The translations under genes and the position numbers were made by a program. Source: Labrys monachus (GTDB taxonomy: Bacteria > Pseudomonadota > Alphaproteobacteria > Rhizobiales > Labraceae). From it: a stretch of 64,000 nucleotides of DNA. The notes beneath the pieces are model-generated. The model had not been told where the DNA came from. It made no database searches and saw only the letters and a list, made by a program, of their open reading frames with translations. Within the stretch, counting starts at the first letter, position 1. Each line of letters begins with the position of its first letter. The stretch lies in NCBI RefSeq assembly GCF_030814655.1, contig NZ_JAUSVK010000001.1, forward strand, positions 2,747,501 through 2,811,500, read 5' to 3'. Positions 1 to 64,000 of the stretch are shown piece by piece.

Positions 1-989
<989 letters not shown>

Positions 990-1080
990 GAAGAACTCCG
1001 TATCGATGGCTATGAAATATCGAGGAAATGGGTTGGAGCAAACGGGCGAGCGCGCGGCAAGGATGGTGAAACGGCCTGGA

Positions 1081-2406
1081 TCAGACCTTCTCGGCGACTC
1101 CCCGCGCTTGTTGCAGGGGTTTGGGCATCGGCCCGCCGGTGGCCCAGTCGAGCAGTTCGACGGTATGGACGACGGGTGTGGCCGTGCCCTGCGCGAGCTG
1201 CGTCATGCAGCCGATATTCCCGGCCGCGATGATGTCGGGGCCGGTCGCCTCGATATTCTTCAGCTTGCGTTCGCGCAGCCGGGCGGAGATCGCCGGCTGC
1301 AGCATGTTGTAGGTGCCGGCGGACCCGCAGCAAAGATGCCCCTCGGCCGGCTCCTTCACGGTGAATCCGGCCCGGGCGAGCAGCGTCTTCGGGGCGGAGC
1401 GCACCTGCTGGCCGTGCTGGAGCGAGCAGGCGGAATGGTAGGTCACCGTCTGTCCGGTCTGCCGCGTCGCGGGCAAGGGCGGCAGGCCGTCGAGATATTC
1501 GCTGATGTCCCTGGCGATGGCCGAGACCGCGGCCGCCTTTTCGGCATAGGCCGGATCCTCGCGCAGCATGAAGCCGTAATCCTTGATGGTGGTGCCGCAG
1601 CCCGAGGTCGTCACCAGGATGGCGTCGAGGCCGTTTGCCTGTTCCGCCGTCCAGGCGTCGATATTGGCCCGGGCATGCGCGAGGGCGGCCTGCTCCTTGC
1701 CCATGTGATGGACGAGCGCGCCGCAGCACCCCTCGCCCTTGGGCAGCACGACCTCGACGCCCATGCGGTTGAGCAGGCGGATCGCCGCCTCGTTGATGCC
1801 CGGCGCGAGTTCGGCCTGCGCGCAGCCGGTCAGCAGGGCGACGCGTCCCTTGCGGGGGCCGGCGGCAGGGAAGACCCCGGGGCGAGCCGCCGGCGAGGGC
1901 GCGGGCAGCGAGGCGGGGGCGAGAGCCAGCATCGCCGCGAGCCTTTCGCTCTGGGGCAGCTTGCGGACGATGCCGGCGAGGGGCCTCCCCAGCCGGGCCA
2001 GCCTCAGGCTCCAGCGGAAGGCACGCCGGTTGGGCAGGACCGCCGCAAGGAGGCGGCGCAGCGCCTTCTCGGCCGGCGGGCGCTCATAGGTCTGCTCGAT
2101 ATGGGCGCGGGCATGGTCGACCAGATGCATGTAATTCACCCCGGAGGGGCAGGTCGTCATGCAGGACAGGCAGGACAGGCAGCGGTCGACATGCTTGACG
2201 ACCTCGGCCGTCGCCGGCTTGCCGCCCTCCAGCATGTCCTTGATCAGGTAGATCCTCCCGCGCGGCGAATCGAGCTCGTCGCCGAGCAGCACATAGGTCG
2301 GGCAGGTCGCGGTGCAGAAGCCGCAATGGACGCAGGAGCGCAGGATCTGCTCGGATTCGCGCATATGCGGATCGGCGAGCTGGGCCAGAGAGAAGTTCGT
2401 TTGCAA
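1081..2406 (-). CDS. glcF: Glycolate oxidase iron-sulfur subunit GlcF
   Basis: Fe-S electron-transfer subunit of the membrane-associated GlcDEF glycolate oxidase (441 aa). Two ferredoxin-type clusters are visible near the N-terminus ([12 protein letters not shown] and [14 protein letters not shown]), followed by two CCG-type domains ([12 protein letters not shown] and [12 protein letters not shown]). The start is a TTG, two bases after the glcE stop. I prefer it because the resulting MQT N-terminus matches the usual GlcF start as I remember it from E. coli, and GGGAG lies upstream. The tight spacing glcD-glcE-glcF indicates one transcript. Confidence 0.93.
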
Positions 2407-2407
2407 A

Positions 2408-3589
2408 TCAGGCTCCCAGGCGGCCGGTATTGAGGATATGGGCCGGGTCGAAGGTCTGCTTCACCCTGGCGTGGAGGCCGGCGAGCGGACCTTCCTGCGG
2501 CCCGAAGCGAAACGCCGACACGCGGAAGTCGGCGCCGGCGCGGACGAGGAGGGCGTGGCCGCCCTGGACCCGGCTCGCCGCCTCGATCGCCTCCGCCATG
2601 CCGGCCGTTTCGGGGGCGAGCAGCCAGACGAGGCCGCCCCCCCAGTCGTAGAACAGCTTCACCTCGCCGCGGCGCCGCAGTTCGGCGCCGAGCGCCGCCG
2701 CCTTGGACGGCGCGACCGACAGGCGCCACACGGCGCCGTCCCGTCCGGCCAAAGGCGCCACCTCGCCGACCTGGCGCCAGAAGGCCCGGCAGGCCTGGTG
2801 GTCGAGCACGTCGCAGCCGCCGAAGCGCTTGAGCTGCCGGGCGAGCGCTTCGGTGCGATAGGCGATCGAACTCCTGAAATTCTCGAGCCGGAGCACCGTC
2901 CGCGCCTCGCCGCCGGGGTCGGCCGGCAGATGGGCGGCGGCGGAGACCTCGAACGGGCTGCCGAGCCCGGCCGACATCAGGGCTACCGCCCTGTCGTCGT
3001 CGAGCCCGTGCCAGACGAGGCTCGCGCTCGCTTCCGGCTTGGGGAGCACCTTGAAGACCAGCTCGGTGAGGATGCCGAGCGTGCCCCAGGAGCCGGCCAT
3101 CAGCTTGGTGAGATCATAGCCGGTGACGTTCTTCATCACGCGGCCGCCGCTCTTGATCACCTCGCCCTTGCCGTTGACGAAGCGCACGCCGATCAGGCTG
3201 TCGCGGCAGGCGCCGGCCGTGATGCGCCGCGGCCCGGAGAGGTTGGCCGCCGCCAGCCCTCCGAGGGTCGGCCGGCTCGATTCGGTGCCCAGCAGGGCGC
3301 GCCAGTCGGCCGGCTCGAACGGCAGCATCTGGCCCTTGCCGTCGAGCAGGGCGGTGAGCTCGTCGAGCGGCGTGCCGGCCCTGGCGCCGATCACCATCTC
3401 GGCCGGCTCGTAGAGCGTGACGCCGGTGAGACGGGCGGTGCCGATCGCCGCAGCGGTCTCGGCCGGGCGGCCGATGCCGGCTTTCGAGCCGCCGCCGGCG
3501 ACGGCCACGGAGCGCCGCGCCGCGCAGGCATCCGCAACAATGGCCGCAAGTTCGGCCTCGTCGGCCGGATGGAGAACGGGTTCGGGCAT
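2408..3589 (-). CDS. glcE: Glycolate oxidase FAD-binding subunit GlcE
   Basis: Second flavin subunit of glycolate oxidase (393 aa). The N-terminal half is a PCMH-type FAD-binding domain: VAVAGGGSKAGIGRP near residue 30, then LGGLAAANLSGPRRI and GGRVMKNVTGYDLTKL, which are GlcE hallmarks. The C-terminal half is the shorter, variable oxidase domain ending DPAHILNTGRL. The gene starts one base after the glcD stop and its own stop is one base from the glcF start, so the three subunits are probably translationally coupled. Confidence 0.93.
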   Translation of the reverse strand: MPEPVLHPADEAELAAIVADACAARRSVAVAGGGSKAGIGRPAETAAAIGTARLTGVTLYEPAEMVIGARAGTPLDELTALLDGKGQMLPFEPADWRALLGTESSRPTLGGLAAANLSGPRRITAGACRDSLIGVRFVNGKGEVIKSGGRVMKNVTGYDLTKLMAGSWGTLGILTELVFKVLPKPEASASLVWHGLDDDRAVALMSAGLGSPFEVSAAAHLPADPGGEARTVLRLENFRSSIAYRTEALARQLKRFGGCDVLDHQACRAFWRQVGEVAPLAGRDGAVWRLSVAPSKAAALGAELRRRGEVKLFYDWGGGLVWLLAPETAGMAEAIEAASRVQGGHALLVRAGADFRVSAFRFGPQEGPLAGLHARVKQTFDPAHILNTGRLGA

Positions 3590-3590
3590 G

Positions 3591-5054
3591 TCAGGACCTG
3601 TCCGGCCGCATGTCGAGCGGGAAGACCTTGGCCGGATTGAGCAGCCATTTCGGGTCGAAGGCGAGCTTCAGGGCCTTCTGCTGGTCGAGATCGGTCTGGT
3701 TGAACTGGGTGCGCATGAGATCGCGCTTCTCGATGCCGACGCCGTGCTCGCCGGTGAGGCAGCCGCCGGCCTCGACGCACAGGCGCAGGATGTCGAAGCC
3801 GCAGGCCTCCGCCTTCTCGCGCTGGTCGGCGTCGTTGACGTTGTAGAGCACGAGCGGATGGAGGTTGCCGTCGCCGGCATGGAAGACATTGGCGACGCGC
3901 AGCCCGTGGGCGCGGGTGATCTCGCCGATGCGGGTGAGCACCATCGGCAATTGCCCGGTCGGAATGGTGCCGTCCATGCAGATATAGTCGGCGATGCGCC
4001 CGGTGGCGCCGAAGGCGGACTTGCGGCCCTTCCAGATCGCGGCGCTCTCGGCTTCCGAGGTCGAGACCTTGATGGTGGTGGCGCCATGCTCGCGTGCCGT
4101 CGCGGCGATCAGGCCGAGCAGGCGCTCGATCTCGGCATTCGAGCCCTCCACCTCGATGATGAGCATGGCTGCGGCATCGAGCGGATAGCCGGCATGGGCG
4201 AAGCCCTCGGTGATCTCGATGGCGAGCTTGTCCATATATTCGATCGCCACCGGGATGATGCCCGAGCCGATGATGGTGGCGACGCAGCGTCCCGCCGCTT
4301 CCGGCGAGGCGAAGCCGACCAGCATCGGCCGGGCGCCTTCCGCCATCGGCAGGATGCGCACCACCGCCTCGGTGACGATGCCGAACTGGCCCTCGGAACC
4401 GATGACGATGCCGAGCAGGTCGTAGCCGTCGGCGTCCATGGTGTCGCCGCCGATGTCGAGGATCTCGCCTTCCATGGTGACGAGGCGCACACCGAGGATG
4501 TTGTTGGTGGTGACGCCATATTTCAGGCAATGCGCCCCGCCGGAATTCATGGCGATGTTGCCGGCGATGGTGCAGGCGAGCTGGCTGGAGGGATCCGGCG
4601 CGTAGAAGAAGCGCTCATGGGCGACGGCGCCGGAAATCCCGAGATTGGTGATGCCGGCCTGCACCCGCGCGATCCTGTCCTCGAAGCGCAGCTCCAGCAC
4701 CTTGCTCATCTTGGCGAGGCCGACCACGACGGCATCCGCCTGGGGGAGGGCGCCGCCGGCGAGGGACGTGCCGGCGCCGCGGGGGACGACGGGAACGTTT
4801 TCGCGGTGGAGGAAGCGCAGGACCGCCGCAACCTCATCCGTGCTTTCCGGCAGGACGACGGCGAGCGGCATGGCGCGATAGGCGGTGAAGGCGTCTGTCT
4901 CGTAGGCGCGGCATTCGTCTTCGCTGGAGATCAGGTTCTCCGCCGGGACCAGCCGCGCCAGGCCGTCGAGGATGGACTCGCGCCGCTGCATGATGCGCGG
5001 ATCGGGCGGCGGCATCGGAATGCCAGTGGTCGGACGCGGCGTTCCCTCGGCCAT
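3591..5054 (-). CDS. glcD: Glycolate oxidase catalytic FAD subunit GlcD
   Basis: FAD-linked subunit that oxidises glycolate to glyoxylate (487 aa). The FAD-binding region carries VPRGAGTSLAGGALP near residue 93 and GNIAMNSGGAHCLKYG near 170. The FAD-oxidase C-terminal domain ends with GEHGVGIEKRDLM and DPKWLLNPAKVFP. The frame is open further upstream, but the ATG at 5054 follows an AGGGAGAAG ribosome-binding site and gives a normal family N-terminus. It is the first gene of the glcDEF cluster, 75 bases downstream of the glutamine amidotransferase gene. Confidence 0.94.
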   Translation of the reverse strand: MAEGTPRPTTGIPMPPPDPRIMQRRESILDGLARLVPAENLISSEDECRAYETDAFTAYRAMPLAVVLPESTDEVAAVLRFLHRENVPVVPRGAGTSLAGGALPQADAVVVGLAKMSKVLELRFEDRIARVQAGITNLGISGAVAHERFFYAPDPSSQLACTIAGNIAMNSGGAHCLKYGVTTNNILGVRLVTMEGEILDIGGDTMDADGYDLLGIVIGSEGQFGIVTEAVVRILPMAEGARPMLVGFASPEAAGRCVATIIGSGIIPVAIEYMDKLAIEITEGFAHAGYPLDAAAMLIIEVEGSNAEIERLLGLIAATAREHGATTIKVSTSEAESAAIWKGRKSAFGATGRIADYICMDGTIPTGQLPMVLTRIGEITRAHGLRVANVFHAGDGNLHPLVLYNVNDADQREKAEACGFDILRLCVEAGGCLTGEHGVGIEKRDLMRTQFNQTDLDQQKALKLAFDPKWLLNPAKVFPLDMRPDRS

Positions 5055-5129
5055 GGTCTTCTCCCTTCCGGCAAAGGCGCGCCAATTCGGGGGCGAAGTC
5101 AAGCCCCCGGGCGCCCTGCGAACCATATG

Positions 5130-5846
5130 TCACCGACCGGCGAGCTGCATGAAATTGCGGTAGAGGATGGCCGCGTTCCGCTCGAATCCGTCGGCATGGG
5201 CGGCGATGTCGGCCTGGAGCCTCTCCATGGCGCCCGCGCCGTTGGTGCGCTCGAGCGCGGCCCTGTAGGCGGGGATGCCGCCCCATTCCTGCACGGCGGC
5301 GTTCTCCGCCTCGACATGATATTGCATGCCCCAGGCGCGCGGCGCGGCGCGCATCGCCTGCACGCCGCAGGAGGGCGAGGCGGCGAGGACGGAGGCGCCT
5401 GCGGGCGGCTGCGCCACCCGCACCGAATGCCATTGCAGGACGGCAAAGCGCTCTTCGAGCCCGGCGAAGAGCGGGTCTTCGCGGCCGGCCGACGTCAGGC
5501 CGACATCGAAGACGCCGACTTCGGGCGGATGCTGCGGGCCGCAGGTGCCGCCCAGCGCGTCGGCCAGCAATTGATGGCCGAGGCAGATGCCGAGGAAGGG
5601 TCGTTCCAGCTCGCGCACCCACCGGCGGATGGCCCGCTTCTCCTCGACCAGCCAGGGAAACGCGTCGACGTCCCAGACATCCATCGCCCCGCCCATGACC
5701 CAGAGGGCGTCATAGCCCTCCAGCGGGGGAATGACGCCGCCCTCGTCGAGCTCGACCGCATCCCACTCGACGCCGTCGCGCGCGAAATGCGACCGGAAGA
5801 TCCCCGGATGCTCGGAACTCAGGTGCTGGAACACCAACAGGCGCAT
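5130..5846 (-). CDS. Class I glutamine amidotransferase family protein
   Basis: A stand-alone glutaminase-type domain (238 aa) resembling the amidotransferase domain of GMP synthase. The catalytic triad is visible: Cys88 in GICLGHQLL, and His177 and Glu179 in MQYHVE. The oxyanion segment WVMGGAMDVWD lies near residue 50. No synthetase domain is attached. Stand-alone members act on small amides or gamma-glutamyl compounds, so gamma-glutamyl hydrolysis is possible but not shown. It starts 5 bases after the acetoacetyl-CoA synthetase stop, so it is co-transcribed with it. The substrate is unknown. Confidence 0.82.
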   Translation of the reverse strand: MRLLVFQHLSSEHPGIFRSHFARDGVEWDAVELDEGGVIPPLEGYDALWVMGGAMDVWDVDAFPWLVEEKRAIRRWVRELERPFLGICLGHQLLADALGGTCGPQHPPEVGVFDVGLTSAGREDPLFAGLEERFAVLQWHSVRVAQPPAGASVLAASPSCGVQAMRAAPRAWGMQYHVEAENAAVQEWGGIPAYRAALERTNGAGAMERLQADIAAHADGFERNAAILYRNFMQLAGR

Positions 5847-5851
5847 GGCGC

Positions 5852-7807
<1,956 letters not shown>

Positions 7808-7905
7808 GCTGGATCCTTGGCGATGTCTGCCGCTGGCATGGGGAAGGGGTAGGACGAAATCGGATTCTGCAAAAGGGCTGATTCGCGGTCGGGGAGCATG
7901 CGGCA

Positions 7906-8958
7906 TCATTTCCCCTCGACCGTCCCTTTTCGAAGCGCGCCATAGGTTTCGGGCAGGACGAAGCCGCAGCCGAGCGGATCGTCGGGATCGATGTCGAAGG
8001 TCGCCGTGCCGCAAAAGGCCGAGGAGCCGGCGACGCGGACGCGGATGGCGGGGCCGTCCGGGCCTTCGGCCTCGCCGGACAGGGTGGCCCGGAAGCCGAT
8101 GCCGGTCGGTCCGAGGAAGAGACGCTCGGCGCCTTTCCCGATCAGCCCGCGCGCCCAATCCCGCGCCATGCGCGCCGTGACGCCGCTGCCGGTCGGGCTG
8201 CGGTCGATCTGGCCCTCGGCGAAGATGCACAGATTGTAGCTCGGCTCCGGCGGCGGCGCGTCGTCGGTGAGGATCGTGCCGTAGAGAAAGCCGAGATCGG
8301 CGGCATCGGGATGGACGATGTCGAGCGCCCGCCGTCCGGCCGCGGTGATGGCGGTGCCCGCGGCGGCCAGCACGGGCAGCGGCGTGGCGAAGAAATCGAG
8401 GCCGACATGCGAGGAAGGCAGGATCGCGTAGAAGGCGCCGCCGAAGGCGATGTCGCAGGTGACCGTTCCGATATCCGGGACGTCGAACGATACCGCGCGC
8501 CGGCTGAGGAAGGCCGGCACGCTCTCGAAGGCGGTCTCGATCACGCGGCCGTCCTCGACGCGGCAATGCACGCCGACCAAGCCGCAAGGCAGCTCCAGGG
8601 CGAAGGAGACCTCCGGCCCGGCTGCCGGCACCTGGCCGCTCTCGACCAGCCATCGGCCGATGGCGATCGTGGCATGGCCGCACATGGTGCTGTAGCCCTC
8701 GTGATGGGTGAAGAGGGCGGCGAAGTCGGCGCCCGGCAAATGGGGAGGGACCGGGATGACGCCGTACATGCCAGCATGGCCGCGCGGCTCCAGCATCAGC
8801 GCGCGGCGGAGCTCGTCATGCAGCGCCCGCGCTTCGCGCCGCTTGTCGAGGATCGTCGTGCCGGACAGGTCGGGATAGCCGCCCGTGACGATGCGCACCG
8901 GCTCGCCGGCCGTGTGCATGTCCACGACGGTGAGGCGGCGCGTCGTGCCCTTCTTCAT
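7906..8958 (-). CDS. Trans-3-hydroxy-L-proline dehydratase (proline racemase family)
   Basis: Proline-racemase fold protein of 350 aa. The first catalytic residue is Cys93 in [12 protein letters not shown]. At the position of the second catalytic cysteine there is Thr256 (DRSPTGSGV instead of DRSPCGTG). In this family the Cys/Thr pair marks trans-3-hydroxy-L-proline dehydratase, which yields delta-1-pyrroline-2-carboxylate rather than racemising. Other family blocks are [14 protein letters not shown] at the start and the C-terminal [13 protein letters not shown]. The ATG at 8958 is preceded by GGGAAGAA. It is the promoter-proximal gene of the minus-strand run toward glcDEF, 98 bases before aacS. 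Confidence 0.87.
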
Positions 8959-9300
8959 CGGTTCTTCCCTTCTGTCGACGTGGCGGCGATGTCGCGCCCG
9001 GCCGCTCGCGTTCCGGCTCGGAATGCCCCCGTCGGAGCGCGGGGCGGCGCGGAAAGGTGCGAAGGAGGGGCGGACGAGCCATGAAATCCCGGCGCGGCGG
9101 AAATATGGCAGGACAAACTGTTGACAAAAACCGCAGGGCGGTATTCACAGACCGTCACAAAATGCTATTCACCGGCGCGGCCTCGCTTTTACCACGATGG
9201 CCTGCCATTTATAGCGGCATATGTTTGTGATTCAGCCCCCGTCCGTCTGCAGCGTGCGTCCCGGGCAGCAAACTTTGATCGAGCGAGGCGCGGATCCCGC
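8959..9300 (+). promoter_or_regulatory. Intergenic promoter region, no gene seen
   Basis: This 342-base gap separates the divergent hydroxyproline dehydratase and AsmA genes. A possible promoter for AsmA is TTTACC at 9188-9193, a 16-base spacer, and TATAGC at 9210-9215. A consensus TTGACA at 9121 has only a 15-base spacing to TATTCA, so I rate it weaker. The frame upstream of the AsmA ATG stays open here but lacks a signal or domain, so I do not extend the gene into it. Confidence 0.4.
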
Positions 9301-11166
9301 ATGAGGCGTATTGGGCTGGGTTTTGCCGCCGTCGCTGCCGCGCTCGCCGCTGCGGTCCTCATTCTGCCATGGCTGATACCCGAGCATGCCGTGCGCGAGG
9401 CGGTCAGGCGTGAAATCGTGGCACTGACAGGGCGCGAGCCCGTGATTGCCGGGCGGGTGCGCCTTTCGCTCGCACCGCTGCCGGCCGTCACGGTCGAGAA
9501 CATCACCATACCCGGCCTCGACGGCATGCCGCCTCTGCTGCAGGCGGACAGCATCGAAGGCACGCTTCGGCTGTCCTCGCTGCTGGCCGGCCGGATCGAC
9601 GTGTCGAGCCTGGCGTTGGAGACGCCGCGCTTCGCCCTCGTCGCCACCAAGGACGGGCGCCATTCCTGGGATTTCAAGACCGGTGTCCTCGCCGATGCGG
9701 CTGCGGGCCACAGCGAGGAGGCGCTGCCGGTCAAGTCGATGCGCCTGATCAACGGCACGGTGGCCTATTCCGATGCGATCAGCGGCAAATCGACGGTGGT
9801 CACGCTGCGGGATGCCACCGTCAACTGGTCCAGCCTCGCCGATGCGATGTCGGTGAGCGGCGTCGTGGACTGGCGCCACCGCAGCACCGATGTCTCCATC
9901 TCGATCGCGGATCCTTCGGCGCTGATTTCCGGCGGCCAGTCCGACCTGCGCCTGAAGATGCGGGGCGACATGCTCAATCTGAACGCGAGCGGCAACCTGT
10001 CCGGCGGCGGCAAGTTCGACGGCAGGCTGGCGGCGGGCGGCAAGTCGCTGCGCGAGGCCCTGCGCTGGCTCGGGCTCGATCTTCCCGAAGGACACAGTCT
10101 GGCCGCCTTCAACGTGCAGTCGCCGATTTCCATCGATGCGAACGGCATCGCCCTCAGCGACGTCCAGCTCGAACTCGACGGCAACGAGGCCGAAGGGTCG
10201 ATGACTGTGCAATTGGCGGAGCCGCGTCCGAAGATCAGCGGTACGCTGGCCGCGGACACGCTCGACCTCACGCCCTATTCGAGCGAAGTGCAGCTGGCCA
10301 CCGGCCTGCCGAGGCGCTGGCGCTCGGACCGCATCAACCTCAAGGGATTGGTGGTGAGCGATCTCGACCTGCGGATTTCGGCGGGCGAGATGATCGTCGG
10401 CAAGGTGCATTTCGGACGGACCGCGGCTGCCGTCTCCACCCATGACGGGCTGCTCGACATTGCCCTCGGCGAGGCGCTGACCTATGGCGGCACCCTCAAG
10501 GGGCGCGTCACGCTGAAGGCCGATGACGGCGGAACCGAATTTGCGGCCTCCGGTAATTTCGAGGCGGTGGAACTCGGCAAGGCGCTGGGCGATTTCATCG
10601 GCTTCCACAAGCTGGACGGCACCGGCTCGGGAACCTTCGTCATCTCCGCCAGCGGCGCCTCCGTCGCCGATCTCTCGCGGTCCATGCAGGGCCAGGCGAC
10701 GATCACGGTGGCTGACGGCGCCCTCATCGGGATCGACCTGCCCGACCTGATGCACAAGATCGAGAAGCGGCCGTTGTCGGCGCGGTTCGAATCCTCCTAT
10801 GGCGGGCGCACCGCCTTCGAGAAGGCGCATGCCAGCTTCAAGATCACCGGCGGCGTCGCCAATACCCGGGATTGCGACCTCGACAACGGCAATCTCTCCG
10901 TGCAACTGGCCGGCAACAGCAATATCGCGTCGCGCAGCCTCGACATGGCGGGAATCGCGAACTGGGCCGACGGCGACGGAGCCGAGCCGTTCAAGCTGCC
11001 GTTCCGCGTCCATGGCGAGTGGGACGGGCCGCTGGTGGAGCCTGACACCAACGCGCTGCTCCGCCGCTCGGGCGCCGCGGCGCCACTCTTCCACGATTAT
11101 GTCCAGCCTGGGCAGGACGCTTCGGGCAGCGTAGCGCCCATTCCGGCTGCCGCCACCACCCCATAG
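9301..11166 (+). CDS. AsmA family protein
   Basis: A 621-residue protein with one N-terminal membrane anchor (about residues 5-28) and then an AsmA N-terminal domain: GREPVIAGRVRLSLAPLPAVTVENITIPG, shown here only as the region at residues 44-72. The C-terminal AsmA_2-like part includes FIGFHKLDGTGSG and a DLSRSMQGQATI block. AsmA-like proteins are inner-membrane anchored periplasmic proteins that affect outer-membrane biogenesis or inter-membrane lipid transport. The start at 9301 is chosen because it immediately precedes the membrane anchor. It stands alone between two minus-strand operons and ends convergent with potI. Confidence 0.86.
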   Translation: MRRIGLGFAAVAAALAAAVLILPWLIPEHAVREAVRREIVALTGREPVIAGRVRLSLAPLPAVTVENITIPGLDGMPPLLQADSIEGTLRLSSLLAGRIDVSSLALETPRFALVATKDGRHSWDFKTGVLADAAAGHSEEALPVKSMRLINGTVAYSDAISGKSTVVTLRDATVNWSSLADAMSVSGVVDWRHRSTDVSISIADPSALISGGQSDLRLKMRGDMLNLNASGNLSGGGKFDGRLAAGGKSLREALRWLGLDLPEGHSLAAFNVQSPISIDANGIALSDVQLELDGNEAEGSMTVQLAEPRPKISGTLAADTLDLTPYSSEVQLATGLPRRWRSDRINLKGLVVSDLDLRISAGEMIVGKVHFGRTAAAVSTHDGLLDIALGEALTYGGTLKGRVTLKADDGGTEFAASGNFEAVELGKALGDFIGFHKLDGTGSGTFVISASGASVADLSRSMQGQATITVADGALIGIDLPDLMHKIEKRPLSARFESSYGGRTAFEKAHASFKITGGVANTRDCDLDNGNLSVQLAGNSNIASRSLDMAGIANWADGDGAEPFKLPFRVHGEWDGPLVEPDTNALLRRSGAAAPLFHDYVQPGQDASGSVAPIPAAATTP

Positions 11167-11231
11167 GACAGGCGGGCCGCCGGACTTTCCCCGGGTCTGC
11201 GTTCGAGCGCTGCGCTGCCTTCGCCGCGCGG

Positions 11232-11251
11232 CCGGGGGCTGATGCCCCCGG
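11232..11251. terminator. Hairpin between convergent genes
   Basis: A perfect 8-bp stem, CCGGGGGC/GCCCCCGG with a TGAT loop, lies between the stop of the AsmA gene (11166) and the stop of potI (11262). There is no clear U-tract on either side, so its function as a terminator is inferred from position and stem strength. Confidence 0.5.
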
Positions 11252-11261
11252 GCGCGTGCCT

Positions 11262-12080
11262 CTACCCCTGGGCCGCGAGGCGCTCGGCGCGTTCGCGCTC
11301 GACCTCGGCCCGCCGGGTGAAGATCGAGGCGATCACCACGCCGACCGCCACGACGGTGAGCATCAACGTGCAGGCGGCGTTGATCTCGGGCGTCACGCCG
11401 AGGCGCACCTGCGAATAGATCCTCATCGGCAGCGTATTGGCGCCGGGGCCGGTGGTGAAGCTGGCGATGACGAGGTCGTCCAGCGAGAGGGTGAAGGCGA
11501 GCATCCAGCCCGAGATGACGGCGGGTGCGATGATCGGCAGCGTGATCAGGAAGAAGGCCTTGAAGGGGCGGCAGCCGAGATCGAGCGCCGCCTCCTCGAT
11601 CGAGCGGTCGAAGGTGACGAGGCGCGACTGCACCACCACGGCGACGAAGCACATCGTCAGCGTCACATGGGCGAGCGTGATGGTCCAGAAGCCGCGGTCG
11701 ACGCCGAGCGCGATGAAGAACAACAGCAGCGAAAGCCCGATGATGATCTCGGGCATCACCAGCGGCGCGTAGACCATGGCCGAAAACGCCATCCGGCCCC
11801 GAAACCGGCCGGCGCGCACGAGCACGATGGCGGCGAGGGTGCCGGTCACCGTGGCGATCGTGGCCGACATGGCGCCGACGCGCAGGGTGATCCAGGCCGC
11901 ATCGATGAAGGGCTGGTCGCGGAAGAGGATGGCGTACCACCGGGTCGACCAGCCGCCCCAGACCGTCACCATCCGCGAATCGTTGAAGGAATAGATGACG
12001 AGGATCAGGATCGGCAGATAGAGGAAGGCGAGGCCGAGCGCGACGGACGTCACGTTGAACAGGGAAGCGCCCTTTTTCAT
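11262..12080 (-). CDS. potI: Putrescine/polyamine ABC transporter permease PotI-like
   Basis: Inner-membrane permease of 272 aa with about six membrane segments. It carries the ABC permease EAA loop (EEAALDLGCRPFKAFFLITLPIIAP, residues about 170-194). The PotI-type segment FTLSLDDLVIASFTTGPGANTLPMRIYS follows. The first gene pair overlap is ATGA with potH. Together with potH and potG it forms a spermidine/putrescine-type importer. The divergent puuA-puuB pair suggests putrescine as substrate. No periplasmic binding protein (PotF) gene is present in this operon as seen here. Confidence 0.88.
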   Translation of the reverse strand: MKKGASLFNVTSVALGLAFLYLPILILVIYSFNDSRMVTVWGGWSTRWYAILFRDQPFIDAAWITLRVGAMSATIATVTGTLAAIVLVRAGRFRGRMAFSAMVYAPLVMPEIIIGLSLLLFFIALGVDRGFWTITLAHVTLTMCFVAVVVQSRLVTFDRSIEEAALDLGCRPFKAFFLITLPIIAPAVISGWMLAFTLSLDDLVIASFTTGPGANTLPMRIYSQVRLGVTPEINAACTLMLTVVAVGVVIASIFTRRAEVERERAERLAAQG

Positions 12081-13021
12081 CGTCCGGCCTCCAACTGCTT
12101 GGCCTGGATGTGCTGGTAATAGGTGATCGGCACCACCAGGACGATCAGCAGGATCACGGCGACCGCGGATGCGGCCGGCCAGTCGCGGTTGGAGAAGAAC
12201 AGGTCCCACATCGACTTGCCGATCATCAGGGTGGAGGAGCCGCCGAGCAGGTCCGGGATCACGAATTCGCCGACGGCGGGGATGAAGCACAGCATGCAGC
12301 CGGCGATCACCCCCGGCAAAGACAGCGGGAAGGTGACCATCCAAAAGGCCCGGATCGGCTTGCAGCCGAGATCGGCTGCGGCCTCCAGCAGGGTCAGGTC
12401 CAGCTTCTCCAGCGTCGAATAGAGCGGCAGGATCATGAAGGGCAGATAGGAATAGACGATACCGATGAAGATCGCCCAATCCGTGTTGAGGATCTCCAGC
12501 GGGTGGGCCATGTCCACGAGGCCGATCTTGGAAAGGGCGAGGTTGAGCAGTCCTTCCGGCTTGAGGATGCCGATCCAGGCGTAGACCCGGATCAGGAACG
12601 AGGTCCAGAACGGCAGGATCACCAGCATCAGCAGGGTCGGGCGCAGGGTCTTGGGCGCGCGGGCCATGCCGTAGGCGATGGGGTAGCCGGTGAGCAGCAG
12701 CAGGACCGTCGACACCGAGGCGATGACGATGCTGGAGAAGTAGGACTTGATGTAGAGCGGGTCGCCGTCCTCGCCCCAGATGTTGAAGATGGCGGAGTAA
12801 TTGTCGAGGCTCAGCCCGGAGAAGAAGTCCGTCACGCTCTGCCAGGTGCCGTCGAAATTGAACTGCGGCAGATAGGGTGGGATGCCGAGGGCGGTCTCGC
12901 TGAGGGAAATCTTGAAGACGAGCAGGAAGGGGACGGCGAAGAAGGCCAGCAGCCAGAGATAGGGGACGGCGATCAGCAGGGTGCGGCCCGAAAACAGGCC
13001 CTTCCTGGAGGGGGATGCCAT
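12077..13021 (-). CDS. potH: Putrescine/polyamine ABC transporter permease PotH-like
   Basis: Permease partner of PotI, 314 aa. The first membrane segment begins LLIAVPYLWLLAFFAVPFLLVF (around residues 16-37) and about six segments in total are seen. The EAA loop lies in LLEAAADLGCKPIRAFWMVTFPLSLPG. The PotH-typical GEFVIPDLLGGSSTLMIGK follows. The start ATG at 13021 is 9 bases after the potG stop, and its last four bases overlap potI (ATGA), so the two are translationally coupled. Confidence 0.88.
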   Translation of the reverse strand: MASPSRKGLFSGRTLLIAVPYLWLLAFFAVPFLLVFKISLSETALGIPPYLPQFNFDGTWQSVTDFFSGLSLDNYSAIFNIWGEDGDPLYIKSYFSSIVIASVSTVLLLLTGYPIAYGMARAPKTLRPTLLMLVILPFWTSFLIRVYAWIGILKPEGLLNLALSKIGLVDMAHPLEILNTDWAIFIGIVYSYLPFMILPLYSTLEKLDLTLLEAAADLGCKPIRAFWMVTFPLSLPGVIAGCMLCFIPAVGEFVIPDLLGGSSTLMIGKSMWDLFFSNRDWPAASAVAVILLIVLVVPITYYQHIQAKQLEAGR

Positions 13022-13030
13022 GCGCGTCTC

Positions 13031-14221
13031 CTATTTCGTCAAGAGCACGCCGGCATCCGGCGCGAAGCTGACATGGACCTTGTCTTCCCAGCTGATCGGC
13101 CGCTCGACGAAGCGGCTCATATTGGCGGTGCTGACGCGGATGCGCTTGTCGAGCCCGGGGATGTCGACGACGTAATTGGTCCAGTCGCCGAGATAGCCGA
13201 TGTCGAAGACCTCGCCGCCGAGCGCGTTGATGTCGGTCGCCGGCGCATCGAACGAGATGCGCATCTTTTCCGGCCTGACGGCGAGATAGGCCGTCTGCCC
13301 GACGCTGACCCGCTCGTTGCTTTCGACCGTGAAGGTCCGCCCGGTGGCGGCGGAGGCGATGGAGACGGTGCTGCCTGCGCGCTCGGCGACCTTGCCCTCG
13401 AAGATGTTGATGTTGCCGATGAAATCGGCGACGTATTTGGAGTTGGGCTGCTCGTAGATCTCCCCGGGCGTGGCCACCTGGATCAGCTTGCCGTGGTCCA
13501 TGACGGCGATGCGGTCGGACATCGTCATCGCCTCTTCCTGGTCGTGCGTGACGATGACGAAGGTGATGCCGAGCTCGACCTGGATATCCATCAGTTCGAA
13601 CTGGGTCTCCTCGCGCAGCTTCTTGTCGAGGGCGCCGAGCGGCTCGTCCAGCAGCAGGACCTTGGGCTGCTTGGCGACGGCGCGGGCGAGCGCCACGCGT
13701 TGGCGCTGGCCGCCGGAGAGCTGATGGGGCTTGCGCGCGGAGAACTGCTCGAGCTTCACGAGCTTGAGCATCTGGGCGACGCGCTCGCCGATTTGCGCCT
13801 TCGGCATGCCGTCCATCTTCAGGCCGAAGGCGATGTTGTCCGCCACCGTCATATGGGGGAACAGCGCGTAGGACTGGAACATCATGTTGGTCGGCCGCTC
13901 ATAGGGCGGCACGCCGGCGAGATCCTTGCCTCCGAGGGTGATGCGGCCCGATGTCGGCTCCTCGAAGCCGGCGAGCATGCGCATCAACGTCGTCTTGCCG
14001 CAGCCGGACGGGCCGAGCAGGGAGAAGAATTCGCGCTCGTGAATGTCGAGGGAGACGTCGTTGACCGCGACGAAATCGCCGAACCGCTTCGTCACGTTTT
14101 CGAATCGTATCAGAGGGATGGCGTTCGGATCGTTCCATGGCTGGAATTTCCGGCGGACGCCGCCGATCGCCTTTTGCGACTTCACCGGCGCCGAGACGCC
14201 GACCCCCTCTGTCCCACTCAT
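13031..14221 (-). CDS. potG: Polyamine ABC transporter ATP-binding protein PotG-like
   Basis: ATPase of the importer, 396 aa. Walker A is GPSGCGKTT at residues 70-78, the signature is [14 protein letters not shown], Walker B is VLLLDEPLGALD, and the switch histidine is in VTHDQEEA. A C-terminal TOBE region of about 110 residues follows (LAVRPEKMRISF). The ATG at 14221 with upstream GGGGTG is preferred over the long open extension, which has no family similarity. It is the promoter-proximal gene of potG-potH-potI and faces puuA across a 383-base gap. Confidence 0.9.
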   Translation of the reverse strand: MSGTEGVGVSAPVKSQKAIGGVRRKFQPWNDPNAIPLIRFENVTKRFGDFVAVNDVSLDIHEREFFSLLGPSGCGKTTLMRMLAGFEEPTSGRITLGGKDLAGVPPYERPTNMMFQSYALFPHMTVADNIAFGLKMDGMPKAQIGERVAQMLKLVKLEQFSARKPHQLSGGQRQRVALARAVAKQPKVLLLDEPLGALDKKLREETQFELMDIQVELGITFVIVTHDQEEAMTMSDRIAVMDHGKLIQVATPGEIYEQPNSKYVADFIGNINIFEGKVAERAGSTVSIASAATGRTFTVESNERVSVGQTAYLAVRPEKMRISFDAPATDINALGGEVFDIGYLGDWTNYVVDIPGLDKRIRVSTANMSRFVERPISWEDKVHVSFAPDAGVLLTK

Positions 14222-14604
14222 GACACCCCAGCCGGCCGTTGCTCTTGCGTCCAGCCTAAACCGGTATGTTTGCTGCGGTCTACAGTGGAATCGCATGTAC
14301 CGGCGAATCCTCGGCAAGTATTTTGGGCAGCTGTTTTGCCGGCACAATGTCAAAGGTGTGACGCAGGCAGCCGCGAACCGATTTGACATTTCCGCGCGGC
14401 TGAAGGCAGTGTGCGCAAGCGTCGGTTCGCCGATGCCTCTTTTGCGCGTCTTCTCCAGGCGTGCAGCGCGTGCGCCTCCGCCGTCCTGAACCAAGGACCC
14501 GAACCGGAGGCCGGTCGCGCGATGGTCATCCCCGCGATGGCCGTCGAACAGGTTGCCGGCGCATGTTTCGGGTCGCCATCCTGCGTCGAGCGGGGGGAAG
14601 CCGC
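14222..14604. promoter_or_regulatory. Divergent pot/puu control region with inverted repeat
   Basis: This 383-base region between potG (minus) and puuA (plus) carries no gene I can support. It contains a perfect 9-bp inverted repeat, AATGTCAAA at 14346-14354 and TTTGACATT at 14382-14390, 27 bases apart. The arms place a TTGACA hexamer on each strand, but neither has a convincing -10 at normal spacing. The repeat could be a regulator site shared by polyamine uptake and catabolism; this is inference. Confidence 0.45.
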
Positions 14605-16044
14605 ATGTGTGCGACGATGAGCAGAAAAAAGAAAACGGACAAGCCGGAAAAGTCCGAGCCGGCCGATCGCGACGTCGCGTCGGCGCGCGGGATTTCCGGC
14701 GTGGAGCGCGCCAAGGAATGGTTCGGCGCCCGCACGATCGAGGAGATCGAATGCCTGGTCCCCGACCAGGGCGGCGTCGCCCGCGGCAAGATCATGCCGG
14801 TGTCGAAATTCCTGAAGTCGCCGGTGATGAACCTGCCGCTGTCGATCTTCTACCAGTGCATCACCGGCGAATATCCCGCCTATGAGGGCCTGGTCGACGC
14901 GGTCGAGGCCGACACCGACATGTTCATGCAGCCCGACTGGGGAACGCTGACCTCGGTGCCCTGGGCGATGGACCCGACGGCGCAGGTGATCCATGACGCC
15001 GTGACCCGCGACGGCAGGCCGGTGGAGCAGGCCCCGCGGCAGGTGCTGCGGCGCGTCCGCGACTTCTATCGCAAGAAGGGCTGGCTGCCCGTGGTGGCGC
15101 CGGAGATCGAGTTCTATCTGGTCGAGCCCAACACCGATGCGGACTATCCGCTGAAGCCGCCGGTCGGCCGCTCCGGCCGGCCCGAGATCGGGCGCCAGGG
15201 CTATTCCATCTCGGCGGTGAACGAGTTCGACGCCCTGTTCGAGGACATCTACAAATATTCCGAGCAGCAGGGCCTGGAGATCGACACGCTGATCCATGAG
15301 GACGGCGCCGCCCAGATGGAGATCAACCTGCGGCACGGCGATCCGCTGGAACTGGCCGACCAGGTCTTCCTGTTCAAGCGGACGATCCGCGAGGCCTCTC
15401 TCCAGCACAAGATCTATGCGACCTTCATGGCCAAGCCGATCGCCGGCGAACCCGGCTCGGCCCTGCATATCCACCAGTCGATCGTCGATGCCGAGACGGG
15501 GAACAACATCTTCTCCGATCCGGATACGGGCGCGCCGACGCCGCTGTTCTTCTCCTTCCTCGCCGGGCAGCAGAAATATCTGCCGGCCATCATGTGCATG
15601 CTCGCGCCCTATGTGAATTCCTATCGCCGCCTCACCCGCGACAGCATGGCGCCGATCAACGTGCAATGGGGCTACGACAACCGCACCGCCGGCCTGCGCG
15701 TGCCGCCGTCCGGCCCGGAGGCGCGCCGCGTCGAAAACCGCGTGCCGTCGTCCGACGCCAACCCTTATCTCGCCATCGCCGCGGTCCTGGCGGCGGGGTA
15801 TCTCGGCATGACTGAAGAACTCGAGGCGACGTCGCCGATCGAGACGGACGCCAAGAACAGGGACTATGAACTGCCGCGCGGGCTGCTGGAGGCCGTCGCC
15901 GAACTCGAGGACAGCGAGCCGGTCAAGCAGATCCTCGGATCGTCCTTCGTCACCGCCTTCAGCGCGATCAAGAAGCAGGAATACGAGACCTTCATGCGGG
16001 TGATCAGCCCGTGGGAGCGGGAGCATCTCCTGCTCAACGTGTGA
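14605..16044 (+). CDS. puuA: Gamma-glutamylputrescine synthetase (glutamine synthetase family)
   Basis: ATP-dependent ligation of glutamate to putrescine, the first step of the Puu pathway (479 aa, family about 470). The glutamine-synthetase catalytic core shows APEIEFYLVEP (metal-binding glutamates), HEDGAAQMEINLRHG, GSALHIHQSIVD (catalytic histidine) and the C-terminal NRTAGLRVPPSGPEARRVENRVP. This is a PuuA/GlnA3-type protein rather than canonical GlnA. The ATG at 14605 follows GGGGGAAG; an ATG four codons later (MSRKKK) is an alternative. It is followed 24 bases later by puuB and diverges from the pot operon, which supports the putrescine role. Confidence 0.87.
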   Translation: MCATMSRKKKTDKPEKSEPADRDVASARGISGVERAKEWFGARTIEEIECLVPDQGGVARGKIMPVSKFLKSPVMNLPLSIFYQCITGEYPAYEGLVDAVEADTDMFMQPDWGTLTSVPWAMDPTAQVIHDAVTRDGRPVEQAPRQVLRRVRDFYRKKGWLPVVAPEIEFYLVEPNTDADYPLKPPVGRSGRPEIGRQGYSISAVNEFDALFEDIYKYSEQQGLEIDTLIHEDGAAQMEINLRHGDPLELADQVFLFKRTIREASLQHKIYATFMAKPIAGEPGSALHIHQSIVDAETGNNIFSDPDTGAPTPLFFSFLAGQQKYLPAIMCMLAPYVNSYRRLTRDSMAPINVQWGYDNRTAGLRVPPSGPEARRVENRVPSSDANPYLAIAAVLAAGYLGMTEELEATSPIETDAKNRDYELPRGLLEAVAELEDSEPVKQILGSSFVTAFSAIKKQEYETFMRVISPWEREHLLLNV

Positions 16045-16068
16045 GGGGCGGCGAGCCGGCGCGACATC

Positions 16069-17358
16069 ATGGTTGAGAACACCGGCCATCCGGCCGAGTC
16101 CTACTACACGGCGACGGCCCGCGCTTTGCCGGCCCAACCCGTCCTGGAGGGCGGGCACCGCGCGGATGTGTGCATCGTCGGGGCCGGCTATACCGGCCTC
16201 GGCGCCGCCCTTGCGCTCGCCCGGCGCGGGCTTTCGGTGGCCGTGCTCGAGGCTGCGGAGATCGGCTCGGGAGCATCGGGCCGCAATGGCGGGCAGATCC
16301 ATTCCGGCCAGCGGCGCGATCAGGACTATCTGGAGCATGCCGTCGGCCTCGACGGCGCCAAGGCGCTCTGGCGCATGGCCGAAGATGCCAAGGCCCATCT
16401 CAAGCGCCTGATCGCCGAGGAGACGATCGCGTGCGACTACAAGCGCGGTATGCTGGTCGCCGACCACAAGCCGCATTTCGTGGCCCTCTCGCGCGCTTAT
16501 GCGGAAAAGCTGCGCACCGTCTACGGCTATGACCAGGCCGAGGCCGTCGGCCGGGAGGAATTGCAGGCCATGCTCGGGGCTACCGGCTATTATGGCGGCT
16601 TCCTCGACCATGACGGCGGCCACCTCCATCCCCTCAATTTCGCCCTGGGGATGGCGAGGGCCGCCCTGGCGAGCGGCGCCCGCGTGTTCGAGCGTTCCCG
16701 CGCGCTGAGCTATACGGCCGAAGGCGGCAAGGCGACCGTGCGCACCGCCAGGGGCAGCATCGCCGCCGACTGGCTGATCCTCGCCGGCGACGGCTATCTC
16801 TCCGGCCTCGATGCCTATACCGAGGCGCGGGTCATGCCGATCAACAATTTCATCCTGGCGACCGAGCCGTTTTCGCCGGAGGAGGCGAAGGCGCTGATCC
16901 GCGACGACGTCGCGGTCGCGGACAGCCGCTTCGTCGTCAATTATTACCGGCTTTCCGCGGACAGGCGCCTCCTCTTCGGGGGAGGCGAGAATTACCGGAA
17001 CGGATTTCCCTCCGACATGAAGGGCTTCGTGCGCAAGCGCATGCTGAAGGTCTTCCCCCAGCTTGCCGGCCGCCGCATCGACTATGCCTGGGGCGGCACG
17101 CTCGGCATCACCACCACGCGCCTGCCCTTCGTGCGGCGCCTCGCGCCGAACGTGCTGACCGCCTCCGGTTATTCGGGGCAGGGCGTGATGCTCGCGCCCT
17201 ATTTCGGCAAGGTCCTCGCCGATGCCACGGCCTCCGTCCTCGGCGAGTTCGACCGTCTCGCGGCTCTCTCGACGCCCGCCTTTCCCGGTGGGCGGCTTCT
17301 GCGCTGGCCGACCCTCGTCGCAGCCATGAGCTATTTCGCCCTGCGCGACAGGATCTGA
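16069..17358 (+). CDS. puuB: Gamma-glutamylputrescine oxidase (FAD-dependent)
   Basis: DAO-family flavoprotein of 429 aa. The N-terminal dinucleotide motif is VCIVGAGYTGLGAALALARRG at about residues 34-54, followed by GSGASGRNGGQIHSG, which is typical of PuuB/OrdL oxidases. The C-terminus has GYSGQGVMLAPYFGK, the FAD-contacting block. It oxidises gamma-glutamylputrescine to the aldehyde with release of ammonia. It lies directly behind puuA, so the pair gives the first two pathway steps; the aldehyde dehydrogenase and the PuuD hydrolase are not in the window. Confidence 0.87.
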   Translation: MVENTGHPAESYYTATARALPAQPVLEGGHRADVCIVGAGYTGLGAALALARRGLSVAVLEAAEIGSGASGRNGGQIHSGQRRDQDYLEHAVGLDGAKALWRMAEDAKAHLKRLIAEETIACDYKRGMLVADHKPHFVALSRAYAEKLRTVYGYDQAEAVGREELQAMLGATGYYGGFLDHDGGHLHPLNFALGMARAALASGARVFERSRALSYTAEGGKATVRTARGSIAADWLILAGDGYLSGLDAYTEARVMPINNFILATEPFSPEEAKALIRDDVAVADSRFVVNYYRLSADRRLLFGGGENYRNGFPSDMKGFVRKRMLKVFPQLAGRRIDYAWGGTLGITTTRLPFVRRLAPNVLTASGYSGQGVMLAPYFGKVLADATASVLGEFDRLAALSTPAFPGGRLLRWPTLVAAMSYFALRDRI

Positions 17359-17379
17359 GGCGCCCGCAGGCGCGCCCTC

Positions 17380-17940
17380 TCAGGAAGCTGCGACCAGGCG
17401 CCGCATCCGCGCCAGCCGGCGGCGGAAAAGATCGGGATCGCCGAAGGCGCGCGCCGCGACCAGCGCGCCCTGGATGCCGGCGACGACCTCCTCCGCCAGG
17501 TCCCGGGCCACGGCCTCGCCCCGCCCCGAGCGCAGGAGGGCGGCGGCCAGCGCATCGCGCCAGGCGACGAAATAGGCGTTGATGCGCACGGCGAACCGGT
17601 CGCGCACGTCGCCCAGCGCGAACACGCCGACGATGCAGACCCGTTCGCCGGAACGGAAATAGCGGTCCGTCTCGGCGAACATCGCCTCGATCGCGCCGGC
17701 CGGATCGCCGTCGCGCCGCAACGGCTCGAAGATGTTGTTCTCGAACCAGGCATCGATGCCGTCGAGCACGGCGGCGGCCATCTCCTCCTTTCCGCCGGGA
17801 AAGAAGTGATAGAGGCTTCCCTTGCCCAGCCCGGTGTGCCGGCTGATCAAGGTGAGGCTCGCCCCCTCGTAGCCATGGGTGCGGAACACCTCCGTCAGGG
17901 CCGGAAGGATGTCGCTTCGCTCACGCGGCATCCGAGCCAT
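17380..17940 (-). CDS. TetR family transcriptional regulator
   Basis: Regulator of 186 aa. The N-terminal helix-turn-helix spans about residues 8-54 (TEVFRTHGYEGASLTLISRH then GLGKGSLYHFFPGGKEEM). The C-terminal ligand domain is of the short, AcrR/LmrA-like type. It is the second gene of an operon, 6 bases after the DUF1348 gene. The operon promoter overlaps a perfect palindromic operator, so autorepression is likely. The inducer is unknown. It ends convergent with puuB and is probably unrelated to it. Confidence 0.86.
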   Translation of the reverse strand: MARMPRERSDILPALTEVFRTHGYEGASLTLISRHTGLGKGSLYHFFPGGKEEMAAAVLDGIDAWFENNIFEPLRRDGDPAGAIEAMFAETDRYFRSGERVCIVGVFALGDVRDRFAVRINAYFVAWRDALAAALLRSGRGEAVARDLAEEVVAGIQGALVAARAFGDPDLFRRRLARMRRLVAAS

Positions 17941-17946
17941 GCGGCG

Positions 17947-18420
17947 TCACAGCCCGAGATCGCTGAGCCCCGGATGATCGGCGGGGCGCGGGCCGGAGCG
18001 ATCCCAATGGAACTTTCGCTCGTCGGCGCCGATCGCCAGGTCGTTGATGCTGGCATGGCGCAAGGCCATCAGCCCGTCGGCGTCGAACTGCCAGTTCTCG
18101 TTGCCGTAGGAACGATACCATCGGCCTTCGTCGTCATGCCACTCATAGGCGAAGCGCACCGCGATGCGATCGCCGTCGAAGGCCCACAATTCCTTGATCA
18201 GCCGATAATCGTGTTCCCGCTGCCATTTGCGGGTGAGGAACTCGACGATCTGCGCGCGGCCCTGGGGGAACTCGGCGCGGTTGCGCCAGCGGCTGTCGGC
18301 CGTATAGGCGAGCGAGACCCTTTGCGGGTCGCAGCTGTTCCAGCCATCCTCGGCGGCGCGCACCTTCGGAATGGCGGTCTCGCGGGTAAAGGGCGGGAAG
18401 GGCGGTCGGGGCTCGCTCAT
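17947..18420 (-). CDS. DUF1348 / NTF2-like (SnoaL-type) protein
   Basis: A 157-residue cone-fold protein of the DUF1348 family. Hallmarks are [33 protein letters not shown], and [19 protein letters not shown] followed by [11 protein letters not shown]. Family members are common behind TetR regulators, but I know of no established reaction. The ATG at 18420 has GGAGA upstream and is preferred over the ATG at 18438. The promoter and operator lie immediately upstream, so it is likely induced by a small molecule sensed by the co-transcribed TetR protein. Confidence 0.85.
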
Positions 18421-18451
18421 TGGTGTTCTCCATATCAAATACCGTCATCGA

Positions 18452-18480
18452 TTTGTACCGATCGGTACAATCATCGTCAA
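18452..18480 (-). promoter_or_regulatory. Promoter with overlapping TetR-type operator
   Basis: On the minus strand, TTGACG (18475-18480) is followed by a 17-base spacer and TACAAA (18452-18457), a good sigma-70 promoter. A perfect 18-bp palindrome, TTGTACCGATCGGTACAA, occupies 18453-18470 and covers the -10 and most of the spacer. A repressor bound there would block polymerase. The co-transcribed TetR protein is the obvious candidate. Confidence 0.8.
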
Positions 18481-18857
18481 GCGTGGAGCGCCCATCGACG
18501 GAACCATGCCGATTGTGCATGGCGGCGATGCAAGGATAGAAGACCGTATGTCTCGTATTGATGCGCGCCAGGCTCGCTGCGCCCTGCGCGAGGAGAAGGT
18601 GGCGTGCATCGCCAGGTGCCGCCACGGGCAGCAGGACCGGGCGAGGGCGTGGGTCCGGAGGGCCGATTTTCCGGTGTTTTCAAGCGGTTGGCGTCGCTGT
18701 CCTTGCGAAACTGTCGGAACGATCCCATGTAACGAGGCGTCGGCCCGGCATTCCTGCAAGGCGTCGGGCGGCGTTTAGGAAGCCGTTGCGGTTGTGCAAG
18801 GGGCGGTCACTCTTCTCTTGATCACAATTATTTCAATCCGAAGCGTCTCGTTTTCTA
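18481..18857. other. Intergenic stretch without supported gene
   Basis: Between the tetR operon promoter and the first secreted-peptide promoter I find no reading frame with a ribosome-binding site, signal peptide or recognisable domain. Overlapping open frames exist on both strands, but their coding bias is inconsistent. I see no repeats here. Confidence 0.4.
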
Positions 18858-18886
18858 TTGCCATGTGAGACGCACCGTCTTATAAC
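18858..18886 (+). promoter_or_regulatory. Sigma-70 type promoter of the secreted small-protein cluster
   Basis: TTGCCA (18858-18863), a 17-base spacer, and TATAAC (18881-18886), ending 49 bases upstream of the ATG of the first secreted small protein. The surrounding sequence is locally AT-richer than its neighbours, as expected for a promoter. Confidence 0.6.
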
Positions 18887-18935
18887 CTCCCTCAACGGAC
18901 GACGCACTGCCGCCCGATCATCAAGGACAAAAATC

Positions 18936-19184
18936 ATGAAGACGATCATTGTTTCATCGCTGGCTGCCGCGGGTCTGGCTCTCTCGATCTCCTCGGCCTT
19001 CGCTTTCAGCAACAGCCCCGATGGCCAGGTCATCACCGGCGGCAACGTCCCGGCGGTCACCAGCCACCAGTCGGCCCCCGCCCACTTCCTGTCGGGCGCC
19101 GCGCAGGCCGACAGCGATTTCGGCCTCTCCTCGAATGCCGTCGAGGGCCGTGACTTCCTCGCTGCCCAGAAGGGCCGCTACTGA
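18936..19184 (+). CDS. Small secreted protein, paralogue 1 of 3, unknown function
   Basis: An 82-residue protein that I do not recognise. Residues 1-23 form a clear Sec signal peptide ending SSAFA. The mature part is about 59 residues, has no cysteine, starts FSNSPDGQVITGGNVPAVTS and ends FGLSSNAVEGRDFLAAQKGRY (the last 21 residues). AAGGAC lies 10 bases before the ATG. It is the first of three tandem paralogues that share the signal peptide, the FSNSP motif and the FGLSSNAxxGR block. It is probably periplasmic or secreted. Confidence 0.8.
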   Translation: MKTIIVSSLAAAGLALSISSAFAFSNSPDGQVITGGNVPAVTSHQSAPAHFLSGAAQADSDFGLSSNAVEGRDFLAAQKGRY

Positions 19185-19398
19185 CTCTGACGGCTCCCTC
19201 GGGAGCCGGTCTCCGCCGCATCGAACGCCGGCGGGGGCGACCGTAAAGTGGGTGGACGGGACGCAAGGCCGCAAGGCCGGCCCCGCCGCCCGGCAGGAGC
19301 GGGCGGCACGCTGCGTTGCGTGACCGCCTCGAGCCTCCTGCCTTTTCTTCCAGACGATGGATCGCCGGACCGCCGGCATCCTTTTCAGGACGACGACC

Positions 19399-19713
19399 AT
19401 GAAGACCCTTGTTGTTTCCACCCTGGCTGCGGCGGGCCTGGCCCTGTCGATTTCCTCCGCCTTCGCCTTCTCCAACAGCCCGCAGGGCCAGGTGATCATC
19501 GGCGGCGAAGCCCCGGCCGTCACCAGCTACGCCGCCCCTGACGCCGCCGCCCCCCAGGCCCGCTTCCTCTCCGGCCATGTTTATGGCCAGCGCGCTTCCG
19601 AGGACGGCACCCCGAGCCAGAGCTTCGGCCTCTCCTCCAATGCCATCCAGGGCCGCGAATTCCATGCCGTCCAGCAGGGCGGCCACTGGCTCAACGACGA
19701 AGGCGGCGAATAA
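19399..19713 (+). CDS. Small secreted protein, paralogue 2 of 3, unknown function
   Basis: A 104-residue member of the tandem family. The signal peptide (residues 1-23, ending SSAFA) is almost identical to paralogue 1, and the mature start FSNSPQGQVIIGGEAPAVTS is conserved. It has an insertion rich in Ala and Pro after residue 43, and a divergent C-terminus (FGLSSNAIQGREF then HAVQQGGHWLNDEGGE) instead of the KGRY end of the other two. No cysteines. AGGAC precedes the ATG at 19399. The function is unknown; the C-terminal divergence suggests this copy is changing role or ligand. Confidence 0.78.
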   Translation: MKTLVVSTLAAAGLALSISSAFAFSNSPQGQVIIGGEAPAVTSYAAPDAAAPQARFLSGHVYGQRASEDGTPSQSFGLSSNAIQGREFHAVQQGGHWLNDEGGE

Positions 19714-19871
19714 GCCCACCGCCTGAGACGACGGGGCCGACCGGCCCCGCCCGATACCGCCTCCCGACCACCCCGAGCGACCGCTCACGCTTTTTCATCA
19801 CCCCAGCCCTTTCGACCGATGCCCTTTGCCGGACTGATATGCCGAAGGACTTTTTCCAAGGACCTGCCATC

Positions 19872-20129
19872 ATGAAGACCGTTCTCCTCTCCTCCCTCAC
19901 CGCCGCCGCCCTCGCTCTGTCGATCTCCTCGGCTTTCGCCCTTTCCAACAGCCCCGAGGGCCGCGTCATCGTCGGCGGCAACGCACCGGCCATCACCGCC
20001 ACCAGCCATGACAATGCCGCGCCGCGCCACTTCCTCTCCGGCTCCGAGCAGACCGATCCCGATTTCGGCCTCTCCTCCAATGCCGTCGAAGGCCGCGACT
20101 TCCTCAACGCCCAGAAGGGCCGCTATTGA
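19872..20129 (+). CDS. Small secreted protein, paralogue 3 of 3, unknown function
   Basis: An 85-residue paralogue. The signal peptide ends SSAFA at residue 23. The mature protein begins LSNSPEGRVIVGGNAPAIT and ends FGLSSNAVEGRDFLNAQKGRY (21 residues), matching paralogue 1 with one substitution. AAGGAC precedes the ATG at 19872. It is followed by a strong intrinsic terminator at 20202-20236, which probably closes the cluster. No function is assigned. Confidence 0.8.
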   Translation: MKTVLLSSLTAAALALSISSAFALSNSPEGRVIVGGNAPAITATSHDNAAPRHFLSGSEQTDPDFGLSSNAVEGRDFLNAQKGRY

Positions 20130-20201
20130 GCCCTGACCGCCATCTGTTGCCTGCCGGCAAGGGTTTGCTTCCCCTCTTCCCTACCGCATCGGCAATGGAC
20201 G

Positions 20202-20236
20202 AACGCCGCGCCTCCCCTCCAGGGCGCGGCGTTTTT
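20202..20236 (+). terminator. Intrinsic terminator after the small-protein cluster
   Basis: A perfect 11-bp stem, AACGCCGCGCC at 20202-20212 and GGCGCGGCGTT at 20223-20233, with a 10-base loop and a run of T at 20232-20236. It is the best rho-independent terminator in the window. Confidence 0.85.
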
Positions 20237-20376
20237 CGTTTGAGACCAGGAGAGAGACGAGGCGCCGGCTGCACGCAGATGTGAAGGGCGCCATCCGGCG
20301 GGGGCGTCGCGCGGCCTTGCGGAAGCCGGCGGAATCCGGAAAGCACGGAGGCGACATCGAAGAGGATTTCCCGCCC

Positions 20377-21381
20377 ATGCAGCCGATCCACATCACCTAT
20401 CTCAACCGCCTCGACATCGAGGCTGCCGCCCTCTCGGACATGGAGATGCTGGATGCGATCGAGGCGAGCCTCGGCATGCAGGGGCGGGGCGAGACGGTGA
20501 TCGAGCCGCGCGTGCATCTCGAGCCGCGCGCCGGCGCCGAAGGGCATTTCAACGTGCTGCGCGGCTGGATCGGCGGCGAGATCGACGCCGCCGGCGTGAA
20601 GGTGGTCGGCGACTTCGTCGACAATTACAAACAGGGCCTGCCCTCCGAATTCGGCATCCTCAACCTGTTCGACCCGCGCACCGGCACGCCGCGCGCCGTG
20701 CTGGACGCCAGCGGCATCACCGACATGCGCACCGGCGCGGTGACGGCGGTGGGCGCCAAATATCTCGCCCGCAAGAATTCCAAGACGCTCGCCCATATCG
20801 GGGCCCGCGGCACCGCCTATTGGAACGTCCGCCTGCTCGACAAGCTGTTCGACTTCGACACCATCCGGGTCCATTCCCGCCGGCCGGAGAGTCGCGACGC
20901 CTTTGCCGAGCGCCTCAGCCGCGATCTCGGCAAGACGGTGGTCGCGACGCCGGACTGGCGCTCCTGCGTCGAGGGCGCCGACATCGTCGTGGAGGCCTCA
21001 CGGCTGAGCGCTCCCGAACCGATGCTGAAGACCGAATGGATCAAGCCCGGCGCGCTGGTCGTCCCCTACGGCACGATGAGCGCGGTCGAACTGAGCCTGA
21101 CCGATATCATGGACAAGATGGTCGTCGACGATTGGGGGCAGTGCAAGGCCGGCAAGTTCGGCTCGCTGCGCGCCCATGTCGAAGCCGGCAAGCTCTCCGA
21201 GAAGACGCTGCATGCCGAAATCGGCCAGATCGTCGCCGGCCTCAAGCCGGGTCGCGAGAGCGACGGCGAGACCATCCTGTTCTGGCACCGCGGCCTGTCG
21301 CTTTCGGATATCGCGCTCGGCCACGCCTTCCTCGTCAAGGCCGCCTCGATGGGCATCGGCCAGCAGCTGCGCTACGCATGA
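20377..21381 (+). CDS. Ornithine cyclodeaminase / mu-crystallin family protein
   Basis: NAD(P)-dependent enzyme of 334 aa. The family blocks are VKVVGDFVDNYKQGLPSEFG at about residue 76, LDASGITDMRTGAVTAVGAKYLA, and the Rossmann loop AHIGARGTAYWNVRLL near residue 143. Ornithine cyclodeaminase converts ornithine to proline, but the same fold includes delta-1-pyrroline-2-carboxylate reductases. The latter would use the product of the hydroxyproline dehydratase at 7906. The start at 20377 follows AGAGGA; the in-frame extension upstream runs into the terminator region and is rejected. Substrate not decided. Confidence 0.82.
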   Translation: MQPIHITYLNRLDIEAAALSDMEMLDAIEASLGMQGRGETVIEPRVHLEPRAGAEGHFNVLRGWIGGEIDAAGVKVVGDFVDNYKQGLPSEFGILNLFDPRTGTPRAVLDASGITDMRTGAVTAVGAKYLARKNSKTLAHIGARGTAYWNVRLLDKLFDFDTIRVHSRRPESRDAFAERLSRDLGKTVVATPDWRSCVEGADIVVEASRLSAPEPMLKTEWIKPGALVVPYGTMSAVELSLTDIMDKMVVDDWGQCKAGKFGSLRAHVEAGKLSEKTLHAEIGQIVAGLKPGRESDGETILFWHRGLSLSDIALGHAFLVKAASMGIGQQLRYA

Positions 21382-21486
21382 CGGCTGCGGTGCTCTTCCC
21401 CACGGAAGACGCGCAACGGCATGGCGCCGTCTATCGAGAGCGCCTGAAGCGACCGCTTCCAGGCCTTCCCCAAGACGGCGCTCCCG

Positions 21487-21732
21487 TCATTTCTTCGAGC
21501 CCGAGATCGAAATGCTCGACCGTTGCGGCTTCACGGGCGCATCGGCGACGAAGACCAGCTGGGACTCGACGACGACGCGTTCCGGTGAGCCCGAGCGCTT
21601 CACGCGATAGCGCGGCTCCTGGCCTTCGCTGGGAAGAAGGCTGACGATTTCGTATGTGGAGGAACTCGCCGGCTTTGCCGCGGCAGCGGCGGGCGCGACC
21701 AGTTGTCCGACCTTGAATTTGTGATTTGCCAT
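21487..21732 (-). CDS. Small conserved protein, function unknown
   Basis: An 81-residue protein with no signal peptide: MANHKFKVGQLVAPAA at the N-terminus, a central YEIVSLLPSEGQEPRYRVKR and a C-terminus rich in Ser and Lys. The spacing of hydrophobic residues in the middle suggests a small beta-barrel (SH3-like) fold of the kind seen in short Hyphomicrobiales regulatory or stress proteins, but this is only a resemblance. The ATG at 21732 is chosen because the upstream extension lacks coding character. It lies alone, convergent with the cyclodeaminase gene. Confidence 0.62.
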   Translation of the reverse strand: MANHKFKVGQLVAPAAAAAKPASSSTYEIVSLLPSEGQEPRYRVKRSGSPERVVVESQLVFVADAPVKPQRSSISISGSKK

Positions 21733-21928
21733 GACGGCGGCATAGCAAGCTTTCCGGATGCTGTCGTTCAAAATCGAAAATTCCCGCCCGGGCGACGCGG
21801 ATGACCGCAGGGGCCGAAGGCACCTTGTCTGCGCCCTGACCTCGTCAGTTCGGTGCGCCGGGGACGGGGCGTGACGATCGGTGCAATCGGCAGGCCCGCG
21901 CGATGGGAACACGCCGCCTCGCCACGCT

Positions 21929-22966
21929 CTATTCCTTCGAGACCCTGGCCTTGATGCTGCGCTTGTTGCGCTGGGCGTAGCCGGCGAGGGCGATGGCGAT
22001 GATCAGCGTGCCGCCGTTGAAGAGGGGCTCGACGAAGAACTCGCCGCCGAGCTGCTGGATGCCGGAGATGCCGATCGCCAGTACCAGCACGGCGACGACG
22101 GTACCCCAGACATTGACCCGGCCTGGCTTGATGGTGGTCGAGCCCAGGAAGGCGCCGACGAGCGCCGGCAGCAGATATTCGAGGCCGACGCCGGCCTGTC
22201 CGATGCGCAGCTTGGCGGCAAGGATCACGCCGGTGGCGGCGGTGAGGAAGCCCGAGGCGACGAAGGTCAGCATCACATAGCGCCGTACTGGAATGCCGTT
22301 GAGCGCCGCGGCCTTCGGGCTCGCGCCGATGGCGTAGAGCTGGCGGCCGAGGGGCAGGCGTTCGGCGATCAGCCAGAGCACCACGGCGAGCCCCAGCACG
22401 TAGAAGGCGGTGATCGGCAGGCCGAAGACGAACAGCGCGTTGATGTCGAGAAAGGCCTTCGGCAGCGTGCCGACGACCTGCCTGCCGCCGGTGTGCCACA
22501 GCGCGAGGGCATAGAGCACGGTTCCCGTCCCGAGCGTGGCGATGAAGGAATCGATCTGGGCGACTTCGACCAGGATGCCGTTGACGAGGCCGGCGAGGAG
22601 GCCGCAGCCGAGCACGATGGCGACGCTGGCCGGCCAGGGCAGGCCGTAGACCGTCTGCAGGCTGATCGCCAGGATGTGCCAGAGCACGATGCCGTAGCCG
22701 ATGGTGAGGTCGATGCGGCCGGCGATCATCGGCAGCATGGCGGCGAGCGCCAGCAGGGCGACGATGGCCTTGTCGCTCATGATCGAGCGGACGTTGAACA
22801 TCGTCGGGAAAGTGTCGGGCAGGAGGATGGAGAAGAAGACGGCGAGGGCGATGGCGAGCAGCGGCAGGCCGTAGACCGGCACGAGCCGGATGAGCGCCTC
22901 GCTCCTCGACATGGCGGCGAGCTCCGACCTGGTCGGCTCCAGCGCACGCGATTTGAGGGACTGCAT
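21929..22966 (-). CDS. Sugar-type ABC transporter permease (RbsC family)
   Basis: Membrane component of 345 aa with about eight to ten hydrophobic segments. It belongs to the BPD_transp_2 family used for ribose, xylose and related sugars. The family block MIAGRIDLTIGYGIVLWHILA lies near residue 80 and the C-terminal region has GTVVAVLVLAIGISGIQQLGG followed by FNGGTLIIAIALAGY. Its ATG is 4 bases after the ATPase stop. It is the last gene of an importer operon of binding protein, LVIVD protein, ATPase and permease. The substrate is unknown. Confidence 0.86.
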   Translation of the reverse strand: MQSLKSRALEPTRSELAAMSRSEALIRLVPVYGLPLLAIALAVFFSILLPDTFPTMFNVRSIMSDKAIVALLALAAMLPMIAGRIDLTIGYGIVLWHILAISLQTVYGLPWPASVAIVLGCGLLAGLVNGILVEVAQIDSFIATLGTGTVLYALALWHTGGRQVVGTLPKAFLDINALFVFGLPITAFYVLGLAVVLWLIAERLPLGRQLYAIGASPKAAALNGIPVRRYVMLTFVASGFLTAATGVILAAKLRIGQAGVGLEYLLPALVGAFLGSTTIKPGRVNVWGTVVAVLVLAIGISGIQQLGGEFFVEPLFNGGTLIIAIALAGYAQRNKRSIKARVSKE

Positions 22967-22970
22967 TGGG

Positions 22971-24509
22971 TCAGCCTTTCGGAGAGGGGGAGAATTCGCC
23001 GGCCGAGGCGGCGGCGAGAAGGGAACGGGCGGTCAATTCTTCGCCGGCGATCTCGGCCACCACCCGCCCCCGGTCGAAGACGAGCGCCCGGTGGCAGACA
23101 TTGGCGACCTCCTCGAAATCGGTGGAGACGATGACGATCGCCGCACCGGCGGCCAGGGCGACGTTGAACAGCTGGTAGATGTCGGCCTTGGCGCCGACGT
23201 CGACGCCGGCCGTGGGATCCTCGAAGATGTAGACCTTGCCCTTCAGGCTCAGCCATCGCCCGACGATGACCTTCTGCTGGTTGCCGCCGGACAGGGCCTC
23301 GATCGGCAGATGCGGATTGTTCGGCCTGAGGCCGACCTTGCGTCCGAGATCGGCGGCCTGCCTGTCCTCGCCGCGGGGCGATACATAGGAGAAGGTACCG
23401 AGGCCGGCGACGGTCTGGTTGAGGAAGAGGTTTTCCTTGACCGTGAGGCCCGGCACCACCGAGCCGTTGTTGCGGTCGCCCCAGATCAGCTCGATGCCGG
23501 CATTCATCGCCTCGCGCGGCGATGTCGGGGCGATGGGCACGCCGTCGAGCGTGACGGTGCCCGACGCGATCGGCACGAGCCCGAAAAGGGCCTGGCCGAT
23601 GCGTTCGTGTCCGGCTCCGCGCAGGCCGACGAGGCCGACCACCTCGCCGCGGTTGAAATCGCAGGTCAGCGGGCCGACGCCGTCGAGTTCGACCTCGGAC
23701 AGCCGCATGCGGGGCGAGCCGATCTCGCTGCTGGCGCGACGGAAGACCTGCGAGGGCTCCCGTCCGACGATCTGGATCACCACGTCCTGGGGCGTGATCG
23801 CGCCGACGAGGCTGCGGCCCGCCACCCGCCCGTCCCGGAGCACGACCATGCGGTCGGCGATCTCGAAGACCTCGTCGAGGCGGTGCGAGACATAGATGAC
23901 CGCCACGCCGCGGCTCCTCAGGCGCCGGATGCCCGCGAACAGGCGCTCGACCTCGTTGGCCGGCAGGCTCGCGGTCGGCTCGTCCATCACCACGATCTCG
24001 GCATCGGAGGCCAAGGCGCGGCTGACGGCGACCAATGCCTTTTCGGTGCGGGACAGATCCTCGATACGGGTGTCGGGATCGATGGCGACGCCGATCTCGT
24101 CGAGGGCGTGGCGGGCGCGCGCCCGCATGTCGCCGAAATGGATGACGCCCCAGCGCCGGGGATAGCCGAGGGCGAGGCAGATGTTCTCGGCCACCGTCAT
24201 CCACTCGATCAGGCCGAGATCCTGGTGGATGAAGGCGATCGGCACTTGCGAGGCGGTGGTCGGCGATCCGCGATAGAGGATATCGCCCTCGTCGGGCATG
24301 TGCACCCCGGCGAGGATCTTGATCAGGGTCGACTTGCCGGCGCCGTTCTCGCCGAGCAGGGCAAGGACGGAGCCGGCCTCGAGCTCGAGACCGACATCGC
24401 GCAGCGCCTGCGTGCCGCCGAAGCGCTTCGAGATATGGCGCACGGCGAGGACGGGAACCGCATCGTTGGCCTGCTTCACGGCTCCCGCGAGAGAGCTTGC
24501 TGTCGGCAT
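22971..24509 (-). CDS. Sugar-type ABC transporter ATP-binding protein (RbsA/MglA family)
   Basis: A 512-residue protein with two fused ATPase domains. The first has Walker A GENGAGKST at residues 53-61 and Walker B with VVMDEPTASLP. The second has the degenerate Walker A GLRGAGHERIG expected for this family, an intact LSGGNQQKVIVGRWL signature and IFEDPTAGVDVGAK. The ATG at 24509 with GGAGAAG upstream is preferred over a GTG four codons earlier. The gap of 194 bases to the LVIVD gene holds a palindromic repeat, so its transcript may be separately processed or terminated. Confidence 0.88.
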   Translation of the reverse strand: MPTASSLAGAVKQANDAVPVLAVRHISKRFGGTQALRDVGLELEAGSVLALLGENGAGKSTLIKILAGVHMPDEGDILYRGSPTTASQVPIAFIHQDLGLIEWMTVAENICLALGYPRRWGVIHFGDMRARARHALDEIGVAIDPDTRIEDLSRTEKALVAVSRALASDAEIVVMDEPTASLPANEVERLFAGIRRLRSRGVAVIYVSHRLDEVFEIADRMVVLRDGRVAGRSLVGAITPQDVVIQIVGREPSQVFRRASSEIGSPRMRLSEVELDGVGPLTCDFNRGEVVGLVGLRGAGHERIGQALFGLVPIASGTVTLDGVPIAPTSPREAMNAGIELIWGDRNNGSVVPGLTVKENLFLNQTVAGLGTFSYVSPRGEDRQAADLGRKVGLRPNNPHLPIEALSGGNQQKVIVGRWLSLKGKVYIFEDPTAGVDVGAKADIYQLFNVALAAGAAIVIVSTDFEEVANVCHRALVFDRGRVVAEIAGEELTARSLLAAASAGEFSPSPKG

Positions 24510-24602
24510 CGTCTTCTCCACGGTGGGCCGGTGCGCGCATTTTCGTGGGAGCGTCGGCGTCTCGTCCCCCCATGCGCGAAAAAAAGGGCGCGATCGGGGG
24601 GG

Positions 24603-24670
24603 CGATCACCGATCGACCTCTTCCTTTCCTGCCGGTTCGCTGTTTCCAGGAAGGGCGATCGGTGATCGCC
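24603..24670. repeat. 68-bp palindromic repeat element, copy 1
   Basis: A hairpin-forming element in the gap between the LVIVD gene and the ATPase gene. Its ends pair over a perfect 17-bp arm (24599-24615 with 24656-24672) around an inner CTTCC/GGAAG pairing. A second copy of the same 68-base length and about 81% identity (55 of 68 positions by my alignment) lies at 44989-45056. It therefore belongs to a dispersed palindromic repeat family. Confidence 0.75.
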
Positions 24671-24703
24671 CCTCCCGCCGCGCCTTGTGTCTTCCGCCCG
24701 CGG

Positions 24704-25960
24704 TCAGCCGCCATATTCCATGACGTAGAGGCCGACGCTGAAGTCGGTCGCGTAGATCAGGCCGTCCTTGTCGACGAACACATCGGCGGCATGCAGCACG
24801 AGCGGGCGGTTCGGCCGGGGATCCACCAGCGTCTTCGGCGGCGCCACGACCATGGCGCCGACTTCGACCGGCGCATACTGGTTGCGGATGTCGAAGACGC
24901 GCACGCCGGCATTCTGGTAGGTGGTGAACACGATGTCGGAGCTGACGAAGTGGCCCGGCCGGTTCTCATAGATGTTGTGCGGGCCGAAATGGCCGCCGAC
25001 CTCGACATAGTTGCGGTCGGACGGGGTCGGCAGGGTGGACAGGCATCGCGGCTCCGAGGGATCCTTGATGTCGAAGACCCAGATCGGCTTGTAGCCGTCC
25101 TCCATATTGTCGAGCGTGGCTTCGTCGAGCACCATCAGCAGGTCGCGGTCGGGCAAGGGCAGGCAGTTGTGGGTGGCGCCGCCGACGCCCTGCGACCACA
25201 TCCTGTGGGTGATCAGCTTCGGCGCCGAGCGGTCCTTCACGTCGACGATGGCGAGGCAGGCGTCGCGCCAGCTGCAATAGGCGATGTCGCCGGCGACGAT
25301 CGGATGATGGCAGCCGAAGCGGCCGGACTTCAGCGGCCAGTTCGGCGTCTCGCCGGCGGCAAGATTCATGCCCGGCAGCCAGAAGCGCCCGGCCTCGCGC
25401 GGATTGGCCGGGTCCGCCATGTCGATGGTGATCATGATGTAGTCGCTGAAGCCTTCGATGAAGGCCGAGGCGTAGGCCCAGCGCCCGCCGACATACCAGA
25501 TGCGGTGGAGGCCGCCGCCCTTGATCGGCATGAAGCCGATCTTCTTCGGCTTGCCCGGCGTCGAGATGTCGTAGACGGCCATGCCCGCCGACCAGGCGGC
25601 CTTGTCCTCGCTCTTGCGCGCATGGGCGTGGATGTCGTCGGTCTTGGCGCGGTAGTAGTTGCGCTCGTCGGCGAGTTCGGCCTGCGCCCACATGTTCTTG
25701 GCGTGCACCACGAGGAGCAGGTCCTCATGCGCCTGCACATGCAGGTTCCAGGTATTGGGGGGCGCCGGGATGAACTCGACGAAGGCCGGATTGCGGGGAT
25801 CGCGGACGTCGATGACGCCGACGCCGTTCGAAAAGAGATGGCCGACATAGGCGAAGCCGCGTTCGACCATGACCTGGACGGCGTCGGGACGTCCGCCCTG
25901 GTCGCTGTGGCCGATCAGGCGCATGTTCTTTGCATATTGCGGTGCTTCGAAATCTGCCAT
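24704..25960 (-). CDS. LVIVD repeat beta-propeller protein
   Basis: A 418-residue protein without signal peptide, made of LVIVD-type propeller repeats (GVGVIDVRDPRNPAFVEFIP, MAVYDISTPGKPKKIGFMP, CLAIVDVKDRSAPKLITH, IWVFDIKDPSEPRCLSTLP, VRVFDIRNQYAPVEVGAMV). Conserved-looking histidines recur at equivalent places: LHVQAHEDLL, GLHRIWY, GCHHPIV, ATHNCLPL, GPHNIYE, VLHAADVF. A ring of propeller histidines is a known way to hold a metal, as in selenium-binding-protein-like oxidases, so an enzymatic role is possible. It sits between the binding-protein and ATPase genes of a sugar importer. Its function is unknown. Confidence 0.8.
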   Translation of the reverse strand: MADFEAPQYAKNMRLIGHSDQGGRPDAVQVMVERGFAYVGHLFSNGVGVIDVRDPRNPAFVEFIPAPPNTWNLHVQAHEDLLLVVHAKNMWAQAELADERNYYRAKTDDIHAHARKSEDKAAWSAGMAVYDISTPGKPKKIGFMPIKGGGLHRIWYVGGRWAYASAFIEGFSDYIMITIDMADPANPREAGRFWLPGMNLAAGETPNWPLKSGRFGCHHPIVAGDIAYCSWRDACLAIVDVKDRSAPKLITHRMWSQGVGGATHNCLPLPDRDLLMVLDEATLDNMEDGYKPIWVFDIKDPSEPRCLSTLPTPSDRNYVEVGGHFGPHNIYENRPGHFVSSDIVFTTYQNAGVRVFDIRNQYAPVEVGAMVVAPPKTLVDPRPNRPLVLHAADVFVDKDGLIYATDFSVGLYVMEYGG

Positions 25961-26041
25961 CGTTTCCTCGTACGTTGCGTTTGTCGTTATTCCGCCCCGC
26001 CCCGCCCCGCCCGGAGCCGGACGGGGCGGCCGTGGTGCTCG

Positions 26042-27160
26042 TCAGCCCGCGGTCTTGCCCCAGATCTTGCGATAGACCTGCTCATAGCCGTTCGCCGGAT
26101 CGTAGATGCCGCCGGGGCCACGGTCGCTGCCGACATTCTCCGGCGTGAAGAGATGCACCGGGGCCTGGTAGCCGCTCGGCGGCGCGCCGGCGAAGGCGCG
26201 GTTCAGCTCGTCGACGACCTGGAAGCCGTGAAGGCGCAACGGCTCGGCCACGGTGCCCATCTGGAACTGGTTGGACTGGATGCGCTGGAAGGCGGATTCG
26301 GAACCGTCGCCCGCCGAGATGTTGCGGGGCTTGCCGGCGCCGTCGAGGCCGGCCGCCTGCAGCGAGGGCGCCATATAGTCGAAATAAAGGTCGTTGATGC
26401 CGATCGAATGGGTCCACTTGTCGCCATATTTGGCGACGAGCGTCGCGGTGAGCTGCGGCATGCGGGTGGACGCCTCGCCGAGCGGCGTGTCTTCGACAGC
26501 CAGCACCTTGCAGGTCTTGCAGCCCTCGACGGCGGCCTTCTCGGCATTCGTCTTGATGACGCAGATCTGGTAGGCGCTGTCGGTGAACAGCACGACCTGG
26601 GCGGTGCCGTTGGAATCGGCGACGGCATAGAGGCCGGCCGCGCGGGCGACCTCGGTCGGATCGGTGGTGACATTGGTGAAGATCGGCGATCCCGCGAGCT
26701 TGCCGGCCGTCGTGCCCGAATGCCACGACACCACCTTGATGCCCTGGTTGACCGCCTGGGTGATCTCCGGATTATGCTCGAGGGCGTCGACCGAGCCGAG
26801 AATGATACCGTCCGGCTTCAGGGCGATCGCCTGGTTCATCGCGGTGGTCTGGCCGGAGACGGTGCCCTGGCCGTCCAGCACGCGATAGTCCCAGCCCATG
26901 ATCTTGGCGGCCTCGCCCGCGAACTCGCCGACGGCGCGCCCGCCGCTGTTGCGCTGGTCGTAGTTCACGAAAACGACGAGCCGGTGCCCCTGCGCCGCCG
27001 GCCCCGTTGTCGGGCCGGTCCAGCCGGCACCGGCCTTGGTGATCGAGGCGATATAGGTCTTCGCCTTGTCGACATAGTCATCCGCCCTCACGGCCGATGA
27101 CGCCAGCAGGAGCGCCGAGAACGCCAGCCCCACACGCAAAGCCCGCCTGTTGTTACGCAT
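26042..27160 (-). CDS. Sugar-type ABC transporter periplasmic binding protein
   Basis: Periplasmic solute-binding protein of 372 aa, peripla_BP_4/ribose-binding type. The signal peptide is residues 1-26 (ending SSAVRA). The first lobe includes HRLVVFVNYDQRNSGG and the second lobe VVSWHSGTTAGKL. A Cys-X-X-Cys-like element, EGCKTCKVLAVED, lies near residue 222 and may form a disulfide. A strong GGAGGAGA ribosome-binding site precedes the ATG at 27160. It heads the importer operon and diverges from the LysR gene across an 88-103-base gap containing a LysR box. Confidence 0.85.
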   Translation of the reverse strand: MRNNRRALRVGLAFSALLLASSAVRADDYVDKAKTYIASITKAGAGWTGPTTGPAAQGHRLVVFVNYDQRNSGGRAVGEFAGEAAKIMGWDYRVLDGQGTVSGQTTAMNQAIALKPDGIILGSVDALEHNPEITQAVNQGIKVVSWHSGTTAGKLAGSPIFTNVTTDPTEVARAAGLYAVADSNGTAQVVLFTDSAYQICVIKTNAEKAAVEGCKTCKVLAVEDTPLGEASTRMPQLTATLVAKYGDKWTHSIGINDLYFDYMAPSLQAAGLDGAGKPRNISAGDGSESAFQRIQSNQFQMGTVAEPLRLHGFQVVDELNRAFAGAPPSGYQAPVHLFTPENVGSDRGPGGIYDPANGYEQVYRKIWGKTAG

Positions 27161-27236
27161 CGTCTCCTCCGTCCGTCGCCTGGCCGTTGATCGGCCTTCT
27201 CATGCAGGCTATGCGGCGCCGGATTTCTGGATACTA

Positions 27237-27249
27237 TAAGTTTTGATAA
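27237..27249. promoter_or_regulatory. LysR box in divergent importer/lysR promoter
   Basis: TAAGTTTTGATAA matches the T-N11-A pattern of LysR-type regulator sites. Its left half, ATAAGT with flank, is identical to the left half of the perfect dyad at 28260-28274. It lies between the importer binding-protein gene and lysR, just before the proposed lysR ATG, where autoregulation sites of this family normally lie. Confidence 0.55.
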
Positions 27250-27263
27250 TGTCCGGGGCGTCC

Positions 27264-28244
27264 ATGGATACGCTGCCTTTCGAACTGCGCTCGCTCGAAG
27301 TCTTCCTGAGCGTCTGCGACAACGGAACCATGTCCGCGGCCGCCCGGGCGCTCGGGCTGACGCAGTCCGCCGTCTCGCAAACCATCAACGATCTCGAGCA
27401 GCGCACCAAGACAAATCTTTTCGACCGCGACGTCAGGCCCCTCGGCCTGACGCTGAGCGGCGTCGTGCTGCGCCAGCGTGCCAGCGCGCTTCTCGCCGAC
27501 GCCCGGCAGATCGCCCCGCTGCTGCAGGAGGTGAGGCGCGGCCGGCTGCCGCTGATCCGCGTCGGGCTCATCGATTCCTTCTCGAGGCTGCTGGTGCCGC
27601 GCCTGCCCGACCATCTCCTGGCGCTCGCCGACCACGTCTCCTTCGTCTCCGGCCTGACCTCCTCGCATGTCGACGACATTCTCGGCCGCCGCATCGATAT
27701 CCTGCTGGGCGTCGACGAATTTGACACGCTCGACGGTCTGGAGACGTGGCCGCTGATCGAGGAACCCTATCTTTTGATCGCCCCGCCCGGAACGCCGCCG
27801 CCGGCCACGGTGGAGGCGCTGGCGGAGATGAGTCGGTCGCTGGCGCTGGTGCGCTATCATCCGCGCCGGAAGATCGGCGTCTCCATCGACCGCCATCTGC
27901 GCCGGGTCGGCCTCGAACTGCCGCGGACCTTCGAGTTCGATACGCCTTTCGGCGTGGCCGCGACGGTGGCGCGGGGAGGGGCGTGGGCGATCACCACGCC
28001 GCTCTGCATCTTCGAGGCGGGCGATCTCATCCGCCATTTCATCTGCCTGCCGCTGCCCGGGCCCGGCTTCAAGCGGCGGCTCTCGCTGATCTCGCGCCTG
28101 CGCGAGCTGGCGCGGGTGCCGCGCGAGACGGCGGATTTCACCGTGGGGCTGCTGTCGGACGAACTCATGCCGATGATCCGCACGCATGCGCCCTGGCTGG
28201 AATCCTCGATCGCCCTGGGCCGGCAGATCCGGAGCGGAGCGTGA
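27264..28244 (+). CDS. LysR family transcriptional regulator
   Basis: Regulator of 326 aa. The N-terminal winged helix-turn-helix reads FELRSLEVFLSVCDNG, then SAAARALGLTQSAVSQTIND (residues about 25-44), and the C-terminal two-lobe effector domain follows (IRVGLIDSF, VSGLTSSHVDDILGRRIDILLG). The ATG at 27264 fits the usual distance to the DNA-binding helix; an ATG at 27249 lies inside the LysR box and is the alternative. It diverges from the sugar-type importer and is followed by an RraA-family gene with its own LysR box, so it likely controls both. Confidence 0.86.
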   Translation: MDTLPFELRSLEVFLSVCDNGTMSAAARALGLTQSAVSQTINDLEQRTKTNLFDRDVRPLGLTLSGVVLRQRASALLADARQIAPLLQEVRRGRLPLIRVGLIDSFSRLLVPRLPDHLLALADHVSFVSGLTSSHVDDILGRRIDILLGVDEFDTLDGLETWPLIEEPYLLIAPPGTPPPATVEALAEMSRSLALVRYHPRRKIGVSIDRHLRRVGLELPRTFEFDTPFGVAATVARGGAWAITTPLCIFEAGDLIRHFICLPLPGPGFKRRLSLISRLRELARVPRETADFTVGLLSDELMPMIRTHAPWLESSIALGRQIRSGA

Positions 28245-28259
28245 GCGAGGCCTGGCTGC

Positions 28260-28274
28260 ATAAGTCAAACTTAT
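28260..28274. promoter_or_regulatory. Perfect dyad LysR box upstream of rraA-family gene
   Basis: ATAAGT-CAA-ACTTAT is a perfect inverted repeat and contains TAAGTCAAACTTA, a T-N11-A LysR site. It lies 138 bases upstream of the RraA-family ATG and 16 bases after the lysR stop. It shares its left half with the site at 27237-27249. Confidence 0.65.
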
Positions 28275-28411
28275 ACGCCGTCCTAGCGTGCCGCTGGCTA
28301 GCAAGGGCGGGAGAGCGGCGCGAACGGCCCTGCGGGCGCCGTGGACCCGATCATCGGCTCGGTGACGACCTGTTCGAAATACCGGGTTTCAGGCAGTAGT
28401 CGAGGGGAGCG

Positions 28412-29122
28412 ATGGAAAGAGGCACGCTGGAAGCGCTTGGTTCGCTATCGACGGCGACGATCACGACGGTTCTCCTGAAGAAGGGCCTGCGCAATGTCTG
28501 GCTGCGCGGCGCCTCGACCCTGAGGCCGCAGCAGGCCCGCATCGTCGGTCCCGCCTTCACCCTGCGCTTCGTGCCCGGCCGCGAGGACCTCGCCACGCCG
28601 GAATCGCTGTCGTCTCCCCGCTCGACGCGTTTCGCCATCGAGGAGATGCCGGAGGGAGCGGTCGCGGTGGTCTCGTCCTGCGGCATCCGCGACGCCGGCA
28701 TCTTCGGCGACATCCTCTGCGCGCGCATGGTCCGGCGCGGCGTGGCCGGCCTCGTTACCGACGGCGCCGTGCGCGACGTCGAAGGCGTGCTGAAGACGGG
28801 CCTGCCGGTGTGGTGCTCCGGCATCGCCGCGCCGCCTTCGGTCGCCCAGCTGACCTTCGTCGACTGGCAGCAGCCGATCGGCTGCGGCGGCGTGGCCGTG
28901 TTCCCGGACGACATCCTGGTCGCCGACCAGGACGGCGCCGTCGTCATCCCGAAGGCGCTGGTCGAGGCCGTCGTCGAGGCCGGCCAGGAGGCCGAGATGC
29001 TGGAGGAGTGGATCCTCGATCAGGTCAATGCCGGGCGCAGGCTGCCGGGGCTCTACCCGCCCGACGGGAAGACCACGGCCGAGTACCAGGATTGGCGCCG
29101 CTCGCTGAAGGGAGAGGGCTGA
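28412..29122 (+). CDS. RraA family protein (HMG/CHA-type aldolase candidate)
   Basis: A 236-residue protein of the RraA/methyltransferase-like fold. The family active-site pattern is present: GIFGDILCARM at about 96-106, then TDGAVRD at 116-122, with Arg121 and Asp122 as the residues expected to bind the oxo-acid substrate and metal. Members are often misnamed demethylmenaquinone methyltransferases; characterised ones are divalent-metal aldolases of 4-hydroxy-4-methyl-2-oxoglutarate type. The associated LysR box and importer suggest a catabolic aldolase step for the imported compound. The ATG at 28412 has GGGGAGCG upstream. Confidence 0.82.
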   Translation: MERGTLEALGSLSTATITTVLLKKGLRNVWLRGASTLRPQQARIVGPAFTLRFVPGREDLATPESLSSPRSTRFAIEEMPEGAVAVVSSCGIRDAGIFGDILCARMVRRGVAGLVTDGAVRDVEGVLKTGLPVWCSGIAAPPSVAQLTFVDWQQPIGCGGVAVFPDDILVADQDGAVVIPKALVEAVVEAGQEAEMLEEWILDQVNAGRRLPGLYPPDGKTTAEYQDWRRSLKGEG

Positions 29123-29150
29123 GGCCCTGTCGCCGCGGGCACGGAGACGA

Positions 29151-29173
29151 AGAGCGGACTGGAAATCCGCTCT
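29151..29173. terminator. Bidirectional hairpin between convergent genes
   Basis: A perfect 8-bp stem AGAGCGGA/TCCGCTCT with a 7-base loop lies between the stops of the RraA-family gene (29122) and the ABM-domain gene (29187). No long U-tract; the position suggests a shared terminator. Confidence 0.5.
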
Positions 29174-29186
29174 CCCGGGAACAGGC

Positions 29187-29489
29187 TCAGCCCGGCAATT
29201 TATCGGCCAGCACGGTCGGCTGCCGGATCTGCGGGGCGACGGCGAGGAGTTCTTCCGCGCCCGCCATCAGGGCCGCCGCGACGCGGCCGCCGAGATGGGC
29301 CTCCCGGCCGGCCTCGCTGTCGAAAGCGTCGAAAATGGCGAAGGTATCCTTGTCGAAGCGGACGGCGAACCAGGCGACGGTGTCGGGCTCGGCTTCGACG
29401 AGGCCCTGCGCGCCGGCGAGGAAGGCGGCGACGTCCTCCTCCTTGCCCGGCTTGGCCTTGAGTTCGACATAGAGAGCAAATTTCGTCAT
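29187..29489 (-). CDS. Antibiotic biosynthesis monooxygenase (ABM) domain protein
   Basis: A 100-residue ferredoxin-like alpha/beta protein. The start MTKFALYVELKAKPGKEEDVAAFL and the centre WFAVRFDKDTFAIFDAFDS are typical of the ABM/quinol monooxygenase family (YgiN-like). These dimeric enzymes oxidise quinols or small aromatics without cofactor, though many members are untested. AGGAG precedes the ATG at 29489. It lies 50 bases after the GST gene on the same strand and probably shares its transcript. Confidence 0.83.
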   Translation of the reverse strand: MTKFALYVELKAKPGKEEDVAAFLAGAQGLVEAEPDTVAWFAVRFDKDTFAIFDAFDSEAGREAHLGGRVAAALMAGAEELLAVAPQIRQPTVLADKLPG

Positions 29490-29539
29490 CGATCGATCTC
29501 CTGTGATCCAAGTCCGCGCGCCGGCGGCGCCGGACGGCC

Positions 29540-30247
29540 TCAAGACGCTGCGGCTGGATAGTTGGATGGGAACATGGCCCGCAACGCATCCTCGTCCATC
29601 GTCTGCTTGAAGGTATGGTCCGAACCGACGGCCCGGGCGCGGGCGGCGGCGGGGCGGGCTTCGATCGCCTGCATCAGGCGCTTGAGGTTCGGGAAGGCGG
29701 CCACGGGATCCGCCTCGCCCGGCAGCACGCGGGGCGCACGGTCGAGCCAGCCCCACGCCGACATATCGGCGATCGAATAGTCGTTGCCGAGAATGAAGTC
29801 GCGCCCTTCGAGATGGGTATCGAGCACGTGGTAGTGCCGCTGCACCTCGCGGCGATAGCGGTTCACCGCATAGGGAATCGGCTCGGGCACCGCATGCTGG
29901 AAATGCACGGCCTGGCCGGAATAGGGGCCGATACCCGTCGCGACGAAGAAAAGCCAGGACAGGAGTTCCGGGCGATCGGCCGGCGTGCCGATGAAGCGGC
30001 CCGTCTTCTCGCCAAGATAGAGCAGGATGGCGCCGGAATCGAACACCCGCGCTTCGGTTCCGCCGGGGCCTTCCGTATCGACGATCGCCGGCAGCTTGCC
30101 GTTGGGATTGATCTGCCGGAAGGAAGGCGCATGCTGCTCGCCCTTCCTGGTGTCGACGGGCACCACCTCATAGGGCAGACCGGCTTCTTCCAGGAACAGC
30201 GCGATCTTGAGCGGATTGGGCGTGGGGTGGAAATAGAAACGGATCAA
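29540..30247 (-). CDS. Glutathione S-transferase family protein
   Basis: A 235-residue GST of the YfcG/YghU-like disulfide-reductase type. The thioredoxin-fold N-terminal domain starts MIRFYFHPTPNPLKIALFLEE, with the glutathione-binding NPNGKLPAIVDT near residue 47 and VFDSGAILLYLGEKTGRF. The C-terminal helical domain has GRDFILGNDYSIADM. It is a close paralogue of the GST at 31060, and the TetR gene at 30458 lies between them. It diverges from tetR, so it is a probable target of that regulator. Confidence 0.87.
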   Translation of the reverse strand: MIRFYFHPTPNPLKIALFLEEAGLPYEVVPVDTRKGEQHAPSFRQINPNGKLPAIVDTEGPGGTEARVFDSGAILLYLGEKTGRFIGTPADRPELLSWLFFVATGIGPYSGQAVHFQHAVPEPIPYAVNRYRREVQRHYHVLDTHLEGRDFILGNDYSIADMSAWGWLDRAPRVLPGEADPVAAFPNLKRLMQAIEARPAAARARAVGSDHTFKQTMDEDALRAMFPSNYPAAAS

Positions 30248-30375
30248 CGGGAACTCCTTTGGCCAGCGGCATCGGCGGTTCGATAGGAAACGAGAATCTC
30301 CCTACGAAAGATTGACGACCCAAAAATTCCGCGAGGCTCGAAGCCGTCGTCTTGCCATGGCGCGCCTCCTTGAGT

Positions 30376-30395
30376 TTTAGATCGTTCGCTTTAGA
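30376..30395. promoter_or_regulatory. Candidate operator in gst/tetR divergent promoter
   Basis: The hexamer TTTAGA occurs twice, 14 bases apart (30376-30381 and 30390-30395), in the 210-base gap between the divergent GST and TetR genes. The site is locally AT-rich. Its role as a TetR operator is a guess from position. Confidence 0.3.
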
Positions 30396-30457
30396 ATGAC
30401 GGGGAAACCGAAGGATGGCAACAGCCTCCCTTCGCGGCGCGACTGACAAGGACGTGA

Positions 30458-31063
30458 ATGGCTCGCCCCAGGCAATTCGACGAAACCGCCGTTCTCGACA
30501 GGGCGATGCAGCGTTTCTGGGAGCACGGCTACGAAGCGACCTCGGTGCGCGATCTTGCCGAAGCCATGGGGTTGACCGGCGCCAGCCTCTACAACGCTTT
30601 CGGCGACAAGCGCGCTTTGTATCGGCGGGCCCTCGATTTCTATATCGAGAACAGTTTCGGCGACCGGGTCCGCCGCTTCGAGGGCCGCCTGGCGCCGCGG
30701 CAGGCCATCGGTGCGTTCTTCGACGAGATCGTCGAGCGTTCCTGCGATGCCGGGCGCCGGGGCTGCATGCTCGTCAATTCGGCGCTCGAAGTCGCGCCTC
30801 ACGACCCGGAATTCCAGCATGCGGTTGCCGACGTGCTCATGCGCATCGAGGCCTTCTTCCGGCGCTGCGTCGAGGCGGGCCAGAAGGACGGCACCATCAC
30901 GAGCGCCCAGAGCGCCGAGGATCTCGGCCGCCTCCTGATGGGCGTCCTCCTCGGCATACGCGTCCTCGCCCGCGCGCGGCCCGATCGCGACCTGTTCGAA
31001 GGTCTCCTCCGGCCGGTTTTCTTCCTCCTCGATCTCCCCATGAAAGGAGCGATCCAGCCATGA
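30458..31063 (+). CDS. TetR family transcriptional regulator
   Basis: Regulator of 201 aa. The N-terminal helix-turn-helix is MARPRQFDETAVLDRAMQRF and HGYEATSVRDLAEAMGLTGASLYNAF (residues about 22-47). The C-terminal domain is the TetR_C_33/AcrR-like type with GRRGCMLVNSALE near residue 105. The Cys in this block could sense electrophiles, which would fit control of the two flanking GST genes; this is inference. Its stop overlaps the next GST start by ATGA, so the two are coupled. Confidence 0.87.
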   Translation: MARPRQFDETAVLDRAMQRFWEHGYEATSVRDLAEAMGLTGASLYNAFGDKRALYRRALDFYIENSFGDRVRRFEGRLAPRQAIGAFFDEIVERSCDAGRRGCMLVNSALEVAPHDPEFQHAVADVLMRIEAFFRRCVEAGQKDGTITSAQSAEDLGRLLMGVLLGIRVLARARPDRDLFEGLLRPVFFLLDLPMKGAIQP

Positions 31064-31764
31064 TCGAACTCTATTACTGGCCGACGCCCAACGGGCACAA
31101 GATCACGCTGTTCCTCGAAGAGGCCGGGCTCGACTATCGGATCCATCCGGTGGACATCAGCGCCGGTGACCAGTTCAAGCCCGATTTCCTGGCGTTCTCG
31201 CCGAACAACCGCATGCCGGCGATCATCGACACCGCACCGGCCGACGGCGGCGAGCCGATCAGCGTGTTCGAGTCGGGCGCCATCCTGCTCTATCTCGCCG
31301 AGAAGACCGGCCGGTTCCTGCCGGCCGATGTCAGGGGGCGCAAGACCGTCACCGAATGGCTGTTCTGGCAGATGGGCGGTCTCGGCCCGATGGCCGGGCA
31401 GAATCATCATTTCGGCACCTATGCGCCGGAGAAGCTGCCCTACGCCATCGCGCGCTACGTCAACGAGACCAACCGCCTCTACGGCGTCCTCGACCGCCGG
31501 CTGGCCGGGCGCGCCTTCATCGCCGGTGACGACTATACGATCGCCGACATGGCCGCCTATCCCTGGATCGTGCCGTGGCAGCGCCAGCAGCAGAGGCTGG
31601 AGGATTTTCCCGACCTTCACCACTGGTTCGAAGCCGTCGGCGCCCGCCCGGCGACCATCCGCGCCTATGCCAGGGGCGAGCCCTATCGCAGCCGCCCCAC
31701 CGTCACCGAAGAGGGAAAGAAGATCCTGTTCGGGCAGACGGCGGCGAATGCCGGCCGGCGCTGA
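31060..31764 (+). CDS. Glutathione S-transferase family protein
   Basis: A 234-residue GST of the YfcG/YghU-like type. It starts MIELYYWPTPNGHKITLFLEE, with FSPNNRMPAIIDT near residue 48 and VFESGAILLYLAEKTGRF; the C-terminal domain has GRAFIAGDDYTIADMAAYPW. It is a paralogue of the GST at 29540. The start overlaps the tetR stop by four bases (ATGA), so regulator and enzyme are co-translated. A role in glutathione-dependent detoxification or disulfide reduction is likely; the substrate is unknown. Confidence 0.87.
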   Translation: MIELYYWPTPNGHKITLFLEEAGLDYRIHPVDISAGDQFKPDFLAFSPNNRMPAIIDTAPADGGEPISVFESGAILLYLAEKTGRFLPADVRGRKTVTEWLFWQMGGLGPMAGQNHHFGTYAPEKLPYAIARYVNETNRLYGVLDRRLAGRAFIAGDDYTIADMAAYPWIVPWQRQQQRLEDFPDLHHWFEAVGARPATIRAYARGEPYRSRPTVTEEGKKILFGQTAANAGRR

Positions 31765-31816
31765 GCCGATGCAAGCCGCCGCCCGCGAGGGATTCATCGC
31801 CGGCCGACACGGCGCC

Positions 31817-32683
31817 TCATGCCGCCGCGCGCCGGCGGGCCGCGTCGAGCAGGACTTGCGCCGCCTCGGCCTCGCGGCGCAGCACCGGCCATTGCGGAAC
31901 GTCGTTGTCCCATTCGACCAGGCTCGCCACCGGGCCCGTCCTCGCCAGCAATGCCTCGTAGAGGGCCCAGACGGGGTCCTTCACCGGCGTATCGTGCGAA
32001 TCGATCAGCAGCGGCGCCCCGATGTCGTCGACCGTCTCGGAATGCCCGCTGAGATGGATCTCGCGCACGGCCCCGACGGGAAAGGCGGCGAGATAGCTGC
32101 GCGGATCCTGCCCGTGATTGGTCGAAGCCACGAAGACGTTGTTGACGTCGAGAAGCAGGCCGCAGCCGGTGCGGCGCACGATCTCGGCGAGGAATTCCGT
32201 CTCGGGAATGGTGCTCTCCTCGAACAGGAGATAGGTAGCGGGATTTTCGAGCAGCATCTGCCGCCCGAGGCAGTCCTGGACCTCGTCGATATGCGCGGCG
32301 ATGTGCCGGAGGGTCTGCGCCGTATAGGGCAGGGGCAGGAGGTCGTTGAGGAAGACGGTGTCATGGCTCGACCAGGCCAGATGCTCGGAAAAGCTCTCCG
32401 GCTCGTAGCGGGCGCACAGCGTCTTCAGCCGGGCGAGGTGGTCGCGGTCGAGCGGCTGCGTCGAGCCGATCGACAGGCCGACGCCGTGGATGGAGAGGGC
32501 GTAGTCCTCGCGCAGGCGCCCGAGCTGGGCATGGGGCGGCCCGCCGGCACCCATATAGTTCTCGGCATGCACCTCGAAGAAGCCGATCGGCTGCGGCCCG
32601 GCATTGATCGCGTGGAAATGCTCTGGCTTGAAGCCGACGCCGGCGCGGCGGGGGAGCTGTGAAGGTTTCTGGGACGGTTTCAT
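31817..32683 (-). CDS. bufB: DUF692/MNIO family enzyme, bufferin maturase BufB-like
   Basis: A 288-residue TIM-barrel protein of the DUF692 (multinuclear non-heme iron-dependent oxidative, MNIO) family, related to MbnB. The metal-ligand blocks are all visible: [68 protein letters not shown] and [10 protein letters not shown]. Family members modify cysteines of short precursor peptides, giving thiooxazole-type rings in bufferins. It lies downstream of two DUF2282 precursor genes on the same strand. The usual DUF2063 partner (BufC) is not found beside it. Confidence 0.88.
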
Positions 32684-32754
32684 GGTGGACCTTTCGGGAT
32701 CGCCGGAAAGGCGGCGCGGCATCGCCGCCGCACCGCCTGCTTGTCGTCGGCCCC

Positions 32755-33036
32755 TCAGGCCGGGGCCTTGCCCTGGGTCAGGGAGCCGTGGCCGTTCGGC
32801 GTCGTGATCGAGGTGCAGGTACCGGCCGGCACCAGCTTCCAGGAATTTTCCTGGTAGTCGATGCGGGAGGTGCCGGCACAGCTCGTGCCCGGGCCGGCGG
32901 CACAGTCGTTCTGTCCCTTGAGGGCAACGCCGTAGCACTTTTCCTTGCCGGCGGCCTGGGCCGGGGATGCGGCGCCCAGCAAGGCGAGGGCGGTGGCGAG
33001 AGAAGCCGCGAAGGCGACGGCCGGGACACGGGTCAT
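32755..33036 (-). CDS. bufA1: DUF2282 bufferin precursor, second copy
   Basis: A 93-residue exported precursor. Residues 1-28 are a signal peptide ending SPAQA. The mature part has four cysteines, Cys34, Cys45, Cys53 and Cys74, in the DUF2282 pattern [18 protein letters not shown], then [10 protein letters not shown] and VPAGTC. Family knowledge: DUF2282 proteins are BufA1 bufferins, long RiPP precursors whose core cysteines are modified by BufB and which bind copper in the periplasm. The ATG at 33036 with GGAG upstream is preferred over a start five codons earlier. It is 42 bases downstream of the first copy. Confidence 0.88.
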
Positions 33037-33078
33037 GATCAGCTCCAACAAGGGGTAAATCGGTCGGCCGAGCCTGAA

Positions 33079-33354
33079 TCAGGCCTTGCCGGGCATCAGC
33101 ATGCCATGGCCATGCGGCGTCTTGATCGTCTTGCAGGTGCCGGCCGGGACGAGCTTGAAGGACTGCTTGTCGTAGCTGATGGTCGAATGGCCGGCGCAGT
33201 CGTGCGAGCCGGCGGCACAGTCGTTCTGTCCCTTGAGGGCGACGCCGTAGCACTTCTCCTTGTCGGCGGCCTGCGCCGCGACGGGGGCGACGGCCGCAGC
33301 CAGGGCGGAAACGAGCGAGGCAGCCAGGGTGACGGTAACGAGGCGACGGTCCAT
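33079..33354 (-). CDS. bufA1: DUF2282 bufferin precursor, first copy
   Basis: A 91-residue exported precursor; the signal peptide ends VAAQA at about residue 29. Mature cysteines are Cys35, Cys46, Cys53 and Cys74, with the same [18 protein letters not shown] block as the second copy, then [13 protein letters not shown] and [16 protein letters not shown]. The extra histidines (His51, His56, His81, His83) are not all in the second copy. It is the first gene behind a SigF-like promoter at 33404-33429 and has GGAGAGA before the ATG. Expected to be modified by the DUF692 enzyme. Confidence 0.89.
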
Positions 33355-33403
33355 GATGATCTCTCCGTGAAAGGGCGAGCCGTCATCGGCTCGCGACGAC
33401 GTC

Positions 33404-33429
33404 TACGGCGGGCGGCGGGCGGATATTAC
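33404..33429 (-). promoter_or_regulatory. SigF-type ECF promoter for the bufferin operon
   Basis: On the minus strand, GTAATA (33424-33429), a 16-base spacer and CGTA (33404-33407). The -10 ends 49 bases before the first precursor ATG. The pattern equals the one before the sigma-factor gene (33488-33513) and resembles the Caulobacter SigF consensus that I remember as GTAACC-N16-CGAA. Confidence 0.65.
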
Positions 33430-33487
33430 AGGCGGCCCCGCAAATATTCGGCCGGCGCCTACACAATCGAAAATGGGCGGACTATGC

Positions 33488-33513
33488 GTAACGAAGCCGG
33501 GACCCGGATCGTA
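33488..33513 (+). promoter_or_regulatory. SigF-type ECF promoter for sigF-nrsF
   Basis: GTAACG (33488-33493), a 16-base spacer and CGTA (33510-33513), 14 bases before the GTG start of the sigma factor. Matches the -35/-10 pattern at 33404-33429 on the other strand, which implies autoregulation and shared control. Confidence 0.68.
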
Positions 33514-33526
33514 GAAAGGACAGCGC

Positions 33527-34084
33527 GTGCATAGCCGTTCGCGCGAAGAGGAGTGGGCGATATGGATGCGGGCCGCGATCGCCGGCGATGCCGGGGCCTA
33601 TCGGCGTTTCCTGGAAGCGGTGACGCCGCGTGTGCGGGCGATGGCGCGCCGGCGCTGCGAGCAGTTCGGCGCATCGGCGGGCGATTGGGAGGATGTGGTG
33701 CAGGAAGTGCTGCTCACCATCCACCTCAAGCGCGGCACCTGGGACCAGACCCGTCCGATCGGTCCGTGGATCTCCACCATCGTGCGCAACAAGCTGATCG
33801 ATTCGCTGCGCCGCCGCGGCCGCCGGGTCATGGTGCCGATCGAGGACGTCGTCGACACCCTGGAAGCGGAAGCGCCGGCGGACAGCCTCGATCCGCGCGA
33901 CCTCGATCGCATGCTCGGCCACCTGAAGGACCAGCAGCGCATGATCGTGAAATCGATCTCGGTCGAGGGTTCCAGCATCCGCGAGACGGCGGATCGGCTG
34001 CGGATGACGGAAGGAGCCGTGCGCGTGGCGCTGCACCGGGCCCTCAAGGCGCTCGCCGCCTTCTATCGGAGTGATGCGGGGTGA
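33527..34084 (+). CDS. sigF: ECF sigma factor, SigF-like
   Basis: An extracytoplasmic-function sigma factor of 185 aa. Region 2 has DWEDVVQEVLLTIHLKRGTWD followed by IRNKLIDSLRRR-like text (TIVRNKLIDSLRRRGRR, residues about 85-101), and region 4 has SSIRETADRLRMTEGAVRVALHRALKAL (near the C-terminus). The GTG at 33527 has AAAGGA 7 bases upstream. It is followed by a four-base overlapping nrsF gene. In Caulobacter, SigF-NrsF governs a metal and oxidative stress regulon that includes DUF2282 and DUF692 genes, matching the divergent operon here. Confidence 0.88.
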   Translation: MHSRSREEEWAIWMRAAIAGDAGAYRRFLEAVTPRVRAMARRRCEQFGASAGDWEDVVQEVLLTIHLKRGTWDQTRPIGPWISTIVRNKLIDSLRRRGRRVMVPIEDVVDTLEAEAPADSLDPRDLDRMLGHLKDQQRMIVKSISVEGSSIRETADRLRMTEGAVRVALHRALKALAAFYRSDAG

Positions 34085-34716
34085 AGACGGACGATCTCAT
34101 CAAGGCCCTCGCCGAGGACACGACGGTGCGGTGGCGATTCGGCAGCATCCTCGCTGGCGCGACGGTGGTCGGCGCCCTGGTCGCGGCGGCGATCTTCTTC
34201 GCTGGCATCGGCTTTCGGCCGGATATCGCCCATGCGGTGGAAACCGCGCGCTTCCTGTTCAAATTCGTGGTGACGCTGGCGCTGGCGATCGCCGCGATCG
34301 GCCTCGTCGCGCGGATCGGCCGGCCGGGTGTCCCGGCCGGTCGCTGGGGCCCGGCGCTCGCCGTCGCACCGGTCCTGCTCGGCGTCGCGGTGATCGCCGA
34401 GCTTGCGGTCATGCCGCCCTCGACGTGGGAGGCGCGCTGGATCGGCACGAACGCGCCCTATTGCCTGAGCCTGATTCCGCTGATGGCCGCCGGGCCGCTG
34501 GCCTGCATGCTCTTCGTGCTGCGCCAGGGCGCGCCGCAGAGGCCGGGGCTGAGCGGCGCCGTCGCGGGACTTGCCGCCAGCGGCATCGCAGCTACCCTCT
34601 ATGCCTCTCACTGCCCGGACGACAGCCCGCTCTTCGTCGCCACCTGGTATCCGATCGCGACCGGGATCGTGGTGCTGGCCGGATATCTGCTCGGCCGCCG
34701 CCTGCTGAGGTGGTGA
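34081..34716 (+). CDS. nrsF: NrsF-type anti-sigma factor (DUF1109)
   Basis: A 211-residue inner-membrane protein with about six membrane segments, DUF1109 family. The start MKTDDLIKALAEDT is typical. Cys128 (NAPYCLSLIPL) and Cys178 (YASHCPDDSPLF) look like the two conserved cysteines that family members need to release SigF under stress. The GTG start overlaps the sigma-factor stop (GTGA). The protein should hold the sigma factor at the membrane until metal or oxidative stress. Confidence 0.87.
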   Translation: MKTDDLIKALAEDTTVRWRFGSILAGATVVGALVAAAIFFAGIGFRPDIAHAVETARFLFKFVVTLALAIAAIGLVARIGRPGVPAGRWGPALAVAPVLLGVAVIAELAVMPPSTWEARWIGTNAPYCLSLIPLMAAGPLACMLFVLRQGAPQRPGLSGAVAGLAASGIAATLYASHCPDDSPLFVATWYPIATGIVVLAGYLLGRRLLRW

Positions 34717-34821
34717 GGGCCCCTCGGCAGGGGGCGGGCATGCGAAAATATCGTGTGCCAGGGAATAGAGCTGGCATTGGCGACGTCTCCCGGCATAGCG
34801 CCGCATGATCCGGACCTGCCG

Positions 34822-35367
34822 ATGCCCGACTGCCTCTCCCGTACCGGACGCCTCCGGAACCCGACGTCGCCGCCATGCCGGCGGTGGACGCGTCTCCTGT
34901 TTGCCGCCCTCGCTGCCCTCACCGTGAATTTCGCCCTCCTGGCCCTGTGGGACCGGCTCGGTATCGTCACGGCGCATGGCGGGTTCCAGAGGCTGGTCAA
35001 GCTGTGGCTGGCGAAGCCGGCGGGTTGGAGCGGCATCGGTCGGATCTGGGCCGCATCGTCCCTTCCGGCGCCGGATACACCCGTTTTCATGGCGGGCTTC
35101 AAGGTCCTTGTCGGGCTGGGAATGGCACTCGCCTACGGCCTCACCGTTCCTTTCGTCAGGGCGGTCTGGTGGGCGAAGGCGCTGGGCTGGGCGTTGCTGG
35201 TGTGGCTGGTCAATGCCGGCGTGGTGCTGCCGCTCCTCGGCGAAGGCTTCGCCGGCGCGGAGGGACTGGCGCCGGCCGGCATCGCGGCCTTCGCGGTCGC
35301 CCACACCGCCTTCTATCTCGTGCTGGGCGGCCTGCTCCAGGCCTTGGGCGAAGGCGGTGGTCGCTGA
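34822..35367 (+). CDS. Putative membrane protein, unknown function
   Basis: A 181-residue protein with about four predicted membrane segments (LLFAALAALTVNFALLALW; FMAGFKVLVGLGMALAYGL; ALGWALLVWLVNAGVVLPLL; IAAFAVAHTAFYLVLGGLL). I do not recognise the family. A GTG at 34753 would give an N-terminal extension of 23 residues; the ATG at 34822 is used. It follows nrsF by 105 bases on the same strand and could be part of the SigF regulon, but there is no matching promoter that I can see in front of it. Confidence 0.62.
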   Translation: MPDCLSRTGRLRNPTSPPCRRWTRLLFAALAALTVNFALLALWDRLGIVTAHGGFQRLVKLWLAKPAGWSGIGRIWAASSLPAPDTPVFMAGFKVLVGLGMALAYGLTVPFVRAVWWAKALGWALLVWLVNAGVVLPLLGEGFAGAEGLAPAGIAAFAVAHTAFYLVLGGLLQALGEGGGR

Positions 35368-35575
35368 TCCCTTCCGCGGCGCGGGCCGACGCTTGACAAT
35401 TCCCGCCGATGGGCTCCAAACTCGTTAGTATGCGAATGAATATGCCGCAGCTTTGAGCTTGCTCCGCCGATCGCAAGGTGGGAGTTCTGTTCGGGATTTG
35501 CATGTTCATGCGCATAGACGACGCGCCATAGCTCAAAAAATCCTCGACCCAACCTATCCAGAGCGGGAGAACTCC
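35368..35575 (+). promoter_or_regulatory. Upstream region of the livK gene
   Basis: This 208-base region contains TTGACA at 35393-35398, but no acceptable -10 at 16-18 bases. It is locally A+T-richer toward the livK start. I see no hairpin or operator. Confidence 0.3.
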
Positions 35576-36781
35576 ATGCGCATCCTATCTCGTCTCGCGG
35601 TCGCCGCCGTGATGGCGTCGACGCTGTTCGCCGGCGGGGCGTCCTTCGCCGCCGACACCATCAAGATCGGCGAGATCAACAGCTATTCGGGCCTGCCGGC
35701 CTTCACCGAGCCTTACCGCAAGGGCTGGCAGCTGGCGCTCGAACAGATCAACGCGGCGGGCGGCGTCGGGGGCAAGCAGCTCGAGGTGATCTCCAAGGAT
35801 GACGGCGGCAAGCCGGCGACGGCGATCAGCGCGGCCGGGGAACTGACCGCGAGCGACGGCGCCGTGATGCTGATGGGGACGTTCTTCTCCAATGTCGGCC
35901 TCGCCGTCTCCGACTTCGCCAAGCAGAAGAAGGTGATGTTCCTGGCGGCCGAGCCGCTGACGGATGCCATCACCTGGTCCAAGGGCAATGCCGAGACGTT
36001 CCGCCTGCGCCCCTCCAACTACATGCAGGCGGCCATGCTGGCCGAGGAAGCCGCCAAGCTGCCGGCCAAGCGCTGGGCGACCGTCGCGCCGAACTACGAA
36101 TACGGCCAATCGGCCGTCGCCGTGTTCAAGCAGCTCCTGAGCGCCAAGCGGCCCGACATCGAATGGGTGGGCGAGCAATGGCCGACCCAGGGCAAGATCG
36201 ACGCCGGTCCGGTGGTCGAGGCGCTGCTCGCCGACAAGCCGGACGCCATCCTCAACGTCACCTTCGGCGGCGACCTCGTGAAGTTCGTCCGCGAGGGCAC
36301 GACGCGCGGCCTGTTCAAGGATCGCTCGATCGTGAGCTTCCTCACCGGCGAGCCGGAATATCTGGCGCCGCTCAAGGACGAGGCGCCGACCGGCTGGATC
36401 GTCACCGGCTATCCCTGGTACGCCATCCATACGCCCGAGCACGACGCCTTCCTCAAGGCCTACCAGGCCAAATACAACGATTCCCCGCGCCTCGGCTCGA
36501 TCGTCGGCTACGTCACCATGAAGGCCGCCGCCGCCATCCTCGCCAAGGCCGGCTCGACCGACACCGACGCGCTGATCAAGGCGGCCGAAGGCCTGCCGCT
36601 CGACACCCCGTTCGGACCGATCGAGTTCCGGGCCATCGACCACCAGTCGACCATGGGCGCCTTCGTCGGCACCACCGCGGTCAAGGACGGCAGCGGCGTG
36701 ATGACCGACTTCGTCTATCGCAACGGCAAGGACTATCTGCCCGACGATGCCACCGTGAAGGGCCTGCGCAAGGCCCCGTGA
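35576..36781 (+). CDS. livK: Branched-chain amino acid type ABC substrate-binding protein
   Basis: Periplasmic binding protein of 401 aa. Signal peptide residues 1-25 (ending ASFA). The peripla_BP_6 fold is shown by IKIGEINSYSGLPAFTEPYRKGW at about 29-51, LEVISKDDGGKPATA, and the hinge/ligand segment WATVAPNYEYGQSAVAVFK. GGGAGA precedes the ATG at 35576. It is separated from the fused permease gene by a 295-base gap carrying a repeat. Substrate could be branched-chain amino acids, amides or aromatic acids; I cannot decide. Confidence 0.85.
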   Translation: MRILSRLAVAAVMASTLFAGGASFAADTIKIGEINSYSGLPAFTEPYRKGWQLALEQINAAGGVGGKQLEVISKDDGGKPATAISAAGELTASDGAVMLMGTFFSNVGLAVSDFAKQKKVMFLAAEPLTDAITWSKGNAETFRLRPSNYMQAAMLAEEAAKLPAKRWATVAPNYEYGQSAVAVFKQLLSAKRPDIEWVGEQWPTQGKIDAGPVVEALLADKPDAILNVTFGGDLVKFVREGTTRGLFKDRSIVSFLTGEPEYLAPLKDEAPTGWIVTGYPWYAIHTPEHDAFLKAYQAKYNDSPRLGSIVGYVTMKAAAAILAKAGSTDTDALIKAAEGLPLDTPFGPIEFRAIDHQSTMGAFVGTTAVKDGSGVMTDFVYRNGKDYLPDDATVKGLRKAP

Positions 36782-36832
36782 GGGAGGAGGCACCCTATCG
36801 CCGAAGGTGGCGCAGCCTCTCGCCTCCATCCT

Positions 36833-36948
36833 CTCCCCGCAGGCGGGGCGGGGGGCTTCGGTGTCGCGAAAGCCCTGAAAGGTCTCCATCTCGAACCCCG
36901 GAGATCGACACACGTTGCCCGCCTCCCCTTCGCCCCGCCTGCGGGGAG
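36833..36948. repeat. Inverted repeat element between livK and livHM
   Basis: A perfect 18-bp inverted repeat (36833-36850 with 36931-36948), each arm itself a palindrome of CCCCGC-AG-GCGGGG type. The outer flanks (CCATCCT and its complement) extend the match with a small gap. Elements of this build are widespread between genes of Hyphomicrobiales. It lies inside an ABC-transporter operon and could act as a processing or attenuation hairpin, giving more binding protein than permease. Confidence 0.7.
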
Positions 36949-37076
36949 AAGGGGAGGATGAGGGGCGGCGCAATCCGTCAAGTGCAAGCGAAGACGTCCG
37001 TTTGCATGGGATATTCCCCTTAGCCCGCCATGTCTTAGCCCGCCATGTCCGCAACCCAGCATTCCCAGAGGCCCTC

Positions 37077-38930
37077 GTGGGAACCTTCATCGCGCAATTC
37101 CTGAGCGGCCTTGCCGGGGCGGCGTCGCTTTTCCTGGTGGCGTCGGGCCTGTCGATCATCTTCGGCGTCACCCGCATCGTCAATTTCGCCCATGGCGCCT
37201 TCTACATGCTCGGCGCCTATGCCGCCTGCATCCTGGCCAACACCCTGTCGGGCGCGCTCGGCTTCTGGTTCTCCATCCTCGCCTCGGTGCTGATCGTCGC
37301 AGTGCTTGGTGCGCTGCTCGAAATGACGCTGCTGCGGCGCATCTACAGGGCGCCGGAACTATTCCAGCTGCTCGCCACCTTCGGCGTCACCCTGGTCGTC
37401 GAGGACCTCGTGGTCATCCTGTTCGGCCCGGACGACCTCCTCGGCCCGCGGGCGCCCGGCCTCGAGGGCGCCGTCACCATCGCCGGCCACGCCATCCCGA
37501 CCTACGACCTCTTCCTGATCGCGATCTCGCCGATCGTGCTGGGCCTCCTCTGGCTGCTGTTCAACCGCACGCGCTGGGGCATCCTGGTGCGGGCGGCGAC
37601 GCAGGATCGCGACATGGTGGCGGCGCTCGGGGTCAACCAGAAATGGCTGTTCACCAGCGTGTTCATGCTCGGTGTCGGCCTTGCTGCCTTCGGCGGCGCG
37701 CTGCAGATCCCGCGCGATGCCGTCACCCACCAGATGGACCTGTCGATCATCGTCGAAGCCTTCATCGTCGTGGTGACGGGCGGCCTCGGCAGCGTATTCG
37801 GCGCACTGATCGCCGCCGTGCTGATCTCCGAGCTCAACGCCTTCGGCATCCTCGCCTTTCCGAAGATCTCGATCGTGCTGATCTTCCTCGTCATGGCCGT
37901 GGTGCTGGTGGTGCGGCCCTGGGGCCTGCTCGGCCGCCCCACCGGGCCGGCCCGCGCGACGCTCGGCCTGTCGATCCGTCCCTGGCGCCCGATGGTGCCC
38001 TCCCGGCGGCTGGCCGTCGCCGGCCTCGTCGTGCTGGCCGGCCTGCTGCCCGTCGTCGCCGGCCCCTATGTGCTGTCGGTGGGAAGCGAGATCCTCATCT
38101 TCGTCCTCTACGCCGCCAGCCTGCAGTTCCTCATCTCCACCGGCGGACTGGTTTCGTTCGGTCACGCCGCCTATTTCGGTCTCGGCTGCTACGGCGCGGC
38201 GCTGCTGGCGACCGCGCTCGGCTGGCCGATGGAGACGGCGCTGCTCGCCGGCCCGCTGCTGGGGCTGGCGGGGGCCGTCGTCTTCGGCTGGTTCGCCGTC
38301 CGCCTCTCCGGCGTCTATCTGGCCATGCTGACGTTGGCCTTCGCCCAGATCTGCTGGTCGGTCGCCTCGCAATGGGTCGACGTCACCGGGGGCGACAACG
38401 GCATCCTCGGGGTGTGGCCCTCCGCCTGGGCCTCGAAACCCTGGGCCTTCTACGAGCTCGCCCTCGCGGTCGCCGCCTGCGGCGTGGCGCTGCTGCGCGT
38501 CGCCACCTTCGCGCCGTTCGGCTTCGCGCTGCGGGCGGTGCGCGATTCCGAATTGCGGGCCGAGGCCATCGGCATCCGGCGCAGCAGGGTGCAATGGGCC
38601 GCCTTCGTGCTCGCCGGCCTCCTGGCGGGCATTTCGGGGGCGCTCTTCGCCTATCTGAAGGGCAGCGTCTTCCCGGACGCCTTCGGCGTCTCGACCTCGG
38701 TGGACGGCCTCGTCATGGTGCTGCTGGGCGGCATGGGCAGCGTATCCGGCGCCGTCGCCGGCGCCGGCGTCTACAAGGCGCTGTCGATCTGGCTGATCAG
38801 CGTCACCGATTACTCCAAGCTCGTGCTCGGCCTCCTCATCGTCGCCTGCGTGGTCCTGCTGCCGCGCGGCATCGCCGGCATCCGCGACCTCCTGCCCCGA
38901 AGCCTCTTCGCACGGGGGACCGCACGATGA
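37077..38930 (+). CDS. Fused LivH-LivM branched-chain amino acid ABC permease
   Basis: A 617-residue permease joining two family members that are usually separate. Residues 1 to about 290 are LivH-like (VASGLSIIFGVTRIVNFAHGAFYMLGAY, and GGLGSVFGALIAAVLISELNAFG). From about residue 330 it is LivM-like (GLVSFGHAAYFGLGCYGAALLATALGW, LTLAFAQICWSVASQWVDVTGGDNGILG, and AVRDSELRAEAIGIRRSRVQW). The GTG at 37077 has AGAGG upstream. The stop overlaps livG by ATGA. About 16 membrane segments are expected. This fusion means a single chain supplies both membrane halves. Confidence 0.86.
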   Translation: MGTFIAQFLSGLAGAASLFLVASGLSIIFGVTRIVNFAHGAFYMLGAYAACILANTLSGALGFWFSILASVLIVAVLGALLEMTLLRRIYRAPELFQLLATFGVTLVVEDLVVILFGPDDLLGPRAPGLEGAVTIAGHAIPTYDLFLIAISPIVLGLLWLLFNRTRWGILVRAATQDRDMVAALGVNQKWLFTSVFMLGVGLAAFGGALQIPRDAVTHQMDLSIIVEAFIVVVTGGLGSVFGALIAAVLISELNAFGILAFPKISIVLIFLVMAVVLVVRPWGLLGRPTGPARATLGLSIRPWRPMVPSRRLAVAGLVVLAGLLPVVAGPYVLSVGSEILIFVLYAASLQFLISTGGLVSFGHAAYFGLGCYGAALLATALGWPMETALLAGPLLGLAGAVVFGWFAVRLSGVYLAMLTLAFAQICWSVASQWVDVTGGDNGILGVWPSAWASKPWAFYELALAVAACGVALLRVATFAPFGFALRAVRDSELRAEAIGIRRSRVQWAAFVLAGLLAGISGALFAYLKGSVFPDAFGVSTSVDGLVMVLLGGMGSVSGAVAGAGVYKALSIWLISVTDYSKLVLGLLIVACVVLLPRGIAGIRDLLPRSLFARGTAR

Positions 38931-39706
38931 CCAGGCTCCTCGAAGTCCGCGGGCTGGCGAAGTCCTATGGCGGCGTCGAAGCGGTGAAGGACGTCTCGCT
39001 CGCCGTCGCCGCCGGCGAGATGGTGGCGCTCATCGGCCCGAACGGCGCCGGCAAGAGCACCTGCTTCAACATGATCAACGGCCAGATCCGCCCGGACCGC
39101 GGCTCGATCCTGATGTTCGGCCGGGAGACGGCGGGGCTGTCGCCCGCCGCGATCTGGCGGCTCGGGGTCGGGCGCACCTTCCAGATCACCGCGACCTTCG
39201 GCTCGATGACGGTGGTCGAGAACGTCCAGGTCGCGCTCGCCAGCCACAGCGGCACGGCCTGGCGGCGCCTCGCCCGGCTCGATCGCTTCAAGCGCGACGA
39301 GGCGCGGGACCTGCTCGAACTCGTCGGCATTTCAGGCCTGGCCGAACGGCCCTGCGGCGAGCTTGCCTATGGCGACCTCAAGCGGCTCGAACTCGCCATG
39401 GCGCTTTCGAACGAGCCGAAGCTGCTGCTGATGGACGAGCCGACCGCCGGCATGGCCCCCGGCGCCCGCATCGCCATGATGGCGCTCGCCGCGGACATTG
39501 CGCGCCGGCGCGGCATCGGCATCCTGTTCACCGAGCACGACATGGACGTCGTGTTCGAGCATGCCGACAGGCTGATGGTGCTCGACCGCGGCCGCCTCAT
39601 CGCGGAGGGCGACGCCGAGGCGATCCGCAACGATCCGCTGGTGCGCTCCGTCTATCTCGGCGACGGCACGGTGTTCTCGGTCCTCGCGCAGACGGAGCGT
39701 GCCTGA
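38927..39706 (+). CDS. livG: Branched-chain amino acid ABC ATP-binding protein LivG-like
   Basis: ATPase of 259 aa. Walker A is GPNGAGKST at residues 36-44, the signature is LAYGDLKRLELAMAL, Walker B is LLLMDEPTAGMAP and the switch histidine is in FTEHDMDVVF. The C-terminal part matches LivG (VYLGDG near the end). Its ATG overlaps the permease stop (ATGA) and its stop overlaps livF by one base. It pairs with LivF on the fused permease. Confidence 0.88.
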   Translation: MTRLLEVRGLAKSYGGVEAVKDVSLAVAAGEMVALIGPNGAGKSTCFNMINGQIRPDRGSILMFGRETAGLSPAAIWRLGVGRTFQITATFGSMTVVENVQVALASHSGTAWRRLARLDRFKRDEARDLLELVGISGLAERPCGELAYGDLKRLELAMALSNEPKLLLMDEPTAGMAPGARIAMMALAADIARRRGIGILFTEHDMDVVFEHADRLMVLDRGRLIAEGDAEAIRNDPLVRSVYLGDGTVFSVLAQTERA

Positions 39707-40407
39707 TGCTGGTCCTCGACGGCCTCGACAGCTTCTACGGCCCCGCCCACATCCTGCACCGGGTCTCGCTCGATATCGGCCGCGGCGAGGTGGTCGCCCT
39801 GATCGGGCGCAACGGCGCGGGCAAGTCCACCACCTTCCGTTCGATCATGGGCCTCGTGCCCGACCGGCGCGGCACGATCAGTCTCGACGGCGAGGATCTG
39901 TCCCGCCTGCCCACCTACGAGATCGCGCGGCGCGGCATCGGGTATGTGCCCGAAGACCGGCGCATCTTCACCGACCTCACGGTGGCGGAAAATCTCGAAG
40001 TCGGCCGCCGGCCGCGGCGCCAAGGCCTGCCCGAATGGACGCCGAAGCGCCTTTACGACCTCTTCCCCAATCTCGGACAGATGGCCGGCCGGCCGGGCGG
40101 GCGGATGAGCGGCGGCGAGCAGCAGATGCTGACGATCGCGCGGACGCTGATGGGCAATCCCGCCATCGTCCTGCTCGACGAACCCTCCGAGGGGCTCGCG
40201 CCGAAGATCGTCGAGGACATGGCGCGCGCCATCCTGCTGCTGAAGCAGGAAGGCCTTTCGATCCTCCTCTCCGAGCAGAACCTGCATTTCGCGCGCCTGA
40301 TCGCCGACCGCGCCTATGTGATCGAGAGTGGCGCCATCCACTATTCCGGCACCATGGCCGAGCTCGCAGCGGACCAGGCGGTCCAGAACGAGTTCCTCGC
40401 CTTGTGA
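39706..40407 (+). CDS. livF: Branched-chain amino acid ABC ATP-binding protein LivF-like
   Basis: Second ATPase, 233 aa. Walker A is GRNGAGKST at residues 34-42, followed by the LivF-type GIGYVPEDRRIFTDLTVAENLEVG, the signature MSGGEQQMLTIARTLM, Walker B IVLLDEPSEGLAP and a switch segment LLSEQNLHFA. It starts by overlapping one base of the livG stop (TGATG). It is the last gene of the importer and is followed by a hairpin at 40478. Confidence 0.89.
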   Translation: MLVLDGLDSFYGPAHILHRVSLDIGRGEVVALIGRNGAGKSTTFRSIMGLVPDRRGTISLDGEDLSRLPTYEIARRGIGYVPEDRRIFTDLTVAENLEVGRRPRRQGLPEWTPKRLYDLFPNLGQMAGRPGGRMSGGEQQMLTIARTLMGNPAIVLLDEPSEGLAPKIVEDMARAILLLKQEGLSILLSEQNLHFARLIADRAYVIESGAIHYSGTMAELAADQAVQNEFLAL

Positions 40408-40477
40408 GACCGGGAGCGCGACATCTCCCCAGGCGCTCATTCAAGGTGATTTTGCCTGTAACGGTGCAGGATTTGTC

Positions 40478-40500
40478 ATTGCCGGGCTTGTCCCGGCAAT
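40478..40500. repeat. Hyphomicrobiales-type intergenic hairpin repeat
   Basis: ATTGCCGGG and CCCGGCAAT form a perfect 9-bp stem with a CTTGT loop, between livF and agmatinase, which converge here. The same core is a frequent intergenic palindrome in Hyphomicrobiales genomes as I know them. It may serve as a bidirectional terminator. Confidence 0.65.
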
Positions 40501-40519
40501 CTGGCTGGGCGGCTTGCCC

Positions 40520-41542
40520 TCAGACGAGCGCATCCGGAGAGGATATCCGCGCTTCCGGCGCCTGCCTCCTTCTCTTTGCGCGTTCATGGAAGATCGAGCC
40601 GATGAAGTCGAGGCTGGTGCGGGCCGCGAGCAGGGCCGTGATGCCCGATGGGTCATAGGGCGGCGACACCTCGACGAAATCGACGCCGGCGACCTCGAAG
40701 CGTCGGGCGATCTCCCGGAGGATGTCCTTCACCTCGTAATAGCCGAAGCCGCCATGGCTGATGGTGGCGGTGCCCGGTGCGATCGACGGGTCGAAGGCGT
40801 CGATGTCGATGGAGACATAGACGCGCTGGCCCTCGGGAAGATGGCCGAGCACGGCGGCGGCGCCCGCCGCGCGCACCTGGCGCAGCGAGGCGACATGCGT
40901 GCCATAGGCGCGCGCCGCCTCCCAGTCCCTGCGCCCGACGGCGCCCATATTGTGCGGCCCCAGCGTGGTGATGCCGGTCACATGCGCCATTTCGGAGGCC
41001 CGGCGCATCGGGCTGCCGTGGCCCCAGCCGATGCCGTTGCGTTCGTCGATGAAATCGAAATGGGCGTCGAGATGCACGATATGGATCGGCTGCTCCTCCG
41101 AGAAGGCGGCGACCGTCGCCATGGTGATCGCGTGGTCGCCGCCGAGGATATAGGGCATCGTCCGGGCATCGAGCAAAGCGCGCACCGCCTGCTCGGCGTT
41201 GGCGAGGCTGCGCCTGGTGTCGGCATAGATGACGTCGGCGTCGCCGGCATCGACGATGCGGACCTCGTCGGCGGCGAGATAGGTCACCTCGTCCTCGAAG
41301 TCGAACACGCCCTCCGGGCCGAAGCCGTGGAACATGGATGCCTCGCGGATGGCGCGCGGCCCGAACCGCGTGCCGACGCGGTAGCTGGAGGCGGTGTCGA
41401 TGGGGATGCCGAGGATGGCGACATCCGCGCCGTCGAGCCTGTCCCAATCCGGGCAGGCCGGCTGGCGGGCGAAGGTGGCGAGGCCGACGAAGGGCAGGTC
41501 CATGCGGTCGGGCGTGTTGCGGCTGCGGGGAGGGGTGGTCAT
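40520..41542 (-). CDS. speB: Agmatinase family ureohydrolase
   Basis: Manganese-dependent hydrolase of 340 aa that removes urea from agmatine to give putrescine (or a related guanidino compound). The two-metal motifs are GGDHAITMATV, HLDAHFDFIDE and SIDIDAFDPSIAPGT. The N-terminal GIPIDTASSYRVGTRFGPRAIRE is typical of agmatinases rather than arginases. The ATG at 41542 has AGGATCC upstream. The last residues run into the repeat region downstream of the hairpin at 40478. It supplies putrescine that the Pot/Puu systems at 11262-17358 could use. Confidence 0.85.
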   Translation of the reverse strand: MTTPPRSRNTPDRMDLPFVGLATFARQPACPDWDRLDGADVAILGIPIDTASSYRVGTRFGPRAIREASMFHGFGPEGVFDFEDEVTYLAADEVRIVDAGDADVIYADTRRSLANAEQAVRALLDARTMPYILGGDHAITMATVAAFSEEQPIHIVHLDAHFDFIDERNGIGWGHGSPMRRASEMAHVTGITTLGPHNMGAVGRRDWEAARAYGTHVASLRQVRAAGAAAVLGHLPEGQRVYVSIDIDAFDPSIAPGTATISHGGFGYYEVKDILREIARRFEVAGVDFVEVSPPYDPSGITALLAARTSLDFIGSIFHERAKRRRQAPEARISSPDALV

Positions 41543-41562
41543 GGCTGGGATCCTGTCGCTGA

Positions 41563-42204
41563 TCAGCAGATCGGTTCGCAGATGCCTTCGGCAGCGTAGG
41601 CCCGCCGGACGGCGGGGCGTGCCGTAACGGCATCGAGAAGTCGGGCGATGGCGGGGCGCGAGCGCGGCGGTTTCGCCAGCGGGCGGGCCCAGCGGGCGAG
41701 CATCGCGAAATAGAGATCCGCCGCGCCGACGGCATCGCCGAGGAAGAACGGGCCGTTGCCGGCGAGATGGGTTTCGATGATGTCGAGGAAGGCGGTCGCG
41801 CGCTGCTCGGCCCCGTTCCGGATCACCGCTTCCGCGCTGCCATCCCCGCCGGCGAGGCGCTCGGGATATTGGAAGACCATCAGCTCCTCCTGCAGCGAAT
41901 TGGTCAGGAAGACCAGCCATTGGTAGAATTTCGACCGTTCGGGCGTGCCCTGCGCCGGCGCGAGCCCGGCCTCGGGGTGCCGGTCGACGAGGTGGAGCAC
42001 GATGGCGGCGGCCTCGAACAGGACGAGCCCGTCGTCCTCGAGCGCCGGAATGCGGCCGTTCGGATTGATCCTGAGATAGGCCTGCGATTTCTGTGCCTCG
42101 ACCGTGCGGTCGACGAGGGCGAGCTCATGCGGCGCGCCGATCTCCTCCAGCAGCATGTGCGGCGCGGCGTTGGCATTGGCGGGGTAGTAATGAAGCCGGT
42201 ACAT
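41563..42204 (-). CDS. Glutathione S-transferase family protein
   Basis: A 213-residue GST. The N-terminal domain starts MYRLHYYPANANAAPHMLLEE, with RINPNGRIPALEDDG near residue 47 and VLFEAAAIVLHLVDRHPE. The C-terminal domain contains FYQWLVFLTNSLQEELM and LGDAVGAADLYFAMLARW. It is not closely related to the two YfcG-like GSTs at 29540 and 31060. It is followed by agmatinase 20 bases later on the same strand, an association I cannot explain, and diverges from the GlxA-type regulator. Confidence 0.85.
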   Translation of the reverse strand: MYRLHYYPANANAAPHMLLEEIGAPHELALVDRTVEAQKSQAYLRINPNGRIPALEDDGLVLFEAAAIVLHLVDRHPEAGLAPAQGTPERSKFYQWLVFLTNSLQEELMVFQYPERLAGGDGSAEAVIRNGAEQRATAFLDIIETHLAGNGPFFLGDAVGAADLYFAMLARWARPLAKPPRSRPAIARLLDAVTARPAVRRAYAAEGICEPIC

Positions 42205-42335
42205 CGGCGTCTCCGTCGTGATGGCGATGGACGAAGCCTAGATTTCCGGGGTATTGGCCGCAATTGCCCAGGGCCGTCCATTCCAGCCAAAGTCCGGTGT
42301 GTTCCGGCCATGGGGCGCGTATCGGGAGAAAAGCC

Positions 42336-43310
42336 ATGCCGGCAGCCGGGCAGCCGCTGCGGATCGCCATCGTCGTGCCGCCGCAGGCCCAGTCTCTCGA
42401 CATATCCGGGCCGCTCGACGTCTTCGTCGAGGCGGGGCGCCAGTCGGGCGGCGCCGCGGCCTATGAAATCTGCCTCGTCGCCGCCGACGGGGACCCGCTC
42501 ATCCGGGCCGGCGGGCTTTCGCTCGTCGCCGACACGACGATCTTCGCCGCCGACCAGGACTTCGACACGCTGCTGGTCGCCGGCACGCCGGATTTTTCGC
42601 AAGCCCCGGCCTTTACCGACCTGCAGGCGTGGCTGAGGCGCAGGAGCGCCGGCGTCCGGCGCTACGGCTCGGTGTGCACGGGCGCCTTCTTCCTCGGCGC
42701 GGCCCGGCTGCTCGACGGGCGCGAGGTGACGACCCATTGGCAGCATGCGGCGGAGCTGGCGGCGCTCCATCCGCAGGCGAAGGTGCTGCCGGATCGGATC
42801 TATGTGAAGGACGGCCCGCTCTATACGTCGGCCGGCGTGACCGCCGGCATCGACCTTGCCCTCAGGCTGGTGGAAGAGGATCACGGCCGCGCGCTCGCCC
42901 TCACGGTGGCGCGGCGGCTGGTGGTGTTCCTGAAGCGGCCGGGCGGCCAGTCCCAGTTCAGCGCCCACCTCGCGGCGCAGATCGCCGGGGAGACGCGCAT
43001 CCAGGCCGTCCAGCATTGGCTGCTCGATCATCTCGCCGCCGACCTTTCCCTCGCCGCTCTGGCCGGCCGGGCAGCGATGAGCGTGCGCAACTTCACCCGC
43101 GTGTTCCAGGCCGAGACCGGCCTGACGCCGGCCGACTACGTCGAAGCGGCCCGCGTCGACGCCGCCCGGCGCCTGCTCGAAGACGGCGACACGCCGCTCC
43201 AGCGCGTCGCCTCGCGCTGCGGCTTCGGTAATGCCGATACGATGCGGCGCGCCTTCCTTCGCCGCCTCGGCACGGGACCGCACGATTACCGCACGCGGTT
43301 CCGCAGCTGA
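42336..43310 (+). CDS. GlxA family AraC-type transcriptional regulator
   Basis: A 324-residue regulator. The N-terminal DJ-1/PfpI-like domain (IAIVVPPQAQSLDISGPLDVF, then RRYGSVCTGAFFLGAARLLDG near residue 105 and THWQHAAELA) carries a conserved-looking Cys at the position of the DJ-1 nucleophile. The C-terminal AraC helix-turn-helix spans about residues 225-320 (LAALAGRAAMSVRNFTRVFQ and VASRCGFGNADTMRRAFLRR). The ATG at 42336 has GGGAGAAA upstream. It diverges from the GST-agmatinase pair and may control it, since GlxA-type regulators often govern amine or choline metabolism. Confidence 0.84.
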   Translation: MPAAGQPLRIAIVVPPQAQSLDISGPLDVFVEAGRQSGGAAAYEICLVAADGDPLIRAGGLSLVADTTIFAADQDFDTLLVAGTPDFSQAPAFTDLQAWLRRRSAGVRRYGSVCTGAFFLGAARLLDGREVTTHWQHAAELAALHPQAKVLPDRIYVKDGPLYTSAGVTAGIDLALRLVEEDHGRALALTVARRLVVFLKRPGGQSQFSAHLAAQIAGETRIQAVQHWLLDHLAADLSLAALAGRAAMSVRNFTRVFQAETGLTPADYVEAARVDAARRLLEDGDTPLQRVASRCGFGNADTMRRAFLRRLGTGPHDYRTRFRS

Positions 43311-43352
43311 GTGGCCGGCCGGCGGGGGCCTCGCCCGGGCGAGGGCAGGGGA

Positions 43353-43595
43353 TCAGTGCGCGTACGGGTTCGAGCGGCGCTCTTCCTCGATCCGGCGTTC
43401 CTTCTCGCGCTTCTTCTGAACGGCGAGGTGATGGCCGACCGCGCAGCCGCCCATGGCGCCGAGCACGGCATGATGTCCGGCATAATGGCCGGCGACGCCG
43501 CCGGCGATGGCCCCCGATACGCAGCCGATGGCCTGGGCCTGTGAGGCGGGGACGAGGATCGCGGTGAGGATGGCGGCTGTCGTCAACATGCGCAT
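43353..43595 (-). CDS. Small exported glycine-zipper-like protein
   Basis: An 80-residue protein. Signal peptide residues 1-22 end ASQAQA. The mature part is a Gly/Ala/His-rich segment, CVSGAIAGGVAGHYAGHH and then LGAMGGCAVGHHLA, followed by a charged C-terminus (KKREKERRIEEERR). The two-cysteine, glycine-zipper pattern suggests an outer-membrane or periplasmic membrane-inserting peptide. The paired His-His motifs could bind metal, which I only note. It is probably a real gene because its codon use is consistent and the ATG is well placed at 43595. Function unknown. Confidence 0.65.
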   Translation of the reverse strand: MRMLTTAAILTAILVPASQAQAIGCVSGAIAGGVAGHYAGHHAVLGAMGGCAVGHHLAVQKKREKERRIEEERRSNPYAH

Positions 43596-43780
43596 ATGGG
43601 CATTCCCTGGCGGTCGGAGGCCGACGCGGCTCCGATGTTGGCAGACAATGACGCTGCGGCGGCCTTTGTTCCCTGGAGCAAAAAGCGTTCAAGCAGGAGC
43701 GGATCACCAATTCAGCGCATTGGTATCAAGAGGATTTTGCGTTTCTTGGCGATTCGATCTGAAGATGGAACGCTTTGGCG

Positions 43781-44773
43781 TCAGCGCACGGCGTCGCCGC
43801 GACGGTATTCCGCCGTGAGCTCGTCGAGCTTCTGCTTGAGGCCCGCCTCGATCCTGTAGGAGGCGCCGGCCAGCGAGGCCTCGAGCTGGTCCGGCCGGCT
43901 CGCGCCGACCAGCGGGGCCGTGATCACGGGATTGGCGAGCACCCAGGCGATCGCCAGCGTCGGCGGCGCCACGCCCGCCTCGGCGGCAAGGCCGACGAAG
44001 GCCTCGACCGTGCCGAATTCGCGCTCGTTCCAGTAGCGGTCCTGATAGCGTTCGGCGGCGGAGCCGAGCGTGAAGCGGGTGCCGGGCGTCGGCGCCGTGC
44101 CGCGCTTGTGCTTGCCCGTCAGCAGGCCGCCGGCGAGCGGGTTGTAGGGGATGACGCCGACGCCCTCTTCGGCGCAGAGCGGCAGCAATTCGCGCTCGAT
44201 CTCGCGGAACAGCAGGCTGTAGCGCGGCTGCACCGACACGAAGCGCGTCAGGCCCTTCGCCTCGGCGCGGCCGAGGGCGCGGGCGAGGCGGTAGGCGAGG
44301 AAGTTGGAAACGCCGATATGGCGGGCACGCCCCGATTTCACGATGACGTCGAGGGCTTCGAGCGTCTCGTCGAGCGGGGTCGCCGCGTCGTCGGAATGGA
44401 GCTGGTAGAGATCGACATAGTCGGTCTGCAGGCGGCGCAGCGAGGCATCGATGGCGTCGAGCAGGTGCTTGCGGGAGGCGCCCTGGTCCCAGGGATTGGG
44501 GCCCATCTTGCCGACGGCCTTGGTGGCGAGGATGTAGTTGCCGCGCTGGCCCTTGAGCCAGCGGCCGACGATCTCCTCCGTCCGGCCGACGGTGTCGAGC
44601 CCGCCGCCGAGCGGATAGACGTCGGCGGTGTCGAGGAAATTGACGCCGCCCGAGGCGGCCTTGTCGAGGATCTGGCGGGACACGTCTTCTTCGGTCTGCA
44701 GGCCGAACGTCATGGTCCCCAGGCAGATCTCCGAAACGAGAAGGCCGGTGTTGCCGAGTGTCTTGATGCGCAT
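43781..44773 (-). CDS. Aldo/keto reductase
   Basis: NADPH-dependent aldo/keto reductase of 330 aa. The catalytic tetrad is visible: Asp48 and Tyr53 in NFLDTADVYPL, Lys85 in ILATKAVGKMG, and His126 in DLYQLHSDDAA. The NADPH-binding C-terminal region includes YNPLAGGLLTGKHKRG and IAWVLANPVITAPLVGAS. The ATG at 44773 with GGATCC upstream is preferred over the long in-frame extension. It lies alone. Substrate unknown; the sequence is of the YajO/PdxI-like type common in alphaproteobacteria. Confidence 0.86.
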   Translation of the reverse strand: MRIKTLGNTGLLVSEICLGTMTFGLQTEEDVSRQILDKAASGGVNFLDTADVYPLGGGLDTVGRTEEIVGRWLKGQRGNYILATKAVGKMGPNPWDQGASRKHLLDAIDASLRRLQTDYVDLYQLHSDDAATPLDETLEALDVIVKSGRARHIGVSNFLAYRLARALGRAEAKGLTRFVSVQPRYSLLFREIERELLPLCAEEGVGVIPYNPLAGGLLTGKHKRGTAPTPGTRFTLGSAAERYQDRYWNEREFGTVEAFVGLAAEAGVAPPTLAIAWVLANPVITAPLVGASRPDQLEASLAGASYRIEAGLKQKLDELTAEYRRGDAVR

Positions 44774-45112
44774 AACAGGATCCGATCTGTGCGTTGCGGC
44801 GGGCGGGGGCATCGAGCCGGGGCAGGGTGGCGATGCCGGCCGCACCAAAAGGAAGCCGCTGTCGCGGCGGACAGCCGGTATTCCCCGGTCGATTTTACAG
44901 GGCGGCCCCACCGGTGCCAGACCCCTGTTCGACACAAAACCGTGTCCACGTCCGACGGACTGCGGCAAATCCGGTTTCGCCTCGCTTTCGATCGCCAATC
45001 GGCCTCTTGCTTTCCCGCAAGCTCGCCGGTTCCGAGAAGGGCGATCGGTGGTCGCCTCTCCACTGCAGCGCGGAGCGCGTCGCGGGTGTCGATATCCCTC
45101 GGTCCGGCGCTT
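44774..45112. other. Intergenic stretch with palindromic repeat, no gene
   Basis: This 339-base gap lies between the aldo/keto reductase and the aminotransferase, both minus strand. It holds copy 2 of the 68-bp palindromic repeat (44989-45056). I find no supported gene. Confidence 0.5.
44989..45056. repeat. 68-bp palindromic repeat element, copy 2
   Basis: Second copy of the element at 24603-24670, with the same 68-base length and 55 identical positions by my alignment. The left arm (CGATCGCCAATCGG) and right arm (CGATCGGTGGTCGCC) still pair, with a few compensatory or mismatched positions. Its occurrence in two unrelated intergenic regions shows a dispersed family. Confidence 0.75.
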
Positions 45113-46228
45113 CTACGAGCCGAGCGATCGCATGAACTGCCGCAGCTGCTCCAGCCCCGCCGCCAGATGGTCCGCCGGACCGCCGATGCCGATGCGGATA
45201 TAGCCGTCCATGCCGTAGACGTCGCCCGGCGCTGGCAGCACGCTCCTTTCCTCGCGCAGGCGATGGACCAGCGCGGTGGAATTCATCGGCAAATGGTAGC
45301 GGAGAAAGGCCATGCCGCCGGCCTCGGGCGGGACGAGTGAAAACAGATCCTGGTTCGCCGACACCCAGCCGGCGATCAAAGCCACGTTGCGCGACAGCAG
45401 GGCCCGGCTGCGGGCGAGCACCGCCGCGCGGCGCTCGGGCTGCAGGACGATGCCGGCGACGATCTCGCTGACGATCGAGGTGGTGATGGACGTGTAGTCC
45501 TTGCGCTGCCAGGTCGCGTAGATCTCGGGCGCCGGGCCGACCAGCCAGCCGATGCGAAGCCCCGGCATCGCCATCGCCTTGGACAGGCCGTTGGTGACGA
45601 TCGCCTTCTCGTAGAGGTCGGCGACGGACGGCGATTCCGGCGCGCCATATTCCGAGCCCTTGTAGACCTCGTCGGCATGCAGCCAGAGCCCGTGCCGGCG
45701 GGCGATTGCGACGATCTCCTCGATCATCGCCCGGGGCAGCACCTTGCCGGTCGGATTGTTGGGCGTGCAGACGGTGATCAGTTTGGTGCGCGGCGTGACG
45801 GCAGCCTCGATGTCGGCGAGGTCCGGAAGCCAGCCGAGTTCCTCGCGCAGCCTGACCTCGCGCACCACGGCGCCGATCGCCTTGGCCCAGCCCTTGATCT
45901 GCAGATAGTTCGGCACCACCACGATGATCTCGTCGCCAGGGTCGAGCAGTGTCATCGCCATGATGAAATTGGCTTCCGCGGAGCCGTTGGTGATCATCAC
46001 CTCGTCGGGGCCGCGTCCGGGGTGGAGTGCCGCCACCGCCTGGCGCAGTTCCACCGCGCCGTTGGTCCAGCCATAGCCGAGCTCGGCCGCCAGCACCCGC
46101 TCGCGCTCCGCCGGCGTCAGCAGCTCGTTGAGCGAATAGGGATGGACGCCGCTGTCGGAAAGATTGAAGGCGACGGTGTTCTCGTAGAGCGACTGGATGC
46201 GCTCCAGGGAGAATTCCTCGATCTGCAT
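45113..46228 (-). CDS. Class I/II aminotransferase (PLP-dependent)
   Basis: A 371-residue fold-type I aminotransferase. The PLP lysine is Lys217 in NGLSKAMAMPGLRIGW; the usual TPNNPTGK and HADEVYKGSEY blocks are at about 155 and 184. The N-terminal ENTVAFNLSDSGVHPYSLNEL is atypical of aspartate aminotransferases and resembles the capreomycidine-synthase-like branch, so the amino donor or product is uncertain. The ATG at 46228 is preferred, since upstream codons run into the inverted repeat at 46369. It is followed on the same strand by no obvious partner. Confidence 0.84.
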   Translation of the reverse strand: MQIEEFSLERIQSLYENTVAFNLSDSGVHPYSLNELLTPAERERVLAAELGYGWTNGAVELRQAVAALHPGRGPDEVMITNGSAEANFIMAMTLLDPGDEIIVVVPNYLQIKGWAKAIGAVVREVRLREELGWLPDLADIEAAVTPRTKLITVCTPNNPTGKVLPRAMIEEIVAIARRHGLWLHADEVYKGSEYGAPESPSVADLYEKAIVTNGLSKAMAMPGLRIGWLVGPAPEIYATWQRKDYTSITTSIVSEIVAGIVLQPERRAAVLARSRALLSRNVALIAGWVSANQDLFSLVPPEAGGMAFLRYHLPMNSTALVHRLREERSVLPAPGDVYGMDGYIRIGIGGPADHLAAGLEQLRQFMRSLGS

Positions 46229-46368
46229 GGCGAAGTCCCGATGACGGCGCCCGGCCGTCCGGACGTGATTCCCGACCAACGCCAGCCTTGCCGGATCGGC
46301 CGGGGGATACAAGAACGGACGGCGGGGGCAGGAACTTCGAACGCAGGCAATTTTCGGCGCGCCCGCCA

Positions 46369-46457
46369 TTCCCCGGGAATCGCAGGCTTCCAGCCTGCAT
46401 CTTCCTGCAGGCGCAAAGTTTCCAAGGGCAGGCTGGAAGCCTGCGATTCCCGGGGAA
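46369..46457. repeat. Large inverted repeat with 30-bp perfect arms
   Basis: Arms at 46369-46398 and 46428-46457 are perfect reverse complements over 30 bases, with a 29-base loop. The inner arm sequence, GCAGGCTGGAAGCCTGCGAT, also occurs in similar form in the tandem repeat at 53285-53515, so these belong to one dispersed palindromic family. It sits in the 238-base gap between the aminotransferase and ketopantoate-reductase-like genes and would form a very stable hairpin in the RNA. Confidence 0.85.
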
Positions 46458-46466
46458 GTCGGCGCA

Positions 46467-47387
46467 CTACCCAGCGATCTTCCCCTGATAGACGGCCAGA
46501 TGGGTGTCGGCGGCCGCCAGCAGCGGCGTGTCGAGGCCGGCCTGGCGGGCGCGGGCGAGCAGGTCGCCGATGATCTGCTCGGCCTCGATCGGCTGGTCCT
46601 TCAGCAAATCGCGATACATCGACGAGGTCTGCGGCGAGCCTTTTTGCGTGAGCATCGACCGGACCGTCGCGAGGGCGCCTTCGTCGGGCTCTCGGCCGAC
46701 TGCCCTGACCACGCCCGTCACCTCGTCGAGGAAGCGGTGCACGAACGCCCGTCCCCCGGGCGCCGCCTCGACCTCACCGACGGTGCCGCGCATCAGGCAG
46801 GTGATGCCGCCGAGGCTGGCCAGCATCAGCCATTTCTCCCACATCTCGCGTTCGATGTCGGCGGCGAGACGGGCGTCGAAGCCCGCGCCCTGCAGGAAGG
46901 CGTCGAGCCGCTCCATCCGCTCGGACCGGGAGCCGTCCATTTCGCCATAGGCGAGCTCCTGCATCTTGCCGAGCTGGACGATCCGCCCCCTGTCGTCGAG
47001 GGTCGTCGCCACCTTGCAGACGCAGCCGCCGAGGGCCGCATCGCCGAACCGGGCCCTGATGATGTCGACATGCTTCATGCCGTTGAGCACCGGCAGGATC
47101 ACGGTATCGGGACCGACGGCCGGTGCCATGTCCTCCAGTGCGGCGTCGAGCGCATAGGCCTTCACCGTGAGGAGGACCGCGTCGAAGGGGCCTTCGATCT
47201 GATCCGCGGTGACGAAGTTCGGCCTGATCTTCAGATCGCCCATCGGGCTGACGATCTGCAGGCCGTCGGCGCGCAGGCGCTCGGCACGGGCGGGACGGAC
47301 GAGGAAGGTGACGTCCCGCCCCGCCGCCGCGAGACGGCCGCCGAAATAACCGCCGGTGGAGCCGGCGCCGACAATCAAAATGCGCAT
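46467..47387 (-). CDS. 2-dehydropantoate 2-reductase family protein
   Basis: A 306-residue ApbA/PanE-family NADPH-dependent reductase. The N-terminal dinucleotide motif is ILIVGAGSTGGYFGGRLA, the substrate region has LLTVKAYALDAALED and PVLNGMKHVDIIRARFG, and the C-terminal ApbA_C domain includes KWLMLASLGGITCLMRG. PanE makes pantoate for coenzyme A synthesis, but genomes often hold several such paralogues acting on other 2-oxo acids, so I do not name it panE. It is a single gene here, preceded by the DUF2269 gene by 106 bases on the same strand. Confidence 0.84.
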   Translation of the reverse strand: MRILIVGAGSTGGYFGGRLAAAGRDVTFLVRPARAERLRADGLQIVSPMGDLKIRPNFVTADQIEGPFDAVLLTVKAYALDAALEDMAPAVGPDTVILPVLNGMKHVDIIRARFGDAALGGCVCKVATTLDDRGRIVQLGKMQELAYGEMDGSRSERMERLDAFLQGAGFDARLAADIEREMWEKWLMLASLGGITCLMRGTVGEVEAAPGGRAFVHRFLDEVTGVVRAVGREPDEGALATVRSMLTQKGSPQTSSMYRDLLKDQPIEAEQIIGDLLARARQAGLDTPLLAAADTHLAVYQGKIAG

Positions 47388-47493
47388 AATATCTCCTCAG
47401 GCCGGCGCCTTTCACCGGCACATAATCAGCGTATATGCCCTCAATTCCGGGGCGGCAAAGAGCACAAAATAGCGCAGGGGCCTTTCCGGCGAA

Positions 47494-47958
47494 CTACGGC
47501 TTGGCGATCATCAGCCAGAGAATGGTGAGCACGGCGCCGAAGGCCGGGAACCCACAATAGAACCAGATGCGGAAAAGTCGATGATAGAGCGCGGGGAGCG
47601 GCGTGCCATCGCGCGCCGCGACACGTGCGATGTCGCGCATCCGGATTTGGATGAAAACGACGGGCAGCCAGAACAGGCCCGCGGCCATGTAGAGCATCAG
47701 CGAGAGCCGAAGCCAGCCGGAATCGAGCGCCCAGCCGATCTCTCGGGCCAGGAGAAAACCGGTGACGGGTTGGAAAACGACGGCCGAGGCGGTGAACAGG
47801 AAATCGGCGAGGACGACGGTGGCCGCGACATGCGCGATGACGATGGCATCGCCGGTTCGATGCGCCATCAGCATGAAGAAGGCGATGCCGGCGCCAGTGC
47901 CGAGCAGCACCGTCGCTCCGATGACATGCAACCACACCAATAGGTCGAGGTCGATCAT
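47494..47958 (-). CDS. DUF2269 family integral membrane protein
   Basis: A 154-residue membrane protein with four predicted segments: LLVWLHVIGATVLLGTGAGIAFF, VIAHVAATVVLADFLFTASAVVFQ, LRLSLMLYMAAGLFWLPVVFIQI and FGAVLTILWLMIAKP. It matches the DUF2269 family, whose conserved His13 and aromatic residues in the first segment are present. Its ATG overlaps the stop of the SDR-DoxX gene by one base (TGATG), and this coupling suggests that the two proteins work in one membrane complex. Function unknown. Confidence 0.78.
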   Translation of the reverse strand: MIDLDLLVWLHVIGATVLLGTGAGIAFFMLMAHRTGDAIVIAHVAATVVLADFLFTASAVVFQPVTGFLLAREIGWALDSGWLRLSLMLYMAAGLFWLPVVFIQIRMRDIARVAARDGTPLPALYHRLFRIWFYCGFPAFGAVLTILWLMIAKP

Positions 47959-49250
47959 CAGCGCGCATCCCGGATGGCGAGCGCTACCAAGGCAAGGATG
48001 GCGGCCGGCACTGCCTTGACCAGGGGGCCGAGCGGGTCGGCCCACAGATCCGGTGCGAATGCCGATCCGGCAAGCAGATAGAAAAGCGTGACGGCCATCA
48101 TGCCGACGGCCGCGGCCGGCATCGATCGCCGTATGAGCATGGCGGCACCAAGCGCGATATCGAGGAACGCCCCGCCATGCACGGCCAGGCTCGCAATAGG
48201 CGCGGACAAGCCGTGTGTGACAAGAATCGACTCGGCGCGTCCGGCTCCGATGAGGCCGACGATGCCGGACACCAACCAGAACAGGCCGAGCGTGATGATG
48301 ATCACCGGCTTGAGCATGAACAAGCGGGCGAACCAGCGTTCCCGCGCCGACCCGTCGATGACGCTCAGCGTCTCGTCCAGGCTCCTCAACGGCCGGTGGA
48401 TGACGTCTCGAAGTGGCCGCGGATCGCCGTCGATGCCCAGCATCGTCTGCCGGAAGGCGGTCGATCGCAAAGGCGGATGCCAGCCGAGCCAGCCGGCCAG
48501 ATCTCCAAGCCCGAACAGGACGCGGAAGATAGCCGCGGGCCAATGGACTATCGGCGCAGAGGGAAAGCCGAGCCTCGCCCGCAGCCGTCGGACGACATCG
48601 TCAAGAGCGTGCGCCTCCTCTTCGACGAGATCGTAGCTGCGGCGGAGCGGCAGGCTCCCTTCGAGGGCGGCGAGCGCCATCTCTGCCACGTCCTGAAGCG
48701 CAACCGTGCGGATTGCCGGCGCCCGTGGCAGGGCGATCAGGCCCGGCATGCCCGCCAGCGCGTGCAGCATGGCGCTGCCGCCATAGACCTGCGCCCCGAG
48801 CACCAAGCCAGGGCGAAGCACGATCCACTCGAATGCGCATGCGCTCAGCGCTTCGTCGGCGAGACCCTTGCTGCGCATGAAGACGGTCTGCGCCACGGAG
48901 GAGGCGCCGACGGCGGAGATCTGCACGAAGCGTCCGATCCTGGCAGACTCGCATGCTTGGAAGAGCGCTATCATCGCATCCCGCTGCACGGCCATGACAT
49001 CGTCACCCGGCCCGTCCTGCAGCACCCCGGATGCATTGATCACGGCATCGATCTCGTGGAGAAGCGGGATCCATGCCTGCGGTACGACGAGAGTTTTAAG
49101 GTCATGCTGGAGCCAGCGTACCGGGGGGCGGCGGCGTCTCGCCTCGGTCACGTCTCGGCCAAGACCCGTCACATCGTGACCGGCCGCCAGCACGGCGGAA
49201 ACCACCGACGATCCGATGAGACCGTATCCGCCCAAGATGAGAACACGCAT
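47958..49250 (-). CDS. SDR-like dehydrogenase fused to DoxX-type membrane domain
   Basis: A 430-residue fusion. The N-terminal half is an NAD(P)-binding Rossmann domain (MRVLILGGYGLIGSSVVSAV, then DAVINASGVLQDG and FVQISAVGASSVAQT). A linker of about 100 residues follows. The C-terminal 130 residues form four membrane segments of DoxX-like type (MLKPVIIITLGLFWLVSGIVGLIG, LAVHGGAFLDIALGAAMLI, AAVGMMAVTLFYLLAGSAF, LVKAVPAAILALVALAIRDAR). The ATG at 49250 is used. It is translationally coupled to a DUF2269 protein. This fusion is a known but functionally uncharacterised architecture. Confidence 0.82.
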   Translation of the reverse strand: MRVLILGGYGLIGSSVVSAVLAAGHDVTGLGRDVTEARRRRPPVRWLQHDLKTLVVPQAWIPLLHEIDAVINASGVLQDGPGDDVMAVQRDAMIALFQACESARIGRFVQISAVGASSVAQTVFMRSKGLADEALSACAFEWIVLRPGLVLGAQVYGGSAMLHALAGMPGLIALPRAPAIRTVALQDVAEMALAALEGSLPLRRSYDLVEEEAHALDDVVRRLRARLGFPSAPIVHWPAAIFRVLFGLGDLAGWLGWHPPLRSTAFRQTMLGIDGDPRPLRDVIHRPLRSLDETLSVIDGSARERWFARLFMLKPVIIITLGLFWLVSGIVGLIGAGRAESILVTHGLSAPIASLAVHGGAFLDIALGAAMLIRRSMPAAAVGMMAVTLFYLLAGSAFAPDLWADPLGPLVKAVPAAILALVALAIRDAR

Positions 49251-49596
49251 GGATCGTGATTGCCTTGTTTGGGAGGAGGTGGCAAGGCGCAGCATGCCTA
49301 TCACGACGCCGCTGGCCAACATATCCGCACCGGGTCTCTTTTGCGTCGCGCAGACAAGGGAGACGACCGCGATTGCACAGATAGAGAGGTCACCTTCATG
49401 AGGTAAATCGGAATATAGTTTAGAATATATCCAATGAGTGGATCCTCATCCTTTAACTGGAGTAATTACAAACAACAATGTGAAGGCGCGCGGTGGAAAA
49501 CATCTCCCATCGACATTGATAAAATCGCGCATGGGTTTACCCCTCCGGCAGCGCCGCCTGGGGCGGCCGTTGCAGATACATTTGACAGGAGTTCGC
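49251..49596. promoter_or_regulatory. Divergent control region before the iron-type importer
   Basis: This 346-base gap is locally A+T-richer between 49400 and 49520 than the genome average and probably holds promoters for both neighbours. TTTAGAA at 49419-49425 matches a half-site of the rhizobial Irr iron-control element, but the expected second half is degenerate. I find no supported gene; a short plus-strand frame starting at 49434 lacks a plausible ribosome-binding site. Confidence 0.4.
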
Positions 49597-50655
49597 ATGT
49601 CGTTTCGTTCGCCGGGGTTGCCATTGCGTGGGCGTGGGCCAGGCCGGATTCGCGGCCTGACGGGCCTTGTCCTGCTCGCCGGCGCGGTGGCCGTCGCTTC
49701 GACGCCGGCGGCCGCCGATGCGGTGAAGCTGACGCTCTACAGCGCGCAGCACCAGCAGATGGTCGAGATGCTGACCAGCGGCTTCACGAAGCAGACGGGA
49801 ATCGAGGTCGCCGTCCACAAGGGCGAAGCGCCGGAGATCGCCAACCAGATCGCGCAGGAAGGATCTTCCTCCCCCGCCGATCTCTACATCACCGAGAATT
49901 CGCCGGAACTGCTGCTGCTCGAGGAGAAGGGCCTGCTGGCCAAGGTCGATCCGGCGACGCTGGCGTCGGTGCCGTCAGCCTATAGTTCGCCCACCGGAGC
50001 GTGGGTCGGCGTGCTCGCCCGCGAGAACGTGCTGGTCTACAACAAGTCGATGATCGGCGAGGGCGACCTTCCGGCTTCGCTCCTCGATCTGGCGAAGCCT
50101 GCATGGAAGGGCAAGGTGGCGATCGCGCCGACCGACGCCGACTTCATGCCGCTGCTCAGCGCCGTCAAGGTGCTCGTGGGCAAGGACGGGGCCATCGCCT
50201 GGCTGAAGGGACTGAAGGACAATGCCGCCGTATATGACGACGACGAAGGCGTCGTCGCGGCGGTCGACCGCGGCTCGGCCGCGACGGGCATCATCAACTC
50301 CTATTATTTCGAGCGCTATCGCGTGGAGACCGGCGACGACAAGATCCACAGCGCCATCCATCATTTCGGCGGCGGCGATGCCGGCGCGCTGGTCAACGTC
50401 TCCGGCGCGGCAGTGCTGAAATCCTCGCACAACCAGGAGGCCGCGCAGAAGTTCCTCGCCTATATCGTCAGCAAGCCGGCGCAGGCGGCGCTCGCCGCCA
50501 GCGACGTCGACTTCGAATATCCGCTCGCCGCCGGCGTGCCGGCGAATCCGGCGCTGAAGCCGTTCGCGCAATTGCAGCCGCCCCGGATCGACCTCGCCCA
50601 TCTCGGCGACGACCAGGATGCGGCGGAGATGTTGCGGGAAGCCGGCCTGCTGTGA
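49597..50655 (+). CDS. Iron(III)-type ABC transporter substrate-binding protein
   Basis: A 352-residue periplasmic protein of the FbpA/AfuA group (extracellular binding protein family 1). The signal peptide is about residues 1-41 with a positively charged N-region and ends TPAAADA. The mature protein starts KLTLYSAQHQQMVEML, and VSVYNKSMI-like text (NVLVYNKSMIGEG) and FYSYYFERY-type metal ligands (IINSYYFERYR) follow. The tyrosine pair in SYYFERY matches the ferric-iron site. ACAGGAGT precedes the ATG at 49597. Its GTGA overlap with the permease gene shows one operon. Confidence 0.85.
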   Translation: MSFRSPGLPLRGRGPGRIRGLTGLVLLAGAVAVASTPAAADAVKLTLYSAQHQQMVEMLTSGFTKQTGIEVAVHKGEAPEIANQIAQEGSSSPADLYITENSPELLLLEEKGLLAKVDPATLASVPSAYSSPTGAWVGVLARENVLVYNKSMIGEGDLPASLLDLAKPAWKGKVAIAPTDADFMPLLSAVKVLVGKDGAIAWLKGLKDNAAVYDDDEGVVAAVDRGSAATGIINSYYFERYRVETGDDKIHSAIHHFGGGDAGALVNVSGAAVLKSSHNQEAAQKFLAYIVSKPAQAALAASDVDFEYPLAAGVPANPALKPFAQLQPPRIDLAHLGDDQDAAEMLREAGLL

Positions 50656-52244
50656 CGCCGTCCGCGGTCCATCGTCGATTGAGGCAGACCCAGGGGCGGC
50701 CGCCCCTGGGTTTCCTCGCCCTATCGGCGGCCGGAGCGGGGCTCGTCGTCCTGCCGCTGGCCTACACCGTCGTCGAGGCGTTCCAGGTGCCGGCCCGCGA
50801 GGCGACGAAGCTGCTGTTCCGGCCTCTGGTCGGGCAATTGCTGCTCAACACGCTGGACCTCGTCGCCGCCGCGACGCTTCTCGCCGGGCTGGTCGGCACG
50901 CTCGCCGCCTATTTCGTGGAAAGGACGCGCTTTCCCGGACGGCCGGTCTTCGCCGTGCTGGCGGCCGTTCCGCTCGCCGTTCCGCCCTTCATATCGAGCT
51001 ATGCCTGGGTGTCGCTCAGCCCCGCCCTCGAGCAGTTCGCCGGCGCGCTGCTTGTCGTCACCTCCTCCTATTTCCCGCTCGTCTACCTGCCGGTCGCGGC
51101 GGCCCTGCGCGGCATGGACCCGGCTCTGGAGGACACCGCCCGGTCCCTCGGCGTCGGCGGGTTTTCGAATTTCCTGCGCGTCGTGCTGCCGCAATTGCGG
51201 CCGGCGCTGCTCGGCGGCATGCTGCTGGTGGCGCTGAACACGCTCGTCGAGTTCGGCGCCTTCGCGCTCCTGCGCTTCCGCACCTTCACGACCGAGATCT
51301 TCGCCGAATACCGGGCCGGCTTCAACGGGCCGCAGGCGTCGCTCCTCGCCGTCGTCCTGATCGCTCTGTGCCTGGTCTGCCTCTTCGCCGAGGCGAAGGT
51401 GCGCGGCACCCGCCGCTATGCCCGCGTCGACCGCGGCACGCGGCGCCGAATCGCGCCGCGCAGCCTCGGCCGTGCCGCGATCCCGGTGACGGCGGGCTTC
51501 CTCATCCTCGCCGCCACGACGCTCGGCGTCCCTCTCGGCATGATCGCCTACTGGCTCCTGCAACACAATTCGGCCGCCGTCTCGCCCGTCGTCGCGTCGC
51601 CTCTGGCGCTTGCCCAGGCGATGTTCTCCTCGATCGAGCTGGCGGTGCTCGGGGCGGCCTTCACCCTGCTGCTCGCCTTGCCGCTGGCCTATCTCGCCAT
51701 ACGCTTTCCGGGCCGGCTGGTGACAATGCTCGAACGCGCGGCCTATCTCGCCCAGGGCGTGCCGGGCATCGTCGTCGCGCTCGCGCTCATCGCCTTGACG
51801 GTGCGCCATCTGCGCCCGCTCTATCAGAGCACCGCTCTGCTCGTCGTCGCCTATGCCATCCTGTTCCTGCCGCTCGCCATCGTCGGCCTGCGGGCCACCT
51901 TCGCGCAGGTCCAGGGCAGCCTGGAGGATGCCGGCCGCTCGCTCGGCCTCTCCCGGATGCGCGTCATGCTGCGCGTGGTCCTGCCGGTCGCCGCCGCGGG
52001 GATCGGGGCCGCCGCCGCCATCGTCTTCGTCTCGATCGTCACCGAACTGACGACCACGCTGCTGCTCGCCCCCATCGGCACGGTGACGCTCGCCACCGAA
52101 ATCTGGGCGGACACGTCGACCCTGGCCTTCGCGTCCGCGGCACCTTATGCAGCGCTGATGACGCTGCTCTCGATTCTCTCGACCTGGCTGCTGGCAGGCC
52201 GTTTCGGCCGGGTGAACGGCGGCGAAGCCGGCGGGAGCGCGTAG
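50652..52244 (+). CDS. Iron(III)-type ABC transporter permease
   Basis: A 530-residue permease with two fused binding-protein-dependent transport domains and about twelve membrane segments. The first EAA loop is MDPALEDTARSLGVGGFSNFLRVVLPQLRPALLGG, and the second is QGSLEDAGRSLGLSRMRVMLRVVLPVAAAG (residues about 150-185 and 418-447). The GTG start overlaps the binding-protein stop (GTGA), and the stop is followed two bases later by the ATPase start. The architecture matches FbpB-type permeases. Confidence 0.87.
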   Translation: MTPSAVHRRLRQTQGRPPLGFLALSAAGAGLVVLPLAYTVVEAFQVPAREATKLLFRPLVGQLLLNTLDLVAAATLLAGLVGTLAAYFVERTRFPGRPVFAVLAAVPLAVPPFISSYAWVSLSPALEQFAGALLVVTSSYFPLVYLPVAAALRGMDPALEDTARSLGVGGFSNFLRVVLPQLRPALLGGMLLVALNTLVEFGAFALLRFRTFTTEIFAEYRAGFNGPQASLLAVVLIALCLVCLFAEAKVRGTRRYARVDRGTRRRIAPRSLGRAAIPVTAGFLILAATTLGVPLGMIAYWLLQHNSAAVSPVVASPLALAQAMFSSIELAVLGAAFTLLLALPLAYLAIRFPGRLVTMLERAAYLAQGVPGIVVALALIALTVRHLRPLYQSTALLVVAYAILFLPLAIVGLRATFAQVQGSLEDAGRSLGLSRMRVMLRVVLPVAAAGIGAAAAIVFVSIVTELTTTLLLAPIGTVTLATEIWADTSTLAFASAAPYAALMTLLSILSTWLLAGRFGRVNGGEAGGSA

Positions 52245-52246
52245 GA

Positions 52247-53278
52247 ATGGCCGAACTCGTCATCGAAGGGCTGGCCAAGTCGTTCGGGGGCCGGCAGGTG
52301 CTGTCGGCTATCGACCTCACCGTGCCGTCCGGCAGCCTCCTTGCCATCCTCGGCGCATCGGGAAGCGGCAAGACGACGCTCCTGCGCCTGATCTGCGGTT
52401 TCGAGCAGGCCGAGGCCGGGTCGATCCGCATCGACGGCCGGCCGGTCGCCGGCAAGGGCCTGCACGAGCCGCCCGAGCGCCGGCGCATCGGCTATGTCGC
52501 GCAGGAAGGCGCCCTGTTCCCGCATCTCGACGTCGCCGCCAACATCGTCTTCGGCCTGCCGCGCCGCCAGCGTGCCGCCCGGCACCGTGTGGCCGAACTG
52601 CTCGACATGGTCGGCCTGCCCGCGGGCTTCGCGTCGCGCCAGCCGCACCAGCTCTCCGGCGGCGAGCAGCAGCGCGTCGCCCTGGCGCGGGCGCTGGCAC
52701 CGGAGCCACGGCTGGTGCTGCTCGACGAGCCGTTCTCGTCCCTGGACACGGCGCTGCGGGCGGAGACCCGCGAGGCCGTGGCCGCGGCGCTGGCGGCGGC
52801 CGGCGCCACCGCCGTCCTCGTCACCCACGACCAGCCGGAAGCGCTGTCGATGGCTGATCCGGTCGCCGTGCTGCGCGGGGGGCGGCTGATCCAGGTCGCG
52901 ACCCCGGAAGAACTCTACCGGCGGCCTGTCGACGCGGCGCTGGCGCGCTTCGTCGGCGAGGCGGTGCTGCTGCCAGGCCTGTCGGACGGCGTCTCGGTGC
53001 GCTGCAGCCTCGGGCAGCTGACGCTTGCCGCCGGCATGCCGGAGGGGCCGGTCGAGGTACTGGTGCGCCCCGAACAGATCCGGCTGGGCACGGCGCATCC
53101 GGTCCGCGCCCGGGTCTGCGGCGTGCGCTATTTCGGACATGACGCGAGCATCCGGCTGGAGACGGCGGATGGCGGGACGCTCTCGGTGCGCCTGTCCGGC
53201 CACGCCGTGCCGAAGATCGGCGAGGAGGTGGCGCTCGCCGTCGAAGGCGAGGTCGTGGCCTATCGGGCCGCCGGATAG
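52247..53278 (+). CDS. Iron(III)-type ABC transporter ATP-binding protein
   Basis: A 343-residue ATPase. Walker A is GASGSGKTT at about residues 36-44, the signature is [15 protein letters not shown], Walker B is [12 protein letters not shown] and the switch histidine is in [10 protein letters not shown]. The C-terminal TOBE-like domain ([18 protein letters not shown]) is typical of FbpC. The ATG at 52247 is two bases after the permease stop. It is the last gene of the importer and converges with the large hydroxylase gene across the tandem repeat. Confidence 0.88.
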
Positions 53279-53284
53279 CACCCC

Positions 53285-53515
53285 CCTGGGACCGCGGGCG
53301 TCCCGCCCGCCTCTTGTCTGCCGCCGGCAGGTCGGTGCCGGATCAGGCACGGTCGCGTTGCCAAAAGCAGGCTGGAAGCCTCGGATACTCCCAGGAGCGC
53401 CCTTCCTGGGACCGCGGACATCCTGTCCGCCTCTTGTCTGCCGCTGGAAGGGCGATGCCGGATCGGGCACGGCCGCGTTGCCAAAAGCAGGCCGGAAGCC
53501 TGCGATCCCAGGGAG
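53285..53515. repeat. Tandem repeat of two 120-bp-period palindromic units
   Basis: Two adjacent units begin with CCTGGGACCGCGG at 53285 and 53405, exactly 120 bases apart. Each ends with inverted CCCAGG. Each unit contains the inner hairpins GCGGGCG/CGCCCGC (degenerate in unit 2) and AGGCTGGAAGCCT (AGGCCGGAAGCCT in unit 2), plus a shared TTGCCAAAAGCAGG. It lies between the convergent iron-transport ATPase and hydroxylase genes. The inner hairpin is related to the arms at 46369-46457. Confidence 0.82.
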
Positions 53516-53521
53516 GCAACC

Positions 53522-56500
53522 TCAACCCTGGGGCCGCTGCCTCAGGCGGGCGATCGTCTCCTCGACGCCGTCCCAGGCCGGCTTGTCCGGCGCGAATCGG
53601 CTGCGGGCATAGCGGGCGAGGTCGGCGATCTGGCCGTCGCTCAGCACGCCGGCGAAGCCCGGCATGGCGCCTTGGCCGGAGCCGTCGATGCCGTCGAGGA
53701 CGACCCTGAGGAAATTGGTGGGGCGCGAGGCGTGGAGATTGGTGTTGAGGCCGAGGGGCGGGCCGAGATTGACGGTCAGCGCGCCATGGCCGGCGTCATG
53801 GCAGGCGGCGCAGGCGCCCTCATACAGGCGTGCCGCGACGCTGGTCGCCGGATGGGCCGTGGCGGAGGATGCGGCGGCGATCCGGCTCGCGCGCGTCTGC
53901 GCCTCGCCGGCGGAAAGAGGATCGCCGAAGCCGGCGAGATAGGTCGCCATGGCGCGGATGTCCTCGTCCGGCAGGGCCTTCAGTTCCGCCACCACCGGCG
54001 CCATCGGTCCGGCGGCCGTGCCGTGCAGCGGCGAGGCGCCGGTGCGCAGATAGGCGTAGAGCTCGGCCTCGCTCCACGGAATGGGAGCGTCCGAGAGGCG
54101 CGTGAGAGCGGGCGCGTCCCAGCCCTCGGCGACGCCGCCGGCAAGATGGGCCGCGCCCCCGCGCTCGGCGCCGAGGAGGTTGCGCGGCGTGTGGCAGGCG
54201 CCGCAATGGCCGAGCCCCTCCACGAGGTAGCGGCCGCGATTCCACGCCGCGGACCGGGCGGTGTCGGGCGCGATCTCCTCGGTGCGGTTGAAGAGAAGGT
54301 TCCAGCCCGCCATCAGCGGGCGGAGATTGAAGGGAAAGGCGAGGCGGCTCTCGGTATTGGCCTGCCGGACGGCCGGCTGGGCCATCAGGAAGGCATAGAG
54401 GGCCTGGAGGTCGGCCTCGCTCGCCTTGGCGAAGCTCGGATAGGGGAAGGCGGGGTAGAGGTGGCGCCCATCGCGATGGATGCCTTCCCGCATCGCCCGC
54501 TCGAAGGCCGGGTAGGACCAGCTGCCGATGCCGGTCTCGGCATCGGGCGTGATGTTCGTCGTCCGCACGGTGCCGAACGGCGTCGCCAGGGGAAGGCCGC
54601 CGGCATACGCCGCGCCGCCGGGGACGGTATGGCAGGTCGCGCAGGCGCCGAGCGCGGCGAGGATGCGGCCGCGTTCGATGGTGGCCGCCGAATAGGCTGA
54701 CGGGTCCGGACGCGGGATCGGCGTGATGGCGGGGGCGACGGCGAGGCTCGAGGCCGCGAAGCCGGCGAAGAGCGCGCCGATGCCGCCGAAGATCGCCAGG
54801 CGGCGACGCTTCTTCGACGTGGTTTCCTGCGGCGCCGCCGGACGGCCGCCGAGCGCCGCGAGCACCCGCTCCGGCGTGAGCGGCAATTCGCGGAACCGCA
54901 CGCCGGTCGCGTCATAGACGGCATTCACGATCGCCGCCGCGCTCGGCACGGAAGCCGATTCGCCAGCGCCCATCGGCGGCAAATGCTGGCGGTCCATCAT
55001 CATCACGTCGATGGCCGGCAGGTCCGGGAAGCGCAGGATCGGATAGGCGCCCCATTCGCGGCTGGCGACCGCCGTCGTCTCGGTGAAGCTGACTTCCTCC
55101 TTCAGCACCCGGCTCGTCGACTGGATGACGTTGCCGTGGATCTGGTGGCGCACACCGGCCGGGTTGATCATCATGCCGGTATCCTGGCCGACGACGACGC
55201 GCGAGACGCTGACCTCGCCGGTCGAGCGGTTCACCGCGACTTCGGCGACCCAGGCCGACCATGCCGCGCCGACGCCCGGCCACGAGCCGTGCACGTAGCG
55301 CGCCTGGGCAAAGCCCCGGCCGTGCAGCATCTCGGCCTCGGCATCCTGCGCCGCCGGGCCGACGCGGCTCTGCCAGCCGGCGCGCTCCGCCGTGGCGCGG
55401 ACGAGATCGGCGGCGCGCGGGTCGGTCAGGTGGCGCAGGCGGAACGCGACGGGATCGGCGCCGGCCTCCTCCGCCAGTTCGTCGATGAAGCTCTCATGCG
55501 CGAAGACGTTGGGAAGCGCCGAGACGCCGCGCAGCCAGGACGCCCGCACGATCGGCGCCATGTCGTGCACGGTGACGCGCATATTCTCGTAGCGATAGGA
55601 AGGCGCCGCCGTGCGGTCGCCCATCTTCAGCACCGCCGGCTCTGGGGAGACGCGCCCGGTGAGCAGGAGCGCCAGCGTCGGCGCGGCGTTGGAGGGGTAG
55701 CGCGTCTGGAAGTCGTAGGCGAGCAGCGAGTCGCCGGGGCCGAGGGCGCCGGAGACGTCGATGAGCTGGCCGGCGCCCTTCGGCTCCCATTGGTGCTCCT
55801 GCTCGCGCGTCAGCTGCACGCGGACGGGACGGCCGACCGCGCGGGAGAGCAGCACCGCGTCGGCCGCGACGTCGTCGGCGCAGTTGCGGCCGTAGCAGCC
55901 GGCGGCCTCGACGCGGACGATCTCGATCCCGGCCTCGGGCATGCCGGTCAGAAGGGCGATGTCGCTGCGCAGCGCATGGGGGTTCTGGGTGCCGGACCAA
56001 ACGGTGATGCCGTCCCCACCGGCATCGGCGACGGCGCAGGACGGGCCGATCGAACCGTGCATCTGGTAGGGCCAGACATAGCTGCGGTCGAGACGCTTGC
56101 CGGCGGAGGCGAGGGCGGCATCGACGTCGCCCTCGTCGATCAGCCGGCGGGACTGCACCGGCCGCGCGCGCAGCGCCTGTTCGAGGTTGCCGAGCCCGCC
56201 GCCGGTGGTCCACGGCTTCCAGGCGACCTTCAGGCAGGCGGCGGCCCGGGCGGCGTGCTCCTCGCGCTCGGCGACGATGCCGACGAAGTCGCCCTCGACG
56301 ACGACCGCGACGATGCCCGGAATGTCGGCGATGGAGGACCGGTCGACATGATCGAGACAGCGGCCGATGAACTCGCCGCCGTCGATGCCGGAATAAGGCG
56401 GTCGGACGACCCGGCCGTGCAGCATGCCGGGCAGGCGGACGTCGTGGACATAGACGAAGCGCCCGGTCGCCTTGTCGGGAATGTCGACGCGGCCGACCGG

Positions 56501-57049
56501 CCGGCCCACGAGGCGATAATCGGCGATGGGCTTCAGGGGCGTGTCCCTGTCGAGCGGCAGGTGGATGCGGCGGTTGCGCAGAAGCTCGGCGAAGGAGATG
56601 GCGGCTGCGGCATCGTCGCGCATGCTCACCATGCCGTCCGCGGTCGCGAGGTCCTCGGCGCTCGCGGCGAGCGCGTCGGCGGCCAGGCCCAGCAGGTGGC
56701 GGCGCGCCTGCGCGGCCGCGATGCGCAGCGGCACGGCGGTGACCTGGATGGTCTCGCTGGCGATCGTCGGCCCCTGATTCGGCGTGTTCTCGGTGTCGCC
56801 CAGCACCATGTCGACCGATGCGAGGGCAACGTCGAGCTCTTCCGCGACGATCTGCGCCAGGGCGGTGCGGATGCCGGTGCCGAGATCGACATGGCCGCAG
56901 AAGGCGTGCACGGCGCCGTCCTCGGTCAGGCAGACATGGATGTCGAGCCCCTCGGGCGGCTCGCTGCCGGCCGGCGCGCCGCGGCGGGGCTCGACCACGG
57001 CGAGCACGCCGCTGCGCTGGAGGAGGGCGCTGCGCGAGGGACGGCTCAT
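53522..57049 (-). CDS. Molybdopterin hydroxylase with three fused cytochrome c motifs (NicB-type)
   Basis: A 1175-residue fusion. Residues 1 to about 740 form the molybdenum-binding domain of the xanthine oxidase family, including VDLGTGIRTALAQIVAEE near 54, NQGPTIASETIQVTAVP and GAGESASVPSAAAIVNAVYD as the Mo-site Glu block. A membrane-spanning stretch follows (about 751-777). Three heme-binding CXXCH motifs are CATCH (803-807), CGACH (949-953) and CAACH (1080-1084). This is the architecture of Pseudomonas NicB, nicotinate dehydrogenase, and similar N-heterocycle hydroxylases. The start overlaps the Fe-S gene stop (ATGA). Substrate unproven. Confidence 0.85.
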   Translation of the reverse strand: MSRPSRSALLQRSGVLAVVEPRRGAPAGSEPPEGLDIHVCLTEDGAVHAFCGHVDLGTGIRTALAQIVAEELDVALASVDMVLGDTENTPNQGPTIASETIQVTAVPLRIAAAQARRHLLGLAADALAASAEDLATADGMVSMRDDAAAAISFAELLRNRRIHLPLDRDTPLKPIADYRLVGRPVGRVDIPDKATGRFVYVHDVRLPGMLHGRVVRPPYSGIDGGEFIGRCLDHVDRSSIADIPGIVAVVVEGDFVGIVAEREEHAARAAACLKVAWKPWTTGGGLGNLEQALRARPVQSRRLIDEGDVDAALASAGKRLDRSYVWPYQMHGSIGPSCAVADAGGDGITVWSGTQNPHALRSDIALLTGMPEAGIEIVRVEAAGCYGRNCADDVAADAVLLSRAVGRPVRVQLTREQEHQWEPKGAGQLIDVSGALGPGDSLLAYDFQTRYPSNAAPTLALLLTGRVSPEPAVLKMGDRTAAPSYRYENMRVTVHDMAPIVRASWLRGVSALPNVFAHESFIDELAEEAGADPVAFRLRHLTDPRAADLVRATAERAGWQSRVGPAAQDAEAEMLHGRGFAQARYVHGSWPGVGAAWSAWVAEVAVNRSTGEVSVSRVVVGQDTGMMINPAGVRHQIHGNVIQSTSRVLKEEVSFTETTAVASREWGAYPILRFPDLPAIDVMMMDRQHLPPMGAGESASVPSAAAIVNAVYDATGVRFRELPLTPERVLAALGGRPAAPQETTSKKRRRLAIFGGIGALFAGFAASSLAVAPAITPIPRPDPSAYSAATIERGRILAALGACATCHTVPGGAAYAGGLPLATPFGTVRTTNITPDAETGIGSWSYPAFERAMREGIHRDGRHLYPAFPYPSFAKASEADLQALYAFLMAQPAVRQANTESRLAFPFNLRPLMAGWNLLFNRTEEIAPDTARSAAWNRGRYLVEGLGHCGACHTPRNLLGAERGGAAHLAGGVAEGWDAPALTRLSDAPIPWSEAELYAYLRTGASPLHGTAAGPMAPVVAELKALPDEDIRAMATYLAGFGDPLSAGEAQTRASRIAAASSATAHPATSVAARLYEGACAACHDAGHGALTVNLGPPLGLNTNLHASRPTNFLRVVLDGIDGSGQGAMPGFAGVLSDGQIADLARYARSRFAPDKPAWDGVEETIARLRQRPQG

Positions 57050-57540
57050 GCTCCGGCGCTCCGCGCCTGCCGGATGCGCTGCGCCGCCAGCATCGCCGCC
57101 TGCAGGATCTCGACATGCGTGCCGCAGCGGCAGAGATTGAACCGCAGCTCGTTGCGGATCTGCGTCTCGCCGACCTCGGGATCTCGGTCGAGCAGCGCCT
57201 TCACGGTCATGATCATGCCGTTGAGGCAATAGCCGCACTGCGCCGCTTCTGCGTCGATGAAGGCCTGCTGGACGGGGTCGAGACGGCCCGGGGCGCCGAG
57301 GCCTTCGAGCGTCAGGATCTCGCGGCCCTCGGCCATCGCCACGGGAAGGACGCAGCTGCGGGCGGCCAGGCCGTCGACGATGACGGTGCAGGCGCCGCAT
57401 TCGCCGAGTCCGCAGCCATATTTCGGGCCGTTGAGGGCAAGATCGTTACGCAGGAGGTAGAGGAGAGGCGTGTCGCTCTCGGCGGTGACGACGCGCTCGC
57501 TGCCGTTGACACGCAGCCGGTGCGGACGCGGCGGCTTCAT
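57046..57540 (-). CDS. [2Fe-2S] subunit of molybdenum hydroxylase (NicA-type)
   Basis: A 164-residue Fe-S protein. The first cluster ligands are Cys43, Cys48, Cys51 and Cys63 (YGCGLGECGACTV and RSCVLP), and the second Cys102, Cys105, Cys137 and Cys139 (QCGYCLNGMI and NLCRCGTHVEI). It passes electrons from the molybdenum centre toward the fused cytochromes of the next gene, with which it overlaps by four bases. No FAD-subunit gene is present, consistent with the NicAB type rather than the three-subunit CoxMSL type. The ATG at 57540 is the only start that fits the family. Confidence 0.89.
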   Translation of the reverse strand: MKPPRPHRLRVNGSERVVTAESDTPLLYLLRNDLALNGPKYGCGLGECGACTVIVDGLAARSCVLPVAMAEGREILTLEGLGAPGRLDPVQQAFIDAEAAQCGYCLNGMIMTVKALLDRDPEVGETQIRNELRFNLCRCGTHVEILQAAMLAAQRIRQARSAGA

Positions 57541-58081
57541 GGGGCGGAACGCGCCCGCGGAACGCGGCGAGCGGGAGCAGGCTGCGGCGGCAGCCCATAC
57601 CCCGCCAGGATAACGCCAGTTCGACTCGGCACGCGCCCCTCGGAATTCGTTTGTGTACACACAAGATGGCGCAGGTCGGCGGCGTTGACAAGCGGGGAAG
57701 AGGCCGCGGGCTTCCCGGCGGGGTCCGACCGTCCGGTCGGTGTCGGTGATTGTCGCATGCGGCTGCGGATGCCGCGGCCGGCCACTCAGGTCATGAAGCG
57801 CCACGCCGGCAAAGAGACAAGATAGCCGGCAAACCTGTCGATCAGGGGGCGGGAAGGCGCTTGGCGTCCTTCGCCGGTTCGGCAGGCCGCAATGCCTGCC
57901 TTCGTGTTCCGAGGGGCGGCAAGCGGATCCTGATTGCGGGTATCGGAACGATCCGTCAGTCGCCGCCCTTTCGGCGAAGGGCTGCAGCGCATGCCGGAGA
58001 GACTTCCTTGATGTCCGGCGCCGATCGAGGCGGCTCCCCGTCGCCTGCCGCTCCGCGGGGGAGGGGGCGTCCGCCCCCTTC
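57541..58081. promoter_or_regulatory. Intergenic region upstream of nicA-type gene
   Basis: This 541-base gap between the Fe-S subunit and hyuB, both minus strand, contains no supported gene. It has the palindrome TGTGTACACA at 57652-57661, a typical short regulator site about 110 bases before the Fe-S ATG, and several hairpins: GGCAGGC/GCCTGCC around 57880, and GGGGGCG/CGCCCCC at 58063-58078 just after the hyuB stop, which may be its terminator. Confidence 0.45.
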
Positions 58082-59872
58082 TCAGGGCGTCCTGCCCCGC
58101 AGCCGCCCGGTTTCCTCGGCATCGATTGCGAGGCTGTCGTCTTCCCGCAGGCCCGTGAGACAGACGCCGTAGACGTCGCGGGCACGCTCGGGCGTTTCCC
58201 AACCTTCGAGGACGTCGTGCAGAACGCGCCTGGGATCCCGCTCGAGAGGATTGCCGTAGCCGCCGCCGCCGGTGTGCCGCCCTTCCACCGTCTCGCCCTC
58301 GGCGAGCGCGAGGACGACGATGTTGGGGAGCGGCTCGGCGGTTCCGTCGGCACGCAGCAGACGATGCTCGGCCCGGGCGCCCGCCTGGCCGCCCCGCGCG
58401 CCCTCGGGCGGAAAATGGGTACCGTCGCAGGGCCAGATCACCTCCATCCGCGGGCAGCGCGCCACATAGCTCACCTCCATCGAAGGGGCGCCGCGGAAGC
58501 GGCCCGCGCCGCCCGTGCCGGGTATGAGCCGCAGATACTGCACCTCCATGGGATGCTTGAGTTCGTCGATCTCGACGGAATCGCGATACATCAGCCCGGC
58601 TGCGACCGGCAGGCCATAGGTGACCCAGCCATCCGCAACCGCGCTCGCCGGTCCGCCGGAGTTGGTCAGGAACAATTGATTGACGAAAGGGCTGCCGTTG
58701 AGCCGCGGGTCGCGACCCGAGACGACGGCGCAGCCCGCTCCCATGCCGATGCCGCCTTCCGCCAAGCCCCAGCCCTCGCCGATCTGCGCGAAGGCCGCCT
58801 GGACGAGGTTGACCATCCGGTCCGAGACATTGGTGGTGGCCAGCGAGCAGCTCGCGGGGAATTCCGGCCCGCCGCAGACCGAGCCCTGGCGGATATGGAT
58901 GCGGATGCGGCTGAACGAACCCGAATTGCGCGGGACGTCCGCGTCGATCGAGTTGAAGATGCCGGCCATCACCGAGGCGCCGGCGCAGGCTTCGCTCTGG
59001 TTGAAGCCGCAGGCGACATTGTCGGGGTTCTCGGTGAGATCCACGTCGATATAGCCGTCGCCGGGATCGATGGTGATGCTGGCCTTCAGCGGAATGCCGT
59101 CGGGCAGCAGGGTCCCGAAGGGGTCGTGGTTCCCCGTATTGGTCAGGGTCACGGCCGGCAGGGTCTTGATGGCGGCGACCATGCGCTGCTCGGCATAATG
59201 CATCCAATGCTTGATGAAGGCCTTGATGGTGGCCTTGCCGTATTTGGCGCACAGCTCCTTCAGACGGCGCTCGCCGATGCGGGCCGAACCGATGCCGGCC
59301 AGGAAGTCGCCGTACCACTGGTCGGGGACGCGGATGCGCGAGCGGCACATGCGCACCACGTCCTCGACCATCGTGTAGTTCGACTGGATCTTGACGGCGG
59401 GAAAGATCAGCGCTCCTTCTTCGTACTGGTCGCGGGCGCCGGCCATGTAGGTGGTGGGAAGGGCATTGCCGATGTCGGCCTGATGCGCCTTGGCGACCGT
59501 CGTGAACAAATGTTCGCCGTCGATGAACACCGGCACCAGGAAGGTGTGGTCGCCCGCATGGCTGTTGCCGGAATAGGGATCGTTGTGCAGGTAGCAATCG
59601 CCCTCGCGCAGGTCCGCCCCCGCATTCTCGGTCATCGTGCGGGCCTGCATGTGGCTGCCGAAGATGTGGATCGGCAGGCCCTCGGCCGAGGCGAGCAGCT
59701 GGTTGTCGCCGGTGCAGATCGAGCAGCTGAAGTCGCGCGCGCTGTTGATGACGCCCGATCGGGCGGCGCGCAGCAGCGTGTTCGTCATCTCCCGGATGAT
59801 GCCGTCCACCCGGTTGGCGAGGATGGCCGTCATATAGGGATCGAAGTCTTCCGCCTGGGTCGGGGTCGCCAT
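58082..59872 (-). CDS. hyuB: Hydantoinase B / oxoprolinase beta-type subunit
   Basis: A 596-residue protein of the HyuB family. Hallmarks are DPYMTAILANRVDGIIREM at the N-terminus, SSGxINSARDFSC-type text (RSGVINSARDFSCSICTG), DPYSGNSHAGDHTFLVPVF, and the C-terminal GGGGYGNPLERDPRRVLHDV. With HyuA it forms an ATP-dependent amidohydrolase acting on hydantoins or 5-oxoproline-like lactams; the true substrate cannot be told. An ATG at 59887 overlapping the hyuA stop would add five residues; the ATG at 59872 has a nearby GAGG and is used. Confidence 0.83.
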   Translation of the reverse strand: MATPTQAEDFDPYMTAILANRVDGIIREMTNTLLRAARSGVINSARDFSCSICTGDNQLLASAEGLPIHIFGSHMQARTMTENAGADLREGDCYLHNDPYSGNSHAGDHTFLVPVFIDGEHLFTTVAKAHQADIGNALPTTYMAGARDQYEEGALIFPAVKIQSNYTMVEDVVRMCRSRIRVPDQWYGDFLAGIGSARIGERRLKELCAKYGKATIKAFIKHWMHYAEQRMVAAIKTLPAVTLTNTGNHDPFGTLLPDGIPLKASITIDPGDGYIDVDLTENPDNVACGFNQSEACAGASVMAGIFNSIDADVPRNSGSFSRIRIHIRQGSVCGGPEFPASCSLATTNVSDRMVNLVQAAFAQIGEGWGLAEGGIGMGAGCAVVSGRDPRLNGSPFVNQLFLTNSGGPASAVADGWVTYGLPVAAGLMYRDSVEIDELKHPMEVQYLRLIPGTGGAGRFRGAPSMEVSYVARCPRMEVIWPCDGTHFPPEGARGGQAGARAEHRLLRADGTAEPLPNIVVLALAEGETVEGRHTGGGGYGNPLERDPRRVLHDVLEGWETPERARDVYGVCLTGLREDDSLAIDAEETGRLRGRTP

Positions 59873-59883
59873 GGTGTCGCGCC

Positions 59884-61971
59884 TCATTGGATGTTCAGCC
59901 GATAGTGGCCGGCGGCGCTCACATGCGCCGACATGTCCGGGTAGACCACGAGGGTGGTCGTGGGTTCCTCGACCACGGCGGGACCCGTGATGGTGTGGCC
60001 GGGGCGAATATCCGCCGCCTTGTAGATGGGCGTCCGCACGGGCTCGGCACCGCCGAAGAAACACAGGCGGTGGCCGGATACGCTCGGGGAGGCGCCCTCG
60101 ACCGGCGTTTCGAGGCGGGTTGCCGGCGCGTCGAGCTTGACGGTCAGGCGCACCTTCCAGCTGACGGTCTCGACCGCGCTTCCCAGGTCCTTCACGGCGA
60201 AGATGCGCTCGTGCAGATCGTGGAAATTGCCGACATAGGCATCGAGTTCCGCCTGGCCTGCGAAGCGTCGCGAGGGCAGGGGCGTATCGGGGAAGGGCGT
60301 GTCGAGTTCCCAGACCTGGGCCTGGTAGCGGGCCTCGCCGTAGAATTCGAGCGTGACGGGACCGGTCTGATCGGGCAGCTTGTCGCGCATGGCGAGCACG
60401 CGGGCCTCGAGCGTATCGAGGAGGGCGTTCACCCTGGCGAAGTCGAAGCGGTTCGACAGGCAATAGAGGCTGCCGACCTCCTCCGCCACGATGTCGGCAT
60501 ATTGCATGCCGGCGGCGGAGAGCGCCGAGGCGGTCTTCGGCAGCACCACATGGTCGCAGCCGAGTTCCTTGGCGATGAGCATGATGTTCATGCCGGCCGC
60601 TCCGCCGCCGGCCACGATGGTGCTTTCGCGCGGATTGATGCCCTCGTTGATGGTGACGTCGGCCACCGCCCGCATCATCAGATCGCCGGCCAGCGTCAGG
60701 ATGCGCCAGGCGGTTTCCTCGATCGTGAGGCCGAGAGTGGTGGCAAGGCCCGCCATCGCGGCACGGGCCGCCGCCACGTCGAGCACCATGCGCCCGCCGA
60801 GGAAATAGTCCGGGTCGAAATAGCCGAGGACCGCGGCCGCATCCGAGACGGTCGGCAAGGTGCCGCCGCGCCCGTAGCAGGCCGGGCCCGGCACGGCACC
60901 TGCCGATTGCGGACCGACATGCATGAGGCCGCCATCGTCGATCCAGGCGATGGAGCCGCCGCCGGCGCCGACCGAGCGCATGTCGACGGCCGCGATGCCG
61001 AGCAGGTCACCGGTATAGCGGGGCCCGAGCCAGGTGTCGCGGTTGAAGGTGAGCGCGCCGTCGCGCACCACGCCGACGTCGAAGGTGGTGCCGCCGGTGT
61101 CGCAGATGATGACGTTCTCGCCCAGATTCTCCAGGCGCGAATAGGTGATGCCGGCGATCGGCGCCATCGCGGGGCCCGAGCCGATGGTGAAGATCGGGCG
61201 CTCGACCAGGGCTTCGATGCTGTTGCATCCGCCCGCCGCCGTCGACACGAAGATATTGCCGCGATAGCCCGCCGCCTGCAGGTCTGCTTCGAGTTCGCGC
61301 AGATGGCGCTGCATGAGCGGCTTCAGCGAGGCATCGATGGCGGTGGCCGAAGCGCGGCGATATTCGCGCATGATCGGCACGAGGCGAGACGACAGGCTGT
61401 AGGGCACGCCGGGCAGCACTTCCTCGAACAGCGTCCCGACGGCCTCCTCATGGGCGGGGTTCAGGACCGACCACAGAAGGCAGACGGCCACGGCCTCGAA
61501 GCCCCGCGTCGCGATCTCGGCGAGGGTGCTCTGCACCTGCGCGCGGTCGAGCTCGCGCACGACGATGCCGGCGGCGTTGACGCGTTCGTCGATCTCATAG
61601 ACGTAGCGCCGGGGGATGTAGGGTTCGGGATAGTCCCGGCTGAAATCGTGAGGCCGGAACTTGCCGCCTTCCTTGAGCACCAGAGTGTCGGGGAAGCCGC
61701 GCGTCGTGAGAAACGCGGTCTTGGCCGCGGTCTTGGTGACGATGGCGTTGGTCGCGCGCGTGGTGCCGTAGATCAGCAGGTCGGTCTCGGCGACCAGCTG
61801 GGCGAAGGAGAGCCCGATCTGGTCCGCCGCGGCCGCGATCGCGTCACGCATGCCGTCGAAGATGCGGGCCGGCGTGGTCAGCGCCTTGCCGATGGTGAAC
61901 GTGCCGCTGCGGTCGCTCACCACGACGTCGGTGAAGGTGCCGCCGGTATCAACCGAAATCTTGAATCCCAT
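59884..61971 (-). CDS. hyuA: Hydantoinase A / oxoprolinase alpha-type subunit
   Basis: A 695-residue protein of the HyuA family, the ATP-binding partner of HyuB. It starts MGFKISVDTGGTFTDVVVSD (the actin-like phosphate-1 motif), with ENVIICDTGGTTFDVGVVRDG as phosphate-2 and GAGGGSIAWIDDGGLMHVGPQS. NEGINPRESTIVAGGGAAGM is the family's C-terminal block. The ATG at 61971 gives a normal N-terminus; upstream codons are not coding. A 199-base gap separates it from rpiB, so it may have its own promoter. hyuB overlaps or follows closely. Confidence 0.85.
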   Translation of the reverse strand: MGFKISVDTGGTFTDVVVSDRSGTFTIGKALTTPARIFDGMRDAIAAAADQIGLSFAQLVAETDLLIYGTTRATNAIVTKTAAKTAFLTTRGFPDTLVLKEGGKFRPHDFSRDYPEPYIPRRYVYEIDERVNAAGIVVRELDRAQVQSTLAEIATRGFEAVAVCLLWSVLNPAHEEAVGTLFEEVLPGVPYSLSSRLVPIMREYRRASATAIDASLKPLMQRHLRELEADLQAAGYRGNIFVSTAAGGCNSIEALVERPIFTIGSGPAMAPIAGITYSRLENLGENVIICDTGGTTFDVGVVRDGALTFNRDTWLGPRYTGDLLGIAAVDMRSVGAGGGSIAWIDDGGLMHVGPQSAGAVPGPACYGRGGTLPTVSDAAAVLGYFDPDYFLGGRMVLDVAAARAAMAGLATTLGLTIEETAWRILTLAGDLMMRAVADVTINEGINPRESTIVAGGGAAGMNIMLIAKELGCDHVVLPKTASALSAAGMQYADIVAEEVGSLYCLSNRFDFARVNALLDTLEARVLAMRDKLPDQTGPVTLEFYGEARYQAQVWELDTPFPDTPLPSRRFAGQAELDAYVGNFHDLHERIFAVKDLGSAVETVSWKVRLTVKLDAPATRLETPVEGASPSVSGHRLCFFGGAEPVRTPIYKAADIRPGHTITGPAVVEEPTTTLVVYPDMSAHVSAAGHYRLNIQ

Positions 61972-62114
61972 CGATCGCAATGCCTGTCCGCTTTGGAGCG
62001 CCGCGGTCGGCGGGTTTGGCACCGGCGGCTGTCAGGAGCGGAGGATAGGGGGCTGCCGGGCAGCGGGTCTTGCCTGTCGATGTATGATCGTTTGGTGCAG
62101 CATGCATTCGGGCG

Positions 62115-62168
62115 GGAGAAGCGGCGCCGTCAGACGTCGCTTCTCCTGGGGCGAGAGCGGATCTCTCG
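62115..62168 (-). terminator. Hairpins downstream of rpiB
   Basis: Two stem-loops follow the rpiB stop on the minus strand: CGAGAG/CTCTCG (62152-62168) and a perfect 9-bp stem GGAGAAGCG/CGCTTCTCC (62115-62123 with 62138-62146). No U-tract; probably the end of the rpiB transcript. Confidence 0.5.
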
Positions 62169-62170
62169 AT

Positions 62171-62620
62171 TCAGCCCTGCTTGCCGTATTTCTCGTCGAG
62201 CTTGTTGACCGCGTGCACATTGGCCGCGGAAGCGCCCTGCGGATCGAAATCCGAGGCGAGGAACGTGTCGACGATCGCCTTGGCGAGCTCGGGGCCGACG
62301 ACGCGCGCGCCCATGGTGATGATCTGGGCGTTGTTGGACTTGGCGGCGCGCTCGGCCGAATAGGTGTCGTGCGTCTGTGCGGCGCGGATGCCCGGCACCT
62401 TGTTGGCGGACATGGCGACGCCGATGCCGGTGCCGCAGAACAGGATGGCGCGCTCATGCTCGCCGGCGGCGACGGCGGTGGCGACGCGGTCGGCGACATC
62501 GGCATAGAAGCCGGTGACGCTCAGGTCCTCGACGGTGACGTCGGCGCGGTTCTTCAAATGGGCGGCGATCACGTCGAGCAGGGGCTTGCCGGCGCCGTCG
62601 GCTCCAAGGGCGATCTTCAT
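62171..62620 (-). CDS. rpiB: RpiB/LacA-type sugar-phosphate isomerase
   Basis: A 149-residue isomerase. The family motifs are [19 protein letters not shown] at the N-terminus, [23 protein letters not shown] with the catalytic Cys near residue 81, and [17 protein letters not shown]. RpiB interconverts ribose and ribulose 5-phosphates; in the erythritol pathway a paralogue isomerises 4-carbon sugar phosphates. The neighbouring GlpD/EryB-family gene suggests that second role. It has a 87-base gap to that gene and its own weak upstream ribosome-binding site (GGAGAACCAGAC). Confidence 0.87.
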
Positions 62621-62707
62621 GTCTGGTTCTCCGTCGGTTATGCGTTGTAGTTGTGTCAGGGTCCGGAACGATCCGGGCCCTCGGCTTCATTCCGTATCGG
62701 TCGTTCC

Positions 62708-64000
62708 TTAGCCCGCCATGGCCGGCGGTGAAAGCCTGACGCCGTGGCGCTCGGCCGCGATCGCGCGGACCCGTGCGATCTGCCTGTCCGTTTCCCCGTC
62801 GCTCCAGCCCAGGACCTCGGCGCAGATGCCGGCGAGCTCCTCGATGGCCGATGTCGTGAGCTGGCCGGAAAAGGCAATGGATGTGCGGCGGAAAATCAGG
62901 TCGTCGAGATCGACGACGTGTTCGCCCGCGACCAGCGCGCGGATTTCGGCGGCACCGTAGTCCGGCAGGCTCGCCAGCATGCGGTCGGGCGAGACGCCGC
63001 CGACGGCGAGCACGCGTTCCGCCGCCGTGCCGTAGCGGTCCAGCAGGGCTTCGGCGCGGGACGCATCGATGCCGAATCGCGCGGCGATCCGCTCGATCCA
63101 GGCGCGGCGCGCCTCGGGCGTGGCCGGATAGCCGCGGCCGCCGCCGATCGGCTCGAGCAGGGTGTCGCGCCGGCGCGTGCGGCCGAGCAGGCCGAGCACG
63201 ATGTCGGCTGTTTCCGCCGAGAAGGCGCGGAATGTCGTCCATTTGCCGCCGATCATCGACAGCACCGGCACGGCACTGCCGGGTAGGGTGTCGCGGCCGA
63301 GCGAATGGTCGCGGCTGATCTCACCGGGATCGTCGACCTGGGCGGCAGGCAAAGGGCGGATGCCGGCATAGCGGTAGATGATCTGGTCGGGCGTGATGGC
63401 GAGGTCCGGAAAGACCTCGCGCACCATGCCCAGCATATAGGCGGCTTCCGCATCGTCGCAGACGACCGAATCGGGGTTGTCGGCCTTGATGTCGGTCGAG
63501 CCGATCAGCGCCCGGCCGAAGAAGGGATAGACGAGGCAGATGCGGCCGTCCGACGAGCCGAAATAGATCATGTGGCCGTCGAGCTGGCGCACCAGCTCGG
63601 GATTGTCCACCACGATATGGGAACCCTTGGTGCCGCCGATATAGGTCCTGTTCAGGCCGACCGCATGATTGACCTTGTCGATCCACGGCCCGGCGGCGTT
63701 GATGACCACCTGCGGCGCGACGGCGAAGGTCTTGCCGCCGACCCCGTCGGTGACGAGCACCCGGCCGTCCGCCAGGCCGGTGACGGCGGCATGGTTGAGG
63801 GCGCGGGCCCCGGCATGGGCGGCCTCGCCGTCCGCCACCAGCTCGTAGCAGAGCCGTTCGGCCTGGGTGACCCGGGCGTCGTAGTAGGTCGACGTCGCCA
63901 CCACCGAGGGAGTCATGCGGGGAAAATGCCGCAGCGCCCGGCCGCGCAGGGCCATGCGGTGGCGCGGCATGACCCGATGCTTGCGCCCCAGCCAGTCATA
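62708..64000 (-). CDS. GlpD/EryB family FAD-dependent dehydrogenase, N-terminus cut by window edge
   Basis: The visible 430 codons carry on past the window end; about the first 75 residues are missing. The sequence matches GlpD-type flavin dehydrogenases: TYYDARVTQAERLCYELVAD, VVINAAGPWIDKVN near residue 100 of the visible part, GGTKGSHIVVD, and LIGSTDIKADNP. GlpD oxidises glycerol 3-phosphate; EryB oxidises erythritol 4-phosphate and lies beside an RpiB gene in many Hyphomicrobiales. The rpiB neighbour favours EryB, but no other ery gene is in view. Confidence 0.84.
   Translation of the reverse strand, partial: YDWLGRKHRVMPRHRMALRGRALRHFPRMTPSVVATSTYYDARVTQAERLCYELVADGEAAHAGARALNHAAVTGLADGRVLVTDGVGGKTFAVAPQVVINAAGPWIDKVNHAVGLNRTYIGGTKGSHIVVDNPELVRQLDGHMIYFGSSDGRICLVYPFFGRALIGSTDIKADNPDSVVCDDAEAAYMLGMVREVFPDLAITPDQIIYRYAGIRPLPAAQVDDPGEISRDHSLGRDTLPGSAVPVLSMIGGKWTTFRAFSAETADIVLGLLGRTRRRDTLLEPIGGGRGYPATPEARRAWIERIAARFGIDASRAEALLDRYGTAAERVLAVGGVSPDRMLASLPDYGAAEIRALVAGEHVVDLDDLIFRRTSIAFSGQLTTSAIEELAGICAEVLGWSDGETDRQIARVRAIAAERHGVRLSPPAMAG

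Follow-up and report, generated by a model that had tools for sequence, protein, structure and literature searches.

How does a bufferin maturase work when the gene for its usual partner is not beside it? The question is raised by a locus of Labrys monachus in a window of 64,000 nucleotides, the whole stretch of DNA that was analysed, corresponding to C1:2747501-2811500 in a genome (G000) assembled as one contig, C1, of 6.92 Mb with a completeness of 100. On the minus strand of the window, this locus (locus I) opens with two genes for Buf1/DUF2282 bufferin precursors, bufA_a (33079..33354; 91 aa; PF10048 81.4 bits, cut-off 22.4) and bufA_b (32755..33036; 93 aa; 89.5 bits, same cut-off). By direct reading of the translations, both precursors, and a third, bufA_c, introduced below, contain four cysteines. 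The N-termini of bufA_a and bufA_b, read by eye, look signal-peptide-like, with a charged start, a hydrophobic stretch and an AxA-like end. On the same strand there follows bufB (31817..32683), encoding an MNIO/DUF692 bufferin maturase of 288 aa that matches PF05114 (MbnB_TglH_ChrH) with 353.4 bits (cut-off 25) and the BufB equivalog NF050167 of NCBIfam, 'MNIO family bufferin maturase', with 386.6 bits (cut-off 310). Scores so far above their cut-offs make chance a non-issue. The maturase is of ordinary length with a single Pfam domain, and nine of its residues, H66, H101, E146, D179, N182, H210, D228, H230 and E257, are invariant across the rows of a BufB alignment and identical in an alignment to 3BWW; we take these to be the MNIO metal ligands.

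Downstream of bufB, where relatives have bufC-doxX, lies a convergent GST gene (31060-31764, plus strand) that ends 52 bp from it. Divergent from bufA_a are genes for a sigF-like ECF sigma factor (33527-34084, plus strand; Sigma70 r2 and r4) and the anti-sigma-F protein NrsF (34081-34716, plus strand), which scores 187.1 bits with PF06532 and falls under the NCBIfam NrsF equivalog cut-off (97.8 versus 300). The spacer between bufA_b and bufB (32684..32757, minus strand) can form a strong hairpin of -37.5 kcal/mol (z -2.0 versus shuffles). Within the window no RNA family was found at gathering thresholds, nor any tRNA.

A sequence-only reading of this stretch had described the tandem four-cysteine precursors, the same-strand MNIO gene with its metal-ligand motifs and, in place of an adjacent DUF2063 gene, an oppositely oriented GST gene; all of this was borne out. 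The sigF-nrsF pair was absent from it. For the missing partner it had offered two answers, a BufC encoded elsewhere or an enzyme that works alone.

The missing partner gene and the second locus

Whole-genome profile searches with Pfam families at E 0.001 returned one MNIO protein, that of the window, three DUF2282 precursors and one DUF2063 protein. The sole DUF2063 gene lies at C1:6440522, 3.66 Mb from bufB, and matches PF09836 with 87.9-89.6 bits (cut-off 27.2). The genome search for such a gene that the sequence-only reading had proposed was thus successful, and of its two answers the first, a BufC elsewhere, which it had not itself located, stands, while the second gained no positive support.

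The gene belongs to a second locus (locus II), described here in coordinates of the surrounding sequence piece L002 (C1:6.44 Mb; L002:9965-9990 is C1:6439964-6439989). Three genes stand there on the same strand: bufA_c, the third DUF2282 precursor (L002:10139-10420; 81.7 bits), bufC, encoding a full-length DUF2063 partner of 255 aa (L002:10511-11278), and doxX (L002:11325-11819). Nowhere in this genome does a bufC directly follow bufB, as it would in a bufABC operon. The roughly 90 bp between bufA_c and bufC contain a strong hairpin (L002:10418-10512; 11-bp perfect stem, z -3.8 versus shuffles), which could set the ratio of precursor to partner.

BufC scores 48.6 with the NCBIfam HvfC model, below the cut-off of 142. 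As phmmer found no match for it among PDB sequences at E 0.01, fold comparison was used. Its AlphaFold2 model (mean pLDDT 91.9) matched, at E <=0.001, only chain A of TglHI (8hi7, 8hci) and NGO1945 (3dee), over most of the chain; both structures are described as MNIO partners in PMC12452194. As modelled, BufC is a DUF2063 domain with a C-terminal RRE-like domain.

The genus-mates G001-G003 share this neighbourhood of sox genes, argC and then ltaE, and their buf genes in it are arranged as bufA-bufB-bufC-doxX. Locus II is bufA_c-bufC-doxX at this shared place, without bufB, and its products are closely similar to those of G001-G003 (BufA_c 86-88%, BufC 72-73%, DoxX 78-81%, ArgC 82-83% identity). 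The BufC of this genome has that of the genus-mates as its sister group (support 100/100), and is 72-73% identical to theirs but no more than 55-56% identical to those of the named loci described below. Judged by synteny and phylogeny, BufC is native to the genus and locus II is the ancestral place of the genus operon, minus bufB. No convincing bufB remnant was found at locus II (best stray match, to the window BufB, E 0.70), nor any convincing bufC or doxX remnant between 27 and 36 kb of the window, where the best stray match was to the genome's own BufC (E 0.048, 27% over 97 aa). In a fourth genus-mate, G004, the operon lies at another place and is of a different, divergent type (BufB 62%, BufC 45%). 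G004 also carries, away from its bufB, a DUF2282-like sequence in two frames (L104:1406-1610, on G004:C11) that looks like a broken stray precursor.

That bufC and bufB were each lost by misassembly is extremely improbable: the genome is a single contig with a completeness of 100, the losses lie at different places and in copies of different lineage, and neither gene has left a detectable remnant.

How unusual the arrangement at locus I is can be judged from relatives of the window BufB, of which the best 80 loci out of more than 588 were fetched and compared. By profile, bufC is present in the same locus in all 80 of these best matches; its frame starts within 200 bp of the bufB end in 76 and within about 1 kb in the other four. 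In L161, L167, L171 and L184 the two genes are about 0.7-1 kb apart, leaving room for an extra gene, for which the 'adjamnio-VI' genes mentioned in PMC12452194 may be compared. According to the sequence-only reading, its interpretation would be refuted if relatives had a DUF2063 gene beside bufB that was lost only here. For the locus this is what was found (80/80 among the best 80 of more than 588); for the genome it does not hold, as bufC is present elsewhere.

The split is also rare in broader samples. Both families occur in 108 of 199 genomes sampled from the order, and in 107 of the 108 an MNIO gene has a DUF2063 gene no more than 2 kb away at least once; among 212 genomes sampled from the class, with a limit of 3 kb, the figures are 87 and 86. 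Two genomes (G000 and G043) are common to both samples, giving 193 genomes with both families, and the sole exception among them, with no adjacent pair, is this genome. Lone MNIO genes without a nearby DUF2063 in other genomes are mostly divergent MNIOs or lie at contig ends, and in such genomes there is either a further adjacent pair or no DUF2063 gene at all. Low-scoring divergent MNIO genes of this kind in G220, G317, G386, G234, G353 and G368 are candidates for enzymes with other partner types or for partner-free enzymes. Three further MNIO genes look interrupted, one being split into two matches (G165:C113:6135-7289) and two having a stop inside (G310:C8:36556-37365 and G401:C30:109434-110228). 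According to PMC12452194, 27 of 4072 genomes with DUF2282 have an MNIO without a PME-type 1 gene. No description of a genome with its sole MNIO and sole partner at separate loci was found in the openly available literature that was searched.

Could the window BufB nevertheless be partner-independent, modifying bufA_a and bufA_b alone while bufA_c-bufC-doxX persists as an idle relic? It would suit this idea that bufC and bufB do not share a transcript, and that a SigF-type promoter present before bufA_c in G001-G003 is gone here. However, the enzyme scores as a standard BufB without an extra domain, relatives keep bufC in the locus (80/80 of the best 80 of more than 588), and the bufC of this genome is intact, with a confident fold and under purifying selection. 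Moreover, HvfB, a studied close relative, is reported to be inactive without HvfC (PMC13419390). By analogy, self-sufficiency would set this BufB at odds with what has been learned about such enzymes, and we regard this explanation as very unlikely. A partner-free MNIO was dropped as the leading reading given the genomic bufC at an argC-side locus syntenic with the genus-mates. A partner that is missing beside an enzyme should not be mistaken for partner independence.

Descent of the two loci

Unlike BufC, the maturase resembles proteins from outside the genus. Among the best 80 of more than 588 relatives, the closest come from Rhizobium, Shinella and Ciceribacter, the top Rhizobium BufBs being 81-84% identical to that of the window, compared with 67-71% for G001-G003. 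The nearest matches of the precursor bufA_a are first bufA genes in Rhizobium-type clusters; the best of those spanning the full length are 60-71% identical across about 88 aa (70.8% in L124, for example). For bufA_b, the second bufA in Rhizobium rhizogenes OV677 (L116) gives 73% identity across 93 aa. Two bufA genes in A-A-B order occur in 16 of these best 80 loci and a divergent sigF-nrsF pair in 44; the gene order in the window is that of Rhizobium, nrsF-sigF / bufA-bufA-bufB-bufC-doxX, minus bufC and doxX.

In a tree of 60 BufB sequences (46 of the 80 named loci, nine loci of the order sample, four genus-mates and the window), the window BufB nests inside a Rhizobiaceae group with support of 98/86, 99/87 and 99/92, and a clade uniting it with the genus-mates is rejected (p-AU 0.031, lnL 36.6 lower). 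Without recourse to trees, BufB and BufC were also compared in 67 pairs, after duplicates had been dropped, which gave 817 locus pairs with a BufC identity of at least 45%. Among these 817, BufB-minus-BufC identity is lowest in the three pairs of this genome with a genus-mate (-0.049, -0.019 and -0.015), while the 786 pairs without this genome have a minimum of -0.009 and a median of 0.155; other pairs at comparable BufC identity have BufB identities of about 0.85-0.87. Expressed as distance ratios, the pairs of this genome stand at 1.24, 1.07 and 1.09 against a maximum of 1.19 elsewhere, so that just one exceeds it. In sliding windows, BufB is nearer to Rhizobium than to the genus-mates in 13/13 and BufC nearer to the genus-mates in 11/11. 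The window BufB has evolved somewhat faster, being closer to outgroups than the genus-mates are in just 14 of 63 comparisons, and this acceleration is much smaller than the identity gap. Collectively, these comparisons strongly suggest that the window BufB is not an orthologue of the genus-mates' BufB.

Might the genus's own bufB instead have moved beside sigF and evolved fast, without any second operon? In a tree restricted to order-sample loci, without the named relatives, a clade of the window BufB with the genus-mates is left unrejected (p-AU 0.339), NrsF groups with the genus-mates, if weakly (81/76), and sigF-nrsF occupies a partly syntenic place in the genus. Against this stand the identities of 81-84% to Rhizobium and 67-71% to the genus-mates, the wider tree, in which BufB nests in the Rhizobiaceae and the genus-mate clade is rejected at p 0.031, and the match of the whole A-A-B set with its divergent sigF-nrsF to Rhizobium clusters. 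Simple relocation of the native bufB, disfavoured once the named relatives joined the tree, is considered decidedly unlikely.

The regulatory genes bear on how two operons came to be in one genome. The SigF proteins of the window, the genus-mates and the Rhizobiaceae form one group (100/95), within which a clade of the window and genus-mates alone is not rejected (p-AU 0.164). An ApbA-type gene (46.5-47.4 kb in the window) keeps its side and relative orientation with respect to sigF-nrsF in G001-G003. Together with the grouping of SigF and NrsF, its position fits a genus ancestor that had both a sigF-linked Rhizobium-type operon and an argC-side operon, followed by complementary losses. G001-G003 would have lost the buf genes of the sigF-linked operon, and the present genome bufC-doxX from the sigF-linked operon and bufB from the argC-side one. 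Later acquisition of the Rhizobium-type operon in this lineage alone is possible. Among 354 matching plasmid records, ten carry BufBs 80-90% identical to that of the window, from Rhizobium, Shinella and one Roseateles record, making plasmids a plausible route of transfer; the GC content around locus I resembles that of its neighbourhood, and composition thus offers no hint of transfer. About 13 kb from nrsF, the window also encodes an NAD-binding/epimerase protein with a C-terminal DoxX_3 domain (47961-49445, minus strand), a homologue of which is found near sigF-nrsF in G001.

SigF-type promoter motifs at both loci

In Caulobacter, SigF is reported to control two bufferin operons and itself via GTAACC-N16-CGAA-like promoters (PMC3511200). 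In Rhizobium-type clusters the interval from sigF to bufA contains GTAAC-N17-CGTA in both orientations (for example L115, L117, L118, L120-L123 and L137). In the window, GTAACG-N16-CGTA (33488..33513, plus strand), an exact instance of this pattern, faces sigF, and GTAATA-N16-CGTA (33404..33429, minus strand), with one mismatch, faces bufA_a; the same variant precedes bufA in L116. The exact pattern GTAAC-N17-CGTA has 5 sites in the 6.92 Mb genome, against 27 for a reversed control pattern, and three of the 5 belong to buf loci: one precedes sigF, one lies ahead of bufA_c but is directed at argC, and one coincides with the bufC stop codon. The binomial probability of three in five is 3.5e-9, for a pattern partly learned from these same loci.

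Of the two sites at locus II, one (L002:9965-9990) is a perfect motif; in each of the four genomes with this neighbourhood (G000 and G001-G003, the latter L100-L102) it is oriented towards argC and away from bufA. The SigF response may extend to argC. G001-G003 have a second, overlapping motif that points towards bufA. This forward site is gone from locus II here, and none with two or fewer mismatches was found before bufA_c-bufC. The other site (L002:11275-11300) overlaps the bufC stop codon, its end lying 24 bp short of the doxX start; this suggests that doxX has a promoter of its own, and the site would serve that gene only. Thus, the motifs link SigF to both loci, and the SigF of locus I may contribute to the control of both.

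Proposed pairing in trans and comparison with known systems

The reading that we hold with good confidence is that of a Buf1 bufferin system, a copper-binding RiPP pathway, whose maturation genes are split over two loci, the remnants of two once-complete operons, with BufB and BufC pairing in trans. The Rhizobium-type operon at locus I would have lost bufC-doxX and the genus's own argC-side operon at locus II its bufB, the BufB of the former now pairing with the BufC of the latter. Before export, the precursors, probably all three of them, would be presented by the RRE domain of BufC to BufB, and the iron centre of this enzyme would convert the two central cysteines to thiooxazoles, and the modified products would pass Sec and buffer copper in the periplasm. 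On balance, though with more reserve, we also favour the specific proposal of a natural hybrid holoenzyme, in which a Rhizobium-type BufB and a native BufC encoded 3.66 Mb away form one pair that matures bufA_a, bufA_b and bufA_c.

Alternatively, the whole system may be decaying after two independent losses, with neither locus making modified bufferin. Both operons are incomplete and the forward SigF-type site before bufA_c has been lost. Nevertheless, all the needed parts (A, B, C and DoxX) are present at least once in intact frames, and the genes missing from one locus are those kept at the other, a pattern that selection on one set would be expected to leave. The dN/dS of bufC against the genus-mates is about 0.19-0.25, like that of argC (0.22-0.24), with about 0.12-0.16 for bufA_c and about 0.15-0.18 for bufB against Rhizobium; values of about 0.2 or lower for all three indicate that all parts are kept. 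Decay is therefore thought unlikely. BufC shows no sign of co-adaptation to a Rhizobium-type BufB, with two sites changed towards Rhizobium and six away.

If the hybrid pair is real, BufB and BufC would be able to assemble without being co-translated from one operon, and their pairing would withstand the replacement of the lost BufC by a surviving one with about 55% identity to it. Work on HvfBC describes no product when either HvfB or HvfC is omitted, and no activity when the separately made proteins are mixed, whereas co-expressed or fused proteins work; the heterodimer itself is reported to arise only on co-expression (PMC13419390). Since HvfB and HvfC, the relatives studied in most depth, were active only when co-expressed or fused, a naturally split pair makes trans assembly and partner exchange testable. 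In PMC12668002, FonB and FonC are described as forming a stable heterodimer, and MNIO enzymes and their PME1 partners as almost always neighbours. Here a sole MNIO and a sole PME1, far apart and of different descent, would allow assembly of the complex in trans, and the specificity of recognition between enzyme, partner and precursor, to be tested with natural sequences from one genome. They also illustrate how duplicated RiPP operons can be reduced to a single pathway of mixed origin.

The closest described parallel is the Caulobacter Buf1 operon, sigF-nrsF / CC3254-CC3255-CC3256-CC3257, which, as presented in PMC3511200 and PMC12452194, likewise has a DUF2282 precursor, BufB, BufC and DoxX, with sigF-nrsF beside the precursor and GTAAC-type promoter elements. 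In the present genome, by contrast, a distance of 3.66 Mb separates bufC and doxX, accompanied by a third precursor, from the bufB locus, and the maturase and its partner differ in lineage. Rhizobium-type clusters (L115-L117, L120-L127, L130 and L137) share the gene order and tandem precursors of the window, with BufBs 81-84% identical to its own in Rhizobium rhizogenes, R. lusitanum and similar species, but have bufC-doxX after bufB, whereas the bufABC-doxX operons of the genus-mates (G001-G003; L100-L102) share the place of locus II beside argC but hold bufB between bufA and bufC. Tandem bufferin precursors are not new; PMC12452194 mentions tandem precursor genes, and several precursors with one MNIO-partner pair. 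HvfBC, which makes oxazolin, and FonBC, which makes fontiphorin, are described as heterodimers of an MNIO and a DUF2063-RRE protein acting on a signal-peptide precursor (PMC13419390, PMC12668002), to which the present system is likened from its genes; those pairs are encoded together, whereas that of this genome would have to meet in trans. The system is thus of a known kind, and new in its split, mixed-lineage form.
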